From Catalinimonas alkaloidigena (GTDB taxonomy: Bacteria > Bacteroidota > Bacteroidia > Cytophagales > Flexibacteraceae): a DNA stretch of 64,000 bases. The stretch covers positions 496,001 through 560,000 of the forward strand of contig NZ_FNFO01000001.1 in NCBI RefSeq assembly GCF_900100765.1, read 5' to 3'. Below are positions 1 to 64,000 of the stretch, piece by piece. The position numbers and the translations under genes are program-made. The first letter of the stretch is position 1. Every line of letters begins with the position of its first letter. The notes beneath the pieces were generated by a model that saw only the letters and a program-made list of their open reading frames with translations, did not search any database and was not told the origin of the DNA.

Positions 1-1
1 T

Positions 2-1246
2 ACGGCCACCCTGCGGAACGACGGTTCCAGCCGCTTCGGCGAAAACTACCGCCGGGGGTGGTTCCCGTCCGGAGCGTTTGCCTGGCGCATTTCCGACGAG
101 CCGTTCTTTCAGTCGGCTGTCGTCAGCAACCTGAAGCTGCGCACGGGCTACGGCATCACGGGCAACCAGGAAATTCCCAACAACCTTTACCGGCAGCAAC
201 TGTCGATCAGCGGCTCGGCGGTGTACGTGCTGGGCGGGCAGGCCATCCCCAGTGTGTTGCCGACCAACTTTGCCAACCCGAACCTGCGCTGGGAATCGAC
301 CAGCCAGCTGAACGTCGGGATCGACCTCGGATTCTTGAACGAGCGGTTCTCGGCCACGATCGATTACTACCGCAAGCACACCTCCGACCTGCTGCTGGCC
401 TTCTCGACCATTGCGCCGTCGGTCGTCGAAACGCAGTGGGCAAACGTAGGAGAGGTGCAGAACCAGGGCATCGAAGTGGCGCTGAACGCAACCCTGGTCC
501 AGAGCAAAGATTTTACGTGGAGTGCCAACGTCAATTTCTCGCGCAACCGCAACGAGGTGCTCTCGCTCTCGAACGACGAGTTTACCCGGACGGAAATTCG
601 GAATGCACCGGTTTCCGGGGTGGTTAGTAACGGGGCGCGTACGCAGATCATCAGACCGGGACTGCCGCTGGGCACGTTCTACGGTCGGCAGTTTACGGGC
701 TTCGACGAAAGCGGCATGGAAACCTACCTCGATGCCGACGGCGACGGGCAAGCCGACGAAGTGGTGATCGGCAGCGCTCAGCCCGATTTTATCTACGGCA
801 TTTCCAGTTCGGCCCGGTGGAAGAACTTCGACGCTTCGATCACCTTCCGGGGAGTGGTGGGGAACGACATCCTCAACAACACCGCTGCCGAATTCGGCTA
901 CACCAACGGGGCGCCCGGCATCAACATCCTGCGTTCGGCGCTCGACAGCCCGGTCAGCCGGGATCAGATTCCGCAGTTCTCGTCCCGGTGGCTGGAAGAC
1001 GGCAGCTACCTGCGGCTGGATAACCTCAACATCGGCTACACCCTCAACACCACCAGCATTCCCTTCCTCAAGAACGCGCGCTTTTACGTAACGGGGCAGA
1101 ACCTGTTCGTCATCACCGGTTACACCGGCTACGATCCGGAAGTGCGGGCCAACACCAACCAGGGCGGAGCTGCGCCGATGGGCATCGACTACCTGGCTTA
1201 CCCGCGTCCCAGAACGTTCCAGTTGGGCGGAAGCTTCTCGTTTTAG
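2..1246 (+). CDS. SusC/RagA-type TonB-dependent outer-membrane transporter (C-terminal part)
   Basis: The frame is open from base 2 to a TAG stop, so only the last 414 residues of a much longer protein (usually about 1000 aa) are in the window. The visible part is beta-barrel: it has the RNDGSSRFG segment typical of SusC barrels, a FPSGAFAWRISDE strand, alternating aromatic strands and a terminal Phe (GGSFSF) as expected for an outer-membrane barrel. SusC proteins form the TonB-driven channel that imports oligosaccharides captured by the SusD lid. The SusD gene starts 33 bases downstream on the same strand, which confirms the pair. Neighbouring lyase and DUF4861 genes suggest a pectin-derived substrate; that is inference. 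The TonB plug and any carboxypeptidase-like N-terminal domain lie outside the window. Confidence 0.93.
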   Translation, partial: TATLRNDGSSRFGENYRRGWFPSGAFAWRISDEPFFQSAVVSNLKLRTGYGITGNQEIPNNLYRQQLSISGSAVYVLGGQAIPSVLPTNFANPNLRWESTSQLNVGIDLGFLNERFSATIDYYRKHTSDLLLAFSTIAPSVVETQWANVGEVQNQGIEVALNATLVQSKDFTWSANVNFSRNRNEVLSLSNDEFTRTEIRNAPVSGVVSNGARTQIIRPGLPLGTFYGRQFTGFDESGMETYLDADGDGQADEVVIGSAQPDFIYGISSSARWKNFDASITFRGVVGNDILNNTAAEFGYTNGAPGINILRSALDSPVSRDQIPQFSSRWLEDGSYLRLDNLNIGYTLNTTSIPFLKNARFYVTGQNLFVITGYTGYDPEVRANTNQGGAAPMGIDYLAYPRPRTFQLGGSFSF

Positions 1247-1279
1247 GGAATGGTTTTACACATCAAGATTTCAAACACC

Positions 1280-2857
1280 ATGAATACGATAAAGTCACTC
1301 ATTCGCCACAAACTGGCCGTAGCGTCCGTGGCACTTTTCCTGATTGCGCCGGGGTGTGGGCTGGAGGAAGACGTCTACTCCATCTACACGCCCGAAACCT
1401 TTTATTCAGACCAGGCGGCGGTGCTCTCGTCCCTGTCCGGGGTCTACCGGAACTTCGCCGGCATTATGGGCATGGGCGTCGAGTACCGGGTGCTGGAACT
1501 TCCGGCCGACCAGGTTGTGGTTCACGGCAAAATTCAGGGCTGGTGGGCCAACAACGACTTCGAGCAGTTGATGGAACACAAGTGGGGGCCTGACCACAAC
1601 TACCTCAACGGGGCGTGGAATACCTTCTTTGCCACAGTAGGGCAGGCCAACGCGCTGATCGCTTCGCTGGAAGCCTCGGCCCTGGACCCGGACGAAATCG
1701 ACGGCCCAATTGCCGAACTGCGCGCCCTGCGGGCATACGCCTATTTCTTTCTGATGGATTTGTTCGGCAGCGTGCCGGTGTTCACCGAGCCGCGCGTCGA
1801 TCCCAACAATTTGCCGCAGCAGAACAGCCGCCGCGAAGTGTTCGAATTTGTATTGAGCGAACTCAAACTGGCGGCCGAGGTGTTGCCGTCCGAAGCGGTG
1901 GTGGGAGAAGAGTACTACGGACGCTTGACCCAGGAGGCGGCCTACGCGCTGATCGCCACCACCTACCTGAACGGCGAGGTATACGCAGGCGAAGCATTTT
2001 ACGAAGAGACCATCGAGTATGCCGACAAAGTGATCAACTCCGGGGCGTACACGCTGCTGCCCGATTTCTTCGAAAACTTCACGTCCAATAACGAGATGAA
2101 CGCCGAATTCATTTTCGGTGGGGTGTATACCCCGAACATTCCGGGCGGCATTGGGCACGCATTGGTGCAGAAAGTGCTGCCGGGCATTCAGGGGGGGCTG
2201 TTCGGTCTGCCCTATACGCCACAGAACGGCTTCGGGACGCGACCTTCTGTGCTGGCTTTGTACGAGGAAGACGACGTCCGCAGGGACGTGATTCTGGAAT
2301 ACGGTCCGTTGACAGACCCCCGGAACGGCGATACGGTGCTGGTGGAACGCGTGGTGCCGGACAACAACTCCAACCTTTACGATCCGAATCGCTCTACCGA
2401 AGGGCCGGTAACGTACGACATCATTCCCGCGACAGGCATTCGGAACCAGCCGATGAATGCGGGTCTGAAGTGGATCAAGTGGGGCATCGACCCGAATACC
2501 AACGGGGGCAACGCGGGCAACGACCTGGCCTTTATCCGCTACGCCGATGTACTGTTAATGAAAGCCGAAGCCCTGGCCCGGACTGGCAATACGTCGGCGG
2601 CGTTGGAACTGGTGAACCAGGTACGAACCCGGAGCAACGCTTCCGAACTTACTTCCCTGACGCTGGAAGATATTTATGAGGAGCGCGGCCGCGAACTGGC
2701 GTTCGAGATGACAAGAAGGCGGGACATGATTCGCTTCGGGACGTTCACCGACGCCTGGGAATTCAAAGAAGCGTCTGAGGCGTACAGAACGCTCTATCCG
2801 ATTCCGTCGCGTGCCATCGACGCCAACCCCAGCCTGAAGCAAAATCCTGGCTATTAA
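1280..2857 (+). CDS. SusD/RagB-family nutrient-binding outer-membrane lipoprotein
   Basis: This 525-residue protein follows SusC directly. I chose the ATG at 1280 because it gives a normal lipoprotein signal with a lipobox (LIAPGC, acylated Cys about residue 26); an upstream in-frame ATG at 1250 adds ten residues with no signal character. The N-terminal TPR-like helices (LRALRAYAYFFLMDLFG) and the C-terminal RYADVLLMKAEALARTG and EERGRELAFE motifs are SusD hallmarks. SusD proteins sit on the cell surface, bind glycan and close over the SusC barrel. The specific glycan cannot be read from the sequence; the adjacent PL22-like gene makes an oligogalacturonide or other pectin fragment the best guess. 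Confidence 0.95.
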   Translation: MNTIKSLIRHKLAVASVALFLIAPGCGLEEDVYSIYTPETFYSDQAAVLSSLSGVYRNFAGIMGMGVEYRVLELPADQVVVHGKIQGWWANNDFEQLMEHKWGPDHNYLNGAWNTFFATVGQANALIASLEASALDPDEIDGPIAELRALRAYAYFFLMDLFGSVPVFTEPRVDPNNLPQQNSRREVFEFVLSELKLAAEVLPSEAVVGEEYYGRLTQEAAYALIATTYLNGEVYAGEAFYEETIEYADKVINSGAYTLLPDFFENFTSNNEMNAEFIFGGVYTPNIPGGIGHALVQKVLPGIQGGLFGLPYTPQNGFGTRPSVLALYEEDDVRRDVILEYGPLTDPRNGDTVLVERVVPDNNSNLYDPNRSTEGPVTYDIIPATGIRNQPMNAGLKWIKWGIDPNTNGGNAGNDLAFIRYADVLLMKAEALARTGNTSAALELVNQVRTRSNASELTSLTLEDIYEERGRELAFEMTRRRDMIRFGTFTDAWEFKEASEAYRTLYPIPSRAIDANPSLKQNPGY

Positions 2858-2862
2858 TTTAC

Positions 2863-2923
2863 AGGTGCGCTTTCCCTTCGAGGAACGGATTCGTCCTGCC
2901 TGGAGGGGGAAGCGCCTGTTTTT
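2863..2923 (+). terminator. Hairpin terminator after susD
   Basis: GCGCTTTCCC near 2867 pairs, with one mismatch, with the GGGGGAAGCGC that ends near 2914. A run of T follows at 2919-2923. It probably ends or attenuates the susCD transcript before the lyase gene. Confidence 0.6.
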
Positions 2924-2957
2924 ATAACTTGTTTTTTCACCTGACCTAGTTTTTCTC

Positions 2958-4307
2958 ATGTTGCTGCATGCCACCACCCGCCCAAAAACCCGCCGTTTCC
3001 AGTCCGCCGTCCGAAAGAGCTTTTGTTGCCTGGCAACCGGTCTTTGTGCCGTTTGGCTTAGCTTTCCGGTGGCGGCACAGGTCGTGGAAGGTGTGGACTA
3101 TTCTGACCGGGCGGGGGTAGACAATACGTTCGACATGGCCGGGACCGACATTTTTGGCCAGCGGTTTCCGTCCGAGAGTCTGACCATTGCCGATCCGGTC
3201 ACCGGCGTGAAGATTACGGCCCTAACCACCTCGCGGCACAGCAGTTCCAAAATTTACCAGGACCATCCCAACTGGACGGCCAACGGCCGGCACATTGTGT
3301 TCAGCTCGAACCGCAACACGGCTGCCGGCGGGAACGTGACGTTTGCCCGGGACCGGGATCAGCCGCGCCACGTGCGGCAGTTTTACGCCATCTCGATGGA
3401 CGACCACGAAATCGTACAGGTGACGACCGGCAACACCGGGTACCTTCTGCTCGGGCACAAAAAGAACGTGGCCTTTCACCTGCGCGACCATCAGGTGGTC
3501 GAACTGAATCTGGACCGTTTGTTGGCCGACAGCAAGAAACGTCAGGTAAAAGCACCGGCGCAGTACGAACGCGTGGTGGCCTCGCTTCCCGATAGCCTCG
3601 ATCCGGGGGGGATGTGTCTGGACATCACCGACAAACGCATTTTCTTTTCGACGCGGGCAGGAGACGACCGCTCTGCGATCTACAGCGTCGATTTTGACCA
3701 CAACCGTACCGAGAAACTGGTGGAAGTGCCGTTCCGAACGGGACACTTTCAGGCCAACCCGTACGTGTCGGGCGAGATGATGTATTGCTGGGAAACGGGT
3801 GGCGATGCGCCGCAGCGGACGTGGGTGCTGACGGTGGACAAAAACGGCAAGGTGACCAACCGACCGGCTTACAAAGAGAAGGCCAACGAGTGGGTGACCC
3901 ACGAGGTTTTTGCCGGGCCCGACCACATTCTGTTTAACGTCATGGGGCACCTCGACCGGTTGCGGAAAAATCCGACCGGCGTGATGCTCACCAACATTCG
4001 CACCGGGGAAACCAAGCGGCTGGGCCAGGCCGAAGAGCTGGGGGGCTACTGGCACGCGGCCGGCACCAAAGACCTGAAATGGGGCGTGGCCGACACATTT
4101 AACGGCAACATCTACCGACTCAACCTCGAAACCGGCGACGCCACGTTACTGACCACCGGCCACCGGCCCGGCACCCAAAGCCCGTTTTCGAGCCAGGCGC
4201 ACGCGCATCAGTCCATCAGCCCCGATGGCAAATGGGTGCTCTTCAACTCCAGCATGCTGACCGACAGCGACATCATGATGGTGCCATTGCATCCACAGGG
4301 CTTGTAG
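2958..4307 (+). CDS. Oligogalacturonate lyase-like beta-propeller protein (PL22-type)
   Basis: This 449-residue secreted protein starts with a signal peptide (hydrophobic core LATGLCAVWLSFPVAAQ). The rest reads as a TolB/WD-like propeller: HPNWTANGRHIVFSSNRN, then TGHFQANPY, YCWETGGDAPQRTW, NEWVTHEVF and HQSISPDGKWVLFNSS. This pattern of conserved His and Trp/Glu residues is that of polysaccharide lyase family 22 and its relatives, in which clustered histidines hold Mn2+ and beta-elimination releases unsaturated monomers from oligogalacturonides. PL22 enzymes are usually about 390 aa and intracellular, so the signal peptide and extra N-terminal segment suggest periplasmic action or a divergent relative. 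It lies 100 bases behind susD on the same strand, separated by a hairpin. The family is fairly clear; the activity is inferred. Confidence 0.72.
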   Translation: MLLHATTRPKTRRFQSAVRKSFCCLATGLCAVWLSFPVAAQVVEGVDYSDRAGVDNTFDMAGTDIFGQRFPSESLTIADPVTGVKITALTTSRHSSSKIYQDHPNWTANGRHIVFSSNRNTAAGGNVTFARDRDQPRHVRQFYAISMDDHEIVQVTTGNTGYLLLGHKKNVAFHLRDHQVVELNLDRLLADSKKRQVKAPAQYERVVASLPDSLDPGGMCLDITDKRIFFSTRAGDDRSAIYSVDFDHNRTEKLVEVPFRTGHFQANPYVSGEMMYCWETGGDAPQRTWVLTVDKNGKVTNRPAYKEKANEWVTHEVFAGPDHILFNVMGHLDRLRKNPTGVMLTNIRTGETKRLGQAEELGGYWHAAGTKDLKWGVADTFNGNIYRLNLETGDATLLTTGHRPGTQSPFSSQAHAHQSISPDGKWVLFNSSMLTDSDIMMVPLHPQGL

Positions 4308-4343
4308 CGCGAGCTGACTTCTTTTCTTTGTTCCGTTGAATCA

Positions 4344-4380
4344 CTCCCCGGGTAATGCATAGGGCCTGGGGAGCTTTTTT
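4344..4380 (+). terminator. Rho-independent terminator after the PL22-like gene
   Basis: CTCCCCGGG (4344-4352) pairs, with one mismatch, with CCTGGGGAG (4365-4373), followed by a six-T run at 4375-4380. It closes the plus-strand utilization-locus transcript facing the convergent DUF4861 gene. Confidence 0.75.
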
Positions 4381-4426
4381 ATGGCTTTTCCGCTACAGCA
4401 CGGCCTTAAGAAAGGCAACGGGGTAG

Positions 4427-5722
4427 TTACCGTAGCTGTACGTCTACCTCGGTGGCCACTTGCTGAGTAAGGTGCTGCACGTACTGACGGAACGTGGCTG
4501 GGTCCCGAAATGCCGGGTCGCTCAGTTCCCACGCACCGACGGCGTAATAGCTGACAGGCCGGCTTTCCTGCGCTTTTAGTTTGGCAAAATAGGCCTGCGC
4601 CAGTCTGCCCGCCGGGGGCGCCTCCGTATAGCCGAGGTACGCTTGTTTCGGAACAATCAATGCCAGTCCCAGCAACCACTCGCGGTTGTACGTTTCGCGG
4701 TCGTGCGTGAGGAGGGCTACCCATTCGCCGACTTCAAGGACCGTCAGCGAGTCGGTGGGGTCCAGGTTGTTCATGCCGACCAGTAGCGTCTCGTCGCCCT
4801 GCAATCCGCTGAGCGTAACGGTGTTGCGGTAGGCATACATGCCGGGCCAAATGGTGGGTTGTTCTTCGACCGTGTAGGTGCGCGAGGTGCCGTCGGGGGT
4901 CCAGCGTTGGTAGCCGAGGTGCATCATCGAGCGCACCGGGCCTTCCGTCACGACATTGAACGTCGTCTGAGCCACGTTGTTGAGTGTATCGTCGACGGTC
5001 ACGCCCAAGCGGTAGAGGCTGTCGCCGATCATCATCGCAACGCCACCAATGCCGACCGAATTGCCCACGGACATCACGTCCCGCCCCCAGGCTTCCATCA
5101 CGTGGTAGTTGTCTTCCACCGCACCGTTGGCGTCGAGTCCCACCGTGCGGGGCGACATGGTGGCCACACGTTTGCCAAACAGATCTTTGGCGTTGCGCCC
5201 GTCGAGGTAATGGCGGAAGCCTACTTTGTCGTTTTCCCACGAAGGACCGTCGGTCTGGTAGGGCTGGTAGCCGAACCCGGCGCTTTTCGGCAGTTGATTT
5301 GCGTACGAGGTGTCGCTTTGCCGGGGTTGGACCGGCGTATCGGCCGACGTGCGTTTGCCGAACCTGATCTGCGTACGGCGGGGGTAATCCGGAGACTGCG
5401 CCACCCACGAAAGGCGTAGCGTTCGGGAGCTATCGGCAGGCAGGTCAATCACAAAGAACAGTTCGTCGCCCGAGCCGTCGCCATCCAGGTCGTCCAATTG
5501 GGCGGCAATCGTATCACCCTGCGGCGTCAGGAGCAGCGGAACTACCTTGCCCTCCGGCAGCGGGGCCAGGGCATCGTGTGGCACGGCAACCGGGTGGTCG
5601 GTCAGGGCTATCGAAGCGGGGTTGGCCAATGTAAGCTCCTGGCTGGAGGGCTCTTCAGCAGATTGACAGGAAAGGAACACGAACGAGGCCAATAAAGAAG
5701 CGAGTGCGCTTGTTCTGAACAT
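4427..5722 (-). CDS. DUF4861 family lipoprotein
   Basis: This 431-residue lipoprotein has its start at 5722 because that ATG is followed by a clean lipoprotein signal (SLLASFVFLSC, Cys about residue 19); a start 14 codons upstream is possible but disrupts the signal. The body matches the DUF4861 pattern as I know it: PLLLTPQGD and an early DLDGDGSGDELFF segment, ENDKVGFRHYLDGRNAKDLFG, then DNYHVMEAWGRDVMSVGNS and GIGGVAM. DUF4861 proteins are common in Bacteroidota loci for pectin and rhamnogalacturonan, but their biochemical role is not settled as far as I know. The gene converges on the PL22-like gene and probably has its own promoter. Periplasmic or surface location follows from the lipobox. 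Confidence 0.85.
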   Translation of the reverse strand: MFRTSALASLLASFVFLSCQSAEEPSSQELTLANPASIALTDHPVAVPHDALAPLPEGKVVPLLLTPQGDTIAAQLDDLDGDGSGDELFFVIDLPADSSRTLRLSWVAQSPDYPRRTQIRFGKRTSADTPVQPRQSDTSYANQLPKSAGFGYQPYQTDGPSWENDKVGFRHYLDGRNAKDLFGKRVATMSPRTVGLDANGAVEDNYHVMEAWGRDVMSVGNSVGIGGVAMMIGDSLYRLGVTVDDTLNNVAQTTFNVVTEGPVRSMMHLGYQRWTPDGTSRTYTVEEQPTIWPGMYAYRNTVTLSGLQGDETLLVGMNNLDPTDSLTVLEVGEWVALLTHDRETYNREWLLGLALIVPKQAYLGYTEAPPAGRLAQAYFAKLKAQESRPVSYYAVGAWELSDPAFRDPATFRQYVQHLTQQVATEVDVQLR

Positions 5723-5843
5723 GGTGGGGGATCGATAAAAAAACGTATTGCGGAGCGCGAACAAACCGGTGGCATAAGATAGCCAAAGAAGTTAGGACGC
5801 CGGGGGCTTTGCGTCACAAATTTGAAAAACTGCCGGAGGAGCC

Positions 5844-5880
5844 TAAAAGAAAGCGCCCGTCTGAACCTATCCAGACGGGC
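5844..5880 (-). terminator. Rho-independent terminator for the small minus-strand gene
   Basis: A perfect 9-bp stem, GCCCGTCTG (5855-5863) and CAGACGGGC (5872-5880), has an 8-nt loop. Read on the minus strand it is followed by a T-rich tract (complement of aaaagaaa at 5846-5853). It lies just downstream of the 72-residue gene ending at 5919. Confidence 0.7.
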
Positions 5881-5918
5881 ACGTGATTATGCCTAATCAA
5901 TATACGGGGTGAAAGAGC

Positions 5919-6137
5919 TTAGTTACAGCGATTTTCTAGGAGCGTAGCGTTCTCGTAGCCAATCAGTTCGTTTTCCAAGCCATCCACAATGCCTTCCAAT
6001 TCTTTCGCATAGCGCTTCCAGTACTGCACTTTGTAGTACTGCATGACAATCGTCTTTTGCTTCTCGTCAATGATTTTTTCAAGTAGACTTTTGCCTGAGT
6101 TCCTACCACGGTTATGAAGGCGAAGTGTCTGTCTCAT
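5919..6137 (-). CDS. Small helical hypothetical protein
   Basis: This 72-residue frame has an ATG start and a terminator hairpin 40 bases downstream, which argues that it is expressed. The sequence is charged and mostly helical, with a coiled-coil-like stretch (RYAKELEGIVDGLENEL) and a basic N-terminus (MRQTLRLHNRGRN). No signal peptide, membrane segment or recognised domain is visible. The base composition is more AT-rich than the surrounding genes, as is the stretch just upstream of it, which hints at a different origin. I do not recognise the family and cannot exclude a chance frame. Confidence 0.45.
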   Translation of the reverse strand: MRQTLRLHNRGRNSGKSLLEKIIDEKQKTIVMQYYKVQYWKRYAKELEGIVDGLENELIGYENATLLENRCN

Positions 6138-6977
6138 AAGAAGTTGAAAATGTAATGTAAAGTGTAATGCCCAATCTGTTCAGTGGTTCAAAGTAACGGT
6201 GCTTTGGGCAACCTTCCAAAGTAATACGTGTCGGTACCTTGAGGTAACCTAAGAGGCTTTCGAGGATTTTAAAACGACGAATTACTTTTATTGGTATATC
6301 ATACATCGTGCCAGCCTGCCGTGCCCGATGCTTCGTCAGGAGGGCGACTGAGGCACCGTTTGGCGCCTTTGGAAGGGCTTTTCGGCCTTCATGCTTCGTA
6401 GTAACGCACAACCCCGGATACGCATTGGCAATCAGCTACTTACAAAATTCTTTTGTCAAGTCTTCCTCACGAAGAAAGCACATGCCGGACCTGACAAAAA
6501 AGGTCTCGGAATTTTAAAAGCGGGCAAATCTTTACCTGGTCGGACATTTAGAAAAACGATGGGCTTTGGCGCACGGTGCGGTACGACGGAGCCGTCTTCT
6601 CCGCCTACAGTCGGCCCTTCGACGTCTATAAAACGTTGCCTTGCCCCGATCCTTGTATGACAACGGGCGGCTGGAAAGAACCGCAAAAAATGCTGGTGTA
6701 AAGAACCGTTGCCAAGTTCACCGTTTTGCGCACAGGTGCGTGGCGTGCATTGTGGCAAAGTCTTTGATTAGCTCTCGTTCAGGCACGAGGAGATGAAGAT
6801 CGCCGCGTGTGCACAGGGGCTGAAATGTATGTAATCCTAAACCAACTATCGGTAAATCAATGGATTATAGGATGATTATTACATATGAACACACGCCTTT
6901 CTGAGACAAGCGACAAACTTATTTCTATACTTGCCCGAACGATTTACCTCTAATTAACCACTAAACCCTTTAGCAAC
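6138..6977. other. Gene-poor 840-base intergenic region, possible gene remnant
   Basis: No convincing gene is visible. Overlapping frames of up to 100 codons exist on both strands but use alternative starts and lack recognisable protein features. One plus-strand stretch, codons at about 6552-6701 ending in TAA, has no start codon yet reads like protein (DGAVFSAYSRPFDVYKTLP) and may be the tail of a decayed gene. The left third (to about 6300) is AT-rich. Upstream of 6978 the sequence TATACTTG (about 6934-6941) resembles a Bacteroidota -7 box with one mismatch. Confidence 0.5.
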
Positions 6978-7568
6978 ATGCGTAAAACAAGTATTCTGTA
7001 CGTGGCTGTCCTCATGCTTCTGTCGGCAGGGGTATTTGCCCAAGCCTTTGAGCAGGGAACTTCCGTGATCAGCCTGGGCTACGGCATCGGCAACCTGAAC
7101 AAAACCCTTTTCAGTACCTACGAAAGCGAAGCCGGCTATGATTACACCGGTGTCGGGCCATTCTTCGGGAAATTCGAGTACGGCGTCTCCGATCGCGTAG
7201 GCATCGGCCTCAACGTCGCGCACGTCGGTGTTAATGTACGTTACAACGAGGAATACAACGGTGAGACGTACAACTACCGCGTCAACTGGCGCAACACCAG
7301 CATCCTGGGGCGTGTCAACATTCACTTTGCCAACACCGAAAAGCTGGATGCTTTTTGGGGAGCGGGCATCGGCTACCGTTTCGGGGCGTGGTCGTACGAG
7401 GACAACAATCCGGATGACTCGTCGGAAAATAAGATTGGCGCCCTCAACCCCCTGGGCTTCGAAACGACGATTGGTGTGCGGTATTTCTTCCTTGAAAACA
7501 TTGGCGTATACGCCGAGGCGGGCATCGCCAAAGCGCCCCTTCAGTTTGGCGTGAACGTACGCTTCTAA
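6978..7568 (+). CDS. Outer-membrane beta-barrel protein (porin-family, OmpW/OprF-like barrel)
   Basis: This 196-residue protein has a signal peptide (VAVLMLLSAGVFAQ) followed by alternating polar/aromatic strands. Examples are VISLGYGIGNLNKTL, YDYTGVGPFFGKFEYGVSD, WGAGIGYRFGAWSY and a final strand ending in Phe (FGVNVRF), the usual C-terminal signature of outer-membrane barrels. The length suits an 8-stranded barrel. It stands alone, with a strong terminator just downstream. The substrate or role (small pore, structural anchor) cannot be told from the sequence. Confidence 0.8.
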   Translation: MRKTSILYVAVLMLLSAGVFAQAFEQGTSVISLGYGIGNLNKTLFSTYESEAGYDYTGVGPFFGKFEYGVSDRVGIGLNVAHVGVNVRYNEEYNGETYNYRVNWRNTSILGRVNIHFANTEKLDAFWGAGIGYRFGAWSYEDNNPDDSSENKIGALNPLGFETTIGVRYFFLENIGVYAEAGIAKAPLQFGVNVRF

Positions 7569-7593
7569 GCGGTCGTACAATCGACACTCAATA

Positions 7594-7632
7594 GAAACGC
7601 CCCGTGGCTGGTTAGCCACGGGGCGTTTTATG
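7594..7632. terminator. Bidirectional terminator between barrel gene and trxA
   Basis: A perfect 14-bp stem (7596-7609 with 7614-7627) and a GGTT loop are flanked by A on the left and T on the right. It can stop transcription from both convergent genes (barrel gene on plus, trxA on minus). Confidence 0.85.
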
Positions 7633-7652
7633 TAACGGATTTTGTAACGTTT

Positions 7653-7979
7653 TTATGACGCAAACTGCGCGTCCAGCTTGTCGGCCAGTACGCGTTTGCC
7701 TACGGCACCGACTTGCTTGTCCACCAGTTGACCGTCTTTGAAGACCAGCAGCGTAGGAATGCTACGGATGCCGTACTTCATCGACACTTCCGGGTTGCTG
7801 TCTACATCCAGTTTCCCGACCACAGCTTTTCCTTCGTACTCACCGGCGAGTTCTTCTACAACAGGCCCGATCATTTTGCAAGGACCGCACCATTCTGCCC
7901 AGAAGTCAATCAGGACGGGTTTCTCTGTGTTGATGATTTCATCAAAGTTGGCGTCGGTTACTTCGATTGCTTTTGCCAT
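7653..7979 (-). CDS. trxA: Thioredoxin
   Basis: This 108-residue protein is the normal size for thioredoxin 1. The active site WAEWCGPCKM (Cys about residues 31 and 34), the buried DFWA acid, the KLDVDSNP strand and the cis-Pro loop SIPTLLVFKDGQ are all present. It reduces protein disulfides in the cytoplasm, itself reduced by thioredoxin reductase (not in this window). It is on the same strand as dnaE and 136 bases downstream of it, with a 20-bp palindrome in the gap, so independent control is likely. Confidence 0.97.
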   Translation of the reverse strand: MAKAIEVTDANFDEIINTEKPVLIDFWAEWCGPCKMIGPVVEELAGEYEGKAVVGKLDVDSNPEVSMKYGIRSIPTLLVFKDGQLVDKQVGAVGKRVLADKLDAQFAS

Positions 7980-8057
7980 TATATCAAATTGATTAAGTAA
8001 TTGTACAAATCAGTATTGCTAATGAAAAGAAAAAACGACTCTGAAAGTTCCTTCTAG

Positions 8058-8077
8058 AATGTCGTACGTACGACATT
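8058..8077. repeat. 20-bp perfect palindrome between dnaE and trxA
   Basis: The two halves, AATGTCGTAC and GTACGACATT, are exact reverse complements with no spacer. It is 79 bases upstream of the trxA start codon and 39 bases beyond the dnaE stop. No T-run follows on either strand, so a dimeric-regulator operator or a cruciform is more likely than a terminator. Confidence 0.6.
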
Positions 8078-8115
8078 TCCGAGAGTTGTGGCTTCGGTCG
8101 TTGAAAATCAGAAGG

Positions 8116-11100
8116 TTAGGTAATCACCTCGCACGTCAGGCCGCCCAGTGTGGTTAGTTGGTCGATCAGTTCGTTGCTGGGCACTACCTTGAAACGGCGC
8201 GAAATTAACTCAATTGGTTTAGGATCTCCCGGGTGTTGCAGGCAAATGTTCAACTGACACTGGCCGGGGTGGGTAGTAAAGGCCTCTTCCAGTTGGGCAA
8301 ACAACTCCGGATTGAGACGCTGCACCGGCACGCGCACGCGTAATCCTTTGGCGCGTTTCTCGCGCTGGCCGTTCAGTAGCTCAATGCTGAGCGGACGGAG
8401 CTGCCACTGGTCAGTGCCCCGGCGTTGTTCTACCCGGCAGCGCACAAACAAAAAGCGGTCGATCTCGACGTAGCCGCCAAGCTGCACATAGTTATCTCCA
8501 AAAAGGAAAAGTTCGGTGGCGCCGTCGTAGTCTTCCAGGGTGAAGATGGCGAACGGATCACCGTTTTTGGTCATGCGCACCGCTTTTTTGGTGACAATGC
8601 CCGCAATGTTGATTTCCTGGTTTCGGTACCGCGACAGATCTTCCAGCCCCAGAAGCGAACATGTACAGAAGCTTTCGATCTCGAGCCGGAACTGGTCGAG
8701 CGGATGGCCGGAAATGAAGAACCCGACCACGTCTTTCTCGTTCTTGAGCTTTTCGAGTTGTCCCCACGGTTCGCACTGCGGAATGCGCGGGAGTGGTACT
8801 TCCTGTTCGCCGCCTCCGAAACTGGCGAAAAGCGTTTGTTGCGAATTGTTCTTGTTTTCGTGGTACAGGTTGCCGTAGCGGATGGCCTTTTCCAGCAGCG
8901 TCTGCTTGTCTTCTTCGGTCGAATAGAAGTACTGAGAGCGCTGCAACCCGAACGCATCGAACGAGCCGGCGTAGGCCAGGCTTTCGAACGTTTTTTTGTT
9001 GACGGCCCGCAGGTTGACCCGTCGTGCAAAGTCGAACAGGTCCGTGTAGGGTCCGTTTTTCTCCCGCTCTTCGATGATGCTGTGGACGGCGGCTTCGCCC
9101 GCCCCTTTGATCGCCCCGAGTCCGAAACGAATTTGCCCCTGTTGGTTGACCGAGAACGTCACGCTCGATTCGTTCACGTCCGGCCCCAGCACCGGGATGC
9201 CCATCCGCTTACACTCTTCCATAAAGAAGGTGATCTTTTCGATGTTCCCGATCCAGTTGGTCAGCACGGCCGCCATGTATTCGGCGGGGTAGTTGGCCTT
9301 GAGGTAGCCCGTCTGGAACGCCACGACGGAGTAGGCAGCCGAGTGCGAACGGTTGAAGCCGTAGGCGGCGAACTTCTCCATGATGTCGAACACTTCTTCC
9401 GCCTTTTTCTTGGGGATGTCGTGTTTCTCTTTCGCACCTTTGATGAAGATCTCGCGCTGCTTGGCCATCTCGTCCAGCTTCTTTTTTCCCATCGCGCGGC
9501 GCAGCAGGTCGGCAGCTCCGAGCGAATAGCCCGCCAGGATCTGTGCCGTCTGCATGATCTGCTCCTGGTAGACCATAATGCCCTGCGTATCTTTCAGAAT
9601 CTCTTCCAGCAGCGGGTGGGGGTACTCGACCGGCTCGCGGCCGTGCTTTCGTTCCACGAAGTTCGGAATGAACTGCATCGGCCCCGGACGGTAAAGGGCG
9701 TTCATGGCCACCAGATCTTCAATGTTGGTGGGTTTCAGGTCTTTGAGGTACATCCGCATGCCTTCGGACTCGAACTGGAACGTCCCGACCGTATCGCCGC
9801 GCTGGTAGAGTTCGTAGGTCTTGGCATCGTCGAGCGGAATCTGGTCCGGATCGATCTTGACACCGTGGTTCTGTTCGATCAGGTCGATGGCTTTTTTGAT
9901 GATGGTCAGGGTCTTCAGCCCCAGAAAGTCCATCTTCAGCATGCCCGCGTCTTCGATCACTTTGCCGTCGAATTGCGTCACCATCAGGTCGGCATCTTTG
10001 GCGGTACAGACCGGAATGTAGTCGGTGATGTCGTCCGGCGCGATGATGACTCCCGCTGCGTGGATACCCGTGCCGCGCACCGAACCCTCCAGTTTTTCGG
10101 CCATGCGGAGCGCCTCGCCCGACAAGTTGTTCAGCTTGCGGATTTCGACCAGTTCGGGGACCTGCTCAAACGCTTTCTTGAGCGTCATGCCGGGGTTGGC
10201 CGGGACCAGGTTGGCAATGCGGTTGGCTTCGGCCAGCGGCAGATCCAGCACCCGTGCTACGTCTTTGATCGACATTTTGGCGGCCATCGAGCCGTAGGTG
10301 ATGATCTGCGCCACCTGGTTTTTGCCGTACTTGTCCACCACGTAGTCGATCACCCGCTGCCGCCCTTCGTCGTCGAAGTCGACGTCGACGTCAGGCATCG
10401 AAATCCGTTCCGGGTTGAGAAAACGTTCGAACAGGAGGGAGTACTTGATCGGGTCGATGTTGGTAATCCCGATGCAATACGCCACGCACGATCCGGCCGC
10501 CGAACCCCGTCCCGGTCCTACGGCTACGCCCATGCGCCGCCCTTCGTTGATGAAGTCCTGGACGATGAGGAAGTACCCGGCGAAGCCCATCGTTTTGATG
10601 ATGTGCAACTCGTGGTTGATGCGCTCTTCCACTTCCGAGGGGATGGACAGGGTCGCGGTATCTTCGTGCGTCAGCGGCAGGCCGTTGTAACGCTTCTTGG
10701 CGCCTTCGAATGAAAGGTGCTGGAGGTACGCGTCGGCATCGGGAAACTCCCTTGGAATCGGGAAGTTGGGCAGCAGAATGTCGCGCTTCAGCTTAGGCGG
10801 CGTAATCTTGTCGACAATCTCGTTGGTGTTGTCCAGCGCCTCGGGCAGATCCTTAAATAAGGTTCCCATCTCGGCGGTCGACTTAAAGTAGAATTCATCG
10901 TTCGGAAACCCGAAGCGGTACTCTTTACCGCCGAAGCCATCGCCCTTCCAGACCGGCTTGGTTTTCAGTTCGCCGGTGTTCACGCACAGCAGTACGTCGT
11001 GCGCGTTGAAATCGTCGCGGTCGAGGTAGTGTGCATCGTTCGAGGCGATCACTTTGACATTATACTTCTTGGCGAAGCGCAGCAGCACGGCGTTGACCTT

Positions 11101-11655
11101 TTCCTGCTGCTCCATCTTGTGGCGTTGCAGTTCCACGTAGTAATCGTCGCCGAATACATCGAGCCACCACCGGAACAGTTCCTCAGCTTTCTCTTCGCTG
11201 TCGTTCAGGATGGCCTGGGGCACCTCCGCCCCGATGCAGCAGGTGGTGGCGATCAGCCCCTCGTGATACTTTAATAAGATCTCTTTGTCGATCCGCGGCC
11301 ATTTGCTGTACATCCCCTCCAGGTAGCCGATGGAGCAGAGCTTGGCGAGGTTGCGGTAACCCGCCTGGTCTTTGGCCAGCAGCAACTGGTGATTGCGGTT
11401 GTCCTTGTCTTCCTTACTGAACTGTTTCTTGTGCCGGTCGGCCACTAAGTAGAACTCACAACCGACAATGGGCTTGACGTTGTACTTACTTGCTTCGGCC
11501 ACAAACTTGAATGCCCCAAACATGTTCCCGTGGTCGGTCAGCGCAACGGCCGGCATGTTATCGGCCTGCGCTTTTTTCATCATGTTCGAGATGTTGGTGG
11601 CACCGTCGAGCAGCGAATATTGGGTGTGAACGTGGAGGTGACTGAATTGGGGCAT
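8116..11655 (-). CDS. dnaE: DNA polymerase III alpha subunit
   Basis: This 1179-residue DnaE-type replicative polymerase starts at the ATG at 11655 (a TTG three codons upstream is less likely), giving MPQFSHLHVHTQYSLLDG. The order is: PHP domain (about 1-290; HLHVHT, ALTDHGNMFGAF), C-family polymerase palm and fingers (about 290-850; catalytic acids in PDVDVDFDDEGR about residue 420, GPGRGSAAGS just before), tandem HhH region (about 850-950), and an OB fold (INIAGIVTKKAV, about 1010-1090). The length matches Bacteroidota DnaE. It extends DNA at the replication fork in the Pol III holoenzyme. No neighbouring replication genes are seen. Confidence 0.98.
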   Translation of the reverse strand: MPQFSHLHVHTQYSLLDGATNISNMMKKAQADNMPAVALTDHGNMFGAFKFVAEASKYNVKPIVGCEFYLVADRHKKQFSKEDKDNRNHQLLLAKDQAGYRNLAKLCSIGYLEGMYSKWPRIDKEILLKYHEGLIATTCCIGAEVPQAILNDSEEKAEELFRWWLDVFGDDYYVELQRHKMEQQEKVNAVLLRFAKKYNVKVIASNDAHYLDRDDFNAHDVLLCVNTGELKTKPVWKGDGFGGKEYRFGFPNDEFYFKSTAEMGTLFKDLPEALDNTNEIVDKITPPKLKRDILLPNFPIPREFPDADAYLQHLSFEGAKKRYNGLPLTHEDTATLSIPSEVEERINHELHIIKTMGFAGYFLIVQDFINEGRRMGVAVGPGRGSAAGSCVAYCIGITNIDPIKYSLLFERFLNPERISMPDVDVDFDDEGRQRVIDYVVDKYGKNQVAQIITYGSMAAKMSIKDVARVLDLPLAEANRIANLVPANPGMTLKKAFEQVPELVEIRKLNNLSGEALRMAEKLEGSVRGTGIHAAGVIIAPDDITDYIPVCTAKDADLMVTQFDGKVIEDAGMLKMDFLGLKTLTIIKKAIDLIEQNHGVKIDPDQIPLDDAKTYELYQRGDTVGTFQFESEGMRMYLKDLKPTNIEDLVAMNALYRPGPMQFIPNFVERKHGREPVEYPHPLLEEILKDTQGIMVYQEQIMQTAQILAGYSLGAADLLRRAMGKKKLDEMAKQREIFIKGAKEKHDIPKKKAEEVFDIMEKFAAYGFNRSHSAAYSVVAFQTGYLKANYPAEYMAAVLTNWIGNIEKITFFMEECKRMGIPVLGPDVNESSVTFSVNQQGQIRFGLGAIKGAGEAAVHSIIEEREKNGPYTDLFDFARRVNLRAVNKKTFESLAYAGSFDAFGLQRSQYFYSTEEDKQTLLEKAIRYGNLYHENKNNSQQTLFASFGGGEQEVPLPRIPQCEPWGQLEKLKNEKDVVGFFISGHPLDQFRLEIESFCTCSLLGLEDLSRYRNQEINIAGIVTKKAVRMTKNGDPFAIFTLEDYDGATELFLFGDNYVQLGGYVEIDRFLFVRCRVEQRRGTDQWQLRPLSIELLNGQREKRAKGLRVRVPVQRLNPELFAQLEEAFTTHPGQCQLNICLQHPGDPKPIELISRRFKVVPSNELIDQLTTLGGLTCEVIT

Positions 11656-12112
11656 AGCGTACAAAAATTACCTAGCGAAATTAGCTAAAGTGCTAACCAT
11701 CTGAATAAGAAGTTTTCCACACCCTTGGTGATGCGTGGAAGGTTCTCTTGGAGACACAGAAGCGGCGACCGGAGTTCATTTTGCTCGCTTTTTGCGCTTT
11801 TCTTGCTCCGGCGTGCACGGTGCATTGTGAAAATAATTCAATAAAATAATCGGATGGGTCAATGTGTAATGTTTTTACACTTCTTGGCATGTCTAAAATG
11901 AGTCGTAAGAAGGTAGGACGGATTAAGAAAGCGTTGCGAGAGCTAAAAGTGATGTAAGGTTTGCTCCCGGTAGTCTGGAGAAAAAGCATAAAAATGAACT
12001 TCAGCGGCGGCGGGATATGATTTTCGGAGGTTGAATAATGTTGATATTAGGTTAATTAATGTTACGTACGTTTCTTTGTAGTGTTGAATTAGTTAATTAC
12101 CACGTACAGCAC
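11656..12112. other. 457-base intergenic region between dnaE and propeller gene
   Basis: This divergent intergenic region should hold the promoters of both flanking genes. I see no gene. A 22-codon basic plus-strand frame (11889-11957, MSKMSRKKVGRIKKALREL) is too short to support. A small GTGTAATG...TACAC hairpin-like element lies near 11864-11881. Confidence 0.5.
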
Positions 12113-13618
12113 ATGAAAAAGCTATATCTCTTAGCATTATTAGCTCTGCTCTTGGGAGGGGCTGCAGAGCGCGCCGTAGCCCAGCCGGATTATTGTCAGG
12201 ACCTCGACTTTCAGTTCGGCACGACCCAAACCGAACGGCTGCAGGATGCGATCCGCACCCGCGACGGAGGACTTCTGCTGGTTGGCTACCGCTCCGTTGT
12301 CAACATTGGTCGCTTTGACCTGGATTACTGGATTGTGAAACTGGACAAGCACAACAACCTGGAATGGCAGCGGCTGATCGGCAGTATGAACGACGATTAT
12401 GTACAGACTGTCACCGAAGATACCCTTAATGATGGGGGCTTCGTGGTGGCGGGTTATACCACTGCCCTAAAAGCAAGCGGGAACATTTCGATGCCTTCTA
12501 CAGACCCTTACCGCAACGGGATTACGGACATCTGGATGGCCAAAATCTCGTTCGATGGAAAAGAATTGCTGTGGGAACGCCGCCTGGGAGGATACTTTAA
12601 AGAGTCGGTATCGTCCATTACCCTGACCAAAAACGGCACCTACCTGATGAGCGGACGTACCAACTCGTTGCCGGAGACAGGCGATCTGGGGCGCGACAAG
12701 CAATTTGGAGGCTACGACCTTTGGTTGGTAGAGATTAACAAAAATGGGGTGGTAATGCGCGACAAGCGTATCGGAACACCGCACCACGATAAAGTAGAGA
12801 AAATCATTTGCACGACCGATGGCGGTTACCTGCTGGCAGGCCACAGCACCATGATGAGCCTGGAAGAATCGAAGCAGGAAGGGAACCTGATTCAGGACGA
12901 TACCGACTCGGAAGAAAGCCTGCAGGAACGCAACGCGTTCGTCGTCCAACTGGATGGGCAACTGAACGAGCGCTGGCGCTTCGTGAGTGAAAATCCGGCC
13001 AACGAAGCCATCTATTCTGTAACGCCCACGCGTGAGGGCGGCTATCTGGTGGCGGGCTACATTCAGAACAGCGTCTTTATGGTGCAACCCCAAAATGCCG
13101 TAAGTCAGTTTAGCAAAGACATCTGGCTGGCCAAACTGAACGCGGGGGGCGAACTGATCTGGGAGAAGCGCTTCGGGGGCAACAGCGACGAGATTGCCTA
13201 CAACGTAGTAAGTTCCGATGACGGCAACTTCCTGATCGGCGGAATTTCCAACTCTCTGTCAATGCAGGGCGCTAAAGACGGAGCCAACCTGGGAAATTAC
13301 GACTATTGGCTTTTGTCGGTAGACGAGCGTGGTACCAAAAAGTGGGATGCCACCTATGGTGGTACGGGCGAAGATCGACTGATTCGGATCCTGCCGCAAG
13401 ACAACGGCATTTTGCTGGCGGGCTGGTCCAATTCCGTGGCCGATGGAACCAAAATGACCAAAGGCAACGGCGGAAACCACTTCTGGCTTACCAGCCTGAG
13501 CCGCGATGAAGTAGGCACCGTAGAGTGTACTATTTCGCAAAACATACTATCTCAGGACAACACACTAGAGCCGGTAATGACCGAAGAAAATATTGCCCAA
13601 TCGGCAAGCGGACTTTAA
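12113..13618 (+). CDS. Secreted propeller-like repeat protein
   Basis: This 501-residue protein starts at 12113, where the ATG gives a signal peptide (KKLYLLALLALLLGGAAERA); 18 upstream codons from 12059 are probably untranslated. The body carries six or seven imperfect repeats of the form D-[YI]-W-[LM]-x-K-[LI]-x-x-x-G-x-x-x-W-[ED]-[RK]-x-x-G-G, for example DYWIVKLDKHNNLEWQRLIG, DIWLAKLNAGGELIWEKRFG and DYWLLSVDERGTKKWDATYG. Each is followed by GG-[YFN]-L-[LV]-[AV]-G. That period suits a beta-propeller. Proteins like this in Bacteroidota often carry a T9SS tail, but this one ends without it. The binding partner is unknown. Confidence 0.75.
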   Translation: MKKLYLLALLALLLGGAAERAVAQPDYCQDLDFQFGTTQTERLQDAIRTRDGGLLLVGYRSVVNIGRFDLDYWIVKLDKHNNLEWQRLIGSMNDDYVQTVTEDTLNDGGFVVAGYTTALKASGNISMPSTDPYRNGITDIWMAKISFDGKELLWERRLGGYFKESVSSITLTKNGTYLMSGRTNSLPETGDLGRDKQFGGYDLWLVEINKNGVVMRDKRIGTPHHDKVEKIICTTDGGYLLAGHSTMMSLEESKQEGNLIQDDTDSEESLQERNAFVVQLDGQLNERWRFVSENPANEAIYSVTPTREGGYLVAGYIQNSVFMVQPQNAVSQFSKDIWLAKLNAGGELIWEKRFGGNSDEIAYNVVSSDDGNFLIGGISNSLSMQGAKDGANLGNYDYWLLSVDERGTKKWDATYGGTGEDRLIRILPQDNGILLAGWSNSVADGTKMTKGNGGNHFWLTSLSRDEVGTVECTISQNILSQDNTLEPVMTEENIAQSASGL

Positions 13619-13654
13619 TTAAGCACTAATTCAACACTTGCTTATTTCATGTGC

Positions 13655-13690
13655 AAGCCGCTCTCGGTCTCGGGAGCGGCTTATTTTTTG
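13655..13690 (+). terminator. Terminator after propeller gene
   Basis: The 9-bp stem AAGCCGCTC (13655-13663) and GAGCGGCTT (13674-13682) is followed by ATTTTTTG. Confidence 0.8.
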
Positions 13691-13909
13691 TCTAGTATAC
13701 TGCAAACGCCATAGGGTGCTACGCGTTGGCCTCAACCGATTTTATTGCTACTGGCTTTATGCCACACCAACGCTAAGCCATCGCTTTTACAGCCGTCCTT
13801 GATCTGTGTATGTCGATAGGGGGTCGGTTGAGAACTGGAAATCGGCGTGATAGGTGCGGACCGATCACCGTCTTACTCTGTGGTCCTGTCTCTACCGCCT
13901 TTTGAAGAT

Positions 13910-13945
13910 GAAAAAAGGCAGTTTTCCGCAACCGGAAAACTGCCT
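13910..13945 (-). terminator. Terminator after TPR lipoprotein gene
   Basis: A perfect 13-bp stem (13916-13928 with 13933-13945) has a 4-nt loop. On the minus strand it is followed by a run of T (complement of 13911-13916). Confidence 0.85.
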
Positions 13946-13974
13946 AATGATAATAGGTGAAGCACTAGCAAGGA

Positions 13975-15102
13975 TCAGAGGCGCGCGTAGTAATTGCGGA
14001 CACGGCTCTGTAACTGGCCGTAAATGGGTTTGCAGAACTCGATGAACATCTGTTGGGGCGGGGGAGGTGTTTGAGGACGCAACCGCGTGAGTTTCAACTG
14101 GTCTTTGCTCAAGGCCCGCTCGTCGCCTTTGTAGTTAGCCCATTGGCTCACCCACACAAATTCGCCGGGATATTTTTCATGCACCAGCACCTGGCGTGTC
14201 CGTCCGTCGAGGATGCGCATGGTGACCAGCCCATTCGATTTAATCTCTTGGCGGTATTCAATAAAGTTCGCCTTAACCGTTCCGTACACATCGGCGTCTT
14301 CGCCGTTGTCTAATTTCACCTGTCCTACTACCACAGAATCGCGCGTAAATTCTTTACTGTCGCTGAAGTTGTTGGTTTGGCCTACCATGAAGTCGTCAAT
14401 GCGAATCTGGATGATTTGATCGGGCCCTTCTTTGATCTGCTCGCGGGGCGAGACAAACTGGACAAATTCGTTTTCGCGGTAATTCATCAGAAACTGATCT
14501 ACCTGATCCTGAAAGAACTCGATGCTCAGCTGGTAATTGACCGAAGGCACCGGAACTTGTTCGACCAGCACCTTGACGGTGGCCAGGTAACGTGCTTCAT
14601 CGATTTTCCGTGTTACATCTTTGTAGCCGGGCGCATACGACTGCGCCATCTGGAAGTGGTCATAGGCTTCGATGTAGCCCTGGCGATGCCCCAGTTTCAT
14701 GGCCGCTTCGCCGGCTGCATACCGCTCCGCCGCTGCGCGATTGCGGTAATCGTTTACTTCCCGGTGATAATCGTTAGGTTGAGGAATAACGGCCAGGGCA
14801 CCGGGGCTGAGGCGTATAGCCTCGGCCAACTGATTCAGTGCCTGGTAGTTCTCCAGCGCTACGCCGTTCTGAAAGCGGTTGCCGGAAGCATGGGCATTGT
14901 CGATTTGCGTAAGGTGGTAGCGCACCGCGGCGGGGTATGCTTTTCGGAGCGTTTCGCGCGATTTCTTATGATTAGGGCTACTTTTTAAGCGATCTGTTGC
15001 CTGGAAAACCGCTTGGTCGTAGTTGCCATGGCGGTAGGAGGCCTTCCCCGAAGTACATGCGTAAAGGGCGAGAAAGGCTAAAATGTAGAGGATCTTTTTC
15101 AT
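13975..15102 (-). CDS. TPR-like helical lipoprotein of unknown function
   Basis: This 375-residue protein starts at the ATG at 15102, which gives a lipoprotein signal (KKILYILAFLALYAC, Cys about residue 16); the reading frame upstream has no signal. The N-terminal half has helical repeats (HGNYDQAVFQATDRLKSSPN, ALNQLAEAIRLSPG, GYIEAYDHFQMAQSYAPGYK) like TPR units. The C-terminal half is a separate beta-rich domain (IIQIRIDDFMVGQ, VYGTVKANFIEYRQE, TMRILDGRTRQVL). It is probably anchored in the outer membrane and faces the periplasm. I do not recognise a named family with certainty. Confidence 0.7.
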   Translation of the reverse strand: MKKILYILAFLALYACTSGKASYRHGNYDQAVFQATDRLKSSPNHKKSRETLRKAYPAAVRYHLTQIDNAHASGNRFQNGVALENYQALNQLAEAIRLSPGALAVIPQPNDYHREVNDYRNRAAAERYAAGEAAMKLGHRQGYIEAYDHFQMAQSYAPGYKDVTRKIDEARYLATVKVLVEQVPVPSVNYQLSIEFFQDQVDQFLMNYRENEFVQFVSPREQIKEGPDQIIQIRIDDFMVGQTNNFSDSKEFTRDSVVVGQVKLDNGEDADVYGTVKANFIEYRQEIKSNGLVTMRILDGRTRQVLVHEKYPGEFVWVSQWANYKGDERALSKDQLKLTRLRPQTPPPPQQMFIEFCKPIYGQLQSRVRNYYARL

Positions 15103-15322
15103 AATATTGACAATCAAACCAATCAATAAAGTTATCGTGGTTTGTCGGCGTTGCAAGGTCCTTTTTTGAGGCAGGCTATCCTTGTAAGATTCCGACATAT
15201 TCCCCGGTAGGACAAAAAGCGGGCCGGTTCTGTAGAGTATCGTGCGGAGTGATTCTCAGATAGAGCTATGCAAGCGTGCTTAATTTCCGTCGGACTTGTC
15301 CATTCTACCTTCTATCCCCATC

Positions 15323-16195
15323 ATGTTTACTTCTGTCAAAATCATAGAGTGCCCACGCGATGCCATGCAAGGGTTCGTTCAGTTTATTCCCACGGAAGTG
15401 AAGATTGCGTACCTGAATCAGCTTTTGCGGGTCGGGTTCGATACACTGGACTGCGGTAGTTTTGTATCGCCGAAAGCAGTGCCCCAAATGCGCGATACCG
15501 CCGAAGTGCTGTCCGGGTTGGATTTGGCGGGTACTGCCACGCGACTTTTGGCCATCGTTGCAAACCTACGTGGAGCCGAAGAAGCCTTGCTCCACCCGAA
15601 CGTTTCGTACCTCGGGTTTCCTTTGTCGATTTCGGAAACTTTTCAGCAACGCAATACCAATCGTTCGATTGAGGAGGCGCTTCAGTTGGTGGAAACACTA
15701 CAAAATTTGTGTGTCAAGCACGGCCGAACCCTGGTGGTCTACCTTTCGATGGGTTTCGGCAACCCTTACGGAGATGTGTATCATCCTGAGCTGATTGGCA
15801 ATTTTCTTACGCGTTTGGCTGCACTGGACATTCGTATTGTCTCGTTAGCCGATACGACCGGCATGGCAGATGCCGCATTGATTCGACAAGTAGTTGAAGC
15901 CGTGATTCCCGCATTTCCGCAGCTCGAAATCGGCGTGCATTTGCACACCACTCCGGCTGCTGTTGAAGAAAAGATTGCCGCTGCTTACGAGGCTGGCTGT
16001 CGACGATTCGACGGTGCATTGGGTGGGTACGGAGGATGCCCTATGGCACGTGAAGAACTCACAGGCAATGTACCCACCGAGCGTCTCTTACGTTGGTTGA
16101 AGGCGGCTGCGGTCAAGCTGCCTATTCAGGAAGAGGCCCTTTCTGGCGCGTTGCAGATGATTCCAGAAGTGTTTCGAGGGGGAGAAACGCGCTAG
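15323..16195 (+). CDS. Hydroxymethylglutaryl-CoA lyase
   Basis: This 290-residue protein has the HMGL/DRE-TIM fold. The start at 15323 (ATG) gives MFTSVKIIECPRDAMQG, whose PRD-x-x-Q motif (Arg about residue 12) corresponds to the catalytic EVGPRDGLQ of HMG-CoA lyases. Further on are SLADTTGMAD, the metal-binding HLHTT and the catalytic-Cys loop GGYGGCPMA. It cleaves HMG-CoA to acetoacetate and acetyl-CoA in leucine breakdown. The length agrees with the family. The first motif differs from the most common form (ECPRDAMQ), so another HMGL-like lyase remains possible. No other leucine-degradation genes are nearby. Confidence 0.88.
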   Translation: MFTSVKIIECPRDAMQGFVQFIPTEVKIAYLNQLLRVGFDTLDCGSFVSPKAVPQMRDTAEVLSGLDLAGTATRLLAIVANLRGAEEALLHPNVSYLGFPLSISETFQQRNTNRSIEEALQLVETLQNLCVKHGRTLVVYLSMGFGNPYGDVYHPELIGNFLTRLAALDIRIVSLADTTGMADAALIRQVVEAVIPAFPQLEIGVHLHTTPAAVEEKIAAAYEAGCRRFDGALGGYGGCPMAREELTGNVPTERLLRWLKAAAVKLPIQEEALSGALQMIPEVFRGGETR

Positions 16196-16231
16196 CCTTA
16201 CGATGTAATTTGTAATAATATTTACAAGGTC

Positions 16232-16259
16232 TTGGATCAAACCCTTATGGTTAACTTTG
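16232..16259 (+). promoter_or_regulatory. Putative Bacteroidota-type promoter for the TPR gene at 16285
   Basis: TAACTTTG (16252-16259) fits the TAnnTTTG -7 consensus exactly. A TTG lies 17 bases upstream (16232-16234), slightly closer than usual. The start codon is 26 bases downstream. Confidence 0.45.
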
Positions 16260-16284
16260 TAACAATATTAATACTAATTCAGCT

Positions 16285-16914
16285 ATGTCACAGCGATCAT
16301 ATCTCCTCAGTCTGGTTTGCGCATTAGGTTTGGTAGCTTCGGTGCAGGCACAGGATTTTGCCAATGCAGAACGTTACTTCCGAGAGGGCAATGAAAAGCA
16401 CCAGTTGCAAGACTATGTAGGAGCCATTCGGGCCTTGACAAGCTCCCTGGAAGCCAATCCGACTTCAGCTAACTCATATTTTCTGCGAGGTGCCAGTAAA
16501 GAGAAACTGGACGACCATTTCGGGGCCATTCGAGATTTTACGCGTTCTATCGAGCTCAATCCTCAGCAATACGAAGCCTATTACTGGCGTGGTTTGTCGA
16601 AAGTGCAGCTACAAGACTACTACGGCGCTATTGCCGACTTTAGCAAAACAATCGAGTTGCGTCCTGCTTTCGAAGATGCTTACTACCAGCGTGGTCAGGC
16701 CAAGCGCGAACTGGATTCCTATCAGGATGCTATCGCTGATTTCACAAAGATTATTTCGATCAACGCCAGTAATAAAGATGCCTTCTACTTGCGGGGCGTT
16801 CTGAAAATTGCCCTGGGCGAGAAAGAGGACGGATGCCTGGACCTGAGCCGGGCAGGAGAGTTGGGCGATCTGAATGCTTATAACAAGATCAGAGAACTGT
16901 GCAACAGTAAATAA
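16285..16914 (+). CDS. Secreted tetratricopeptide-repeat protein
   Basis: This 209-residue protein has a signal peptide (LLSLVCALGLVASVQAQ) and about five consecutive 34-residue TPR units. They are easy to read from the repeated D-[YHS]-x-x-A-I-x-D-[FL]-[ST]-K-[ST]-I-x-[LIS]-[NR]-P pattern (DYVGAIRALTSSLEANP, HFGAIRDFTRSIELNP, DYYGAIADFSKTIELRP, SYQDAIADFTKIISI). TPRs bind partner proteins; here in the periplasm. The final unit ends with CLDLSRAGELGD, a common end of Sel1/TPR proteins in Bacteroidota. The partner is unknown. It has its own promoter-like sequence and a downstream hairpin. Confidence 0.85.
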   Translation: MSQRSYLLSLVCALGLVASVQAQDFANAERYFREGNEKHQLQDYVGAIRALTSSLEANPTSANSYFLRGASKEKLDDHFGAIRDFTRSIELNPQQYEAYYWRGLSKVQLQDYYGAIADFSKTIELRPAFEDAYYQRGQAKRELDSYQDAIADFTKIISINASNKDAFYLRGVLKIALGEKEDGCLDLSRAGELGDLNAYNKIRELCNSK

Positions 16915-16948
16915 AATCCTGTTGCTCCAAAGGCAAGCGTTATACAAG

Positions 16949-16980
16949 AATCCCTATCAGCCTGCGCGGATAGGGATTTG
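16949..16980 (+). terminator. Hairpin after the TPR gene
   Basis: AATCCCTATC (16949-16958) pairs perfectly with GATAGGGATT (16969-16978) over a 10-nt loop. The T-tract is short, so termination is likely but not certain. Confidence 0.55.
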
Positions 16981-17060
16981 CTATTGAAAACGGTAAGATG
17001 AATCTGCGCTTACTACGCTAGATGATTGCCAGGAAGTGATAAAATAATTGCGTCGGACAA

Positions 17061-17091
17061 TTGTGATTAACAGAGCAACTATATAAATTTA
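17061..17091 (+). promoter_or_regulatory. Putative promoter for SiaB-like gene
   Basis: TTG (17061-17063) and TAAATTTA (17084-17091, one mismatch to TAnnTTTG) are 20 bases apart, close to the Bacteroidota spacing. The gene starts 66 bases downstream. Confidence 0.4.
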
Positions 17092-17156
17092 TGAAAATTT
17101 GCGTTCTGTAAAGGAGGTCAATTATTACTTTTTACTGAAGGGGCTCTTATTTTTTG

Positions 17157-17765
17157 ATGCATATGTTCAACACTTTGCCGCGTACCCAGGTAAGTGCCGG
17201 AGCTGTCGAAGCCCCGTACGTCCCCGATTTGCGTCAATTTCACCAGCGTATGCAGGCCGACAACGTCATACTGGCCTATCGGGGTGATCTCAGCAGCAAC
17301 ATTATTTCATGCATCCTTCAGTTGGCCGAAGTGCGGTTTTCAGAGATGAAAGTGGAAACACTTCTTCGGAAACGCCTGCTCAACGTGCTGATTGAATCTT
17401 TACAGAATGTTTTTCATCACGCTGATTGTGAGGGGCCATCCCGGAAATACGGTGATTCGGTATTGATCATCAGCCGTATCCTGAAGCGTTACTTCGTATT
17501 CACAGGCAATTACATCGTTAAGGAAAAATCGACCCAGTTGAGCGCTCGTCTCGACAAGATTAACCTTATGTCGAAAGAGGAATTGCGCTTGAACTATCGT
17601 TCGATTCTGGCGAATAAGGATTTCAGTCGCACGCGCAACCGCAACGGCGCCGGCATCGGTATTCTTGATATTGCCCGGCGATCGGGTAATAAGATACAGT
17701 ACGAAATTCAACCGATCGATGCTGAATACGATTTCTTCTCTATGGAAGTGTGCATCGACGCCTGA
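17157..17765 (+). CDS. SiaB-like / DUF6272 regulatory protein
   Basis: This 202-residue soluble protein has two adjacent ATG choices (17157, 17163); the first is used here. An early strand VILAYRGDLSSNIISCILQL is followed by KRLLNVLIESLQNVFHHAD, which has the E-x-x-x-N helix of GHKL-type ATPases, and a late NGAGIGILDIARRS that resembles a degenerate G-box. This layout matches the SiaB/DUF6272 group. In Pseudomonas, SiaB is a kinase that opposes the SpoIIE-type phosphatase SiaA on the anti-sigma-antagonist-like SiaC. No SiaC is adjacent here, but a SpoIIE phosphatase lies 24 kb away. The gene immediately precedes the giant surface-protein gene on the same strand. Family assignment is moderate, kinase activity inferred. 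Confidence 0.7.
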   Translation: MHMFNTLPRTQVSAGAVEAPYVPDLRQFHQRMQADNVILAYRGDLSSNIISCILQLAEVRFSEMKVETLLRKRLLNVLIESLQNVFHHADCEGPSRKYGDSVLIISRILKRYFVFTGNYIVKEKSTQLSARLDKINLMSKEELRLNYRSILANKDFSRTRNRNGAGIGILDIARRSGNKIQYEIQPIDAEYDFFSMEVCIDA

Positions 17766-18590
17766 CCCCACTTTGAATTAAGCTGCAGAACGGCTCTCTG
17801 CCGTGTATAATCTTTCCTTGTTCTGTCTTTTTCTATAGTGCAGTCTGTCGCACACAATGCGTCAGGCATGTAATTTATCGTATGCTTAGGGGTGTATGGT
17901 GTTTCTTTAATTGTATTAATTATACCTTGTGATTGCATTTTCGGCAATAGAATCGAAAAAACTATATCTTTATTAAGAATCAGACTCTATGCTGACTTAT
18001 ATGTGGCTTTAAAGGGATGCAGGAGCTTCAAAATCAAGTAGATAAAGGGATGCTACGTAATAAATAAAGTAGGAAAACACGATATAGAAAATTACCAGCA
18101 TCAACACGGATTGCCTTTATCCTTTTAAATTTTGTTGATAAATTCATATATAGATTTTTTTTCATATTTACCCATCTCACTTTCCCCCCCTTAAGCCAAA
18201 TCGCTACTCGTAGAGAATCGGCACATAGCATTACTTTTTGCATCAGCTTTTTGGATGCCGCCTTATACCTTACAGATGCGTGCTCGGAATCGGATCACAA
18301 TTTTGATGCAGATCTTATTTCAGGGAATTGTGTGGATAATAATGCGCATAGGACAGTAAATCTGCCTGAACGGCTTGAGACAAGGCCCTTTAAGGTGTTT
18401 CTACTTATTTAGTCTCAAAAGTTCGGTCGTTTTTCTTACGCCGTTATCAAGGGTTTTTCCCTAACCTTTTGTAAAGAACCTGTCTCCTGTTTGAGGAGGC
18501 TCCGTTACGGTTTCGGTGAATGATACCCATCGTTTTAGCTTGCCTAGAAAGCAAAATAGAATTCGACTATTCATTCAGGCTACTACAACG
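17766..18590. other. 825-base AT-rich leader region upstream of the giant gene
   Basis: No gene is supported. Two short minus-strand frames (near 17708-17947 and 18034-18243) lack coding character. The sequence is clearly more AT-rich than either neighbour. Near 18462-18471, TAACCTTTTG resembles a -7 box with one extra base, placed about 120 bases before the ATG at 18591. The region also holds one arm of the inverted repeat that spans the start codon. Its size suggests a long 5' leader or several regulatory inputs. Confidence 0.5.
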
Positions 18591-18599
18591 ATGGGTATC
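18522..18599 (+). promoter_or_regulatory. 13-bp inverted repeat that includes the giant gene's start codon
   Basis: GATACCCATCGTT (18522-18534) and AACGATGGGTATC (18587-18599) are exact reverse complements, 52 bases apart. The second arm contains the ATG at 18591. In mRNA the two arms could pair and hide the start codon. Confidence 0.55.
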
Positions 18600-21500
18600 A
18601 AATCGATTTGGAGGCGTAATATTTGGCTGCTTTTACTGAGCTTTTTAGCAAGCCCAGTACTGGCAGTTGACTATTACTCTCAAGGTTCAAATGCATTTAG
18701 TGCATTAAGTAACTGGAATACAGCCAGAGACGGCTCGGGCACTTCGCCTCTCGCCGCCGATCTTACCAGTGGCGCTCACCGATTTATTATCGTGGATGGG
18801 CACACAATCGTTGCCAATCAGAACCTGAGCATGTTAGGGCTAACCGTTGGGGAAGGCCTAGGGACAGCTACATTCACGATAGGTAACAGTACTACTGCGT
18901 TGACCATTGCCCTGGGAGGCAATTTGGTGGTAGGTACGGGCAGTGTGGTGGAGGTGGGCGCTTTCGATGCGACTCATACCCTGACGCTGACAGGAAACTT
19001 GCAAAACAGTGGTACCGTCGACCTGTATCGTAGTGTGACGCAGGTGGCAAATATCACCGTGCAGGGCACTTCGTCCATCAGCGGAAATACGCCGCAGTTC
19101 AACAACATCACGTTTCAGTCCGGGACAGTGACGGCCAACACCAACCTCGATGTCGAAGGCACCGTGGTGATTGAAGCAGGAGCCACCTTTGCGGATGGCG
19201 GCTATACGCACACGGTCAAAAACTGGACGGAAAACGGCTCGGGGCAGCGCACTGGTGTGGGCACCATCGTGATGGATGCATCTGTGAGCATCATCAGCGG
19301 TACCTCTACTTTTCACAACCTTACGTTCAACGGCGTCGTTGCCGGGCAGTTTGCAGGCACGACGACCGTTACGGGCAACTTTCTGGCTACGAACAATGCG
19401 ACGGTCTCCAGCGGTGTCTCAACTTATTTTCAAGGCAACTTTACGGTAGACAGCGGCAGTAAATTTCAGGGAACCACCAACGGTATAGCTTATTTCGACG
19501 CAGCGGTCGCTCAAACGCTTACGTTCAACGGCACCGTTACTTTCGACCAGGTGCGCTTTCAGAATGGTGGCACCGCTAATCCGAAGACCGTCGTCGGTAA
19601 CCTGATTGCCAACGACCTTACCTACGTTTACAGCGGAGCTACCGTGACCGGAAACGGGGCGCACCAACTGGAAGAGATGCGTATCGAAGGTGACTGTAAC
19701 CTGACCGGTACGCTTACGCTCGTCGGCAACCAGCTCTGGGATGGCATCGACAGCGACTTTACGCTGTTAACCGAACTCATCGTGGCGGGAAACGTGAACA
19801 TCCGGGCCGGAAACACGTTGCGGGTACGCGAGAATGTGACGATAGAAAGCAATTACCTGGTTATTAACGATGGGGCCTTCCTGATTCAGGAAACAGCCGG
19901 GCGTACCCTAACGCTTCGGACCGGTACTAGCCTCTATGCGCGTGGTACAGACAACTTTCCGACGGGATTTACCACGTTTACACCGGAGTACGATTCCTGG
20001 GTTCGTTATGACGCCAACATGCCTCAAACCGTACGTGGTGGCTTAACGTACGCCAACCTGTATACGCGTTACGACACAAAAACGGTAGACGGCGCTATCG
20101 ACGTTAACGGCAGAATGTACCTCTACACCGGGGTCACGCTGAACTTGGGAAGCTACGCGCATACGTTCGAAGGAAATATTGAAAATGCGGGAAGTAATAA
20201 CTCGATTGTCAGCACGGGTACGGTGACGCTCGATGCTACGGACGCCAATCAGTACATCGGCGATCATGGTAGCGGAACGTACACTTTCCAGAACCTGGCT
20301 TTCACGTTGGCTAGCCCCACGGCCATGCGTACAAAGACTTTGTACGGGACCAACTATACTGTCAATGGTAATTTCTCAGCTACCAGCGGAGGAGACGCCA
20401 GCAGTTACCTGCGGCTTGACCTCAACAGTGTAACGCTGACCAACGACGGTGGAGACCAGTTTGCCTTGGGCGATAAGGTCGAAGTTCTTACGGATGGCAC
20501 CAGCACGTTTACAAATTCAGTTGGCTCTTTTTCTACTACATCGCTCCATGTCAACAGCACAGTTTGGTTTAACGGTACGAATCAGACCCTGCCGGGCATT
20601 ACGTTCGGGAACCTGTACCTGTCGGGGAACGGAAATAAAACCGCTGCCGGCAATCTGGATATCAACGGCGATCTGATCCGGCAAGGAGGAAATGCCATCT
20701 TCGAAAATGCTACGTACAACGTAAATGTAGCGGGCGATATGAGCTTGGGTGCAGGCTACATGAATGCCACCGGTAGCTCCAGCACGTTTACCTTCGACGG
20801 GACCGATCAGGCCATCAGCTCGGGTACTTTCTACAACATCACCTTTTCTACTGGCGGCAACAAGACAGTTTCCGGCACGACGAATGTGCTGGGCAACATG
20901 TCCGTAAACGCAGGTTCTGTCTATTTCAACAATAGCAACATCGTGCTGGAAGGGCACCTGTTGACCCTGAGCGGCAACATGTACCAGACAACTGGAACCA
21001 CTACGCTGACGGGCGGAAACTATCAGTTTATCGGGATGGGCAGCTCCAGTATTCTGGGAGATTTGACCATTGATAAATCGGCTGGACAGGTAGCGGCCGC
21101 CACCAACATCACCATTGAGCGTGATTTCATCATGACGGCCAACCGAGCCGTTTTCAGTTTGAATAGCTTCTTTCTGCGGGTCGGACGGCACTTTGTCTAC
21201 AACTCAGGGTGTACATTCAACGCGAACTCGGGAACGCTTCACCTGAACGGCTCTGTATTGCAGAACATCAACGTCAACACCTCAGGTCTGGTGCTGAACC
21301 ACCTGCGGTTCTCAGGTACAGGCGAAAAGCGACTTAACAACAATGATGTCGACATCAACGGCAACGTGATCATCGACGGAGCCCTGTTCAATGCACAAAA
21401 CCGGAACCTGACCGTAGCCGGAAACTGGACCAATACGGGAACATTCCAATCTACTGCGCGCGTCACCTTCGACAGGGCCGGAAACCAAACCATCAGCGCC

Positions 21501-24500
21501 TCTACCTTCCACGACCTGTACATCGACGGAAGCGGGACGAAAACCCTGACGGGAAGCATTTCGATGGATGGCCGTATGGAAATCGATAACGGGACTCTTG
21601 ACGTAAGTGCTTCGAATTACAACATCATTGTCGAAGAGCATTGGTACAATACCGGCGCGGGCTCGTTCACGCCGCGTCAGGGAACGGTAACCTTCGTCGG
21701 CAACAGCTCTCGTCTGTATACCGGCGGCACCGGGGCGGGCAAGACGTTCAACCGAGTGGTGGTCAACCTGAGCAGCGGCCAGTACATGGACCTGTACGGA
21801 GATCTGCTTACCGCTGGCGACCTGCGCGTTTCGCGCGGTAATTTCCGTACTTACGGATACGACATGTACATCGGGGGAAGCCTGATCAACGACGATACTT
21901 TCCAGGCCAACAGCGCTGCCCATGACCTCTTTCTGAATGCTACCAGTGGCGCACGCACCTTCAAACCGGGATCTGGTTCGTATCGCGACATCACCATCAA
22001 TGCATCGGGGGCTTCTTACAAGCTGACCGGCAACCTGGATCTGTACGGTGGTTATAACCTGGTGCTGGATGCCGGGACGTTTGCCTTGGGGGGCTATACC
22101 GTTACGATGCCGGGCACCGGAGGAAACGTAACCGTAAACGCCGGTACTTTTAGCATCGATTCAGCTTCAACCTTGCAAGTGGGCAATGGCGGTACGGTTA
22201 CCAATGCCGGAGGAACATTCCGAATTGTGGGCGTTGATGGCGACTACGCGACCATGAAAGCCTACAGCGGGACCTATACGTTCGTGCAGACCTCCGGGAC
22301 ATTTCATGCGCGCTATTTCAACATTCAAAACACGCGAGGCAACGGGATTAACCTGCAGGGGGGAAGCCTGGATGCCACCAACTGTTTTGCCGATGGGATC
22401 TTTACCGGAGGTACCAACAATGCCTACGCTACCTTAACGGGCATCGACCTGGGAAGCGGGGTTTTTGCTGGAGGAACTTCGTTCGGTGCAGGTCCTACCT
22501 ACAACATCACCCGGCTTTCGGGTACTGGAGTCATCACTTTCCAGAACGCCGACGGGATCAAAGCCGGAGCGGCTTACGAGCAAGATGGCGGTAACCTGAT
22601 TGCCTGGGAATTTCCGGATGGCTATTTCTGGGATAACGACAATGGCGACAATAACTGGAACAACGCCCTGAACTGGAGCGGCAACACGTTGCCCGATCTT
22701 ACCTCCAACGTCTATCTGGAACACACGTATGTAACCGGTGCTTATACCGTAAACGTCAACGCCAATGCCGAGGCCAACCGCCTGGTGCTGGATGCCCAGA
22801 GTGGAAGTGCCATCGCGCTCACGTTGAATGGCGCAAACATGACGGTCGATCGCAGTGTGCTCATCAATACGAACACGACGGTTACGCAGACACAAGCTAC
22901 CGATACCATTCGCGTGGGGGGGAGCTGGACCAACGCAGGTACCTTCAACGAAGGCAATGCGGTGGTTGTGTTTGAAGGGCATTCCGGTTCTGGAACCATC
23001 GCCACCAAGGGCACGTCCGATCCGTTCTATCACCTCATCATCAACGCTCCGAGTGCTACTTACACCCTGGAAAGCATTCTGGATATTGACGGGAACATGA
23101 CGCTGACCGCCGGAACGCTCGACGTCGGCGGCGCCAACTACGCCATTTATGCAGCGGGCAACTGGACGGCACAAGGGGGAACGCTGAACGGCCGCGCCGG
23201 AACAGTAACGCTCAACAAAGCGGGCACCAGCTCACAAACCGTTACCGGCGGCAGCTTTAACCATCTTTCGTTCACCAACCCGGCCGGAACAGGTACTGCT
23301 ACCAAAGTGATTGCAAGCGGGCTTTCTGTACTGGGCAACCTGACCATCGATACCAACACAGGCGTGCAGGGAGGAAGTAACCTGATTCGTGTGGGAGGCC
23401 ACTGGCGTAACAACGTGGGAGCCAGCGGATTTTCTGCCGGTTCCAGTGCTGTGGTATTCGACGGAAGCAACCAAACCATCGGCAACGGAGGGCAGCCTAC
23501 CACCTTCAACAATGTGTATTTCCAGGGAAGTGGTAATAAGTCGCTTGCGCTGAACATGAACGTAGGGAGTAACTTCCAGATCACGTCGGTTACTGTAACC
23601 GTGGAAGACGGAGTAACCGTCAACGGTACCGGCGCCAACAACAACTTGCAAATGGCGAGTGGATTGTTGCGAATCATGGGGCTGAACGGGTTTCCTCAAA
23701 ACTTCGAGAATCCATTCCTGAGCGGAGGTCGTGTGGAATACCGCGGGAACATCAACCAGAATGTTTACCCTACAGCGTACTACGATCTCTACCTGTTACG
23801 CAACAATGCTGGAAACGTACAAACCAAAACGCTATCAGGTCCGATCACGGTCGCTAACAACCTGGTGGTAAACGATGCAGAAACTACCCTGAATGCCAAC
23901 GGGCAGACCATTACGCTGGGTAGCGGCTTGTACCTGGCTACGGGTGGGCCGCAGGTGACCTGGAGTGGGGGAACGCTCGTTCACAACGGTGGGAGCTGGA
24001 ACCTCGATTCCGACATCACGTCGTTCCATCACCTGGTGTTGAGTGGCAGCGGTACAAAGCGCCTTTACAATAACCTGACGATCTCGGGCAACGTTTCGGT
24101 GCAGAACGACATTACGCTGCGCATGGACGACTACACCATGACGGCCAGCGGCAGCGGGCAGACGTTCTCGATGTTGAGCAGCAGCTATCTGACCGTCAGC
24201 ATCCCGACGTCTACAGGGGTTGCTTTCCCTACCAACTTTGCCACGTACGCTTTAGACCCGACCAGCCGTGTAACGCTAAATGGTGCTACGAATCAGACCA
24301 TTTATACCGTACCTAATTACGGAGAGCTGTACCTGAGCAACTCCGGCAACGCAACGCTGGGCGGTAACTTAGACGTGGAAGGAGACATGGTCATGACGAC
24401 CGACAACACCACGTTGGTGGATGCAGGGTACAACATGAACCTGGCAGGTAGCCTGAACGATTTCCGGAACTATCCGGCTCCGGGAGGCACGGTTACGTTC

Positions 24501-27500
24501 GATGGTGCCGATCAGGCGATCCGCAGTACCATTAGTCTTTCGGTCGATCCGTTGAACTTTAACCAGTTGATTTTTGCCGGGACCGGCACCAAAACATTTG
24601 GAAATGGCGAAGATGTGATCGACATCAGCGGGAACATGACCGTACAGTCTGGGATTACCGTGACTTCATCGTTGCCCATCTTCTTCTCAGGAGCGCAGTG
24701 GCAGAACCTGGGGACTTTTACCCACTCCGGCAGCACGGTTACGTTCGACGCCGCCACCGCGCAGGTAATCAATCCTGGGGTGAACCACACGTTCAATGCC
24801 ATGACGTTCCAGAACGGGAGCAAAACCATCGTGTTGAACGGCTTGGATGTGAATGGCGATTTCACCATTGCATCCGGGGCACACGTCAACATGAGCGCGC
24901 TAACCCACCGCGTTGCCTCTGGACTGGTAACCGTAGCCGGAAGCTGGACTACGTCAACCACCAACTTCTTCTTCGACGGTGGTAACCAAACGTTGCCTGC
25001 CTTTACGGCTCTGGACGTGACCATCCAGAACGGAGGTACCAAGACCATGAGCGGTGCTTGGTCGGCCGACGACCTGACCATCGCGTCGGGGGCGCGTCTG
25101 GACGTGAGCACTAGCAACTACGGCGTTACGCTGACCGGTTACTTCGATAACCAGGGAACCTTCACCAGCCGTAACGGGACTGTGGCATTTGAGAGCGCGA
25201 ACACGTCGGCGAAAGTCATCAACATTGGGGGCTCGAACTTCTACAACGTGACGTTCAACCAAAGCCAGACCAACAGCCGCACGTATACGCTGCAAACCAA
25301 TACCAACATTTACGAGAACCTGATTATTGGGAACGGCGCTACGCTGAAGCTGAACGGAAAACAATTGAACCTAGGCGACAACACCGCCGGCGAAACCTAT
25401 ACGATACAAAGCGGCGGAACACTGGACGTAGACGCCGGGGCAAAGCTTCGGTTCGACACGCGTGGCGGCAATGACCTGATGACCGTAGCGGGTACCCTGC
25501 GTGTGGTAGGGACCAGTGGCAACTCAGCCGAAGTAGAACGCATTTACGGAAGCAACTACTACGGTATTGTGGTGAACTCAGGTGCCACCATTCATGCCCG
25601 TTACTACCATTTCCATCACCTGGACGACAACGGCCTTCGGGTACAAAACGGCGCCACGATCGATCCTACCAATAACTTCTCGGACGGGGCCTGGTCCGAC
25701 ATGCGTACGGGCGGCAGCGGTGCACGTTACTACCTGCAGGTAGAAGCCTCGTCGGCCGGTTTGCCCGACATCTCGAACGTAACCTTCAACTACGGCGCGA
25801 CGCCGTCCATCGGACGTGACTACAACGTACGCCGGACCAATGCTGCAACGGGGAATATCACCTTTGCCGGAACCATTTCGGGGATTTTGGCCGGGGCTAC
25901 GTACGAAGATGACGGCAGCACTAAAATTATCTGGCCAAGTGTTTCGACAGTTACCTGGACGGGTAGTCAGAGCACAGACTGGCATAACCCCAACAACTGG
26001 TCACCGGCCACGGTGCCTACCTCAACGATCGATGCCTTCATTCCGCTGGGAAGCCCCAACAACCCGCTGATCAGCACGGGCGATGCGGTATGCCGTAACA
26101 TGACCATCACCAATGGGGTTGTGGAGCTTACTGCCGGGCGTCAGTTAAATGTAGTGGGAGATATGGTGATCGGTACAGGAGCGAGCAGTGCCATTCTGGC
26201 TGTGCTCGCCCCTAGCAGCGGAATTACGGTAGGCGGTAACTGGACACGCGCGGCCAATGCCTCGTTTATACACGGCAACGGTACCGTAACGTTCACTGGA
26301 GCCATCAACAACTTTACCCTTACGCCTCGCACGTCGGCCTTCTACAACCTGGTCTTCAACGGCAGTGGTACCTTTACTCTGAGCGGCAGCCAGATCAATG
26401 TAGAGGGCAACATGACGCTGTTCGGTGGCACGATCGATCAGGCAACCAACAACTACGTAATCAGCCTGTCGGGTAATTATACGAACAGCGGGGGAACCTT
26501 TCTTACGGCCACTACTGGTACGATGACCTTTGTCGGAACCAACCAGGTCGTAACCAACGGGACGTTCAACCGGGTAAGCCTGGCGGGCAACGGCGTGAAG
26601 ACTACTTCTGGTACGCTGACGGTAAGTAACACCTTCGACATTGCGGCTGGCGATACGCTCCAGGCGGGTGGCCCGGTGAATTTGAGCGGCAACGCTACGA
26701 TTGCCGCCAACGGTGCTATTCTGGATGGCGGTCAGACGATCTCTTTCAACGGGGCAGCCTGGACTAACGCAGGCTACTACGAAGGAACCGGAACGGTCAA
26801 CTTCGATCGAGCGGGCAACCAGACCATCGCTGGCGGGATGTTCAACAACCTGACGTTGAGCGGAACTGGTCAGGTCAGCCTCCTGTCGAACATGGCAGTA
26901 ACCGGCAATGTCACGGTCTACAATTCCATCAATACCCTACGTCTGGAAACGTATCTGATTCAGAACACAGACGGATCGGGTACATTCTACCTGGATGCCA
27001 ACGAAAGCATGTATGTGCTGGGGAACGATAACTTCCCGGCTGGTTTCTCGACGTACGACCTGCACGACAACAGCTGGGTGCGTTACGAGGGAACCATCGC
27101 GCAGCAGATTGCGCCCGTGCGCTACGGTGAGCTGGTGCTGAACAATGCCACGACCAAAACGCTGAAAGGAGACATCATCATCGACAGCCGTCTGTATGTC
27201 AACGATGCGACGCTTGATGCCAGCACGAACAGCTACAAGATCACGATCTACAACCACTGGGTAAACAACGGCACAGGTACGTTTGTCGCGCGCGCTGGTG
27301 AAGTGGTTTTTGCTGGAGGTCTGTCCAGCCAGTATTTCTACACCAATACGTCGGGTAGCAACGATTTCTACCGCCTCACGGTCAATAAGACCGCTGGCAC
27401 GCAAGTGTATCCGGCCGACAACGATACCATCGTCGTGAAGCAGGATTTGCAGGTGCAGAGTGGTATCATGAACGCCAACAACCGCGTGATCAACGTGCAG

Positions 27501-30500
27501 GGAGACCTGAACGTCACGTCGGGCGATGTAGCCACGAACGGAACGTACTACTTCAACAAGGCCTCGGGTAGCGCAACGCTGCGGACCAACAACGCGGTCT
27601 TCAACACCATGGAGTTTGCCGGGGGGGCTACGTACACCGTACAGGATGCATTGACCCTGAATGGCAGCTACACATTGGGTGCGGGCGTGACTTTTGACGG
27701 AAATGGCAAAGCGGTGACCTTGGGCGATAACATCTATGATCAGATCGTGATCAACGGTGATTTCCGGGTTGGTGCCGGGGGAACGCTGTATCTGGGGAAC
27801 GACGTCACCTTGACGGTAAACAGTGGTGGTACTTTCCGTGCCGTAGGTACAGGGAGCCAACCCGTTACGGTAACGTCCCGTAATACTACGAACTACAACT
27901 TCACGGTATTCGGTACGATTCATGCCCAGTACTATACGTTCGAAAAGATGGCCTCGAACGGCATTTACGTAGCCGCTGGTGCTACCATCGATCCGACGAA
28001 CAACTTCAGCAACGGAACCTTTACAAACGGCCAGAATGGCGGAACCCTACTGCGGGTTCACAACAATCAGATCCTGACAGGCAGCAACCGCATCGAAAAC
28101 GTGGTGTTCCCGTCCAATCCGGGTGGTGGCGCCTACAACGTCTCGAAAGGTGTAAACAGCGGGCAGATCGAGTTTTACAGTGCGGCAGGGGCTTTTGCGG
28201 GTGCCGGCTACGAAAACGACCCGTATGATCTGATCGAATGGACGGGTATTACAACCATTACCTGGACAGGAGCCACGAACAGTGAGTGGGCCTTGGCCAG
28301 CAACTGGTCGACCAACACCATTCCTACGTCGGGCGACGACGTCATCATCACCTCGGGGCCGGTCAATCAGCCTGTCATCTCGGGAACACCGGCACTGGCC
28401 CGGACCATCGATCTGCAAAGTGGTGCGTTCCTACGGGTCAACAGTGCTTCGAGCGACGCCGACCTGACGGTCGCCAGCGACCTGACATTTGCCGGTAACC
28501 TGCAGCTGATGTCGGCTGACGACAGCATCGTGGTGCGAGGAAACTTCACGGAAAGCGGTGGCTCGTTCAACAACGGGGGAGGAATAGTAACGGTTGCGCC
28601 TGTAAGCGGATCGGCTACGATCACGACCGGCTCGCCGTTCTACAAACTGACCATCGCCGGAAGCGGCACCGTGTTGGCAGGCAACGCCCTGACCATCTCC
28701 AACGACCTGACGATCAAATCGGGTGCGATCTTCGACGTCTCGGCGCAGAATTACCAGCTTTCGATTGCGGGCAACTACACCAACCAAGGTTCGTTTGTAT
28801 CGCGCAGCGGAACGCTTCTGATGAATGCGACCGGGGGGACTCGTACAATCCGGAGCGGTGGCTCTTCTTTATATCGACTGACAGTTATGTCGTCGGCCAC
28901 CTACCAGCTGCTCGATGCGGTTACCGTGAGCAATCGCCTGGAGCACAACACCGGAACCTTCCGCCTCAACGGCAATACGCTGTCGGTTTCCGGCCAGTTG
29001 AATGTGCATAGCGGAACCTTCGCCGTTGGTGCACTCGGAACGCTTCGGATGGGAAATAATGCCGCGATCAACGTCAATTCTGGCGCAACGTTCAGCATGG
29101 TGGGGAACAGCGCTAGCCAACTGGCAACGGTCACCAGCACAGGCACCACTCGGTACGCGTTCAACATCAACTCGGGTGCTACACTGGCGGCGCGCTACTA
29201 CAGCGTGAACTACATCAACAGCACCGGGTTGCGTGTGTACAGTGGTGCCACCATCGACGGCACAAACAACCTTTCGTACGGTACGTTCTCGAACGGCGCT
29301 ACGAGTGGGCGTTATCTGTGGCTGGAAAACAACTTTGCTGACTTTGTCGCAACCGAGGTTACCTTTAACGCAGGGGCTTCTTACAACGTGCGCCGGGTAT
29401 CAGGCACGGGGGTGATTACCTTCTTCGATGCTGCCGGTGTGTTGTCAGGCTATCTTTACGAGCAGGACGATAACTATCCGAACTCCGGACGCATTCGCTG
29501 GACTTCTACTGTCGCGACGGTAGTCTGGAATGGCCTGGGTGGCGACAATAACTGGCACAACCCCGCCAACTGGGACATCGGTACGGTACCGACCATTACG
29601 CACAACGTGGTGATTCCTTCATCGCACCTGGTGAATGTGTATCAGCAGAATGCGTTTGCGAACAACGTACAGATTGCCAGTGCAACGACACTGACGTTCC
29701 AGAGCGGATGGGGCTTGTCGGTAGAAGAGTCGATCGAAAACGCCGGTACCATCACCATCAACGCGGGGTCCAACTCGATCCTGTCGATGGGTGAAACCTG
29801 GACAAATACGGGTACTTTCAACTACACCAACGCGGGTACGATCCAACTGACGGCTGCCACAGGCGACTTCCTGATTACCAACGGGGCGAATCCGCTGTAC
29901 AATATGACCATCAACAGCGCAGCCCCAGGAACGGCTACCTATACGTTGGTGGACTCGTTGGTACTGGCTGGTAACCTGACGGTGACGGATGGAACGCTGG
30001 CGACGGACGGTAACAAGATGCATGTGCGGGGCAACTGGACCATTGCCACCAACGGTGAGTTTGCTCACGGCGACGGCGTGGTAGAGTTCGATGGCCCCGG
30101 TGCTCAGGCAATTACGTTCAGTGGTTTGGGAAGCTTCTACGACGTAGAATTCGATAGCACAGGTGCCAAAACGCTGGGCTCGAATCTGACGGTATTGCGC
30201 GACCTGACCATTCATCCGACAAGTTCCCTCAATGCTTCTTCGTACACCCTGTCGGTGGCCGGAAACTGGGACAACACCGGAGCCTTTACACCTGGCACGA
30301 GCACGGTTGTGTTGAATGGCGCTACGCCACAAGCGGTAAGTCGCTTCGGTGGGGAGTCGTTCAACAACCTGCAGATTAACAATACCGCCGGCACAGGACC
30401 GCAAATCCTCCTGGGAAGCGCCATCGCGGTCAGCGGGACGATGACGTTCACCGACGGCATAGTGCAGTCTTCGGCTGCCAATATGGTGAGCTTTGGTGCT

Positions 30501-31535
30501 GCCGCTACAGTTGCTTCGGCCACCGAGGGTAGCTACATCAGCGGCCCGGCACGGAAGGCCGGCAGCAGCGACTTTACGTTCCCGGTTGGAAACGATACAC
30601 TGTTTGCACCCATTGGCATCTCAGGTCTGACGGGCAGCAGCACGTTCACGGCCGAATACTTCGACGATCCATACGATCCGAATGGCCCACGTGAGACAAC
30701 CCTGAAGGCGACTAGCCAGACCGAGTACTGGGATCTGACCCGTAACAGTGGATCGGCCGCCGCCTATGTCACCCTTCACTGGCGTGACGGCGCGCACAGC
30801 ACCATCGAAAGCATGCAGGCGTTGGTAGTTGCACACCACAGCGGTACGCAGTGGGAAGACTTCGGCGGAACTACTTCGGGTTCTGTAGCCCAGGGATCAG
30901 TCACGTCTACGTCGCGCCTGACGTCGTTCAGCCCGATCACATTCGGCTCTACCAACTGGTACCTGAACCCGCTGCCGGTAGAACTGGTCGCCTTCGGTGC
31001 CGCCTGGGAAAAAGGCACGCACAATGCTGTAGTAAGTTGGAAAACCGTTTCCGAAACGAACAATGCAGGCTTTGAACTGGAGCGCTCGTTGAACGGCGAC
31101 GATTGGACGGTCATCACCTTCGTGGAAGGACACGGTACGACCAATCTGCCACAACAGTACGGCCATGTAGATGTCGACGTGCAAGGGGCACCGGTGTATT
31201 ACCGACTGCGCCAGATTGACCTGGACGGAGCCGTCCACCTGTCGGATGTGGTGGTGCTGGAAGCGCCGACTCCCACAGGGCTGTGGCTTGTGCAGACTTA
31301 CCCGAATCCTTTCCGCGACGCTTTCCAAGTGAAAGTCCAGACGGAAGAGCGCGGTACGCTTAAAATGCAATTGCTGAACCTGTACGGTACGGTGCTTCAC
31401 GTGTGGGAAGCGCCTGTCAAAGCGGGTCAGAATCAGGTCGAAGTGGATCAGTTGGCACACTTGCCGGCCGGTATTTACTTGCTGACGGTAGAGCAGAACG
31501 GTCGCAAGCAGACCCTGCGCATGATCAAGCAATAA
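18591..31535 (+). CDS. Giant T9SS-secreted beta-strand-repeat surface protein (4314 aa)
   Basis: I start at the ATG at 18591, which gives a signal peptide (RRNIWLLLLSFLASPVLA); a GTG at 18516 would add 25 residues ahead of it. Nearly all of the protein is beta-helix-like repeats of about 75-100 residues around F-[YNH]-x-[LV]-x-[FIL]-x-G-x-G-x-K-T-[LV]-x-G, then D-[IV]-x-G-[ND]-[LMV]-x-[IV]-x-x-G. I count about 34. They fall into five blocks separated by a conserved boundary (HARYY-like segment, ATIDPTNNFS, then W-x-x-x-x-N-W). From about residue 4110 there is a non-repeat region (PLPVELVAFGAAW) and, from about 4235, a type A T9SS sorting tail (TYPNPFRDAF through GIYLLTVEQNGRKQTL). T9SS would release or anchor it at the surface. 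It may be an adhesin, matrix or gliding-related fibre; no enzyme domain is visible. Asn, Gly and Thr dominate and Cys is rare. Confidence 0.93.
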   Translation: MGIKSIWRRNIWLLLLSFLASPVLAVDYYSQGSNAFSALSNWNTARDGSGTSPLAADLTSGAHRFIIVDGHTIVANQNLSMLGLTVGEGLGTATFTIGNSTTALTIALGGNLVVGTGSVVEVGAFDATHTLTLTGNLQNSGTVDLYRSVTQVANITVQGTSSISGNTPQFNNITFQSGTVTANTNLDVEGTVVIEAGATFADGGYTHTVKNWTENGSGQRTGVGTIVMDASVSIISGTSTFHNLTFNGVVAGQFAGTTTVTGNFLATNNATVSSGVSTYFQGNFTVDSGSKFQGTTNGIAYFDAAVAQTLTFNGTVTFDQVRFQNGGTANPKTVVGNLIANDLTYVYSGATVTGNGAHQLEEMRIEGDCNLTGTLTLVGNQLWDGIDSDFTLLTELIVAGNVNIRAGNTLRVRENVTIESNYLVINDGAFLIQETAGRTLTLRTGTSLYARGTDNFPTGFTTFTPEYDSWVRYDANMPQTVRGGLTYANLYTRYDTKTVDGAIDVNGRMYLYTGVTLNLGSYAHTFEGNIENAGSNNSIVSTGTVTLDATDANQYIGDHGSGTYTFQNLAFTLASPTAMRTKTLYGTNYTVNGNFSATSGGDASSYLRLDLNSVTLTNDGGDQFALGDKVEVLTDGTSTFTNSVGSFSTTSLHVNSTVWFNGTNQTLPGITFGNLYLSGNGNKTAAGNLDINGDLIRQGGNAIFENATYNVNVAGDMSLGAGYMNATGSSSTFTFDGTDQAISSGTFYNITFSTGGNKTVSGTTNVLGNMSVNAGSVYFNNSNIVLEGHLLTLSGNMYQTTGTTTLTGGNYQFIGMGSSSILGDLTIDKSAGQVAAATNITIERDFIMTANRAVFSLNSFFLRVGRHFVYNSGCTFNANSGTLHLNGSVLQNINVNTSGLVLNHLRFSGTGEKRLNNNDVDINGNVIIDGALFNAQNRNLTVAGNWTNTGTFQSTARVTFDRAGNQTISASTFHDLYIDGSGTKTLTGSISMDGRMEIDNGTLDVSASNYNIIVEEHWYNTGAGSFTPRQGTVTFVGNSSRLYTGGTGAGKTFNRVVVNLSSGQYMDLYGDLLTAGDLRVSRGNFRTYGYDMYIGGSLINDDTFQANSAAHDLFLNATSGARTFKPGSGSYRDITINASGASYKLTGNLDLYGGYNLVLDAGTFALGGYTVTMPGTGGNVTVNAGTFSIDSASTLQVGNGGTVTNAGGTFRIVGVDGDYATMKAYSGTYTFVQTSGTFHARYFNIQNTRGNGINLQGGSLDATNCFADGIFTGGTNNAYATLTGIDLGSGVFAGGTSFGAGPTYNITRLSGTGVITFQNADGIKAGAAYEQDGGNLIAWEFPDGYFWDNDNGDNNWNNALNWSGNTLPDLTSNVYLEHTYVTGAYTVNVNANAEANRLVLDAQSGSAIALTLNGANMTVDRSVLINTNTTVTQTQATDTIRVGGSWTNAGTFNEGNAVVVFEGHSGSGTIATKGTSDPFYHLIINAPSATYTLESILDIDGNMTLTAGTLDVGGANYAIYAAGNWTAQGGTLNGRAGTVTLNKAGTSSQTVTGGSFNHLSFTNPAGTGTATKVIASGLSVLGNLTIDTNTGVQGGSNLIRVGGHWRNNVGASGFSAGSSAVVFDGSNQTIGNGGQPTTFNNVYFQGSGNKSLALNMNVGSNFQITSVTVTVEDGVTVNGTGANNNLQMASGLLRIMGLNGFPQNFENPFLSGGRVEYRGNINQNVYPTAYYDLYLLRNNAGNVQTKTLSGPITVANNLVVNDAETTLNANGQTITLGSGLYLATGGPQVTWSGGTLVHNGGSWNLDSDITSFHHLVLSGSGTKRLYNNLTISGNVSVQNDITLRMDDYTMTASGSGQTFSMLSSSYLTVSIPTSTGVAFPTNFATYALDPTSRVTLNGATNQTIYTVPNYGELYLSNSGNATLGGNLDVEGDMVMTTDNTTLVDAGYNMNLAGSLNDFRNYPAPGGTVTFDGADQAIRSTISLSVDPLNFNQLIFAGTGTKTFGNGEDVIDISGNMTVQSGITVTSSLPIFFSGAQWQNLGTFTHSGSTVTFDAATAQVINPGVNHTFNAMTFQNGSKTIVLNGLDVNGDFTIASGAHVNMSALTHRVASGLVTVAGSWTTSTTNFFFDGGNQTLPAFTALDVTIQNGGTKTMSGAWSADDLTIASGARLDVSTSNYGVTLTGYFDNQGTFTSRNGTVAFESANTSAKVINIGGSNFYNVTFNQSQTNSRTYTLQTNTNIYENLIIGNGATLKLNGKQLNLGDNTAGETYTIQSGGTLDVDAGAKLRFDTRGGNDLMTVAGTLRVVGTSGNSAEVERIYGSNYYGIVVNSGATIHARYYHFHHLDDNGLRVQNGATIDPTNNFSDGAWSDMRTGGSGARYYLQVEASSAGLPDISNVTFNYGATPSIGRDYNVRRTNAATGNITFAGTISGILAGATYEDDGSTKIIWPSVSTVTWTGSQSTDWHNPNNWSPATVPTSTIDAFIPLGSPNNPLISTGDAVCRNMTITNGVVELTAGRQLNVVGDMVIGTGASSAILAVLAPSSGITVGGNWTRAANASFIHGNGTVTFTGAINNFTLTPRTSAFYNLVFNGSGTFTLSGSQINVEGNMTLFGGTIDQATNNYVISLSGNYTNSGGTFLTATTGTMTFVGTNQVVTNGTFNRVSLAGNGVKTTSGTLTVSNTFDIAAGDTLQAGGPVNLSGNATIAANGAILDGGQTISFNGAAWTNAGYYEGTGTVNFDRAGNQTIAGGMFNNLTLSGTGQVSLLSNMAVTGNVTVYNSINTLRLETYLIQNTDGSGTFYLDANESMYVLGNDNFPAGFSTYDLHDNSWVRYEGTIAQQIAPVRYGELVLNNATTKTLKGDIIIDSRLYVNDATLDASTNSYKITIYNHWVNNGTGTFVARAGEVVFAGGLSSQYFYTNTSGSNDFYRLTVNKTAGTQVYPADNDTIVVKQDLQVQSGIMNANNRVINVQGDLNVTSGDVATNGTYYFNKASGSATLRTNNAVFNTMEFAGGATYTVQDALTLNGSYTLGAGVTFDGNGKAVTLGDNIYDQIVINGDFRVGAGGTLYLGNDVTLTVNSGGTFRAVGTGSQPVTVTSRNTTNYNFTVFGTIHAQYYTFEKMASNGIYVAAGATIDPTNNFSNGTFTNGQNGGTLLRVHNNQILTGSNRIENVVFPSNPGGGAYNVSKGVNSGQIEFYSAAGAFAGAGYENDPYDLIEWTGITTITWTGATNSEWALASNWSTNTIPTSGDDVIITSGPVNQPVISGTPALARTIDLQSGAFLRVNSASSDADLTVASDLTFAGNLQLMSADDSIVVRGNFTESGGSFNNGGGIVTVAPVSGSATITTGSPFYKLTIAGSGTVLAGNALTISNDLTIKSGAIFDVSAQNYQLSIAGNYTNQGSFVSRSGTLLMNATGGTRTIRSGGSSLYRLTVMSSATYQLLDAVTVSNRLEHNTGTFRLNGNTLSVSGQLNVHSGTFAVGALGTLRMGNNAAINVNSGATFSMVGNSASQLATVTSTGTTRYAFNINSGATLAARYYSVNYINSTGLRVYSGATIDGTNNLSYGTFSNGATSGRYLWLENNFADFVATEVTFNAGASYNVRRVSGTGVITFFDAAGVLSGYLYEQDDNYPNSGRIRWTSTVATVVWNGLGGDNNWHNPANWDIGTVPTITHNVVIPSSHLVNVYQQNAFANNVQIASATTLTFQSGWGLSVEESIENAGTITINAGSNSILSMGETWTNTGTFNYTNAGTIQLTAATGDFLITNGANPLYNMTINSAAPGTATYTLVDSLVLAGNLTVTDGTLATDGNKMHVRGNWTIATNGEFAHGDGVVEFDGPGAQAITFSGLGSFYDVEFDSTGAKTLGSNLTVLRDLTIHPTSSLNASSYTLSVAGNWDNTGAFTPGTSTVVLNGATPQAVSRFGGESFNNLQINNTAGTGPQILLGSAIAVSGTMTFTDGIVQSSAANMVSFGAAATVASATEGSYISGPARKAGSSDFTFPVGNDTLFAPIGISGLTGSSTFTAEYFDDPYDPNGPRETTLKATSQTEYWDLTRNSGSAAAYVTLHWRDGAHSTIESMQALVVAHHSGTQWEDFGGTTSGSVAQGSVTSTSRLTSFSPITFGSTNWYLNPLPVELVAFGAAWEKGTHNAVVSWKTVSETNNAGFELERSLNGDDWTVITFVEGHGTTNLPQQYGHVDVDVQGAPVYYRLRQIDLDGAVHLSDVVVLEAPTPTGLWLVQTYPNPFRDAFQVKVQTEERGTLKMQLLNLYGTVLHVWEAPVKAGQNQVEVDQLAHLPAGIYLLTVEQNGRKQTLRMIKQ
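22302..29640 (+). repeat. Four-copy block-boundary signature within the giant gene
   Basis: The same protein signature begins at 22302 (FHARYFNIQNTRGNGI), 25590 (IHARYYHFHHLDDNGL), 27918 (IHAQYYTFEKMASNGI) and 29184 (LAARYYSVNYINSTGL). Each is followed by a [LD]-[DG]-[AP]-T-N segment and, 340-370 bases on, by an N-W-containing loop (about 22655, 25958, 28262, 29525). The copies are similar at protein level but diverged in DNA, so they are old duplications rather than recent tandem copies. Confidence 0.8.
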
Positions 31536-32079
31536 TACGTTGCGAGTATAGTTTAGTTTTTTGTTGAATAGTCGAAAGCTGCGGCACCGGGTTTACCTGG
31601 CGTCGCAGCTTTTTTTATGACGGATCTTGCACGGCGACGACTTGATTTACAGGAGCTTACTGCGGGAAAAAGCCGATTGTACGACCGAACGATTCATGAA
31701 ATCCCGCCCCATTTCCTACGTCTGGATCACGGGTAGTAAATAGACGCGTGGCGAAAATGTACTTTCTCTGATTTCAAAGCGAAGGGGTTTTATTTGCCAA
31801 TAAGCGTGGTAAAAATGTAGTCGAACAAGAGTGATGCGCACGCGTGGTCGCCATGCCGGAACGTCTGGCGCAGAATCCCGTCGGATTTTGCCGCAAACCT
31901 TTTACACTTACTTACAATCCTTACGCTAGGGGGGAGCACCCTAACTTCAAGAGAATCAGCATTTTTTTTACATTTTCACTTACAATCCAAGGTACAAAGT
32001 GTTAATCGGACGCAATCTGACATCTACTTGCACCTGATTGTAGAAAAAAATCACCGTGGGAGTTCTAACCATTGATAGC
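31536..32079. other. 544-base intergenic region before the PAS kinase
   Basis: After the terminator (31575-31618) no gene is seen. An 11-base direct repeat, ACTTACAATCC, occurs at 31910-31920 and 31978-31988, and TAGGG...CCCTA forms a small dyad near 31927-31943. These may be control sites for the kinase gene that starts at 32080. Confidence 0.45.
31575..31618 (+). terminator. Terminator after the giant gene
   Basis: AAAGCTGCG (31575-31583) pairs with CGCAGCTTT (31604-31612), and the T-run continues to 31616. The loop is long (20 nt). Confidence 0.75.
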
Positions 32080-33360
32080 ATGAAGAAAAACTTACCCCTT
32101 GCGTCGGAAGGGACAGGTCTGTGCGAATCGACCACCATGATATCGGGTTGGTCCCACAAGTCGTTTACCTTTGAAACCCCCGTTATGACCGGAAAGTGGG
32201 AGTACGCGCTGGCAAATCCTCAGATCGCGTTAGAGGAGTTATCCAAAGAAGAATTGATCGCCATCATTTATCAGCAGAAAGAGCAGCAGAAAAATGTAGT
32301 CACTACGCCTCACCTGGCCGAAGCGATGTGTCGAGGTCGGCTCGACTCCGGAATCTTCCACGTCAATCAGAAATTCGCGTCTCTTTTCGGTTGCCAGTCG
32401 GTCGAAGAGGTTTTGGCCTGGGGGCACCAGACCATGAAAATGCACGCTTCTTCGTTTCGCCGGTTGCGCCGCCTGATCCGGCAGCAGGGAAGTTTGCAGA
32501 ACTACGAAATCCTGTTGCGGCGGAAAGATAATTCGCAATTCTGGTGTAGCATCAGCACCGCTATGTTGACCGACGAGCACGGCTGTCCCTACTATGAAGC
32601 GGTGTTGCACGACATCTCTAACTACAAAGAGGCCGCGCGGAAACTCAAAGAAAATTTTGAGGAGCTGAAAAAAGTGAACGGCGAACTGGACCGGTTTGTC
32701 TACAGTGCCTCTCACGATTTGCGGGCGCCTCTGGTTTCGATTTTGGGATTGGTACAGGTCGCCCGCCTGGAAGCCGACGAAGAGCAGCGTCAACACTATT
32801 TTAGCCTCATCAACAACAGCGTCGACAAGCTCGATCGTTTCTGCAGAGAGATTGTCTACTACTCGCGTAACGCCCGGTTGGGCATCCGCCGCGAAAAGGT
32901 AAACCTGCGTCGTTTGATTCAGGAAGTACTGAGCGAATTCCAATTTACAGACGAATTCGGGCAGGTGCAGGTAGACGTAAGCGTGAGCCAGAAGTCGACT
33001 TTCTATACCGATTCGCAGCGGGTGTCTGTCATCCTGCGCAACCTGATCTCCAACGCGCTTCGCTACAACAACGCACACCGATGGAACTCGTTCGTTACCA
33101 TCAAAGCGGACGTGCAGGGGCGTGAGTTGCATCTGGAAATAAGCGATAACGGCATCGGCATCAGCGAGCAGCATCTGCCGCACATCTTTTCCATGTTTTA
33201 CCGGGCATGCGAACGGAGCAAAGGCTCGGGCCTGGGGTTGTACATCGTCAAAGAAACTCTCGATAAACTCCGGGGAACCATCCAGGTCGATTCTCGGCTC
33301 GGCAAGGGTAGCACGTTTGCCGTATGCATTCCCGAAGCCTCTAAAACTCAGAAAGTATAG
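32080..33360 (+). CDS. PAS-domain sensor histidine kinase
   Basis: This 426-residue kinase has no membrane segment, so it is probably cytoplasmic. I use the ATG at 32080; a GTG at 32056 would add eight residues. Order: short N-terminal region, PAS domain (about 75-185; IFHVNQKFASLFG, EILLRRKDNSQFWCSIS), coiled linker, HisKA with H-box ASHDLRAPL (about residue 210), and HATPase_c with N-box ISNALRYNN, G1 ISDNGIGI, F-box HIFSMFYRA and G2 GSGLGLYIV. All catalytic boxes are intact. No response regulator gene is adjacent; the REC-containing gene 1.4 kb downstream could be a partner, by inference. Confidence 0.92.
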   Translation: MKKNLPLASEGTGLCESTTMISGWSHKSFTFETPVMTGKWEYALANPQIALEELSKEELIAIIYQQKEQQKNVVTTPHLAEAMCRGRLDSGIFHVNQKFASLFGCQSVEEVLAWGHQTMKMHASSFRRLRRLIRQQGSLQNYEILLRRKDNSQFWCSISTAMLTDEHGCPYYEAVLHDISNYKEAARKLKENFEELKKVNGELDRFVYSASHDLRAPLVSILGLVQVARLEADEEQRQHYFSLINNSVDKLDRFCREIVYYSRNARLGIRREKVNLRRLIQEVLSEFQFTDEFGQVQVDVSVSQKSTFYTDSQRVSVILRNLISNALRYNNAHRWNSFVTIKADVQGRELHLEISDNGIGISEQHLPHIFSMFYRACERSKGSGLGLYIVKETLDKLRGTIQVDSRLGKGSTFAVCIPEASKTQKV

Positions 33361-33423
33361 CGTGAGGCTACTTCCGCAGGAGCGGGGCGCTAACTCAACC
33401 GGTACAGGCCCGTATAAGCGGGT

Positions 33424-34101
33424 ATGGAAAAGAAAAAAGCGTTGATCGTAGGCGCCTCCGGTCTGGTGGGAGGCCACTGTCTGCAAGCTCTGTTGGCCTC
33501 TAGTCTTTACGAGTCGGTCGTCAGCCTCGGACGCCGTCGCCTGCCGCTCGACCATCCCAAACTAACGCAGCACCTTATTGATTTCGACCGCGCCGCCCAA
33601 ACCCCCGAGTTCTTCGCCTGTGACGATGCTTTTTGTTGCTTAGGCACCACCATCAAACAGGCCGGTTCTCAGGAAAACTTCCGGAAAGTAGACCACGGAT
33701 ACGTAACCATTACGGCGCAGTTGGCTCAGCAACAGGGCGCTACCCGATTCTTTGTGGTCAGCGCATTAGGGGCCGACGCCACCTCGCTCATTCCCTATAC
33801 ACGCGTTAAAGGTAACATGGAAGCGCAGCTCCAGCAATTCGGTTTCGAGGAGTTGTACATCTTCCGCCCTTCGTTGCTGGTTGGCGACCGTCAGGAAGAG
33901 CGAAAAGCCGAGAAAACGTCAGAGCGTGTGTTGAACGTGCTGGAACCGTTGATGACGGGTTCCCTGCGTAAATACCAGGCGATCCGGGCCCACACCGTAG
34001 GGGAAGCGATGGTCCGCGCCGCGGCAGGGACGCGGCCGGGCGTGCATATTTTCTTTACCGATCAGATCAAAGACTTGGTGAACGCTACGCCCGCGACCTA
34101 A
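33424..34101 (+). CDS. NAD(P)-binding Rossmann protein (atypical SDR, TIP30/HTATIP2-like)
   Basis: This 225-residue protein opens with the dinucleotide-binding motif VGASGLVG (about residues 9-16), then CCLGTTIKQAGS and VSALGAD, and Y-x-x-x-K in PYTRVKGNME. That arrangement and length match atypical short-chain reductases of the NAD(P)H-binding, TIP30-like group, whose substrates are mostly unknown. It begins 63 bases after the PAS kinase on the same strand and may be co-transcribed. No terminator separates them. I cannot name a substrate. Confidence 0.85.
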   Translation: MEKKKALIVGASGLVGGHCLQALLASSLYESVVSLGRRRLPLDHPKLTQHLIDFDRAAQTPEFFACDDAFCCLGTTIKQAGSQENFRKVDHGYVTITAQLAQQQGATRFFVVSALGADATSLIPYTRVKGNMEAQLQQFGFEELYIFRPSLLVGDRQEERKAEKTSERVLNVLEPLMTGSLRKYQAIRAHTVGEAMVRAAAGTRPGVHIFFTDQIKDLVNATPAT

Positions 34102-34425
34102 GCTAAAGGGGTAAGATGTAAGATAACATTCAAAACCCCAAAAATGCTCTGTATTTCCAGCTGCAAAAAACGTTTAGAAAGCCTCCTATAGCAACGTGCC
34201 GACCGCAGGCTTTGCTTTTAGACGCGTGCGTGGTGGATGTGAGGCCTGACGTTATTTAAAAAAGCCCCTCTTTTGCCGTAGGGGACGTACGGCATTGCAG
34301 ATCTTCGGTAAAATCGGATGCGATATTTATGAAATTAACGTCATGCAAGACCATCCCTCAAAAAGAAGAGCAACGCAGTTTCGTACGTACCATCTTTCCG
34401 GAGAAATCAGGAGGGTACAGAAACG
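34102..34425. other. 324-base intergenic region
   Basis: A weak hairpin (CCCCT...AGGGG near 34265-34284) is the only structure seen. No gene is supported before the small membrane protein at 34426. Confidence 0.4.
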
Positions 34426-34650
34426 ATGGAAGAGCAACGGCATGTTTGGGATCGACTAAAGACAGAGCGCTCGGACCCCAAAACTACGTTTTGGGAAAAC
34501 TGGAAAGGATACATTTTTTTGGGGAGCCTGTTGGGCGTCAGGGCGTTAATTAGCTTCGGGAGGGGGAACGACCTGATCGGTGCCATTTGCCTTGCTGTCG
34601 CGGTCGGAAGCTTCGTCCTGGCAACTTTCACCACACGATCGACCGAGTAA
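34426..34650 (+). CDS. Small two-helix membrane protein, hypothetical
   Basis: This 74-residue frame starts with ATG and encodes a charged N-terminus (MEEQRHVWDRLKTERSD) followed by two hydrophobic segments (about 30-45, IFLGSLLGVRALISF; about 51-69, LIGAICLAVAVGSFVLATF) separated by a short polar loop. A two-span inner-membrane hairpin is plausible. The family is unknown. It ends 75 bases before the REC-LytS gene on the same strand, so it could belong to that transcript. Confidence 0.5.
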   Translation: MEEQRHVWDRLKTERSDPKTTFWENWKGYIFLGSLLGVRALISFGRGNDLIGAICLAVAVGSFVLATFTTRSTE

Positions 34651-34725
34651 CAAGCGATGGCTTCAGAACGCGACGATCGGCGCTTCCGCTAGCGGTCTCA
34701 TGCCGATTTGTTCTACCTTCGCTGC

Positions 34726-35751
34726 ATGAGCAAGTCTCCGTTTAACATTCTTTACGTCGACGACGAGCGGCACAATCTCTTCTCGTTCCACGCAACGTTT
34801 CGAAAAGAGTATCAGGTCTTTACGGCGCAAACGGGGCAAGAGGCGCTGGAGTTGATGGAGCAAGAGCCGATTGCGTTGGTCATCACCGACCAGCGGATGC
34901 CCGGGATGACCGGTGTTCAGTTGTTGGAGAAAGTGCTAGAGAAACACCCCGATACCGTACGGATGGTGCTGACGGGCTACAGCGACGTGGATTCGATCAT
35001 CGCGGCCATTAACAAGGGGAAGGTCCACAGCTACATCACCAAGCCCTGGAAACTGAACGAATTGGAGGTCACCATTCGTAATGCCCTGCGTGCCTACCAG
35101 CTCGAACACGAGAACCGAGCGTTGATCAAAGAGCGAAATCGCCTGTTGGTGCAGGCAGAGCGCCAGCAGAAAGAAAATCTGTTGTCTCAGTTTGAGTCTC
35201 TCAAAAACCAGATCAACCCCCACTTTCTGTTCAACTGCCTCAATGCATTGTCGTTGCTGGTGTTGAAAGATCCGCCCACGGCCGAAAAATTTATCTACAA
35301 ACTGACGGACGTGTACCGTTACGTACTGCAACAGAAGGGACAAACGGCTGTGCCATTGCGGCAGGAGCTGCAGTTTATGGAGTCGTATCTGTTCCTGCAA
35401 CGCATTCGGTTTGGCAATAACCTACAGTTGGAAATGCACGTTCCGGCCGAAGCGTATGCGTGTTATCTGCCTCCGTTGGCCTTACAGCTGTTGGTCGAAA
35501 ACGCCATCAAACACAATGTGGTGTCGGGTGAACATCCGCTGCGTGTTACCATGCAGGTAGAAGGGAACGAGTTGGTGATCGCGAATAACCTTCAACCACG
35601 AGAACCCGAGGGAGAGTCGACGGGCATCGGATTGAGCAACCTGCGTGCGCGCTATGAGTTTATCACCCCACGTTTGCCACACTTTGGCCCGGAGCACGAG
35701 CGCTTTGTTGCGCGGTTGCCCTTGCTGCCGCGCGAAGACCTTGGAACTTAG
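34726..35751 (+). CDS. REC-LytS hybrid: response-regulator receiver fused to His_kinase/HATPase
   Basis: This 341-residue protein starts at the ATG at 34726. Residues 1-120 are a receiver domain (acidic pair D12-D13, phospho-acceptor D55 in ITDQRMPG, T83, K106 in ITKPW). A coiled linker (125-155) leads to a LytS/YehU-type His_kinase domain with the histidine H166 in NQINPHFLFNCLNAL. An ATPase domain follows with LLVENAIKHNV and GIGLSNLRARYEF. No membrane segments are present. LytS-type kinases usually pair with a LytTR regulator; none is adjacent. Here the receiver is the input, so another kinase probably switches it. All key residues are intact. Confidence 0.9.
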   Translation: MSKSPFNILYVDDERHNLFSFHATFRKEYQVFTAQTGQEALELMEQEPIALVITDQRMPGMTGVQLLEKVLEKHPDTVRMVLTGYSDVDSIIAAINKGKVHSYITKPWKLNELEVTIRNALRAYQLEHENRALIKERNRLLVQAERQQKENLLSQFESLKNQINPHFLFNCLNALSLLVLKDPPTAEKFIYKLTDVYRYVLQQKGQTAVPLRQELQFMESYLFLQRIRFGNNLQLEMHVPAEAYACYLPPLALQLLVENAIKHNVVSGEHPLRVTMQVEGNELVIANNLQPREPEGESTGIGLSNLRARYEFITPRLPHFGPEHERFVARLPLLPREDLGT

Positions 35752-35786
35752 CCTTCCGCGCCACGGGAGAACCGCAACGCGGAAGG
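35752..35786. terminator. Hairpin between convergent REC-LytS and DUF3078 genes
   Basis: CCTTCCGCG (35752-35760) and CGCGGAAGG (35778-35786) form a perfect 9-bp stem directly after the stop codon. It lacks a long T-tract, so its role as terminator is likely rather than certain. Confidence 0.5.
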
Positions 35787-35797
35787 AGACTGAAGAT

Positions 35798-36667
35798 TTA
35801 CTTCTTGGCTGGAATTGCGTACAACAGACCCAACGCTAGCGTCTGGCTTGCCTGTATGTTCGCGTCCTGGTCGGAATCATAGAGTATAATCCCCGTCAGG
35901 CTTACGTCGATGTACTTGGTAATTTTGGCCGATAACGCGACGTCAAGCCTGTGGTCAATGGTTTTGAAGCCAAACGTTTCCAGGTTGGCAAAGAGGAGGT
36001 AGCGTGCTTTCAGGTTGAGATTATCCGCCAGATTTTTATCAAGTTCAGCCAGAATTTGTGTGGCGAGCCACTCCATACGCGTCTTTTCCCCAACTTCCAC
36101 GCCGTAGTTCTGAGGTACATTCCGGTACAGTGACGTGTCGTTGACAATCGTCAGGCGGGGCGCGAAGGGGCTAAACCGGATGTGAAAGTAGTCTACCGGT
36201 TTGTAGTCAAATCCCCAAGCGGCCGTAAGAAAGGCCGGGGCCAGAAAATCCGATATCTTTTGTCGGGGCTCGTTGGCCGGATATTTATACCCCGCCGCAA
36301 ACTGGGAGATGAAGTTCACAGCCGCGAACAAGTCCCATTTTTCTGACAGATTGCGCCCCACTTTGGTGTCGAGGAACAGTAGGTCGGCGGTTTTCCGGAC
36401 GCCTTGGCCCTGGTTGCGTACCACACCGAATTGCAGATCAACAATGTTGTTCCACGATACTTTGTCTTTTTCGTAATTGGCGGTGGTCTGGAACAGCGAG
36501 CCCAGGGCAATTGAATTCACGCCCCCGGCTTTCCAGTTGCTGCTGAAGGCGGCTTGGTTGAAATTGAGTCCGATCTTGAGGGATCGTTTCCAATACGTAG
36601 TGTCGGTATCTTGTGCCTGCACTGCACATACCAGGAAAAACAGCGAAAGAACGAACAGTTTTTTCAT
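35798..36667 (-). CDS. DUF3078 outer-membrane barrel-like protein
   Basis: This 289-residue protein starts at the ATG at 36667, giving a signal peptide (MKKLFVLSLFFLVCAVQAQ). The mature start (WKRSLKIGLNFNQAAFSSNWKAGG) is the N-terminal signature of DUF3078 proteins, common across Bacteroidota. Repeated aromatic-alternating strands (WDLFAAVNFISQFAAG, DYFHIRFSPFAPRLTIV, TKYIDVSLTGIILYD) suggest an outer-membrane beta-barrel. Function is not known. It follows the 173-residue membrane gene upstream by 94 bases on the same strand. Confidence 0.88.
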   Translation of the reverse strand: MKKLFVLSLFFLVCAVQAQDTDTTYWKRSLKIGLNFNQAAFSSNWKAGGVNSIALGSLFQTTANYEKDKVSWNNIVDLQFGVVRNQGQGVRKTADLLFLDTKVGRNLSEKWDLFAAVNFISQFAAGYKYPANEPRQKISDFLAPAFLTAAWGFDYKPVDYFHIRFSPFAPRLTIVNDTSLYRNVPQNYGVEVGEKTRMEWLATQILAELDKNLADNLNLKARYLLFANLETFGFKTIDHRLDVALSAKITKYIDVSLTGIILYDSDQDANIQASQTLALGLLYAIPAKK

Positions 36668-36761
36668 GAGATTCAGGGGTAGGATGACAGAAATACAGCG
36701 GATGCTGTGATGAACAACCAATGAAAAGGGGTAGGTACGAACCGTAGCGAGGAGGGGCAGA

Positions 36762-37283
36762 TCAGAAGATCTGCCGGATCTCATCTTTAACAAAATGCAA
36801 GGCGCGGGAGGTCGGGTCTTCCTGGCGGCTGACAATCTTCTCGAAGATGTGCTTGGCCAGTTCGACGGCGGGTGCTTCTTTTTCAATTTCGCTGGCCGCC
36901 GTGTTGATCAGCCCGATGACTTCCTCCATAGCGTTTTTAACAAACAGCCAGGCTTCGTCGCTCATGTACACTTGTTGCGACAAATTGTGGTTGTATTCTT
37001 CGCGGATATCGGCCACCATGCGCTGTTGCAACTGCAATGCGTTGTAGGCCGGGTTGTTGACGCGTAACACCAGGTTGTGAGGAGAGATCCGTTCCAGAAA
37101 GAGGCAGATGCGCTCGTAGGCTTGTAGCCGCACCGGAATGATGGTCTCGGTGTTGCGGGAACGAATTTCAATCAGACGCTTTTCAGTCTCTTTCGAAAGA
37201 AATGATTGAACTGTCAGGTACATGCCGTACAGGACTACGGCGGCGGGCAATAAAATCTTGAGAAATTCGACGAATACTTCCAT
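36762..37283 (-). CDS. Single-span membrane protein with long helical domain (DUF7935-like)
   Basis: This 173-residue protein has one N-terminal membrane span (about residues 5-28, FVEFLKILLPAAVVLYGMYLTV) and a long helical remainder (RLQAYERICLFLERISPHNL, QRMVADIREEYNHNLSQQVY, WLFVKNAMEEVIGLINTAAS). I associate this pattern with the DUF7935 family, which is widespread in Bacteroidota with no assigned role. It probably sits in the inner membrane with a cytoplasmic helical bundle. It is divergent from the HesB-like gene. Confidence 0.65.
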   Translation of the reverse strand: MEVFVEFLKILLPAAVVLYGMYLTVQSFLSKETEKRLIEIRSRNTETIIPVRLQAYERICLFLERISPHNLVLRVNNPAYNALQLQQRMVADIREEYNHNLSQQVYMSDEAWLFVKNAMEEVIGLINTAASEIEKEAPAVELAKHIFEKIVSRQEDPTSRALHFVKDEIRQIF

Positions 37284-37393
37284 GTGATCGAATCGGGCGG
37301 CGTAAAAATAGGAACTTCCTGGAAATTAAAGCGATGCGGTTTTTGTTGTTTCGCCTGGCAGGAGTCTATTTTGCTGTACCAAAGTTGACGATT

Positions 37394-37717
37394 ATGCACG
37401 ATACGCTCGTTCCGGTGACCATTACGCCGGTGGCTCTGGAGGAAATTCGTAAGATCATTACCTTCAAGAACATCCCTTCCGACTACGCCTTGCGGGTGGG
37501 GGTGCGGGGTGGTGGGTGCGGAGGACTTTCGTACGTATTGGGCTTCGATACACCTAAGGCAAGCGACAAGTGTTACGTGCAGGACGATCTACAGATTGTG
37601 GTAGAGAAACGCCACGTGATGTATCTGTTAGGGACAGAAATTGACTTTGAGGACGGCAGCAACGCGCGGGGATTTACGTTCCAACGCCCTGGCTCAGAGG
37701 TCGAACCAACTGAGTGA
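37394..37717 (+). CDS. HesB/IscA-family protein lacking the C-terminal CxC
   Basis: This 107-residue protein starts at the ATG at 37394 (MHDTLVPVTITPVALEEI); upstream in-frame codons from 37334 look untranslated. It has the A-type carrier fold: DYALRVGVRGGGCGGLSYVLGFD with the first conserved Cys, and VVEKRHVMYLLGTEIDFEDG. The usual ending with two more cysteines (CGCG) is replaced by ARGFTFQRPGSEVEPTE and a stop. Reading the other frames past the end gives no CGCG, so this is not a simple frameshift. A-type carriers bind Fe-S clusters or iron with three Cys. This one has only one, so it may scaffold without clusters or act as a dimer with a different ligand set. Its last 24 bases overlap the 3' end of the convergent gene. 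Confidence 0.85.
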   Translation: MHDTLVPVTITPVALEEIRKIITFKNIPSDYALRVGVRGGGCGGLSYVLGFDTPKASDKCYVQDDLQIVVEKRHVMYLLGTEIDFEDGSNARGFTFQRPGSEVEPTE

Positions 37718-38341
37718 CCGATCGAGTTGCTGTCGTTCCAGCGGCAGCCGGCAGCCGGTCGGTTCGGTCCATGCTTCTTGCGGGACTTCCAGCGGGCGCT
37801 GGTTCAGCAGCGCTACTAGGGCCTGATAGGCATAAGCGGTCTGCGTATCGGTGCTGAACGGCGCTATGTTGAAATTTCCCCGGTAAAACAGCTGCCCTTG
37901 CGCATCCAGCAAAAGGGCCTGGGGCGACGCTCGGACGCCACACTGGGCCGCCAACGCGTTGGTCGGATCGTTCACCAAACGTACATTCAGGTCGTAGCGT
38001 CGCAAGAAATATTCCTCCGCTTGCGCAGCCTTATCGGGCTCGCTGACCAGCACTACATAAAAATCTACTTCGTCACCATACTTTTCGACGAGGGTTCCCA
38101 TTTCTTTCATCGTGAATCGCGCGTACTGACAGTCCGGATCGAAGAACTGAACGAATACGGGCCGATGATGACGTTGTTCAATGAAGGGTGCCAGGGTGAC
38201 GGGCCGCGCTGAAAGGGGAGCGGGTACAGAAAGCGCCAGCGTAGTAGGAGCTTTGTAGAGGCGATACCGTTGGCGCAGCACAAACGCAGTGGTTAGGCAG
38301 GCAACGAGCGATAGCAAAAGTGCTAATCGACGAGTATGCAT
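37694..38341 (-). CDS. Membrane-anchored thioredoxin-fold protein without CxxC (DUF6436-like)
   Basis: This 215-residue protein has an N-terminal membrane anchor (LALLLSLVACLTTAFVL). A thioredoxin-like fold follows: PVFVQFFDPDCQYARFTMK, then DFYVVLVSEPDKA, RLVNDPTNALAAQCGV and ALLLDAQGQLFYRGNFN. I relate it to DUF6436-type proteins, where the first motif is usually C-x-C or C-x-x-C; here only one Cys remains (DCQY). The later Cys expected near NFNIAPFSTD is also replaced by Ser, while a C-terminal Cys (TGCRLPL) is kept. A classical disulfide-exchange site is therefore absent. Location is periplasmic and anchored. The role is unknown. Confidence 0.65.
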   Translation of the reverse strand: MHTRRLALLLSLVACLTTAFVLRQRYRLYKAPTTLALSVPAPLSARPVTLAPFIEQRHHRPVFVQFFDPDCQYARFTMKEMGTLVEKYGDEVDFYVVLVSEPDKAAQAEEYFLRRYDLNVRLVNDPTNALAAQCGVRASPQALLLDAQGQLFYRGNFNIAPFSTDTQTAYAYQALVALLNQRPLEVPQEAWTEPTGCRLPLERQQLDRSLSWFDL

Positions 38342-38570
38342 GGTACAAAGTGTCTAAAGTAAAGACAATTATAACACTTTGTAGCCCAATGGAAATAGTG
38401 CCTGTTTCTCCCGAAATCACCTACGTAAGATTAAGAGTATCATCTAGTTAGAAATAGAGCGCGGATCAGTGCTCCTCGGACGGGTAAACCATCGTTCGAG
38501 TCTTTACCAAAAAAGGCGGGGACGCTCAGGAAAAGCAATGGGAGAGAGGGAAGCGCTCGGCACAACCTCA

Positions 38571-39440
38571 CTAGTGGGTCTTGGTCATATCGTCCGGCAC
38601 GACCAGCACGAAGTCGGCAACCTGTTGGTTTGCCTGTGCCAACGAATCGAGTTGCGATTGCTCTACCGTACTGATGGTGAGGATCTTCAGCGTAGGAGCT
38701 GTTTGACGTAGGTACCACCCGATGCCCTCGTGGCGATCCGAATGGTAAGCACCATTGAAATGCAGAAACGTTTGCCCTGCGTGCCGGTGTTGCGCGATGA
38801 AATGCGCCATGGTTGCGTCTTTGATGGCCTGGGCCGCCACCATCTGGTCGGCATTGCTGCCGTGCGCGCCGCCCATCATCTCCCGCATCTGGCGATAGCC
38901 GGGCAACTCCGGATCGATCGTCAACGGCAAGGGGGCAATCCACCGGCGTGCTTCGGCAGAAAGGCTATCCAGCACCGGAAGCCCCTGGCGCGCCACCAGC
39001 GACGCGTACCGCCGGGGAATGTTCGTGGCGACGAATGGTAGCGTATGTTCTTTCGCGTAGTCGACCAGAGGCCGGTAGTCGGTTGCGTAATTCTTCCAGA
39101 GTTTAGCTTCGGTAGCGAGGTGCTGGTCGGTAATCCATCCTGCCAGGTACTCGTCCAGCACAACCTGATCGTCAGCTTCGAACATTTCGGCCCCCAGCAC
39201 CAGCTGGTTCCCGTGCTGGGCGTGAAGTTCTTGCAGGAGGCGCACCTGAAACCAGTGCGCGATGGCGTTGTTGTGCAATTCTCCGAACAGGACGACGTCG
39301 GCTGCGGCGGCTTGCGACACAAGCGTTTCCCAGGCGGCGGGTTCTCCCTGTGCGTTGAACCAGCGATAGGCCATTGGGGGCGTGGAAGCGGTGCTGACCA
39401 GCAGGAGGGAAAGACAGACGAGTCGGAAAAGCGTTTTCAT
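38571..39440 (-). CDS. ChaN family protein (haem-binding Tiki-like)
   Basis: This 289-residue protein has its ATG at 39440, which gives a signal peptide (LFRLVCLSLLLVSTAS). The ChaN pattern is clear: ADVVLFGELHNNAIAHWFQ, LVLGAEMFEADDQVVLDEY, FVATNIPRRYASLVARQG, AHFIAQHRHAGQTFLHFNGAYHSDR. ChaN-type proteins (PF04187) are linked to iron or haem uptake; the Campylobacter homologue binds haem. In Bacteroidota they are often called iron-regulated lipoproteins, but no lipobox Cys is visible here. It begins 10 bases after folB on the same strand and is probably co-transcribed with folB and the DivIVA-like gene. Confidence 0.88.
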   Translation of the reverse strand: MKTLFRLVCLSLLLVSTASTPPMAYRWFNAQGEPAAWETLVSQAAAADVVLFGELHNNAIAHWFQVRLLQELHAQHGNQLVLGAEMFEADDQVVLDEYLAGWITDQHLATEAKLWKNYATDYRPLVDYAKEHTLPFVATNIPRRYASLVARQGLPVLDSLSAEARRWIAPLPLTIDPELPGYRQMREMMGGAHGSNADQMVAAQAIKDATMAHFIAQHRHAGQTFLHFNGAYHSDRHEGIGWYLRQTAPTLKILTISTVEQSQLDSLAQANQQVADFVLVVPDDMTKTH

Positions 39441-39450
39441 ACCCTGAAAA

Positions 39451-39840
39451 TTACTGCGAGAGAAACGACTGCCGGAGCGTGATGCGTGCCAACTGGCAGA
39501 GCCCGCCGAGGGGAGGATTGTGTTTGGCAATACGCACTTCACCGTGCTGTGCGGTGGGAAACGTTTGTTGCAGGCGGTTCAGAATCCGCCGGGCCACGTG
39601 CTCCAGCAGGCGCGAGGGTTGTTCCATGGCTTCAGCCACGATGCGGTAGACCGTTTCGTAGTTGAGCGTACCCGTAAGATCGTCCTCGTCGGCGGCTGCG
39701 GTGAAGTCAGTCACCAGTGTAACGTCGACCGTATACCGGTTGCCCAGCTGCTGTTCCGCTTCGTAGAATCCGTGATGCGCATAAAACTCCATGCCTTCCA
39801 GCGTAATGGCATGGTAGGTGGGGGCAGGCGACTGATCCAT
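39451..39840 (-). CDS. folB: Dihydroneopterin aldolase
   Basis: This 129-residue protein is the usual FolB size. The signature HAITLEGMEFYAHHGFYEAEQ (split here after GMEFYAHHGF), the catalytic-region Tyr/Glu and LNYETVYRIV, and the late KHNPPLGGLCQLA (the conserved Lys) are present. It converts 7,8-dihydroneopterin to 6-hydroxymethyl-7,8-dihydropterin in folate synthesis, as a cytoplasmic octamer. It sits 9 bases after the DivIVA-like gene and 10 bases before chaN, all on the minus strand, so they form one tight operon even though their roles differ. Confidence 0.95.
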   Translation of the reverse strand: MDQSPAPTYHAITLEGMEFYAHHGFYEAEQQLGNRYTVDVTLVTDFTAAADEDDLTGTLNYETVYRIVAEAMEQPSRLLEHVARRILNRLQQTFPTAQHGEVRIAKHNPPLGGLCQLARITLRQSFLSQ

Positions 39841-39849
39841 AAGGTTATA

Positions 39850-40674
39850 TTACCCCAGCTGATCGAAAAACGAACCGCCTGATTTGGAGCGGTGGGGGGG
39901 CTGGGGCTGTGTTGCGTCGGGTTCCGGCGTTGCAGGTTCCGGCGTGTCATGATCTTCTTCCGTCTCCGCTTCCGGCAGTTCTTCTTCCACCTGTGCATCG
40001 GGGGTGGGGCGTTCGGGTTCCGGCGTTTCCTGGGCGGTTACTTCCGGCACCTCGGGCAGCCTGCGGCTAGGTTTAGGTTCTTCCCGGGATTCCTCCACAT
40101 CGTCGTGAGACGAAAGCGAGAGTGCCGCGGTCCGCGCAAATTCCAGTGAAGCTTTGGCGCTTTTCATCTCCGCCCGCTCTACGCGGCTAATGGCATCTTT
40201 CGCCAGATTCTTGAACTCGTTCAGCAAATTATCGCGATACGATTCCAACGTGTTATACTCCCGCTCGAGCGCCTGCACCTCCCGTTGCAAGCGGGTGTAG
40301 GTTTGTTTGGCCTCGTCCTCAGCATCTTCCACAATGGTTTTGGCTTTCCAGCGAGCGTCTTTCAACAGCGCATCGACCTTGAGCTGGGCTTCGCGCAGTT
40401 GCAGATCCGACTTTTTCTGCGCCTGGTCGATGATGTTATGACTGGTATCCTCAGCCGTTTTCAAGGTCTTAAACAGCGAGTTTTCAATCTCGCGTAACTT
40501 GTGTACCTCTTGTTGTAGCGTTTCCGTTTTCAGCCGGAGCTCCCGTTGTTCGTCGAGCATCTTTTCCCAAGCTTGTGAAAGCGACGCCAAATACGCATCT
40601 ACCTCTTCCTTGCTATACCCACGAAAAACCCGCTCAAATTGCTTTTGACGTATCTCTAAGGGAGTGATGTTCAT
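39850..40674 (-). CDS. DivIVA-domain coiled-coil protein
   Basis: This 274-residue protein starts MNITPLEIRQKQFERVFRGYSKEEVDAYL with the N-terminal DivIVA motif (arginine-containing loop for curved membranes). A coiled coil of about 150 residues follows (LRLKTETLQQEVHKLREIEN), with repeated acidic and basic heptads. The last 80 residues are an acidic proline-rich tail ending SKSGGSFFDQLG. DivIVA proteins place division, polar growth or chromosome machinery. It is the first gene of the DivIVA-folB-chaN run. It could help mark poles or septa, by inference; the C-terminal tail is low complexity. Confidence 0.88.
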   Translation of the reverse strand: MNITPLEIRQKQFERVFRGYSKEEVDAYLASLSQAWEKMLDEQRELRLKTETLQQEVHKLREIENSLFKTLKTAEDTSHNIIDQAQKKSDLQLREAQLKVDALLKDARWKAKTIVEDAEDEAKQTYTRLQREVQALEREYNTLESYRDNLLNEFKNLAKDAISRVERAEMKSAKASLEFARTAALSLSSHDDVEESREEPKPSRRLPEVPEVTAQETPEPERPTPDAQVEEELPEAETEEDHDTPEPATPEPDATQPQPPHRSKSGGSFFDQLG

Positions 40675-40736
40675 AACTGTTTGGATGAGAATCTGTTAAA
40701 AGACGGAAATTACGCGAATTTACGTAAAACCGCAGG

Positions 40737-41651
40737 TTAATTGAAAAAATCGAGTTGCCAGACCGACAGGGTCCGATCGTCGCTGGCCGAAACCAGCGGC
40801 AGGTCTCCCGGGAGCCACAACAACTTGTTGACGGAGGTGCCGTGGCCCGCGTGTCGTGCCCGGTCGATGACTTTCAGCAGCCGGAGCGTTTCCGCATCCC
40901 ACACCTTGATGGACTTGTCCATACTGGCCGACGCGAAGTAGCGTCCGTCTGCGCTGAACGTCAGGTGGTTGATGGCGTACATGTGCGCGACTACCTGCTG
41001 GTCGAAGGCGTACTGCCGGTCGACACGCCACCGCTTGAGGTGTGCATCGCGGCTGCCCGAGAGCAGCGAACGGCCGTCGGGGGTATACTGCACCGTAAAT
41101 ACGGAATTCTGATGCGCGTCCAGCGTATGCAGCACCTCCAGTGAGTCGGGCGCTAGAATGCGAATGGTATGGTCGCTATAACCCACGGCCAGTTCGGAGC
41201 GGGTCGGGTGCAGGGCAATGGCGCGGGCGCTTTTTTCGTTGACTTGCAGGGCTTTTTTCACGGTCAGGGTGCGCAGGTCGAGGCGCAGCAGGTAACCGTC
41301 GCCGGTGGCGGCAAATACGGCATCGCCGGCCGTCTGGAGGTCGAACAGGGCGGCGCCGGTGATTTTTACCGACTTTACTTCCTGCCGCTCTTTCACACGA
41401 ATGGCGTGAATGCCCTCAAAATTTTGCCCGATCAGCAACAGGTCAAGGTCCGGGCGGTAGTGAAGGGCATAAACGGACGTAGGCAACTGGGCGATCAACT
41501 GACCCTGGTCCGGTTTTTCCAGATCCCACAAGACGACGAGGCCGTCGCCGCCGGCAGAGAAGAACGAAGTAGGAGTAGGACCGGGCGCCACGGTGTAGAC
41601 GCAGTCGCGGTGGCCGGTGAACGTAGCCTGTCGGGTAACCTGAATTTTCAT
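40737..41651 (-). CDS. WD40-repeat protein
   Basis: This 304-residue protein starts at the ATG at 41651 (MKIQVTRQATFTGHRD); an upstream TTG is less likely. Seven WD40-type blades can be read: FTGHRDCVYTVAPG, DGLVVLWDLEKP, HPTRSELAVGYSDHTIRIL, HTLDAHQNSVFTVQYTPDGR, LLSGSRDAHLKRWRVD, FSADGRYFASASMDKSIKVW, and LVSASDDRTLSVWQLD. No signal peptide is seen, so it is cytoplasmic. WD40 propellers scaffold complexes. It follows the SpoIIE phosphatase by 84 bases on the same strand, hinting at a signalling role, but this is inference. Confidence 0.93.
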   Translation of the reverse strand: MKIQVTRQATFTGHRDCVYTVAPGPTPTSFFSAGGDGLVVLWDLEKPDQGQLIAQLPTSVYALHYRPDLDLLLIGQNFEGIHAIRVKERQEVKSVKITGAALFDLQTAGDAVFAATGDGYLLRLDLRTLTVKKALQVNEKSARAIALHPTRSELAVGYSDHTIRILAPDSLEVLHTLDAHQNSVFTVQYTPDGRSLLSGSRDAHLKRWRVDRQYAFDQQVVAHMYAINHLTFSADGRYFASASMDKSIKVWDAETLRLLKVIDRARHAGHGTSVNKLLWLPGDLPLVSASDDRTLSVWQLDFFN

Positions 41652-41735
41652 GACTGGCAAAGATAGGGTGCGGAGCCGTAGGCCGAAGCCGCATTTACGG
41701 TTGCAGGGAGGAATCTTCCGAGTCGCGTCCCGGCA

Positions 41736-44006
41736 TCACCGCATCCGGACCACCAGGAAGGTGATGTCGTCGTGCGGCGTGGCATTGCCGCCCCAGCTTT
41801 CGTTGGTAGCCAGCAGGTGCTCTTTGATGGCCTCCGGAGTTTGATCGGCTACCGTCAGGATGACCTGTTTCAGTCGCGCCAACCCAAAAATCTGGCCATC
41901 TGCATTGAAGCGCTCCAGGAGTCCGTCCGTCAACGCAATCAGCAAATCGCCACTTTCGAGCGTGTGCTGCTCTTCGATGAAGTTCTGGTCGTCCTGTACG
42001 CCCAAAAATAACCCGGGACGAATCAGCGTCGAAATCTCCTGCGTCCGGGCATGGTACCAGAGGAGGGGCGGCATGGCGGCGGTGGTCAGGGAAAGCGTAT
42101 AATCTGTGATGCGCAACAGTTGCAGCCCCATGTACATCCCGCGCAGGTTCAGGTTACGAATGGCCCGGTGGATCTGCTGCATCACCTGAGGGGTGTCGTG
42201 CTGCGAGGCCAGGGTTTGGAAGTAACTCTTGACCATTACGCCCAACAGGCTGGAACGCATGCCGTGTCCCGTCACGTCTCCCAGTACCAAAGTCAGATCG
42301 CGGTCGGTGTGTTGCGCATAATCAAAATAATCGCCTCCTACTTCCAGTGCGGGTTGCTGATAAAAAACCAGATCCAGGTGGGTCGTTTGCGGTACCCGCC
42401 GTGGAATGATGGCCCGTTGCAGTTGGCGCGCTTCTTCCAGCTGCTGGGTTTTGCGCAGGTCTTCCTTCTCGATGTGCGCTAAGGCGATGTTAAGCACCTC
42501 GTTTTTGTCACGAAGCTCGTTTTCCGACTGTTTCAGCGCCGTGATGTCGGTCGCCACACTCAGGATCTGCTGTTCACCGGAAGGAAGGTGCAGTGCCTTT
42601 TTGATCGTGAGGTAATGACGTATTTCGCCATGTGCGTCGGTAACGGTCTCTTCGCGCGATACGGTCCGCTGTTGTTGGAGCGCCTGCTGGTCGAACTCCA
42701 AGTACAAGGTGATCTGATTGGGATCGTATTCAGCCAGCCAGTCCGTGTTGTTTTCCAGCTCATGGATGCTGCGGCCCAACCGGTCGGCTACGGCCTGGTT
42801 GGCCAGCAGCAGCACGCCTTCGGTCGAACGCACAAAGATGGGACTCGGCACCGCGTCGATGATTTGCCGCAGGTACTGTCGTTGCGTCTCCACTGCCTCG
42901 CTCACCTTGACGCGGTCGGTGATGTTGTGCGCGACGTCCAGCAGATAAGCCACCTCCTCGTGTTCGTCGAACACCGGCACCAGGTGGTGGGTGAAGTGTT
43001 GGTCCTGCTGCTTGAGGTCAAAAGAAACGGCTTCTCCGGCAAACGCGCGCGCCAATTGTTCGCGCAGGGTATCGTGTCCCTCGTTGAAGAGGTCGAAAAC
43101 CGTATGGTTCAGAAACGCGTGTTGTTTCAAGCCGCCCTGGCTCAATTCCTGTCCGTCGATGAAGGTAACGCGGTAGTCGGGCTCGATCAGGCTGATGGAC
43201 CCATTGGGGTAGTGCCGCGCCACCGTCCGGTACAGTTGCTCGCTCTCGCGCAGCCGCCGCTCCAGTTTCTTTTGCTGGTCGACACTGCGCATGCTGGACA
43301 CCATGCTCGTCACGGTGCCCTTGTAAAACCGCAACCGCGTGCTGGTTTCTACCCAGACGTATTCGCCCGATTGGTGCAAGAGCCGGTAGACTTCCCGGTA
43401 CATGGGTTCCTGCGCGGCCAGACTCTTGGCGGCAGTTTCCTGCACGCGAATCAGGTCTTCGGGGTGCATAAAATCGTACACCGTTTTGCCGAGCAGTTCT
43501 TTGGGTTGATAGCCCAACAGAGTAGTCACCGAGTCGGACACGTACGAGTAAGCTCCGTCGGCAGTCAATTCACAAATCAGGTTATCCGAGCTCAGGATCA
43601 GCGTGCGAATGTGATCCAGCTTGAGCAAGTGCTCCCGGCTAAGCGTAATGGTTGTGGCCTGTTCCTGCCTTTTCCAGGTCACCTGAATGTGTTGCAACTG
43701 CCCCGTGGGCGTATACAACGCACTCCACTCTACCTGGTATTCCTGCGGCGGCGTCCCTTGCCACATGGGCAGCGTCAGAGACGGTGCACCCCTTTGCAAC
43801 TCCGTGCACACCCGGTCAAACAGGGCCGCGTCGCACAGCACCTCCATGCCCCCCTGGGCATTTAGCGTGGCAACCTGCATGGCAAACGCCTCTCCAAACG
43901 CGTGGTTTACGAACTGAATTTGTCCGTCTAGTGAGACGAGGGCCATGGGAGACTCTGTAGCAGTACGGGTCAGTGCATAATTAAGTGGTGCCGTGAAAAA
44001 TCCCAT
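41736..44006 (-). CDS. Multi-PAS sensor SpoIIE-type PP2C phosphatase
   Basis: This 756-residue protein has no membrane span. Four PAS-like domains cover about residues 10-110, 135-255 (TLLGYQPKELLGKTVYDFM), 265-375 and 385-500 (RQIIDAVPSPIFVRSTEG). A coiled linker (about 510-540) leads to a SpoIIE/PP2C domain with EVGGDYFDY (about 556), GDVTGHGMRSSLLG (about 573), LTDGLLERFN and a final DDITFLVVRMR (about 744); the metal-binding aspartates are present. Such phosphatases usually act on STAS antagonists in partner-switching. None is next to it, but a SiaB-like gene lies at 17 kb. A WD40 gene follows on the same strand, then DivIVA, folB and chaN. Confidence 0.92.
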   Translation of the reverse strand: MGFFTAPLNYALTRTATESPMALVSLDGQIQFVNHAFGEAFAMQVATLNAQGGMEVLCDAALFDRVCTELQRGAPSLTLPMWQGTPPQEYQVEWSALYTPTGQLQHIQVTWKRQEQATTITLSREHLLKLDHIRTLILSSDNLICELTADGAYSYVSDSVTTLLGYQPKELLGKTVYDFMHPEDLIRVQETAAKSLAAQEPMYREVYRLLHQSGEYVWVETSTRLRFYKGTVTSMVSSMRSVDQQKKLERRLRESEQLYRTVARHYPNGSISLIEPDYRVTFIDGQELSQGGLKQHAFLNHTVFDLFNEGHDTLREQLARAFAGEAVSFDLKQQDQHFTHHLVPVFDEHEEVAYLLDVAHNITDRVKVSEAVETQRQYLRQIIDAVPSPIFVRSTEGVLLLANQAVADRLGRSIHELENNTDWLAEYDPNQITLYLEFDQQALQQQRTVSREETVTDAHGEIRHYLTIKKALHLPSGEQQILSVATDITALKQSENELRDKNEVLNIALAHIEKEDLRKTQQLEEARQLQRAIIPRRVPQTTHLDLVFYQQPALEVGGDYFDYAQHTDRDLTLVLGDVTGHGMRSSLLGVMVKSYFQTLASQHDTPQVMQQIHRAIRNLNLRGMYMGLQLLRITDYTLSLTTAAMPPLLWYHARTQEISTLIRPGLFLGVQDDQNFIEEQHTLESGDLLIALTDGLLERFNADGQIFGLARLKQVILTVADQTPEAIKEHLLATNESWGGNATPHDDITFLVVRMR

Positions 44007-44229
44007 GTTGGTAGCATTGCAGCGCGCGATGAGGTCCGCCTGCGGTACGTGCGTGAGCGTCAGTGAAAGGTAAAGTTACTCAGCCCTTGTAAGGTTCTGC
44101 AATCTAAATAAGCATATTTTTTGGAAAAACGACCGCAAAACGGAAAGGGTTTTACCGATTCCCGCTTACATTAGTAGTCCTGCCACCGCTGTAGCCTCAC
44201 TAGTTTCCGTGTACTTTTCATCATCTTCT

Positions 44230-46680
44230 ATGCACATTAGAGTACTTCTTGTGGCGACACTCCTGAGTGCCGTCTTCTCCTCGGGCTATGCCCAAAAGAA
44301 AAAACAGGCGCCTGCCGCCAATCCGCCCGCGTTCTCTACCGAGGGGATGCAGAAAGCCGAAGGGTTTCTCACGTTCTACTGGGACGAAAAGAAAGGGAAA
44401 GTCTGGCTGGAGATCGGCCGGTTCGACACGCCGCTTCTGTACTACACTTCGCTGGCCTCAGGCATGGGCTCGAACGACCTGGGCCTAGACCGGGGGCGGT
44501 TGGGGGGCGAACACGTCGTCGAGTTCCGGCGCGTGGGGCCCAAGGTGCTGATGGTAGAACCCAACCAGAATTACCGCGCCCTGAGCGAAAACGCCGCCGA
44601 ACGGCTGGCGGTGCAGGAAGCGTTTGCCGAGTCGGTGCTGTGGGGATTCGACGTCACTTCAGAACAGGGAGGGACCGTAATGGTAGACGCTACGCCGTTC
44701 CTGATGCGCGATGCGTTGCACATTCCGGACGACATCGGCGAAATGAAACAGGGGAAATACCAGTTCGACGCTACGCGGTCGGCCCTGTACCTGCCCCGCT
44801 CCAAAGCCTTTCCGAAAAATACGGAGTTCGAAGTGACCGTGACCTTCACCGGGTCGCAGGCCGGCGCGTACGTGCGTTCGGTGGTGCCCTCGTCCGAGGC
44901 ATTTACCGTACGCGAGCACCATTCGTTTGTCGAACTGCCCGACGACGGCTACCAGCCCCGCCCGTTCGACCCGCGTGCGGGTGTCAACTCCATCAGCTTT
45001 TACGACTACGCCACGCCCATCGACCAGCCCCTGGAAAAGCGTTACATCACGCGCCATCGCCTCGAAAAGAAAGATCCGTCGGCGGCGGTGAGTGAGCCCG
45101 TCGAGCCCATTGTGTACTACCTCGATCCCGGCACGCCCGAACCCATCCGGTCGGCCCTGATGGAAGGAACCGCCTGGTGGAATCAGGCGTTCGAAGCGGC
45201 CGGGTTCCGCAATGCGTTTCGGGTGGAACTGTTGCCGGCAGATGCCGACCCGATGGACGTGCGCTACAACGTGATCCAGTGGGTGCACCGCTCCACGCGC
45301 GGGTGGTCGTATGGTATGTCGATCGTCGATCCGCGTACGGGCGAAATCATCAAAGGGAAAGTCACGCTGGGTTCGCTGCGGGTGCGGCAGGATTTCCTGA
45401 TTGCGCAGGGACTCGTGGCCGATTACCAGGCGGGCAAACCCGTGTCGGCAGAAATGCTCCAACTCTCGCTGGCGCGCCTGCGCCAGCTGGCCGCTCACGA
45501 GGTAGGACACACCCTGGGTTTGCCCCATAACTTCATCGCCAGTACCGAGAGCCGCGCTTCGGTCATGGACTATCCCCATCCGGTCGTGAAGATCAACAAC
45601 AACGGTACCCTCGACTTGTCCGACGCCTACGCTACGGGCATCGGTGACTGGGACAAGGCGGCCATTCGCTACGCCTATGCGCAGTTTCCGGAAGGGACCG
45701 ACGAGGCCGATGCCCTGGCACAGCTCATCCAGGATAACCAGAAAAACGGGCTCCACTTCCTGACGGACCAGGACGCCCGTCCGCTGGGCAGTGCGCACCC
45801 GGCCGTGCACTTGTGGGACAATGGAGCGAGCGCGGTCGAGGAACTGCAACACGTGTTGCGCGTACGCGAAATTGCCCTGAAACAGTTTGGAGCGCAGAAA
45901 ATCCCGGTCGGTACGCCGCTGGCAACCCTCGAAGAGGTACTCGTGCCCCTGTATCTGTTTCATCGCTACCAGGCCGAAGCCGCGGCCAAAGTGGTGGGCG
46001 GGATGCGCTACACGTACGCCCTGCGGGGCGACGGGCAGGAACCCCTGGCGTTTGTGGCGGGCGATGTCCAGCGTAAGGCGCTGGCCGAATTACTCAAAAC
46101 CTTGAGCCCAAGCGTACTCGCGCTGCCGCCCTCGGTTCAGAAGCTGATTCCGCCGCGACCGTTCGGGTATCGGGCCAATTACCGCGAAGTGTTCGAAGGC
46201 AGTACCGGACTGACGTTCGACCAACTGGCTCCGGCCGCTGCGGCCGCCGACCTGACGTTGTCGTTGCTGTTGCATCCCGAGCGGGCTGCCCGGCTGGAAG
46301 CGCACCACGCGGTCGAGGCCTCGCTACCCGACTTCACGGAGGTAGTCACGGCACTTCTGGACGCCACGTGGCGCAGCGGAAAAGCAACAGGTTATGCGGG
46401 GGCGGTGCAGGAAGTCGTCAATCAACAGGTGCTCGATCGGTTGCTGAAGCTGGCCACCAACGCCACCGCCACCGCAGGCGTACGGGCCATCGCGGGCTAC
46501 GAACTCTCACGCCTGAAAACCGACCTGAAAAACGGACACATCCGTGCCGGAAATGCATTGAGCTACTACGCCCTTGCGCAAATCGAGCAGTTTGAGCGCT
46601 ACCCACAGGCGTTGGAACTCCCTTCTCCCGCGCGTATTCCGGATGGCTCTCCGATCGGATCAGACGCCTGCGGCAATTAA
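44230..46680 (+). CDS. Zinc-dependent metalloprotease (DUF5117/DUF4953-type)
   Basis: This 816-residue secreted protein starts at the ATG at 44230, giving a signal peptide (RVLLVATLLSAVFSSGYAQ). The zinc site is the extended metzincin motif HEVGHTLGLPHNF (His 423, Glu 424, His 427, His 433), followed by a Met-turn-like SVMDYPHP (about 449). The N-terminal part (about 60-330) matches DUF5117 in style (FLTFYWDEKKGKVWLEIGRF) and the part after the zinc site the DUF4953 type. It would degrade proteins or peptides in the periplasm or outside. A strong terminator follows the stop. Confidence 0.93.
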   Translation: MHIRVLLVATLLSAVFSSGYAQKKKQAPAANPPAFSTEGMQKAEGFLTFYWDEKKGKVWLEIGRFDTPLLYYTSLASGMGSNDLGLDRGRLGGEHVVEFRRVGPKVLMVEPNQNYRALSENAAERLAVQEAFAESVLWGFDVTSEQGGTVMVDATPFLMRDALHIPDDIGEMKQGKYQFDATRSALYLPRSKAFPKNTEFEVTVTFTGSQAGAYVRSVVPSSEAFTVREHHSFVELPDDGYQPRPFDPRAGVNSISFYDYATPIDQPLEKRYITRHRLEKKDPSAAVSEPVEPIVYYLDPGTPEPIRSALMEGTAWWNQAFEAAGFRNAFRVELLPADADPMDVRYNVIQWVHRSTRGWSYGMSIVDPRTGEIIKGKVTLGSLRVRQDFLIAQGLVADYQAGKPVSAEMLQLSLARLRQLAAHEVGHTLGLPHNFIASTESRASVMDYPHPVVKINNNGTLDLSDAYATGIGDWDKAAIRYAYAQFPEGTDEADALAQLIQDNQKNGLHFLTDQDARPLGSAHPAVHLWDNGASAVEELQHVLRVREIALKQFGAQKIPVGTPLATLEEVLVPLYLFHRYQAEAAAKVVGGMRYTYALRGDGQEPLAFVAGDVQRKALAELLKTLSPSVLALPPSVQKLIPPRPFGYRANYREVFEGSTGLTFDQLAPAAAAADLTLSLLLHPERAARLEAHHAVEASLPDFTEVVTALLDATWRSGKATGYAGAVQEVVNQQVLDRLLKLATNATATAGVRAIAGYELSRLKTDLKNGHIRAGNALSYYALAQIEQFERYPQALELPSPARIPDGSPIGSDACGN

Positions 46681-46700
46681 AGCCTGTACAAGCACGGATC

Positions 46701-46746
46701 AAAACAAAACGGCTCGGCACCTACCAGTACCGAGCCGTTTTGTTTT
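46701..46746. terminator. Strong bidirectional terminator
   Basis: A perfect 17-bp stem (46701-46717 with 46730-46746) has a 12-nt loop, with A-rich left and T-rich right flanks. It serves the metalloprotease gene on plus and the 118-residue gene on minus. Confidence 0.88.
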
Positions 46747-46784
46747 AGGCCAACGAAGCGAGGAAAAGCCCCTCACCCGCGGTA

Positions 46785-47141
46785 TTACGATTTAGAAGCA
46801 TCGAAATTATCCATGACTTTTTGCGCACGAAGCGGATCAAGGTGCCCTTCTACCATGGCTTCGGTTGCGAGTTTATAGCGCAAAAATGCGCGCGAGTCTT
46901 CTTCGAACTCCGCAATTTTATAATAAGGGTTGACCAAGTCATCGATTTGTAAGGCTGCGACCGGCGTTACGCTGATTTGCCATTTCCCGGTCAGATGACA
47001 ATCGGGGCAAGGCTCTGGTGCATCGGCAGGCGTTTCGTTCAAAAAGGAAAGGCTGGAAGGTGTAAGGCCTTCGCCTTCGCAGGTCGGACATTTACACGAG
47101 ATCGTCACGTTTTGATCCATGACATTTACATTATTTTCCAT
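46785..47141 (-). CDS. Small zinc-ribbon hypothetical protein
   Basis: This 118-residue protein has two Cys pairs in its N-terminal half (CKCPTCEGEG and EPCPDCHLTG), spaced like a DnaJ-type or rubredoxin-like zinc ribbon, followed by a hydrophilic helical C-terminus (YYKIAEFEEDSRAFLRYKLA). The start is an ATG at 47141; a second in-frame ATG is 7 codons later. No signal peptide is seen. Zn binding is likely from the cysteines, the role unknown. It ends just outside the bidirectional terminator. Confidence 0.7.
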   Translation of the reverse strand: MENNVNVMDQNVTISCKCPTCEGEGLTPSSLSFLNETPADAPEPCPDCHLTGKWQISVTPVAALQIDDLVNPYYKIAEFEEDSRAFLRYKLATEAMVEGHLDPLRAQKVMDNFDASKS

Positions 47142-47602
47142 GTCTTTTCATACGGAGCTACCCCGAGAAGGATGTGCAATCGGGTGGTTTTTTGGGGATC
47201 TCTCTTCTAACGGCAGCGTCCGGTTTGGTTAATTGGTGGATTGGTTTTGGTGAATTAAGAACGGAAAAAGGGGATAGAATCTCAAGGCGATGTAACAGAA
47301 ATGCCAAAGTTTTCAGTTTTTCAGCATCGCGTCATCTTCTCAACGCTACTGCCCTGATTTTCTGTACGGTGCCAGCGACGGATGTACTATCTCCTGCCAA
47401 TGCCCCCGCATTATCATCACGTAAGCCGTCAGCATCTGTTCGGCGGCCTGACCAGCGCCTGGGCCACTTCCGGATGTTGATCGCACAGATGCAGGCGCAA
47501 GGGATGAGAAAAGGGACTACGCCCGAAGGGCTTAAGGCGTTTGAGGAAGAAGCGATGGAAGAAAGGCATATGTTACGCGACACCGCAAAAACCGGGCAGA
47601 AG
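47142..47602. other. 461-base intergenic region, possible remnant on plus strand
   Basis: No well-supported gene. A plus-strand frame starting near 47174 runs on into antisense of the GH43 gene, so its full length is not credible. Its part at about 47475-47610 reads like protein (MLIAQMQAQGMRKGTTPEGL, then KAFEEEAMEERHML) and may be a small gene or a remnant. Confidence 0.4.
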
Positions 47603-49369
47603 TCACGGTACATGTACCACCTCGCTGAGGGACGAAACGCCGTTTTCGTCGAACGCCTCGATGGCGAAATAATACGCCTGCCCGATGTTCAGGGCGCGGA
47701 TCTCTTTTTGCGTGGGCTGGTCGGCAAAAATCTGGTACGCCTGATAGAGCTTGTCGGAGGCGATGCCCCACCGGATGTTGTACCCGACCACACCCGGCAC
47801 TGCCTTCCAACTGACGAATACATTGCGGGCATCCTGGTCGCGGATCGCCATAAAGCGGGTGGGGATTTTCGGCGGTTTCCGGCGGTCTGGGGTTCTGTAG
47901 CCGAACACCCGGAAATCGCTGATGGCGAGGTGAGGCGACCCGACATAGACGTGTTCGTACCGCAGGTAGCGGGTGCGGACCGGTTGCTCCAACTCGACGT
48001 AGGCATTAGGCCGGTCGCGTCGGTCGTGGGTGAGGTCGGCGAGCGGCTGCCAGGTGCGTCCGTCGCGCGAGTGGGAGAGGCGGAACTGTGTGTAGACCAC
48101 GTTAGAGTCGTTGCTGTACAGATTCGAACGGTAGTCGGTGTAGTTGACTTGCACCGCCCGCACTTCCATTTCCCGTTGCAGGTCGAGTTGCAGCCATTCG
48201 CCTTCCCGGTTGTGTTGCGCCACCCAGAACGTACGCGGATTTTCGTCGGTGACGCGGCTGGCCTGCATGGTGTCGAGCGTCGAGGAGGCGGTGCAGGGCT
48301 TGCGGTACGAAAGCAGCATCCATCCCGTGAACAACTCGTCCGACGTGGTCCATTTCTTCGTGGGCAGGTAGTGCGGAAAATCGCCAAAGCGCGTGTTGAC
48401 GTACAATTCGTCGTCGGCATCAAAGCCCGCCGGAAACATCGCGATGCGCCGTTCAAAGTTCCAGTTGACGGCGATCCAGGGCGTGCCCGTGTTCCAGTAG
48501 TTGCCGTAGTGATCCTGGAACGTATTGCCGTGGCCTACGCCGGTCATAAACCCACCCGGTTTGTACGAGATCGGATTGTAAGGCGCGTAGCGGAACGGTC
48601 CCAGCGGCGCGTCACCGACGTAGGTAGCGTTGGCGTAGACGTTGTATTCGGTGCCGGGGCCGCTGTACTGCAAATAGTATTTGCCGCGGTATTTCGTCAT
48701 CCAGGCCCCTTCCTTGAACGGCCGGATCGTGTCGCGGTGGTCGTAGCCGAAGCGTTCCCAGCCGTGCTCGTCGGGATGCAGTTCGAGTAGCGGCACCGGA
48801 TCGCCGGTATAGGCCAGGTTTTTGCGCTTGTCCAGCCGAATGCCGAACAGCGGCAGGTCGTTCGACGAACCCCAGTAGAGGTACCATTCGTCCCGGTCTT
48901 CGTCGTAGAAAAAAGCCGGGTCCCACGCCCCGATCATGTAGGGAACCACGCGGGGCAGGGCGGGCAACCACCGGTTATAAAACTCCATCCGCCCTGTTTC
49001 GGGAGCCGTCGAAAACAAAATGGGCCGCTGCGCATCGGTCGATTGCAACAGGTAGAGGGTGTCGCGTACCGAAATCGCCGCCGGCGCCACCACCCCCTCG
49101 AACGGCCAGCGACTCGGCGTGATGAACGTCCAGTGGCCCAGGTCTTTCGATTGCCAGTAGCCGCCCGCTAGCGTCAGGAACAGGTAATACGTCCCGCTGT
49201 GGTTCACGATGACCGGATCGGCCCCCGAGCGGTACGAGATGCTGTCGTTCAACTGCTCGAAGTTGTACCGATAGGCAATGTCCATCGGGTTGCAGTAGGT
49301 AGTGGGGTGAGGCGATTGTGCCAGTGCCAACCCGGCCCAGAGGCAACCGACTCCAAGAAAGGCTTTCAT
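47603..49369 (-). CDS. GH43-like glycosidase with discoidin and FN3 domains
   Basis: This 588-residue secreted protein (signal MKAFLGVGCLWAGLALAQ) has an N-terminal five-bladed propeller with GH43 features. These are YRSGADPVIV (likely general base Asp about residue 51), PYMIGAWDPAFFYDED (transition-state-stabilising Asp) and FKEGAWMTKYRGKYYL (general acid Glu). Next, an F5/8-type discoidin domain spans about 350-475 (RVTDENPRTFWVAQ, EWLQLDLQREMEVRAVQV, TRYLRYEHVYV). Last, an FN3-like module spans about 485-585 (VFVSWKAVPGVVGYNIRWG). GH43 enzymes remove arabinose or xylose from plant glycans. With the pectin-lyase genes this fits pectic arabinan trimming. The exact linkage is not readable. 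Confidence 0.85.
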   Translation of the reverse strand: MKAFLGVGCLWAGLALAQSPHPTTYCNPMDIAYRYNFEQLNDSISYRSGADPVIVNHSGTYYLFLTLAGGYWQSKDLGHWTFITPSRWPFEGVVAPAAISVRDTLYLLQSTDAQRPILFSTAPETGRMEFYNRWLPALPRVVPYMIGAWDPAFFYDEDRDEWYLYWGSSNDLPLFGIRLDKRKNLAYTGDPVPLLELHPDEHGWERFGYDHRDTIRPFKEGAWMTKYRGKYYLQYSGPGTEYNVYANATYVGDAPLGPFRYAPYNPISYKPGGFMTGVGHGNTFQDHYGNYWNTGTPWIAVNWNFERRIAMFPAGFDADDELYVNTRFGDFPHYLPTKKWTTSDELFTGWMLLSYRKPCTASSTLDTMQASRVTDENPRTFWVAQHNREGEWLQLDLQREMEVRAVQVNYTDYRSNLYSNDSNVVYTQFRLSHSRDGRTWQPLADLTHDRRDRPNAYVELEQPVRTRYLRYEHVYVGSPHLAISDFRVFGYRTPDRRKPPKIPTRFMAIRDQDARNVFVSWKAVPGVVGYNIRWGIASDKLYQAYQIFADQPTQKEIRALNIGQAYYFAIEAFDENGVSSLSEVVHVP

Positions 49370-49410
49370 AGGTGTGGTGGATAAGTCGGGCCAAGCTAGC
49401 GTTTTTTACC

Positions 49411-49438
49411 GTAGCGACGGAATTAATTCCGTCGCTAC
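49411..49438. repeat. 28-bp perfect palindrome between GH43 and MerR genes
   Basis: GTAGCGACGGAATT (49411-49424) is followed immediately by its reverse complement AATTCCGTCGCTAC (49425-49438). It lies 42 bases upstream of the GH43 start and 15 bases past the MerR stop, with no clear T-run after it on the minus strand. Confidence 0.65.
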
Positions 49439-49453
49439 AATTGTCAATCAGGC

Positions 49454-50215
49454 TTACGACTTTTTGTCCAGCACCGTGTCGCTGAAGTGGTCCATAGCCC
49501 GTTTCAGGAAAACGGCCAGACCGGGCTGGTGTTGGTCGTAGAACGCCCGGAAGCGCTCGTCGTCGACGTACAGGTTCGCCAGCCCGCGGTACCGTTCTGC
49601 CGTAACGGGGTAGTGATGTTCCAGCCAGCGGTAGTGGCGATGCACCAGCGCTTGCACTTCCGGTGCGTCCGGTGCCTGATCCAGGTGGGCGGCCAATTCC
49701 TGGCCTATCGCTTCGGCTTCCTGCTGCAGGGCGGCGTAGTCCTGTTTGTTCATGGCTTTCAGGCGATTTTTCGAGGTTTCCACTTCTTTTTCGCCCCAGC
49801 GTTCTTTGGCCTCTTGGTCGTACGCGGTGGCTTGTTCCTTGGAGAAACCGGCGTACAGTTCGTCGTCCGTCATCATGTCGTGTTGGGTTAATTGTGCAAT
49901 GGTTTTGTCAAGGGTCCGGAGAAGTTGCTGGAGGCGATCCCGCCGTTTCACCAGTTCGTGGCGATGGTACCGCAGCGCGTCGACTTGGTCAAACGCCGGA
50001 TCGTCCAGAATTCGTTTGATGGCGTGCAGCGGAACATCCAGCTCCCGGAAAAAGAGAATCTGTTGCAGGCGCAGCAACTCGGGCCGGCCGTAATAACGGT
50101 AGCGCGACTCGGCACGCTCGGCGGGGTGCAACAACCCGATCTGGTCGTAATGATGCAGCGTGCGGACGCTGACCCCGGCCAGTTGCGCCAGGCGTTTGAC
50201 AGAGTATTTTTCCAT
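49454..50215 (-). CDS. MerR-family regulator with TipAS-like effector domain
   Basis: This 253-residue protein starts at the ATG at 50215 (MEKYSVKRLAQLAGVSVRTLHHYDQIGLL, split to stay short: SVKRLAQLAGVSVRTL). The N-terminal 75 residues are a MerR winged helix, with ESRYRYYGRPELLRLQQILF. A coiled dimerisation helix (about 75-125) follows, and then a TipAS-type antibiotic/ligand-binding domain (about 130-250; AYDQEAKERWGEKEV, HRHYRWLEHHYPVT, YVDDERFRAFYDQHQPGLA). TipAS-type MerR proteins sense drugs or small molecules and activate promoters with long spacers. An operator-like dyad lies in its own promoter. It is divergent from the Rieske/AIF gene, which may be its target (inference). Confidence 0.93.
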   Translation of the reverse strand: MEKYSVKRLAQLAGVSVRTLHHYDQIGLLHPAERAESRYRYYGRPELLRLQQILFFRELDVPLHAIKRILDDPAFDQVDALRYHRHELVKRRDRLQQLLRTLDKTIAQLTQHDMMTDDELYAGFSKEQATAYDQEAKERWGEKEVETSKNRLKAMNKQDYAALQQEAEAIGQELAAHLDQAPDAPEVQALVHRHYRWLEHHYPVTAERYRGLANLYVDDERFRAFYDQHQPGLAVFLKRAMDHFSDTVLDKKS

Positions 50216-50236
50216 GCGTTTTCTCAGAACCAGGGA

Positions 50237-50269
50237 CAAAGAAAAGGGCTGACGTTGCGTAAGAGTCAA
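50237..50269 (-). promoter_or_regulatory. MerR-type operator within the regulator's own promoter
   Basis: On the minus strand, TTGAC (-33/-35 element, complement of 50265-50269) and a TTTCTTTG -7-like box (complement of 50237-50244) are separated by 20-22 bases. The dyad TGAC-N11-GTCA (50250-50268) lies in that spacer. This long spacer with a dyad between the boxes is typical of MerR-controlled promoters. Confidence 0.6.
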
Positions 50270-50427
50270 GCGAAAAGGGAAAAAAGTTTGAAAAAAGTGG
50301 GAACGATGCTCGAAAACGACGGAAGGCGGCGGCGCAAATCCGTATAAGAGTCGTCTGCCCTTAACCTTCAGGGTTTCACTGCGTTGCATAAAAGAGCGGA
50401 CCTATTTGTTTACCAAACTTTTTACTT

Positions 50428-52041
50428 ATGGAAAAGGAATATCAGGAAGCTGCGGTGGCCCGCGTGGAGGACCTCGCGAACGGCGATATGAAACAGGTGA
50501 AAGTCGGCGACACGGATGTGCTGCTGGTGCGCCTGCCAGATCATTTTTATGCGTTGGGTGCGAAGTGTACACACTACGGCGCGCCCTTGGTCAAAGGGGT
50601 GTTGCACGAAAGCCGGGTAATTTGCCCGTGGCACCATTCCTGTTTCGACGTACGGAGCGGTCGCCATCTGGAGCCACCGGGCTGCGACGGACTGCCCACG
50701 TTTGCGGTGCGCACCGAGGGTGACGACGTGGTGGTGCGCGTCCCGAAGCCTGCCCCCCAGGAGGTGGTCGCCGAGATGGCGCAACAGAAGAGCGATCAGC
50801 CCGTACACGTGGTGCTGGGCGGTGGAGCGGCCGGAGCGTACGCCGCCGAAGCCATTCGGGAAGGTGGTTTCACCGGCCGGGTCGTGCTTGTTTCGAAGGA
50901 AGAACAACTGCCCTACGACCGGCCCAAAGCCAGCAAGCAGTACCTGCAGGGCGCAGCCGACGACAACGCTATGCCCCTGCGCTCGCCGGAGTTTTACCGG
51001 CAGCACGATATTGAGTTGATGCTTGGTAAAGAAGTAACGGAGGTCGACGTCGTGCAAAAGGAAATCAAGTTTACCAACGGTGAATCCCTCCGCTACGATG
51101 GCATCGTGATGTGTACAGGAGGGAAAGTGCAAACGCTGCCGGTGCCGGGAAGCGACCTGAAAAACGTCTTCACGCTGCGCTCGTGGCAAGACAGCAAAGC
51201 CATTCGCGAAGCGGCCCAACAGGCGAAGCGGGCGGTCGTGATCGGCGCGTCGTTCATTGGCCTGGAAGGCGCGGCCGGTCTGCAGAAACACGGCTGTGCG
51301 GTAACGGTCGTCGCGCCCGAAGAAGTCCCGTTCGGGAAGGTCTGGGGCGATGCGGTCGGGAAGTGGATTCAGGGCCTGCACGAGCAAAAAGGCGTCACCT
51401 TCCAACTTGGTGCGAAGGTCAAAGCACTGAAAGGCACCAGCCAGGTCGAAGGCGTCGTCCTCGAAAGTGGCGAAACCCTACCGGCCGATCTGGTGCTGGT
51501 GGGCATCGGCGTCAAACCCAATACGGATTTCATCAAGGGGGTGGACAAAGCCGACGACGGTGGCCTCATCGCCAGCAATTACCTGAAGGTGACCAACGGG
51601 TGTTACGCCGCCGGCGACATTGTCCAGTTCCCGTTCCGCGACAGCCACGCGCGCATCGAACACTGGCGTGTGGCCTGCCAACAGGGCCGTGTGGCCGGGC
51701 ACAACCTGGCCGGGAAGAAAGAAGCGTATACGGCGGTGCCGTTTTTCTGGACGGCGCAACAGGGCACCAACATCCGGTACGTGGGCCACGTGAAAGACTA
51801 CGACGTCACGTTCCACGACGGCAACGTCGGCGACGAAAGTTTCCTGGTCTACTATGTGAAAGACGGTGCACTGAAGGCCGTACTGGGCGTGAACCGCGAC
51901 CCCGATGTGGACGCCATCGAAGAGTTAATGCGCCTGAACAAAGTTCCCAGCGCCACCGAACTGCAAGGCCCGATCGATTGGATCGACCGCCTGCATCGCC
52001 TCTCGCAGGAGGACAATCAGCGGCACTTCGCCCATCACTAA
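50428..52041 (+). CDS. Rieske ferredoxin domain fused to AIF-type FAD oxidoreductase
   Basis: This 537-residue protein has an N-terminal Rieske [2Fe-2S] domain (about 5-105; C47-T-H49 in KCTHYGAPL and C66-P-W-H69 in CPWHHSCF). An FAD/NAD(P)H pyridine-nucleotide-disulfide reductase domain follows (about 125-435; VVLGGGAAGAYAAEAI, VVIGASFIGLEGAAGL, CYAAGDIVQFPF). The C-terminal domain is of the reductase type (about 440-530). This layout is that of AIFM3/Nfrl-type reductases, which pass electrons between NAD(P)H and ferredoxins or oxygenases. No oxygenase or P450 partner is nearby. It is divergent from the TipAS-MerR gene, 212 bases apart, so this regulator may control it. Confidence 0.93.
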   Translation: MEKEYQEAAVARVEDLANGDMKQVKVGDTDVLLVRLPDHFYALGAKCTHYGAPLVKGVLHESRVICPWHHSCFDVRSGRHLEPPGCDGLPTFAVRTEGDDVVVRVPKPAPQEVVAEMAQQKSDQPVHVVLGGGAAGAYAAEAIREGGFTGRVVLVSKEEQLPYDRPKASKQYLQGAADDNAMPLRSPEFYRQHDIELMLGKEVTEVDVVQKEIKFTNGESLRYDGIVMCTGGKVQTLPVPGSDLKNVFTLRSWQDSKAIREAAQQAKRAVVIGASFIGLEGAAGLQKHGCAVTVVAPEEVPFGKVWGDAVGKWIQGLHEQKGVTFQLGAKVKALKGTSQVEGVVLESGETLPADLVLVGIGVKPNTDFIKGVDKADDGGLIASNYLKVTNGCYAAGDIVQFPFRDSHARIEHWRVACQQGRVAGHNLAGKKEAYTAVPFFWTAQQGTNIRYVGHVKDYDVTFHDGNVGDESFLVYYVKDGALKAVLGVNRDPDVDAIEELMRLNKVPSATELQGPIDWIDRLHRLSQEDNQRHFAHH

Positions 52042-52061
52042 CCTGTGGTATCAAAAAAAGC

Positions 52062-52096
52062 AAAAAAGCGGTTTCCTCCGGGAGATCGCTTTTTTA
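52062..52096 (+). terminator. Terminator after Rieske/AIF gene
   Basis: AAAAAAGCG (52062-52070) pairs with CGCTTTTTT (52087-52095). The loop region can itself form extra pairs. Confidence 0.8.
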
Positions 52097-52107
52097 TGTG
52101 CGTAAAA

Positions 52108-52350
52108 AGTTTAGCGTTGAAAGCTTCAAGTTCAAAGTTCGGCTTTTTGCTCTTTTAATACTGTCATAGATATTTTATGACTTATTCATCGGTTGCTCGT
52201 CCGTAACGATGGGGCGATCGGCACAGACGGCCGGCCGCTGCTGCCGCCCGCCACCGCTGTTAAAATCGTCGCTACAGAGGAGCGCAAGGCATCTGCCAAT
52301 ACGTCATTTTAGTTTTACAATGGTATACTTTAAGCTTTCAACGCTAAACT
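52108..52350. repeat. 243-bp segment with 19-bp perfect terminal inverted repeats
   Basis: The first arm (52108-52126, AGTTTAGCGTTGAAAGCTT) is the exact reverse complement of the second (52332-52350). Between them are 205 bases with no gene. The layout resembles a miniature inverted-repeat element, but no target-site duplication is clear. Confidence 0.55.
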
Positions 52351-52381
52351 CATAACTCTAAACTCTTCACCTATTCTTCCC

Positions 52382-52933
52382 ATGTCCACCTTCTGGCAGG
52401 CGCGCGAAAAATACCGGCCCGATCCCATCAAAGTTTTGTTCATCACCGAAGCGCCGCCCGACCCGCAACACGAACGGTATTTTTACTTCGAGCACGTCCG
52501 TCGAGGGGACAGCCTGTTTCTGGAGCTGATCAAAGTCCTGTTTCCGGAAGAAGTAGAAGCGTTTGAGACGGTGAAGCAGCTCCGGGCCGAAAAGCCGTAT
52601 TTTCTGGAACGCTTGCAGGACGAAGGCTACTTTCTGATGAGCCCGGTCGACCGACCTCTGCCGGGTTTTACGGCGGCCGCACGGACCAAAGTTTACCAGG
52701 AGCACCTGCCGGACCTGATCCGCACTCTACTCCAAATCGCCCGCCCTACGACGCCCATCGTGATCATTTCGGCGGTGGTGTTTCGGGCCATTGCGCCGAC
52801 GTTGCGGGCCAGCGGCTTTCGGGTCATCCACGACGACCTCATCGAGTTTCCCAACTCCGGACAACAGGCCAACTTCCGGCGTAAGCTCAAAGCCCTCTTG
52901 CAACAAAAAGACCTGCTGCCCGCGCCACTGTGA
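52382..52933 (+). CDS. Hypothetical protein, possibly UDG-like alpha/beta fold
   Basis: This 183-residue protein begins with ATG at 52382. It has a beta-strand/loop IKVLFITEAPPDPQ near residue 16, then an aromatic-rich helix (RYFYFEHVRRGDSLFLELIK). A hydrophobic strand (TPIVIISAVVFRAIAPTL) and the late motif EFPNSGQQANFRRKLKALL follow. The last element and the early strand recall uracil-DNA-glycosylase-like proteins, but I cannot confirm the catalytic Asp/His. No signal peptide is present. It converges on the DinB gene with a 4-base gap. Confidence 0.55.
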   Translation: MSTFWQAREKYRPDPIKVLFITEAPPDPQHERYFYFEHVRRGDSLFLELIKVLFPEEVEAFETVKQLRAEKPYFLERLQDEGYFLMSPVDRPLPGFTAAARTKVYQEHLPDLIRTLLQIARPTTPIVIISAVVFRAIAPTLRASGFRVIHDDLIEFPNSGQQANFRRKLKALLQQKDLLPAPL

Positions 52934-52937
52934 GTAC

Positions 52938-53513
52938 TTAGCCCACCGTGTGCAGGGCTGCCGGAGCGCTCACCTGCGGTTTAGCGCGCAGCGCCTGGTG
53001 TAAATGGCGCTCCTGGTGCGTGACCACAAACTCAAAAGCCTCGCCGGTGCGCAGCCGCAACAGCCGGAAGAACTCCAGCGGCACCCGACGCGCGTTCAGC
53101 GGGGCATCCTCGGCGAGATCGAGAAGGTGCAACAACGCTTCCTGCTGCTGGAGGAACGTCGTGAGTACATCGCGCGACAGCGGCTCCTGCGGAGGCACCA
53201 TGTGCTTGAAGGTCTTCTGTTTTTTCGGGTTCTCCGGCGCGACCGACCGAATCGACCAGTTCCCCAGCCAGCTCTTCTTCACTTCTTCGAGGATCGGGCG
53301 GTCGGCTGGGCCGTGCAACGCCTGTGCAAGTACCGGCACGTAGTAGCGACTGTAGCGATTCAGATGGTCGAGGCATTGCAGGATGCTCCAGGCGCCCGGC
53401 GCGGGCGGACAATTCAGCATTTCGAGAGGAAGGGTGGAAAATTCGCGGCGGACAAGGTCCGTTTGTGTGCGGACCTGTAGGCGGAGGGCGCGGAGGAAAT
53501 CGGTAGACGGCAT
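52938..53513 (-). CDS. DinB family (YfiT-like) protein
   Basis: This 191-residue four-helix protein starts at the ATG at 53513 (MPSTDFLRALRLQVRTQTDL); frames upstream are not signal-bearing. The DinB_2 hallmark is present: AWSILQCLDHLNRYSRYYV and a late THQERHLHQALR supplying His ligands. DinB-like proteins are metal-dependent and often act as thiol or small-molecule transferases; the substrate is unknown. It lies 56 bases downstream of the Crp/Fnr gene on the same strand, and a perfect Crp/Fnr-type palindrome sits about 53 bases before its start, so it is a likely target of that regulator. Confidence 0.88.
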   Translation of the reverse strand: MPSTDFLRALRLQVRTQTDLVRREFSTLPLEMLNCPPAPGAWSILQCLDHLNRYSRYYVPVLAQALHGPADRPILEEVKKSWLGNWSIRSVAPENPKKQKTFKHMVPPQEPLSRDVLTTFLQQQEALLHLLDLAEDAPLNARRVPLEFFRLLRLRTGEAFEFVVTHQERHLHQALRAKPQVSAPAALHTVG

Positions 53514-53559
53514 GGGTTTCTTTTTTGACAAAGGTAGGGGGGACAACAGGTGCCGATCC

Positions 53560-53573
53560 TTGATTGAAATCAA
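53560..53573. promoter_or_regulatory. Perfect FNR/CRP-type palindrome upstream of dinB-like gene
   Basis: TTGAT-TGAA-ATCAA (53560-53573) matches the TTGAT-N4-ATCAA site exactly. It overlaps the last codons of the Crp/Fnr gene (stop at 53570-53572) and is 53 bases (to its centre) from the DinB start codon. Confidence 0.6.
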
Positions 53574-54130
53574 GATTGCGCCTGGATGCGGCTCAGGGTT
53601 TCGGGCGTCATGCGCAGGTAGGAGGCGATGTACTTGCGCGGCACGAGCTGAAACAGGTGCGGACTGCGGGCCTGCAACCGGGCGAGGCGTTGGGCCGGAT
53701 CGTGCAACATCAGATCGATTTCCCGTTCGATGCGTCCCAGCAGCGCCCGCTCGATTTGCGTGTGCCAGAACGCGGCCAGGGCCGTATGTTCTTGCATAAA
53801 AGCGTAGAAATCGTGGCGGGTAATGCCGCGCAGTTCACTTTTGCGCAGTGCCTGGATGTTGTATTCCGATGGGCGACCTTCAATGAACGACGGAAACGAA
53901 CAGATGAGCGAAGGCGCGTAGGCAAAGCCCACGCAGATGTCTTCGGTTTCGGTGGGGTAAGAGAGCCACAGCGCCCCGGACTGTACGAAGTAGAGGTGAT
54001 GCTCCACTTGCCCACGCCGGGAAAGGAAATCGCCCCGCGCGACAGTAACCTCCTTCTGCCAGAAACGCAGCAGCGCCGCGATGGCGTCGGGGGTCAGTTG
54101 GGTGTGCTGTTGCAGCAGCGTGGCGAGCAT
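53570..54130 (-). CDS. Crp/Fnr-family transcriptional regulator
   Basis: This 186-residue protein starts at the ATG at 54130 (MLATLLQQHTQLTPDAIAAL). The N-terminal cyclic-nucleotide-binding-type barrel is seen in VTVARGDFLSRRGQVEHHLYFVQSGALWLSY (kept short here as SRRGQVEHHLYFVQSGAL) and PSFIEGRPSEYNIQALRKSEL. The C-terminal helix-turn-helix is PRKYIASYLRMTPETLSRIQ. No Fe-S cysteines are seen, so direct oxygen sensing via a cluster is unlikely. The length is in the normal range for small Bacteroidota members. It is probably the regulator for the site next to the DinB gene. Confidence 0.93.
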   Translation of the reverse strand: MLATLLQQHTQLTPDAIAALLRFWQKEVTVARGDFLSRRGQVEHHLYFVQSGALWLSYPTETEDICVGFAYAPSLICSFPSFIEGRPSEYNIQALRKSELRGITRHDFYAFMQEHTALAAFWHTQIERALLGRIEREIDLMLHDPAQRLARLQARSPHLFQLVPRKYIASYLRMTPETLSRIQAQS

Positions 54131-54280
54131 CGGGAAACGGGACGGTCGGCAACGAAGATAGCCATTCTGCGGGGTGCGGCAAGGGCGGGCTGGGTGCCGT
54201 TCGTAAAGTCGTCTGAAAAAGCATAAAATGTCTCGCACTGAGGTGTTTACTTCCGGTCGTGACGAGTACTTTCGCCGTCG

Positions 54281-55543
54281 ATGACGATGCCTTCGAATGC
54301 CCACGATCCCTGGGCGGCCCTGCGATACGGGAACTTCCGACTTTTTATCTCGGTGCGGCTGTTGACCACGTTGCTGACGCAGGCGCAAGCGGTAGTGGTT
54401 TCTTATCAGCTCTACGAGATCACGAACGATCCCCTCGCACTGGGACTGATCGGCTTGGTGGAAGCCGTACCGGCGCTGACCGTGGCGCTATACGCCGGAC
54501 ACGTCGCCGACCGCTACCACCGGAAGCGGATCGTGCTGTTGAGTTTCGCCATGATTTTCCTGACGACGCTGATTCTCTATCTCTATTCGCTGGAGTTTGC
54601 GCAGTGGCACGCCCGCCTGGGTACAGCCCCGATCTACCTGGCCATTTTCTTCACCGGGCTGGCACGGGGCTTCATCAGTCCGGCCAACTTTGCCCTGATG
54701 AGCCAGCTGATTCCCCGGGCCATTTACCTGAACGCCACCACCTGGAACAGTAGCGTCTGGCAACTGGGCACCATCATCGGGCCGGCGTTGGGTGGGGTGC
54801 TGATCGGCGCGATGGGCGCGACGAACAGTTACCTGGTCGTGATCGGCATTCTGGCCGTAGCGGCGATCCTGTTTTCGTTTCTGCAAAACGTGCCGCCGCC
54901 CGCCTACACCTCGACCGAAACGCTGGTGACGCGCATCCGCAGCGGCTTGCAGTTCGTGTTCGGCAACAAAGTGCTACTCAGCCTGATTACCCTCGATTTG
55001 TTCGCCGTGTTGTTCGGTGGAGCCGAGGCGTTGTTCCCGGTCTTCGCGCGCGACATCATCGCCAACAACAATCCGGAAGAGACGTTCGGACTGCTGCGGT
55101 CGGCTCCGGCGGTGGGTTCGGCCCTCATGGCGCTGGTCCTCACCTTCGCGCCGCCGATGAAACATGCCGGGCGCAACATGCTGCTGGCGGTGGCGGGTTT
55201 CGGACTGTCGATGATCTTCTTCGCGTTGAGTCAGCACCTGTGGCTGGCGCTCTTTTTCCTGTTTCTGAGTGGTGTGTTCGACAACATCAGCGTGGTCGTG
55301 CGCTCCACGATGCTGCAACTCCTCACGCCGGACGACATGCGCGGGCGGGTTTCGTCGGTCAACTCCATGTTCCTTAGTTCATCCAACGAAATCGGGGCGT
55401 TCGAGTCGGGTGTGACGGCCCGCTGGCTCGGAACGGTCACCTCCGTCGTGTTCGGTGGCATCATGACGATGGTCGTGGTCGGCTTCACCAACTGGCGCGT
55501 GCCGCGCCTGAAACGCATGGACATGCAGGAATACAGCCGGTAG
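54281..55543 (+). CDS. MFS transporter (EntS/MFS_3-like)
   Basis: This 420-residue inner-membrane protein has about 10-12 predicted spans (LFISVRLLTTLLTQ, LGLIGLVEAVPALTVALYAG, IVLLSFAMIFLTTLILYLY and so on) and the MFS A-type loop ADRYHRKR. The conserved R-G-F-x-x-P-A-N and the late MRGRVSSVNSMFLSSSNE are typical of MFS_3 exporters such as EntS. The start is the ATG at 54281 or the one two codons later. It might export a siderophore or drug; substrate unknown. It is divergent from the Crp/Fnr gene and ends 3 bases from the convergent histidine kinase. Confidence 0.93.
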   Translation: MTMPSNAHDPWAALRYGNFRLFISVRLLTTLLTQAQAVVVSYQLYEITNDPLALGLIGLVEAVPALTVALYAGHVADRYHRKRIVLLSFAMIFLTTLILYLYSLEFAQWHARLGTAPIYLAIFFTGLARGFISPANFALMSQLIPRAIYLNATTWNSSVWQLGTIIGPALGGVLIGAMGATNSYLVVIGILAVAAILFSFLQNVPPPAYTSTETLVTRIRSGLQFVFGNKVLLSLITLDLFAVLFGGAEALFPVFARDIIANNNPEETFGLLRSAPAVGSALMALVLTFAPPMKHAGRNMLLAVAGFGLSMIFFALSQHLWLALFFLFLSGVFDNISVVVRSTMLQLLTPDDMRGRVSSVNSMFLSSSNEIGAFESGVTARWLGTVTSVVFGGIMTMVVVGFTNWRVPRLKRMDMQEYSR

Positions 55544-55546
55544 CGG

Positions 55547-57319
55547 CTAGCTGACGACCGACTCCGGCACCGCATTGGGAATGGTGAAATAAAAGTGACT
55601 GCCCTGGCCCGGGGCACTTTCGACCCAGATCATGCCTCCGTTTTTCTCCACAAACTCGCGGCAGAGGGGGAGTCCTAACCCCGTCCCTTTTTCGTTGTGC
55701 GTGCCCTTAGTCGAGATGTTATGGGTCCCGAAAAGCCGAGGCTGCACCTCCGCCGGAATGCCGATGCCCGTGTCGCGCACGCAGAGGGTCGTGTGGGTGT
55801 CGCCTACCTCAGCCGTGAGGGTCACCTGGCCGCCGGAGTGGCAGAACTTGATGGCGTTGGACAGCAGGTTACGCAGCACCAGATCCATCATGTTTTTGTC
55901 GGCGCGCAGCCGCGGATTGCCCGCCAACCGGTTGTGGAGCGTAATCTGTTTGTCGTGGGCCTTCTTTTCTAACAGCGGCAGAATCGGCCGGGCCAGGCTG
56001 TGCAGCTCGAACGTAACGGGTTGGAACAGATCACCTTTGAGCTGGTTTTTCGACCAGGAGAGCAAGTTCTCCAGCATCTCCATCGTATACCCCACGTTTT
56101 GCGATAAGGAGGCCATCATCAGTTTCAGCTCTACGTCGGTCACATCGTCGCTTTCCGCCAGGTTGATCAGGCTCATCAGGCTGGCCATCGGGCTGCGCAG
56201 GTCGTGCGAAATGATCGAGAACAGACGGTCTTTCAGTTGGTTGAGTGCTGCCAGTTCGTGGGCTTGTTCCTGTAATTTTTCCAGGGCTACGGTCTGTTCC
56301 GTCACGTCCCGGAACAACAGCAACTGCCCGCCGTAGACGTCGCCCTTTTCGCGCAGGGGCGTGGCAATCACCTCCAGGTAGCGTGCCGTCGGGCCGTGCG
56401 TCAGCGTCAGTGGAAGGGTGGTGTCGACCCGAGTCGTCTGCAAGCGATGCAGGGCGGCCTCGCCCGGAAAAAGGTCGGGCAGCGTCTGGCCGATCAACGG
56501 GCTGGTACGCGGGGCAACCCACGCCTTCAACTGCGGATTGGCGTCTACAATGCGTCCCTTCCGGTCGAGCACCAACACGCCCTCGCGCATCACTTCGATC
56601 ATTTTGCCCCGCGCTACGGGCACGATGTCGAACAACTGAAAGCGCAAAAATCCGATGCTGACCAGCACCACCGTACAAAAGAATGCGTAGGGCGTCGGGT
56701 CAATGCCGTGCGGCAGGCGAATGCCCAGAAAATAGAGCACGTTGACGCCCCACGGAATAAAGTTGCTGGCGAAAATGAGCAGACTCTGTTTGCGGTACAG
56801 CGGATCGGCCTTGCGGAAGTGGGCAAGCAGCAGCACGTTGCCGCCCACCAGCAGCGCGTAGAAGTAGGCGAAGTGGACGTAGTACCACGGCCCTCGTTCA
56901 AAACTGATGCGGGCAACCGGTTCTACCAGATGAACAACCGGGTGCTGGTAGTACAAGTCGTGCCAGGGACTCGTCCAGACCAGCAGGAGCGTGACCACCG
57001 GCTCCACCAACAACAGCCCGACGGTGAGCGGGGTGAGCCATTTTTCCTTTCCGACAAAATTTATTACAAACAGGGCGATGCAGAAGGGCAGTGGGGCAAT
57101 GCCCAGGTAGAGCAGTTTCATGAAAAGCTGCACCGTCGGGACGGTGGTGCTGGCCACCTGGCACCCGTAGAAAAACGTCCACACGACAATGGCAAACAGC
57201 AGCGCGCTAAACCAGCGGATGGCCCGCGTCGGTTGCCGCACTAAGACGAAGGCGAACCCCGCAATGACCAGACTGGCAAAAAAAAGGGTAAGCGCGAAAA
57301 CGTTGAGCGAAAAGTGCAT
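55547..57319 (-). CDS. 7TM sensor histidine kinase with PAS domain
   Basis: This 590-residue protein has a seven-span N-terminal sensor (about 1-215; LTLFFASLVIAGFAFVLVR, FSALLFAIVVWTFFYG, PFCIALFVINFVGKE). A PAS domain (about 220-325; GVLVLDRKGRIVDANPQLK) and a coiled linker follow. HisKA has the H-box ISHDLRSPM (His about 370). HATPase has the N-box LRNLLSNAIKFCH, G1 VRDTGIGI and G2 KGTGLGLPLC. All kinase boxes look intact. This matches the HisKA_7TM class, which senses extracellular or membrane ligands. No response regulator is adjacent. The 3' end is 3 bases from the MFS gene. Confidence 0.93.
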   Translation of the reverse strand: MHFSLNVFALTLFFASLVIAGFAFVLVRQPTRAIRWFSALLFAIVVWTFFYGCQVASTTVPTVQLFMKLLYLGIAPLPFCIALFVINFVGKEKWLTPLTVGLLLVEPVVTLLLVWTSPWHDLYYQHPVVHLVEPVARISFERGPWYYVHFAYFYALLVGGNVLLLAHFRKADPLYRKQSLLIFASNFIPWGVNVLYFLGIRLPHGIDPTPYAFFCTVVLVSIGFLRFQLFDIVPVARGKMIEVMREGVLVLDRKGRIVDANPQLKAWVAPRTSPLIGQTLPDLFPGEAALHRLQTTRVDTTLPLTLTHGPTARYLEVIATPLREKGDVYGGQLLLFRDVTEQTVALEKLQEQAHELAALNQLKDRLFSIISHDLRSPMASLMSLINLAESDDVTDVELKLMMASLSQNVGYTMEMLENLLSWSKNQLKGDLFQPVTFELHSLARPILPLLEKKAHDKQITLHNRLAGNPRLRADKNMMDLVLRNLLSNAIKFCHSGGQVTLTAEVGDTHTTLCVRDTGIGIPAEVQPRLFGTHNISTKGTHNEKGTGLGLPLCREFVEKNGGMIWVESAPGQGSHFYFTIPNAVPESVVS

Positions 57320-57727
57320 GGAGAAGCAAGGACGGTATCAGCCTACGACCGGTAAAGCGAAATGCCCTGAAAATCAGTGGTGTTTTCGCCCCATACCTGC
57401 ACGTAAGATAGAAGAGCTTCGTGCGATGAATTCGTAATTTTAAAACGAAATACTACATGACGCAACTTTCATACGATTGAAAGAAAAGCTTCTGTCCTCC
57501 TTCCAGAACAACGGGCAATCGCCGTGGCCTACTTCCCTGGCAGCTCAATTCTGTTAACTACTAACTCCGGAAGACGTACCGTTTTTACTTTGATGTGCGC
57601 TCAGTAAACGGGATGCGTCTGGTCACGATCCAGCACCGCGGCTCTTCTCCCACCCATGAAAAAAGCCGCTCGGACAGAGCGGCTTTAGGAGTAGCGTTTA
57701 AGCAAAATGCTGCGAAGAAGAGGGGGC
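57320..57727. other. 408-base intergenic region between kinase and frnE-like gene
   Basis: No gene is supported. It contains the minus-strand terminator near 57655-57686 and a short CTTTCA...TGAAAG dyad near 57466-57483. Confidence 0.5.
57655..57686 (-). terminator. Terminator after FrnE-like gene
   Basis: A perfect 10-bp stem, AAAGCCGCTC (57662-57671) and GAGCGGCTTT (57677-57686), has a 5-nt loop. On the minus strand it is followed by a T-run (complement of 57658-57664). Confidence 0.8.
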
Positions 57728-58435
57728 CTACCCGCAATCGCCGTCGACGGTGCAGCTGTCCCCGTCGGGATTGTCCAGCGTGACCTGCGGCAGAGCGTCC
57801 TGCCATTCCGCGAACGACTTTTCCAGCACTTGCAGGAACCACGCCGACTCCTGCGCGCCGGACACGGCATACTTCCGGTCGAACACGAAGAAGGGCACGC
57901 CCCGCACTCCGATCTGGCGCGATTCGTAAATGTCGCGTTCCACGGCATCGGCGTACTGATCGCCGGCCAGCATCGTGCGGATCTCGTCCGCGTCCAGCCC
58001 GATTTCCTGCCCCAGTTCCAGCAGCGTAGTGGGATCGGCCGTATTTTTTCCCTCGGTGAAATAGGCGCGGAACAGGCGCTCTTCCAGCGCATCGCCCAGC
58101 CCGTGGCGCTTGGCCAGTTGCAACAGACGGTGCGCATCAAACGAGTTTGCCACCACCGCCCGGTCGAAGTGATAAGTCAGGCCGACCTGGCGGGCCATGT
58201 CCGTCACCCGGTCGTTCATTTCCCGGGCCTGTTCCAGCGACCAGCCTTTGACCTCGGCCAGGTACTGGTGGATGTTTTTACCCGGATCGGTGGGCATGTC
58301 GGGGTTGAGCTGAAAACTCTTCCAGGTCACTTCCACCTTCTCGGCGTGCGGAAACTGCGCCAGCGCCGCTTCAAATTTTCGCTTGCCGATGTAACAGAAC
58401 GGACACATCACGTCCGACCAGATTTCAACTTCCAT
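57728..58435 (-). CDS. FrnE-like DsbA-family oxidoreductase
   Basis: This 235-residue protein opens MEVEIWSDVMCPFCYIGKRKF, with active-site Cys 11 and Cys 14 (CPFC) and a DsbA-type helical insertion (about 60-170), then GVRGVPFFVFDRKY with the cis-Pro. It also has an extra C-terminal pair, DSCTVDGDCG, as in FrnE proteins that have a second redox site. No signal peptide, so cytoplasmic. It is the third gene of a minus-strand set behind DoxX and FMN reductase, 7 bases after the reductase. Likely role: thiol/disulfide exchange under oxidative or electrophile stress. Confidence 0.92.
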   Translation of the reverse strand: MEVEIWSDVMCPFCYIGKRKFEAALAQFPHAEKVEVTWKSFQLNPDMPTDPGKNIHQYLAEVKGWSLEQAREMNDRVTDMARQVGLTYHFDRAVVANSFDAHRLLQLAKRHGLGDALEERLFRAYFTEGKNTADPTTLLELGQEIGLDADEIRTMLAGDQYADAVERDIYESRQIGVRGVPFFVFDRKYAVSGAQESAWFLQVLEKSFAEWQDALPQVTLDNPDGDSCTVDGDCG

Positions 58436-58442
58436 AGTTTGT

Positions 58443-59027
58443 TCAGTTCACTTCTTCAAATCTATTTTCTTTGATCATCGCCAGCCCCTTTGCCCAGCGC
58501 GTTAGCTCGCGGAGCATGGTTTCGGTGGCTTTGTGCGATACTTCGTTCGGGACAAATTCGCCCTGTTCGTTTACAAACTGCGTGAACATCGGAAAGTTCA
58601 CCGACTCCATCAGCGGCACGATGCGCAGCGTCGCCAGGTCGTTTTTCAGCGTGTTGGCCGCGCGCGTCCCTGCCGAGACACCGCCGTAACTGACGATCCC
58701 CGCCGGTTTGTAGTTCCATTCGTGAACGAGGTATTCCAGCGCGTTTTTCAGCGGTGCGGGGTAGCTGTAGTCGTACTCGGCCGTTACAAAAACAAAGGCA
58801 TCGGCCTCGTCGATGGTGGCGCTCCACTGCTTGGTGTGCTCGTGTTCGTATTGCCGCATGATGGGGTGCACCGGCTCGTTCATGAGCGGCAGGTTGATCG
58901 CGCCCAGGTCGAGCACTTCTACCTCGAAGCCGCCGTACTGACGGGCCTGTTCGGCGATCCATTCGGCGACGAGCGGTCCTTTGCGGCCGGGCCGCACGGT
59001 CGAGGTGATAATTTTCAGGTTTAACAT
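58443..59027 (-). CDS. NADPH-dependent FMN reductase
   Basis: This 194-residue flavodoxin-fold protein starts MLNLKIITSTVRPGRKGPLV, the phosphate-binding loop for FMN, and has FVFVTAEYDYSYPAPLKNALEY and SYGGVSAGTRAANTL, the conserved motifs of the FMN_red family (for example azoreductase or chromate reductase). It reduces FMN or quinone-type acceptors using NADPH. It lies between the DoxX and FrnE-like genes on the minus strand and is probably co-transcribed with them. Confidence 0.93.
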   Translation of the reverse strand: MLNLKIITSTVRPGRKGPLVAEWIAEQARQYGGFEVEVLDLGAINLPLMNEPVHPIMRQYEHEHTKQWSATIDEADAFVFVTAEYDYSYPAPLKNALEYLVHEWNYKPAGIVSYGGVSAGTRAANTLKNDLATLRIVPLMESVNFPMFTQFVNEQGEFVPNEVSHKATETMLRELTRWAKGLAMIKENRFEEVN

Positions 59028-59078
59028 CTGAGTTGAGTAAAGAACGATGAATGTGAAATCGGTGGGAAAAAATGCAGG

Positions 59079-59435
59079 TCAAAAAGCAAAGCGCCCGTAG
59101 GCGACAAAAAGGCAAAGGGCAAGGAGTACGAGGTTCATCACGATCTTCTCCTGTTTGCGCAGATGGTAGGCAATGGCCAGCACCATGATTACGGCCAGAC
59201 CGACGGCGGCCAGCGGCGTCAGGAGGGGGGCAATGCCCGTCAGCCAGGGCACCACAAGGCCGATTCCGCCCAACAGTTCCGCAATGCCGACGAACTTCAC
59301 CATGCCGGCGGAGTAGTCGTGCACCCACGACATCTGGGCGGGCATCTTCTCTTTCGGCTGAAACGTTTTTATCGCGCCTGCGATCAGGAAGAGGGCGGCC
59401 AGCCAACCCTGCGCTGCCCAGAGTGCACTGTTCAT
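59079..59435 (-). CDS. DoxX-like membrane protein
   Basis: This 118-residue protein has four membrane spans (LAALFLIAGAIKTFQ, FVGIAELLGGIGLVVPWL, LAAVGLAVIMVLAIAYHL, IVMNLVLLALCLFVAY) in the DoxX-like pattern. DoxX-like proteins are often linked with oxidoreductases and thiol stress; the exact role is unsettled. First gene of the minus-strand DoxX, FMN reductase, FrnE-like set, divergent from the HxlR regulator with a 105-base gap that should hold both promoters. Confidence 0.88.
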   Translation of the reverse strand: MNSALWAAQGWLAALFLIAGAIKTFQPKEKMPAQMSWVHDYSAGMVKFVGIAELLGGIGLVVPWLTGIAPLLTPLAAVGLAVIMVLAIAYHLRKQEKIVMNLVLLALCLFVAYGRFAF

Positions 59436-59477
59436 GGGTGAAAAGGAGTTACATGGAGATGACGCAAATGTAAAGGA

Positions 59478-59528
59478 GGTGGTTTACTTTTGTAACCAGT
59501 AGTTGAAAATATAGCGGTATACTTTAAG
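59478..59528. promoter_or_regulatory. Putative HxlR operator/promoter in the divergent gap
   Basis: A GGTTtAC-TTTT-GTAACC near-palindrome (about 59480-59497, one extra base) is followed by TATACTTT (59518-59525), which resembles a -7 box. A dimeric HxlR could bind here and block both directions. Confidence 0.35.
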
Positions 59529-59540
59529 AAACCTACTGAC

Positions 59541-59924
59541 ATGGAAACGACAACCGCCCCCCGTGCCCGTACTCACAACCCCGCCGCCTGTGCCCAACGG
59601 ATGCTGGCCGTCCGCGATGCGTTGGACATCTTGAGCGGCAAATGGAAAATCTCCATCATCAGTTCGCTGACCTTCGGGAAGAAGCGCTTCAAGGAACTGC
59701 AACGCGACGTAGAAGGCATCACCGGCAAAATGCTCTCCAAAGAACTGAAAGAGCTGGAAGTCAACGAATTGGTGGTCCGTCGCGTGCTGCCTACCCAACC
59801 CGTCTCCGTCGAATACGAACTCACCGACTACGGCTTCTCCCTCGAAAAAGTGATTCAGGAACTGGCCACCTGGGGCCACCAGCACCGCCAGCGCATCATG
59901 GGCAACGGGGATACAGAAGCATAA
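59541..59924 (+). CDS. HxlR-family transcriptional regulator
   Basis: This 127-residue winged-helix protein has the HxlR core AVRDALDILSGKWKISIISS, then RFKELQRDVEGITGKMLSKEL and VEYELTDYGFSLEKVI. The N-terminal Cys (NPAACAQRM) is in the position used by redox-sensing HxlR members such as YodB or HypR. It is divergent from the DoxX/FMN reductase/FrnE-like set and is likely to control it in response to quinones or aldehydes. The dyad GGTTTAC-TTTT-GTAACC lies about 60 bases before its start (near 59480-59497). Confidence 0.92.
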   Translation: METTTAPRARTHNPAACAQRMLAVRDALDILSGKWKISIISSLTFGKKRFKELQRDVEGITGKMLSKELKELEVNELVVRRVLPTQPVSVEYELTDYGFSLEKVIQELATWGHQHRQRIMGNGDTEA

Positions 59925-60008
59925 AGATCAACGATCCGCGAGGTCAGCCGTCCCATTCTGAAACTCTAGTTTTTATATCCTATCCAGCAGTAAAAGTATA
60001 TTTATGGC

Positions 60009-60039
60009 CGTCATGGCAAGCGCTAGCCAAGCCATGACG
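60009..60039. other. Hairpin in the convergent gap before the NTF2-like gene
   Basis: CGTCATGGC (60009-60017) pairs with GCCATGACG (60031-60039). The loop is 13 bases. No T-run follows. Confidence 0.4.
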
Positions 60040-60112
60040 TTAGTACCTCGCTCCTTATTCGAACTGCCCTCTTACTCTAAAGTAAACACCTGATTTGCGT
60101 TTCATCATCCGA

Positions 60113-60604
60113 TCAGGCCAGCGGTTTTGCCTCGTCTTTGCGGCGACTCATGAACTCGTGGAGGTTGTGCATCGCCTTCTCCTGCACCTTCCGCTGAAAG
60201 AAACCGGTGCCGCCCATCAGCAATCCCGTCAGTCCGAACGCCTGCCGCGCCCAGCGCGGAAAATCGAACCGGTCGCGCTGCTGCACGATCTTCCCCTTCT
60301 CAAACGTAAATTCCGACCGCACCACGTTCACTACCTTCCGGCCCGTCGCGGAGAAGGTATAGGTCGCGGTCCATTCGGCGTGGCCGGTGATATCCTCCGC
60401 CTGCACATTCCGGTACTCCAGGTGGAAGTCGCGTGCGTTCCGGCACAGCATTTCCCACATGGCCCGGACCTGCCCGGCGTTCAGGTGCGGAAACGCTTCG
60501 TCGTGAAACGTGGCTTGGTCGGCGTAGCACGCCTGCATCGTTTTGGAATCCTTTTGCTGAAAGGCCGTGTAGAACGTGTGGAGGAGTTGGGCGTTCGGAT
60601 GCAT
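60113..60604 (-). CDS. NTF2-like (SnoaL/ketosteroid-isomerase fold) protein
   Basis: This 163-residue protein has the cone-shaped NTF2 fold: HTFYTAFQQKDSKTMQACYA, FHDEAFPHLNAGQVRAMWEM, GHAEWTATYTFSATGRKVV and FEKGKIVQQRDRFDFPRW. It is slightly longer at the C-terminus (RRKDEAKPLA) than the minimal family. Proteins of this fold include isomerases, cyclases and ligand-binding stress proteins. The substrate cannot be read. It is divergent from the pectate lyase gene. Confidence 0.85.
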   Translation of the reverse strand: MHPNAQLLHTFYTAFQQKDSKTMQACYADQATFHDEAFPHLNAGQVRAMWEMLCRNARDFHLEYRNVQAEDITGHAEWTATYTFSATGRKVVNVVRSEFTFEKGKIVQQRDRFDFPRWARQAFGLTGLLMGGTGFFQRKVQEKAMHNLHEFMSRRKDEAKPLA

Positions 60605-60774
60605 AAGAGGAGAGAAGTAGTTTCGTAGGAACGAATATAGTCGGTTCTGATCAGCTTCCCGGAGCGCTGCGCTAGTTTTTCGGAACCTGTGGAGTATCTA
60701 CGCAATCCGAAGCGTACCCCTCTAGCAAACGGCTTCACTGAACAGAGGCCGTGCCCACTTGACACCACCTCGAT

Positions 60775-62127
60775 ATGTTACACCGCACGCTTTTTTCGGC
60801 AGGTGCCCTGGCGCTTCTGCTGCTTTTTTCTCCCGCGCTTTATGCCCAACCCAAAGCCTTTCCCACCGCCGAAGGCTACGGGGCCGCCGCCAAAGGCGGG
60901 CGGGGCGGCAAGCTCCTGGAAGTCACCAACCTGCACGACCACGGACCGGGCAGCTTGCGCAGTGCCATCGAAGATCCCGCGCCGCGCACCATCATCTTCG
61001 ACGTCTCCGGGACGATTGAACTGGAGTCGCCGCTCGACATCACGCAGCCGTTTCTGACGGTGGCCGGACAGACCGCCCCCGGCGACGGCATCTGCCTCAA
61101 AAACTTTCCGTTGCACGTCGCCAACACGCACGACGTGGTGATCCGCGCCATTCGGGTGCGGCCCGGCATTGCTTCCGGCCTGACCGGCAGCGAACTCGAC
61201 GGCATCGAAATTCGGGAGAGCCAGCGCGTGATCATCGACCATTGCACCGTAAGCTGGACATCCGACGAATCGATGAATACGTGGCACGGCAGCGAAGACA
61301 TTACCCTCCAGTGGTGCATGATTGCCGAGCCGCTCCACCATTCGGTTCACGAGAAAGGGGCGCACGGCTACGGCGCGTCACTGGGCGGCAAACGCGCCAC
61401 CTACCACCACAACCTGTTTGCCCACGCCACGGCCCGCAACCCCAGCGTCGCCGGCAACGCCGACTTTATGACCGAACTGATGGATTTCCGCAACAACGTG
61501 GTCTTCAACTGGCAGCACCGCTCGTGCGACGGCAAGCCGGGGAGCATCAACTTCGTCAACAATTACTACAAACCCGGTCCCGCCACGCAGGCCGACGTGC
61601 GTCACCGCCTGGTGCGCGTCGAAAACGCCGATGTGTACGGTTTCACGCCCGTCTGGTACATCGCGGGCAATGCACTGGACGGTAACTCCACTATTTCGAA
61701 AGACAATTGGAACGGCGGCATCGACCTGGGCGACGGCGTATCGAAAGCGAAAAATACCCGCGATACACCGTTTGCCACGCAACCGCTACCCACCGAATCG
61801 GCCGAGGAGGCCTACAAAAGTGTGCTGGCTCACGTGGGCGTATGCGCACCGGGACGCGATGCCCACGAACGGCGCATCATCGCGGAAGTCACGTCGGGGA
61901 AGCCGCAGCACGGCAACGGCATCATCGACCGGGTAGAGCAAGGCGGCGGCTGGCCGACCTTGACGAGCACGACGCCCCCGGCGGACCGCGACCACGACGG
62001 CATGCCCGATGCCTGGGAACGGAAACACAAACTAAATCCAAACGATCCGGCCGACGGCAACCAGGACGCGAACGGCGACGGCTACACCAACCTGGAAGAG
62101 TACCTCAACAGTTTTTTCACGCGCTAG
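60775..62127 (+). CDS. Pectate lyase (PL1-like) with C-terminal EF-hand-type segment
   Basis: This 450-residue secreted protein (signal LFSAGALALLLLFSPALYAQ) has a parallel beta-helix. Seen are the start FPTAEGYGAAAKGGRGGK, DHCTVSWTSDES (metal-binding/active-site region), and HHNLFAHATARNPSVAG with the catalytic Arg. The end (DRDHDGMPDAWERKH, then NPNDPADGNQDANGDGYTN) has two Ca-binding D-x-D-x-D-G-type loops. PL1-type enzymes cut polygalacturonate by beta-elimination with Ca2+. It supports the pectin theme with the SusCD/PL22-like cluster, though it is 58 kb away. Confidence 0.9.
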   Translation: MLHRTLFSAGALALLLLFSPALYAQPKAFPTAEGYGAAAKGGRGGKLLEVTNLHDHGPGSLRSAIEDPAPRTIIFDVSGTIELESPLDITQPFLTVAGQTAPGDGICLKNFPLHVANTHDVVIRAIRVRPGIASGLTGSELDGIEIRESQRVIIDHCTVSWTSDESMNTWHGSEDITLQWCMIAEPLHHSVHEKGAHGYGASLGGKRATYHHNLFAHATARNPSVAGNADFMTELMDFRNNVVFNWQHRSCDGKPGSINFVNNYYKPGPATQADVRHRLVRVENADVYGFTPVWYIAGNALDGNSTISKDNWNGGIDLGDGVSKAKNTRDTPFATQPLPTESAEEAYKSVLAHVGVCAPGRDAHERRIIAEVTSGKPQHGNGIIDRVEQGGGWPTLTSTTPPADRDHDGMPDAWERKHKLNPNDPADGNQDANGDGYTNLEEYLNSFFTR

Positions 62128-62308
62128 CCTCACAAGGCGCTGGGCCGCTGGGTGGTAGGGACTGGGGTAAGACGCGCGGCGAGCGAGCGATTCGGGCGGG
62201 GAGTTGCGTTGTCAGGAAATTGTGCTTACTTGTGTTTACTTTTGACGATTACCGGCACGACGGTGCCCGCCAGCTGCGCTCCCTGGACGGTATCCTAACG
62301 CAACCTGC

Positions 62309-64000
62309 ATGAACCCCGTTTCTTTACCCCCATCACTCGATCAACTCCCCGCTTACGCTACGTACCTGCTGGACCATCGGCTACAAGAAGCCACCGCAGA
62401 AAACCTCCGCCTGTTGCGCGCGCATCAGGTGCCGCTCTTGTCGCTGTTTGCGCATCTGCCGGAAGCGGAACTGTTCGAGCTGGTGCAAAAAGGGCTTCGC
62501 GAGTTTCTGATGCAGATTCAGGAGCGGCGTCTGTGGGAAGGGGCGCTGGGCAATCTGGCGCGCTGGCAGCGCAACGAATTGGAGGAAGTGGGGCAGGAGC
62601 AGATCCAGGTAAAAGACATGGTGCTGATCAACAGCCTCCGGCGGCAGGTGCTGTTTCTGTTCATCCCCGACTATACACCCGACAGCCGACACGCCATGGC
62701 GCTGGTGCGCGAGTTGGAGTCGTTTTATGCCCAGCTCGACCAACATGCCCTTGCCGTTTATGTCGACATTCAGCAGACGGAGTTGCGCCGCGAGCGCGAT
62801 CAGTTTGCTTCGTTGATCGAAAACAGTGTCGACGGCATTCTGGCGTACGACCGCGAACTGCGCATTACGGCGTGGAACCGCGTGATGGAAGAGCGCAACA
62901 ACATCCGGCGGCACGACATCCTGGGAAAGAAGATCTTTGACGTGTTTCCGAGCTACGAGGAGACGCCCGAGGGTCGTGCGTTTATGCGGGTGCTAGCGGG
63001 CGAAAAGGTGGTGATCTCGCAGGCGGCCTATCACACCCGGGCGGGCTTTTACGAAGCCTTTATGGTACCGCTTTATCACGAAGACGGCCGCGTACGGGGA
63101 GGGTTGAGCATCATCCACGACATCACCGAAGCGCGGCACCTGCGGCATGCCCTGGAAGAGGCCAACCGGGAGTTACGCCAGAGCAACGAAGAGTTGCTAC
63201 GCACCGAAGCGCAGTTGCGGGAGATGAACCAGGAGCTGGAGCGGCACGTCGAGCGCCGAACCAGCGACCTGCAAGCCAGCGAAGAGGAGTTGCGTCAGAC
63301 GATGGATAACCTGCTGGACATCCACCACAAGCTTCAGGAGAGCGAGCACTTTCTCAACAGCGTCATCGACCAGAGTCCGGTCTCGACCTGGATTGCCGAC
63401 GCCACGGGCACACAAATTCGTGTCAACGAGGCGTACCTGAAGCTTTTCAGGTTGGACGATCCTTTGCATGGGGTGGGCAAATACAACCTCCTGAAAGACG
63501 AGACCCTGATCGGTCAGCCGTTTTACAAAGACATTCAGGCCGTGTTTACGGAAGGGAAGGTCGCCACCTTCGCCCTCGACTACAACCTGAGCGAGGGACA
63601 GCACCTTCAGGTGCCCGGGCAAACGTCTACGCTGTCGTTGGTGACGACGATTTTTCCCATCAGAGATACCGACGGGAACGTGACGCACGCGGTCGTGAAG
63701 CACGAAGACGTAACGCATCAGAAAAAGGCCGAACAAGCCCTGAAAGCCAGCGAGGAGCAGTTGCGACTGATCACCGACGCGCTGCCTGTGCTGATCACGT
63801 ACGTAGATCGCGACGGACGCTACCGTTTCAACAACCGCGCGTACGAAACCTGGTTCGGCGTTTCGCGTCAGGAGATCCAGGGGAAACACGTGCGGGACGT
63901 GATCGGCGAGGCGGCCTATGCCAAAACCCAACCGGCCATGGCCCGGGTGCTGGGCGGAGAAGCGTTTTCGTTCGAAGCCGAGCTGGAATACCGTGCGGCC
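62309..64000 (+). CDS. Multi-PAS sensor protein, C-terminus beyond window
   Basis: From the ATG at 62309 the frame stays open to the window end: 564 residues so far. An N-terminal helical domain (about 1-160) is followed by a PAS domain (about 165-285; LIENSVDGILAYDRELRITA), a long coiled coil (about 285-350; RELRQSNEELLRTEAQLREM), a second PAS (about 350-475; VIDQSPVSTWIADATG) and the start of a third (about 480 on; ITDALPVLITYVDRDG). The expected end is a histidine kinase, but it is not visible. It starts about 180 bases after the pectate lyase on the same strand. Confidence 0.88.
   Translation, partial: MNPVSLPPSLDQLPAYATYLLDHRLQEATAENLRLLRAHQVPLLSLFAHLPEAELFELVQKGLREFLMQIQERRLWEGALGNLARWQRNELEEVGQEQIQVKDMVLINSLRRQVLFLFIPDYTPDSRHAMALVRELESFYAQLDQHALAVYVDIQQTELRRERDQFASLIENSVDGILAYDRELRITAWNRVMEERNNIRRHDILGKKIFDVFPSYEETPEGRAFMRVLAGEKVVISQAAYHTRAGFYEAFMVPLYHEDGRVRGGLSIIHDITEARHLRHALEEANRELRQSNEELLRTEAQLREMNQELERHVERRTSDLQASEEELRQTMDNLLDIHHKLQESEHFLNSVIDQSPVSTWIADATGTQIRVNEAYLKLFRLDDPLHGVGKYNLLKDETLIGQPFYKDIQAVFTEGKVATFALDYNLSEGQHLQVPGQTSTLSLVTTIFPIRDTDGNVTHAVVKHEDVTHQKKAEQALKASEEQLRLITDALPVLITYVDRDGRYRFNNRAYETWFGVSRQEIQGKHVRDVIGEAAYAKTQPAMARVLGGEAFSFEAELEYRAA

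What the first reader, a model, noticed from the sequence alone, without database searches (positions are those of the whole stretch)
18591..31535. A 4314-residue T9SS protein built of five repeat blocks that mostly shorten along the chain
Reading the protein by eye I find about 34 repeat units in five blocks of 13, 10, 6, 2 and 3 units. Block lengths fall from about 1330 to 1100, 770, 420 and 465 residues. Each of the first four blocks ends with the same boundary (HARYY-like segment, ATIDPTNNFS-like segment, then an N-W loop). The repeats have no exact copies in the DNA. This suggests old segment duplications with loss of repeats, or a ruler-like graded design of a surface fibre. The T9SS tail shows it is sent outside the cell.
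Basis: partly seen in the sequence, partly recalled or inferred. Interest (0 to 1): 0.7.

Follow-up and report, generated by a model that had tools for sequence, protein, structure and literature searches.

The report
Giant surface rod with frozen lengths
This gene makes a 4,314-residue exported protein built of five beta-helix rods, and relatives in distant bacteria keep three of those rods the same length within a few percent although more than half of the residues have changed, so length looks like something the cell needs.

Summary
The ORF at 18591-31535 encodes a signal peptide, five repeat blocks, short C-terminal domains and a type A T9SS tail. AlphaFold models of blocks 3 and 4 (pLDDT 90 and 92) are parallel beta-helices, and their best structural matches are right-handed beta-helix proteins. 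Each block opens with a W...NW cap; blocks 1-4 close with a shared terminator.

In 41 homologues from Bacteroidota and Chlorobiota, at 26-48% identity, block 2 is 1092-1165 residues, block 3 762-844 and block 4 422-446. None of about 2,960 indels there exceeds 20 residues. Both ends vary by hundreds of residues, and relatives of other giant proteins vary twofold or more. The 148-residue boundary was found only in this family. The blocks are paralogues: first, "NFP" and last units match each other.

The graded part is only partly right. Block 5 is not shorter than block 4, and some relatives add block-1-type blocks at the N-terminus. Loss of repeats was not shown. I read it as a jointed, fixed-length surface rod, probably an adhesin stalk; that function is inferred, not tested.

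The parts
18591..31535 (+). whole gene, 4314 aa; five beta-helix blocks, short C-terminal domains and a T9SS type A tail
18591..18665 (+). probable signal peptide (aa 1-25, ...LLLLSFLASPVLA)
   Evidence: read from the sequence; no signal-peptide predictor was run
18666..22625 (+). block 1 (aa 26-1345): N-cap with NW near aa 41, 14 units, end unit, terminator
22626..25955 (+). block 2 (aa 1346-2455): W..NW cap, 11 units, terminator; 1092-1165 aa between boundaries in 41 homologues
25956..28262 (+). block 3 (aa 2456-3224): W..NW cap, 7 units, terminator; 762-844 aa in 41 homologues; modelled as a continuous beta-helix
28263..29525 (+). block 4 (aa 3225-3645): W..NW cap, 3 units, terminator; 422-446 aa in 41 homologues; modelled as a beta-helix
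29526..30485 (+). block 5 (aa 3646-3965): W..NW cap and 3 units, no end unit or terminator
22305..22730 (+). boundary module 1 (aa 1239-1380): terminator coils, then W..NW cap of block 2
25593..26057 (+). boundary module 2 (aa 2335-2489)
27921..28364 (+). boundary module 3 (aa 3111-3258)
29190..29627 (+). boundary module 4 (aa 3534-3679)
19848..20105 (+). NFP-type unit, block 1 unit 5
   Evidence: score 156 with block 3 unit 4
20427..20663 (+). NFP-type unit, block 1 unit 7
23586..23852 (+). NFP-type unit, block 2 unit 4
24084..24377 (+). NFP-type unit, block 2 unit 6
26919..27182 (+). NFP-type unit, block 3 unit 4 (GxxNFPxGFxxY loop conserved in homologues)
22050..22283 (+). end unit of block 1
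   Evidence: end units score 77-102 with each other and under 40 with all others
25311..25562 (+). end unit of block 2
27660..27890 (+). end unit of block 3
28929..29150 (+). end unit of block 4
30486..31298 (+). non-repeat region (aa 3966-4236) between block 5 and the sorting tail, of the kind common in T9SS cargo; 13-40% identical to homologues in the order
   Evidence: the domain type is from my own knowledge
31299..31532 (+). T9SS type A C-terminal sorting domain (aa 4237-4314)

Best explanation
It is a giant cell-surface rod. The signal peptide takes it to the periplasm, and the type A tail has it exported by the T9SS and most likely fixed to the cell surface (inferred from the tail type). 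Outside, the chain folds into five right-handed parallel beta-helices in series (modelled for blocks 3 and 4, inferred for 1, 2 and 5). Each begins with a W...NW cap, and the first four close with a terminator, so each block is a separate stiff rod joined to the next by a short link. At about 20-22 residues and 0.48 nm per coil (general knowledge of beta-helices), the rods would be roughly 29, 25, 17, 9 and 7 nm long, about 80-90 nm end to end. The C-terminal tail is the anchor, so the short rods lie near the membrane and the longest rod at the tip. Selection keeps the number of coils in rods 2-4 fixed while the sequence drifts; some lineages lengthen the tip with extra copies of block-1 type. 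The most likely job is a jointed stalk or adhesin that holds its distal part at a set distance and makes contact with a surface, matrix or neighbour. Architecture, homology and length conservation are shown; the fold is predicted; anchoring, rod lengths and function are inferred.
For: Tail; fate of type A tails reviewed in PMC10202324. Fold: AlphaFold pLDDT 92.3 (aa 3101-3768) and 90.2 (aa 2395-3251); the listed structural neighbours are mostly beta-helix adhesins, lyases and tailspikes (EspC Z 17.6 over 343 aa, pertactin Z 17.2 over 240 aa at 3.3 A, EtpA Z 16.0 over 685 aa but at 12.2 A). Fixed lengths: in 41 homologues block 2 has mean 1120 (sd 17), block 3 792 (18) and block 4 436 (5.5), while the part before block 2 runs 154-1397 and the part after block 4 151-1437, including some genes cut by contig ends. 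None of 2,963 indels in blocks 2-4 exceeds 20 residues. Residue identity to the window protein is 26-48%. An unbiased check with the boundary alone over 345 genomes found it in 8, with 3-4 copies, always in this gene. Controls: a giant protein with 16 units of this repeat type but no boundary has relatives at 30-43% identity with open frames of 1398-4646 aa; a giant cargo protein with other repeats has relatives of 1714-5670 aa. Extra distal blocks match block 1 best at their end and several at their start too.
Against: No experiment, ligand or partner is known, and no gene neighbour is conserved across the family. The link angles are unknown: the models have pTM 0.70-0.74 and no error matrix was available, so the blocks might fold back on each other. 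The controls are looser than true one-to-one orthologues, and some of their open frames may be cut by contig ends. Diverged repeats recombine little, which by itself slows changes in repeat number. The family is patchy (16 of 390 genomes in the order), so it is not essential to the group.
Confidence: 0.6

Rival explanations
1. An ordinary long beta-helix adhesin in which length has no function. The repeats are too diverged to recombine and coil-sized indels would break the stacked core, so the lengths stay constant by structural inertia.
For: No near-identical DNA repeats remain to drive slippage, and indels are confined to short loop-size events. Units of the protein share only about 14-31% identity with the first unit aligned.
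Against: Relatives of a giant protein with the same unit type but no boundary vary more than twofold in length at similar identity. In this same family the N-terminal side gains whole blocks and block 1 varies.
Confidence: 0.25
2. A polysaccharide-active protein: the beta-helices bind or cleave a glycan along their length, like beta-helix lyases and tailspikes, and length sets the number of sites.
For: The listed structural neighbours include PL6 alginate lyases, RbmB and phage tailspikes. The NFP-type unit has a conserved loop (GxxNFPxGFxxY) and recurs five times.
Against: No enzyme family matches in Pfam or NCBIfam. The strongly conserved residues are W, F, Y, N, Q and K spread through the rods, with no obvious catalytic cluster. 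A fold match does not show function.
Confidence: 0.1
3. A structural layer or sheath component: many copies pack side by side on the cell, and the conserved rod lengths set the lattice spacing.
For: T9SS is known to secrete S-layer proteins (PMC10202324), and fixed lengths with repeated boundary modules would suit packing. RsaA is among the weaker fold matches.
Against: The gene is patchy and usually single, the N-terminal length varies between relatives, and there is no conserved partner.
Confidence: 0.05

Closest known systems
Two-partner secretion exoproteins (TpsA: filamentous haemagglutinin, HMW1, EtpA)
   Same: Long right-handed parallel beta-helices made of imperfect repeats on the cell surface; EtpA is among the best structural matches over 685 residues, at 12.2 A rmsd, and is described as an elongated helix about 29 nm long (PMC11100705).
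   Different: No Pfam match to a secretion domain of that pathway; T9SS tail instead. Several capped rods in series with fixed lengths rather than one continuous helix.
T9SS type A cargo proteins, including giant repeat proteins of Bacteroidota (for example RemA, or the 3605-aa G002 protein with the same unit type)
   Same: Signal peptide, long extracellular region; type A sorting tail shown for the window protein; shared unit type with the G002 protein.
   Different: The boundary module and the 11/7/3-unit block core are found only in this family; relatives of the other giants vary widely in length.
SprB gliding adhesin
   Same: Very large surface protein exported by T9SS.
   Different: SprB carries a type B tail and needs SprF (PMC10202324); here the tail is type A.
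G8 domain and amnionless (beta-helix proteins with a W...NW-like start)
   Same: The W...NW cap gives weak matches: G8 19.6 bits and amnionless 19.2 bits.
   Different: Both are below Pfam's curated cut-offs (22.9 and 30.4).

Membership tests
T9SS type A cargo | C-terminal sorting domain PF18962 / TIGR04183 | tested here: met
   30.8 bits against a cut-off of 27; 34.5 against 23
T9SS type A cargo | N-terminal signal peptide | tested here: inconclusive
   a hydrophobic stretch ending in SPVLA is visible in the sequence; no predictor was run
Right-handed parallel beta-helix fold | stacked parallel-strand coils in the predicted structure, matching solved right-handed beta-helices | tested here: met
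   blocks 3 and 4 by AlphaFold, pLDDT 90-92; Z 16-17 to known beta-helices; blocks 1, 2 and 5 by homology of units only
Two-partner secretion exoprotein (TpsA) | N-terminal secretion domain of that pathway | tested here: not met
   no such Pfam family matched even at E 10
SprB-type gliding adhesin | type B tail (PF13585 / TIGR04131) | tested here: not met
   only the type A tail matched
SprB-type gliding adhesin | needed for gliding | not testable with these tools
   needs a mutant
G8 domain (PF10162) | score above Pfam's cut-off | tested here: not met
   19.6 bits against 22.9 for the window; 4 of 26 sequences match at E 0.01
Beta-helix polysaccharide lyase or hydrolase | enzyme family profile and catalytic residues | tested here: inconclusive
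   no enzyme profile matched; catalytic sites were not modelled

The most novel reading that the evidence does not exclude
The protein is a true molecular ruler: a jointed surface arm whose base segments (3, 7 and 11 units, growing outward from the membrane) are held at exact lengths by selection across Bacteroidota and Chlorobiota, while the tip is lengthened by adding copies of the outermost block. The spacing of the four conserved joints, rather than the surface chemistry of the rods, would be the conserved function.
Probability: 0.3. Interest if true: 0.78.

Novelty: new variant of a known kind. Interest (0 to 1): 0.58.

Why it matters
From general knowledge, repeat proteins on bacterial surfaces often change repeat number quickly. 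Here the unit count of a 4,300-residue repeat protein is nearly constant over very large evolutionary distances while residues turn over, which makes length itself a testable trait. The family is undescribed as far as I could find: no Pfam domain covers the rods and none of six paper searches found it. It has a diagnostic boundary sequence, occurs in cultured species (Reichenbachiella versicolor, Shiella aurantiaca, Breznakibacter xylanolyticus), and offers a natural series with none to three extra distal blocks for asking whether adhesin reach is under selection.

Tried and rejected
A solved-structure sequence search with the block 4 profile gave nothing. Foldseek alone gave no match at E 0.001, probably because the model is long and repetitive; the VIA-align second look was informative. 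Gene neighbours as a clue to function were rejected: neighbours are shared only within small clades. A pair of giant beta-helix proteins in one genus (G004 4640 aa, G007 3451 aa) was dropped as a length control because the shorter one ends at a contig edge. Whole-protein searches are limited to 3000 residues, so a 900-residue piece spanning block 3 was used. The first conserved-pattern scan failed because the alignment was too diverse. A first run of the unit profile comparison failed on file format. The own genome was not available as a file. Paper searches found no description of the family.
Full report
The observation. The ORF at 18591-31535 is open over 4314 codons and ends in a type A T9SS sorting domain. 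No Pfam family covers the rest. The residue lag spectrum of the protein peaks near 20-21, 40, 79-83 and 159, among other lags, as expected for beta-helix coils of about 20 residues grouped in fours. An iterated unit profile finds 39 full-length matches of 17-75 bits. Five shuffled proteins reach 21 bits once and otherwise stay below 9, and the reversed protein reaches 15 bits. Assigned to blocks, the units number 14, 11, 7, 3 and 3. The DNA holds no tandem repeats and only weak short direct repeats.

The boundary. A 146-position profile built from boundaries 1-4 hits the window protein at four places, aa 1239-1380, 2335-2489, 3111-3258 and 3534-3679 (that profile includes these sequences). A separate alignment of the boundaries with four homologues, searched over the whole genome, finds only these four and one doubtful partial hit. 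The second half of the module is the W...NW cap of the next block, weakly like the G8 domain and amnionless.

Relatives. A 900-residue piece around block 3 finds homologues in 16 of 390 genomes of the order, the window's own included. A profile of block 3 finds seven more genomes with strong full-length matches in other classes of the phylum and two in other orders of the class. A scan of named genomes gives 40 loci, from Cyclobacteriaceae, Fulvivirga, Reichenbachiella, Shiella, Breznakibacter, Salinivirgaceae, Flavobacteriales, Chloroherpetonaceae and others. Many are metagenome bins, so some taxon names may be wrong. The tree mixes taxa in places, which suggests transfer or differential loss.

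Length. Aligned to the window protein, 14 homologues give cap-to-cap block lengths of 1258-1415 (876 in one gene cut by a contig end), 1101-1154, 768-824 and 434-463. With the boundary profile on all 41 usable genes, the window's included, boundary-to-boundary lengths are 1092-1165 (sd 17), 762-844 (sd 18) and 422-446 (sd 5.5). The stretch before boundary 1 runs 154-1397 and the stretch after boundary 4 151-1437, partly from contig ends and partly real. I required distances inside wide windows (1000-1250, 700-900, 380-520). Every complete gene of the family met them. Of the genes that did not qualify, those cut by contig ends or frame breaks show the same spacing where two boundaries remain, and two distant short proteins (L147, L149) lack the arrangement. 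Pairwise indels against the window in blocks 2-4 total 2,963, and none exceeds 20 residues. In block 1, larger deletions occur near its start. Unit counts by profile have medians 13/11/7/3/3 across the 41. Lower counts in distant members reflect weaker detection, since the lengths do not drop.

An independent check. Searching 345 genomes of the phylum with the boundary profile alone, which does not depend on block length, finds it in 8 genomes, the window's included. Each has three or four strong copies, all in one gene. At this sensitivity the boundary does not occur in other arrangements.

Controls. A 3605-residue giant of a family member (G002) holds 16 units of the same type and no boundary. 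Its relatives at 30-43% identity have open frames of 1398-4646 residues and align over about half the query. Relatives of another giant T9SS protein of this genome range from 1714 to 5670 residues. These are not strict orthologues and some may be cut by contig ends, so the contrast is suggestive and not a calibrated test.

Origin of the blocks. Position-specific unit profiles from 41 homologues were compared all against all. End units of blocks 1-4 match each other (77-102) and nothing else (under 40). Five NFP-type units in blocks 1, 1, 2, 2 and 3 match each other (76-156) and little else. First units of blocks 2-5 match each other, and unit 12 of block 1 matches unit 5 of block 3 (125). The blocks thus share an order: start units, NFP units where present, penultimate units, end unit. 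They are paralogues that differ in the number of middle units. Whether the middle was lost or gained cannot be rooted with these data. In seven relatives, extra N-terminal blocks resemble block 1 most strongly at their end, and several also at their start.

Fold. AlphaFold models of aa 3101-3768 (pLDDT 92.3, pTM 0.74) and aa 2395-3251 (pLDDT 90.2, pTM 0.70) are rich in short strands in the pattern of a parallel beta-helix. VIA-align places them with right-handed helices: EspC, RbmB, pertactin, HMW1, tailspikes, EtpA. In the block 4 model the aligned range runs to about residue 540, that is through the terminator and to just before the next W...NW cap. Each block is therefore best seen as one capped rod.

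Surroundings. Upstream lie a TPR protein, a DUF6272 protein and DNA polymerase III alpha; downstream lie histidine-kinase genes. No neighbour is shared across the family. This gives no hint of a partner.

Interpretation. T9SS type A tails lead to release or anchoring on A-LPS (PMC10202324), so I infer that the C-terminus is at the cell and the N-terminus points outward. Then the fixed segments form the base, growing outward from 3 to 7 to 11 units, and new blocks are added towards the tip. A jointed stalk or adhesin with a set reach explains this best. Structural inertia, a glycan-active protein and a surface layer remain possible. Only experiments can decide.

Limits. Fewer than 2,000 genomes were searched with the genome tool and those are unnamed. 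The 41 genes include some cut by contig ends. The rods of blocks 1, 2 and 5 were not modelled. Rod lengths in nanometres rest on the usual 0.48 nm per coil and were not measured on the models.

Noticed in passing
L110 and L121 (Chlorobiota bacterium M_MaxBin.088): Two different copies of the five-block gene in one metagenome bin; possibly two genomes binned together, or a rare duplication.
   Followed up: no
G394 (L106-L107) and L136 (Chloroherpetonaceae): The fourth boundary lacks its W...NW cap and the protein ends about 440 residues later, so these members seem to have four blocks only.
   Followed up: partly
L070/L071 (G082), L074/L075 (G209), L076/L077 (G120), L078/L079 (G143): In this genus a subtilisin-like giant protein (about 2,790 aa in G082) follows the gene by 120-270 bases, and an outer-membrane beta-barrel-like protein precedes it.
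   Followed up: no
L177 (G002:C5), minus strand, 3605-aa gene: A giant protein with 16 units of the same repeat type but no boundary modules; possible relative of the ancestral single rod.
   Followed up: partly
L149 and L147: Short proteins (1704 and 1383 aa; a Bacteroidia bin and a candidate division WOR-3 bin) with one or two boundary-like modules; possible outgroup for rooting the block duplications.
   Followed up: no
whole genome (G000): 141 matches to the T9SS type A tail in one 7.1 Mb genome, including a 6590-aa open frame on contig 7.
   Followed up: no
12059-13618 (+) and 13975-15198 (-): Two ORFs of 519 and 407 aa upstream of the gene without any Pfam match.
   Followed up: no
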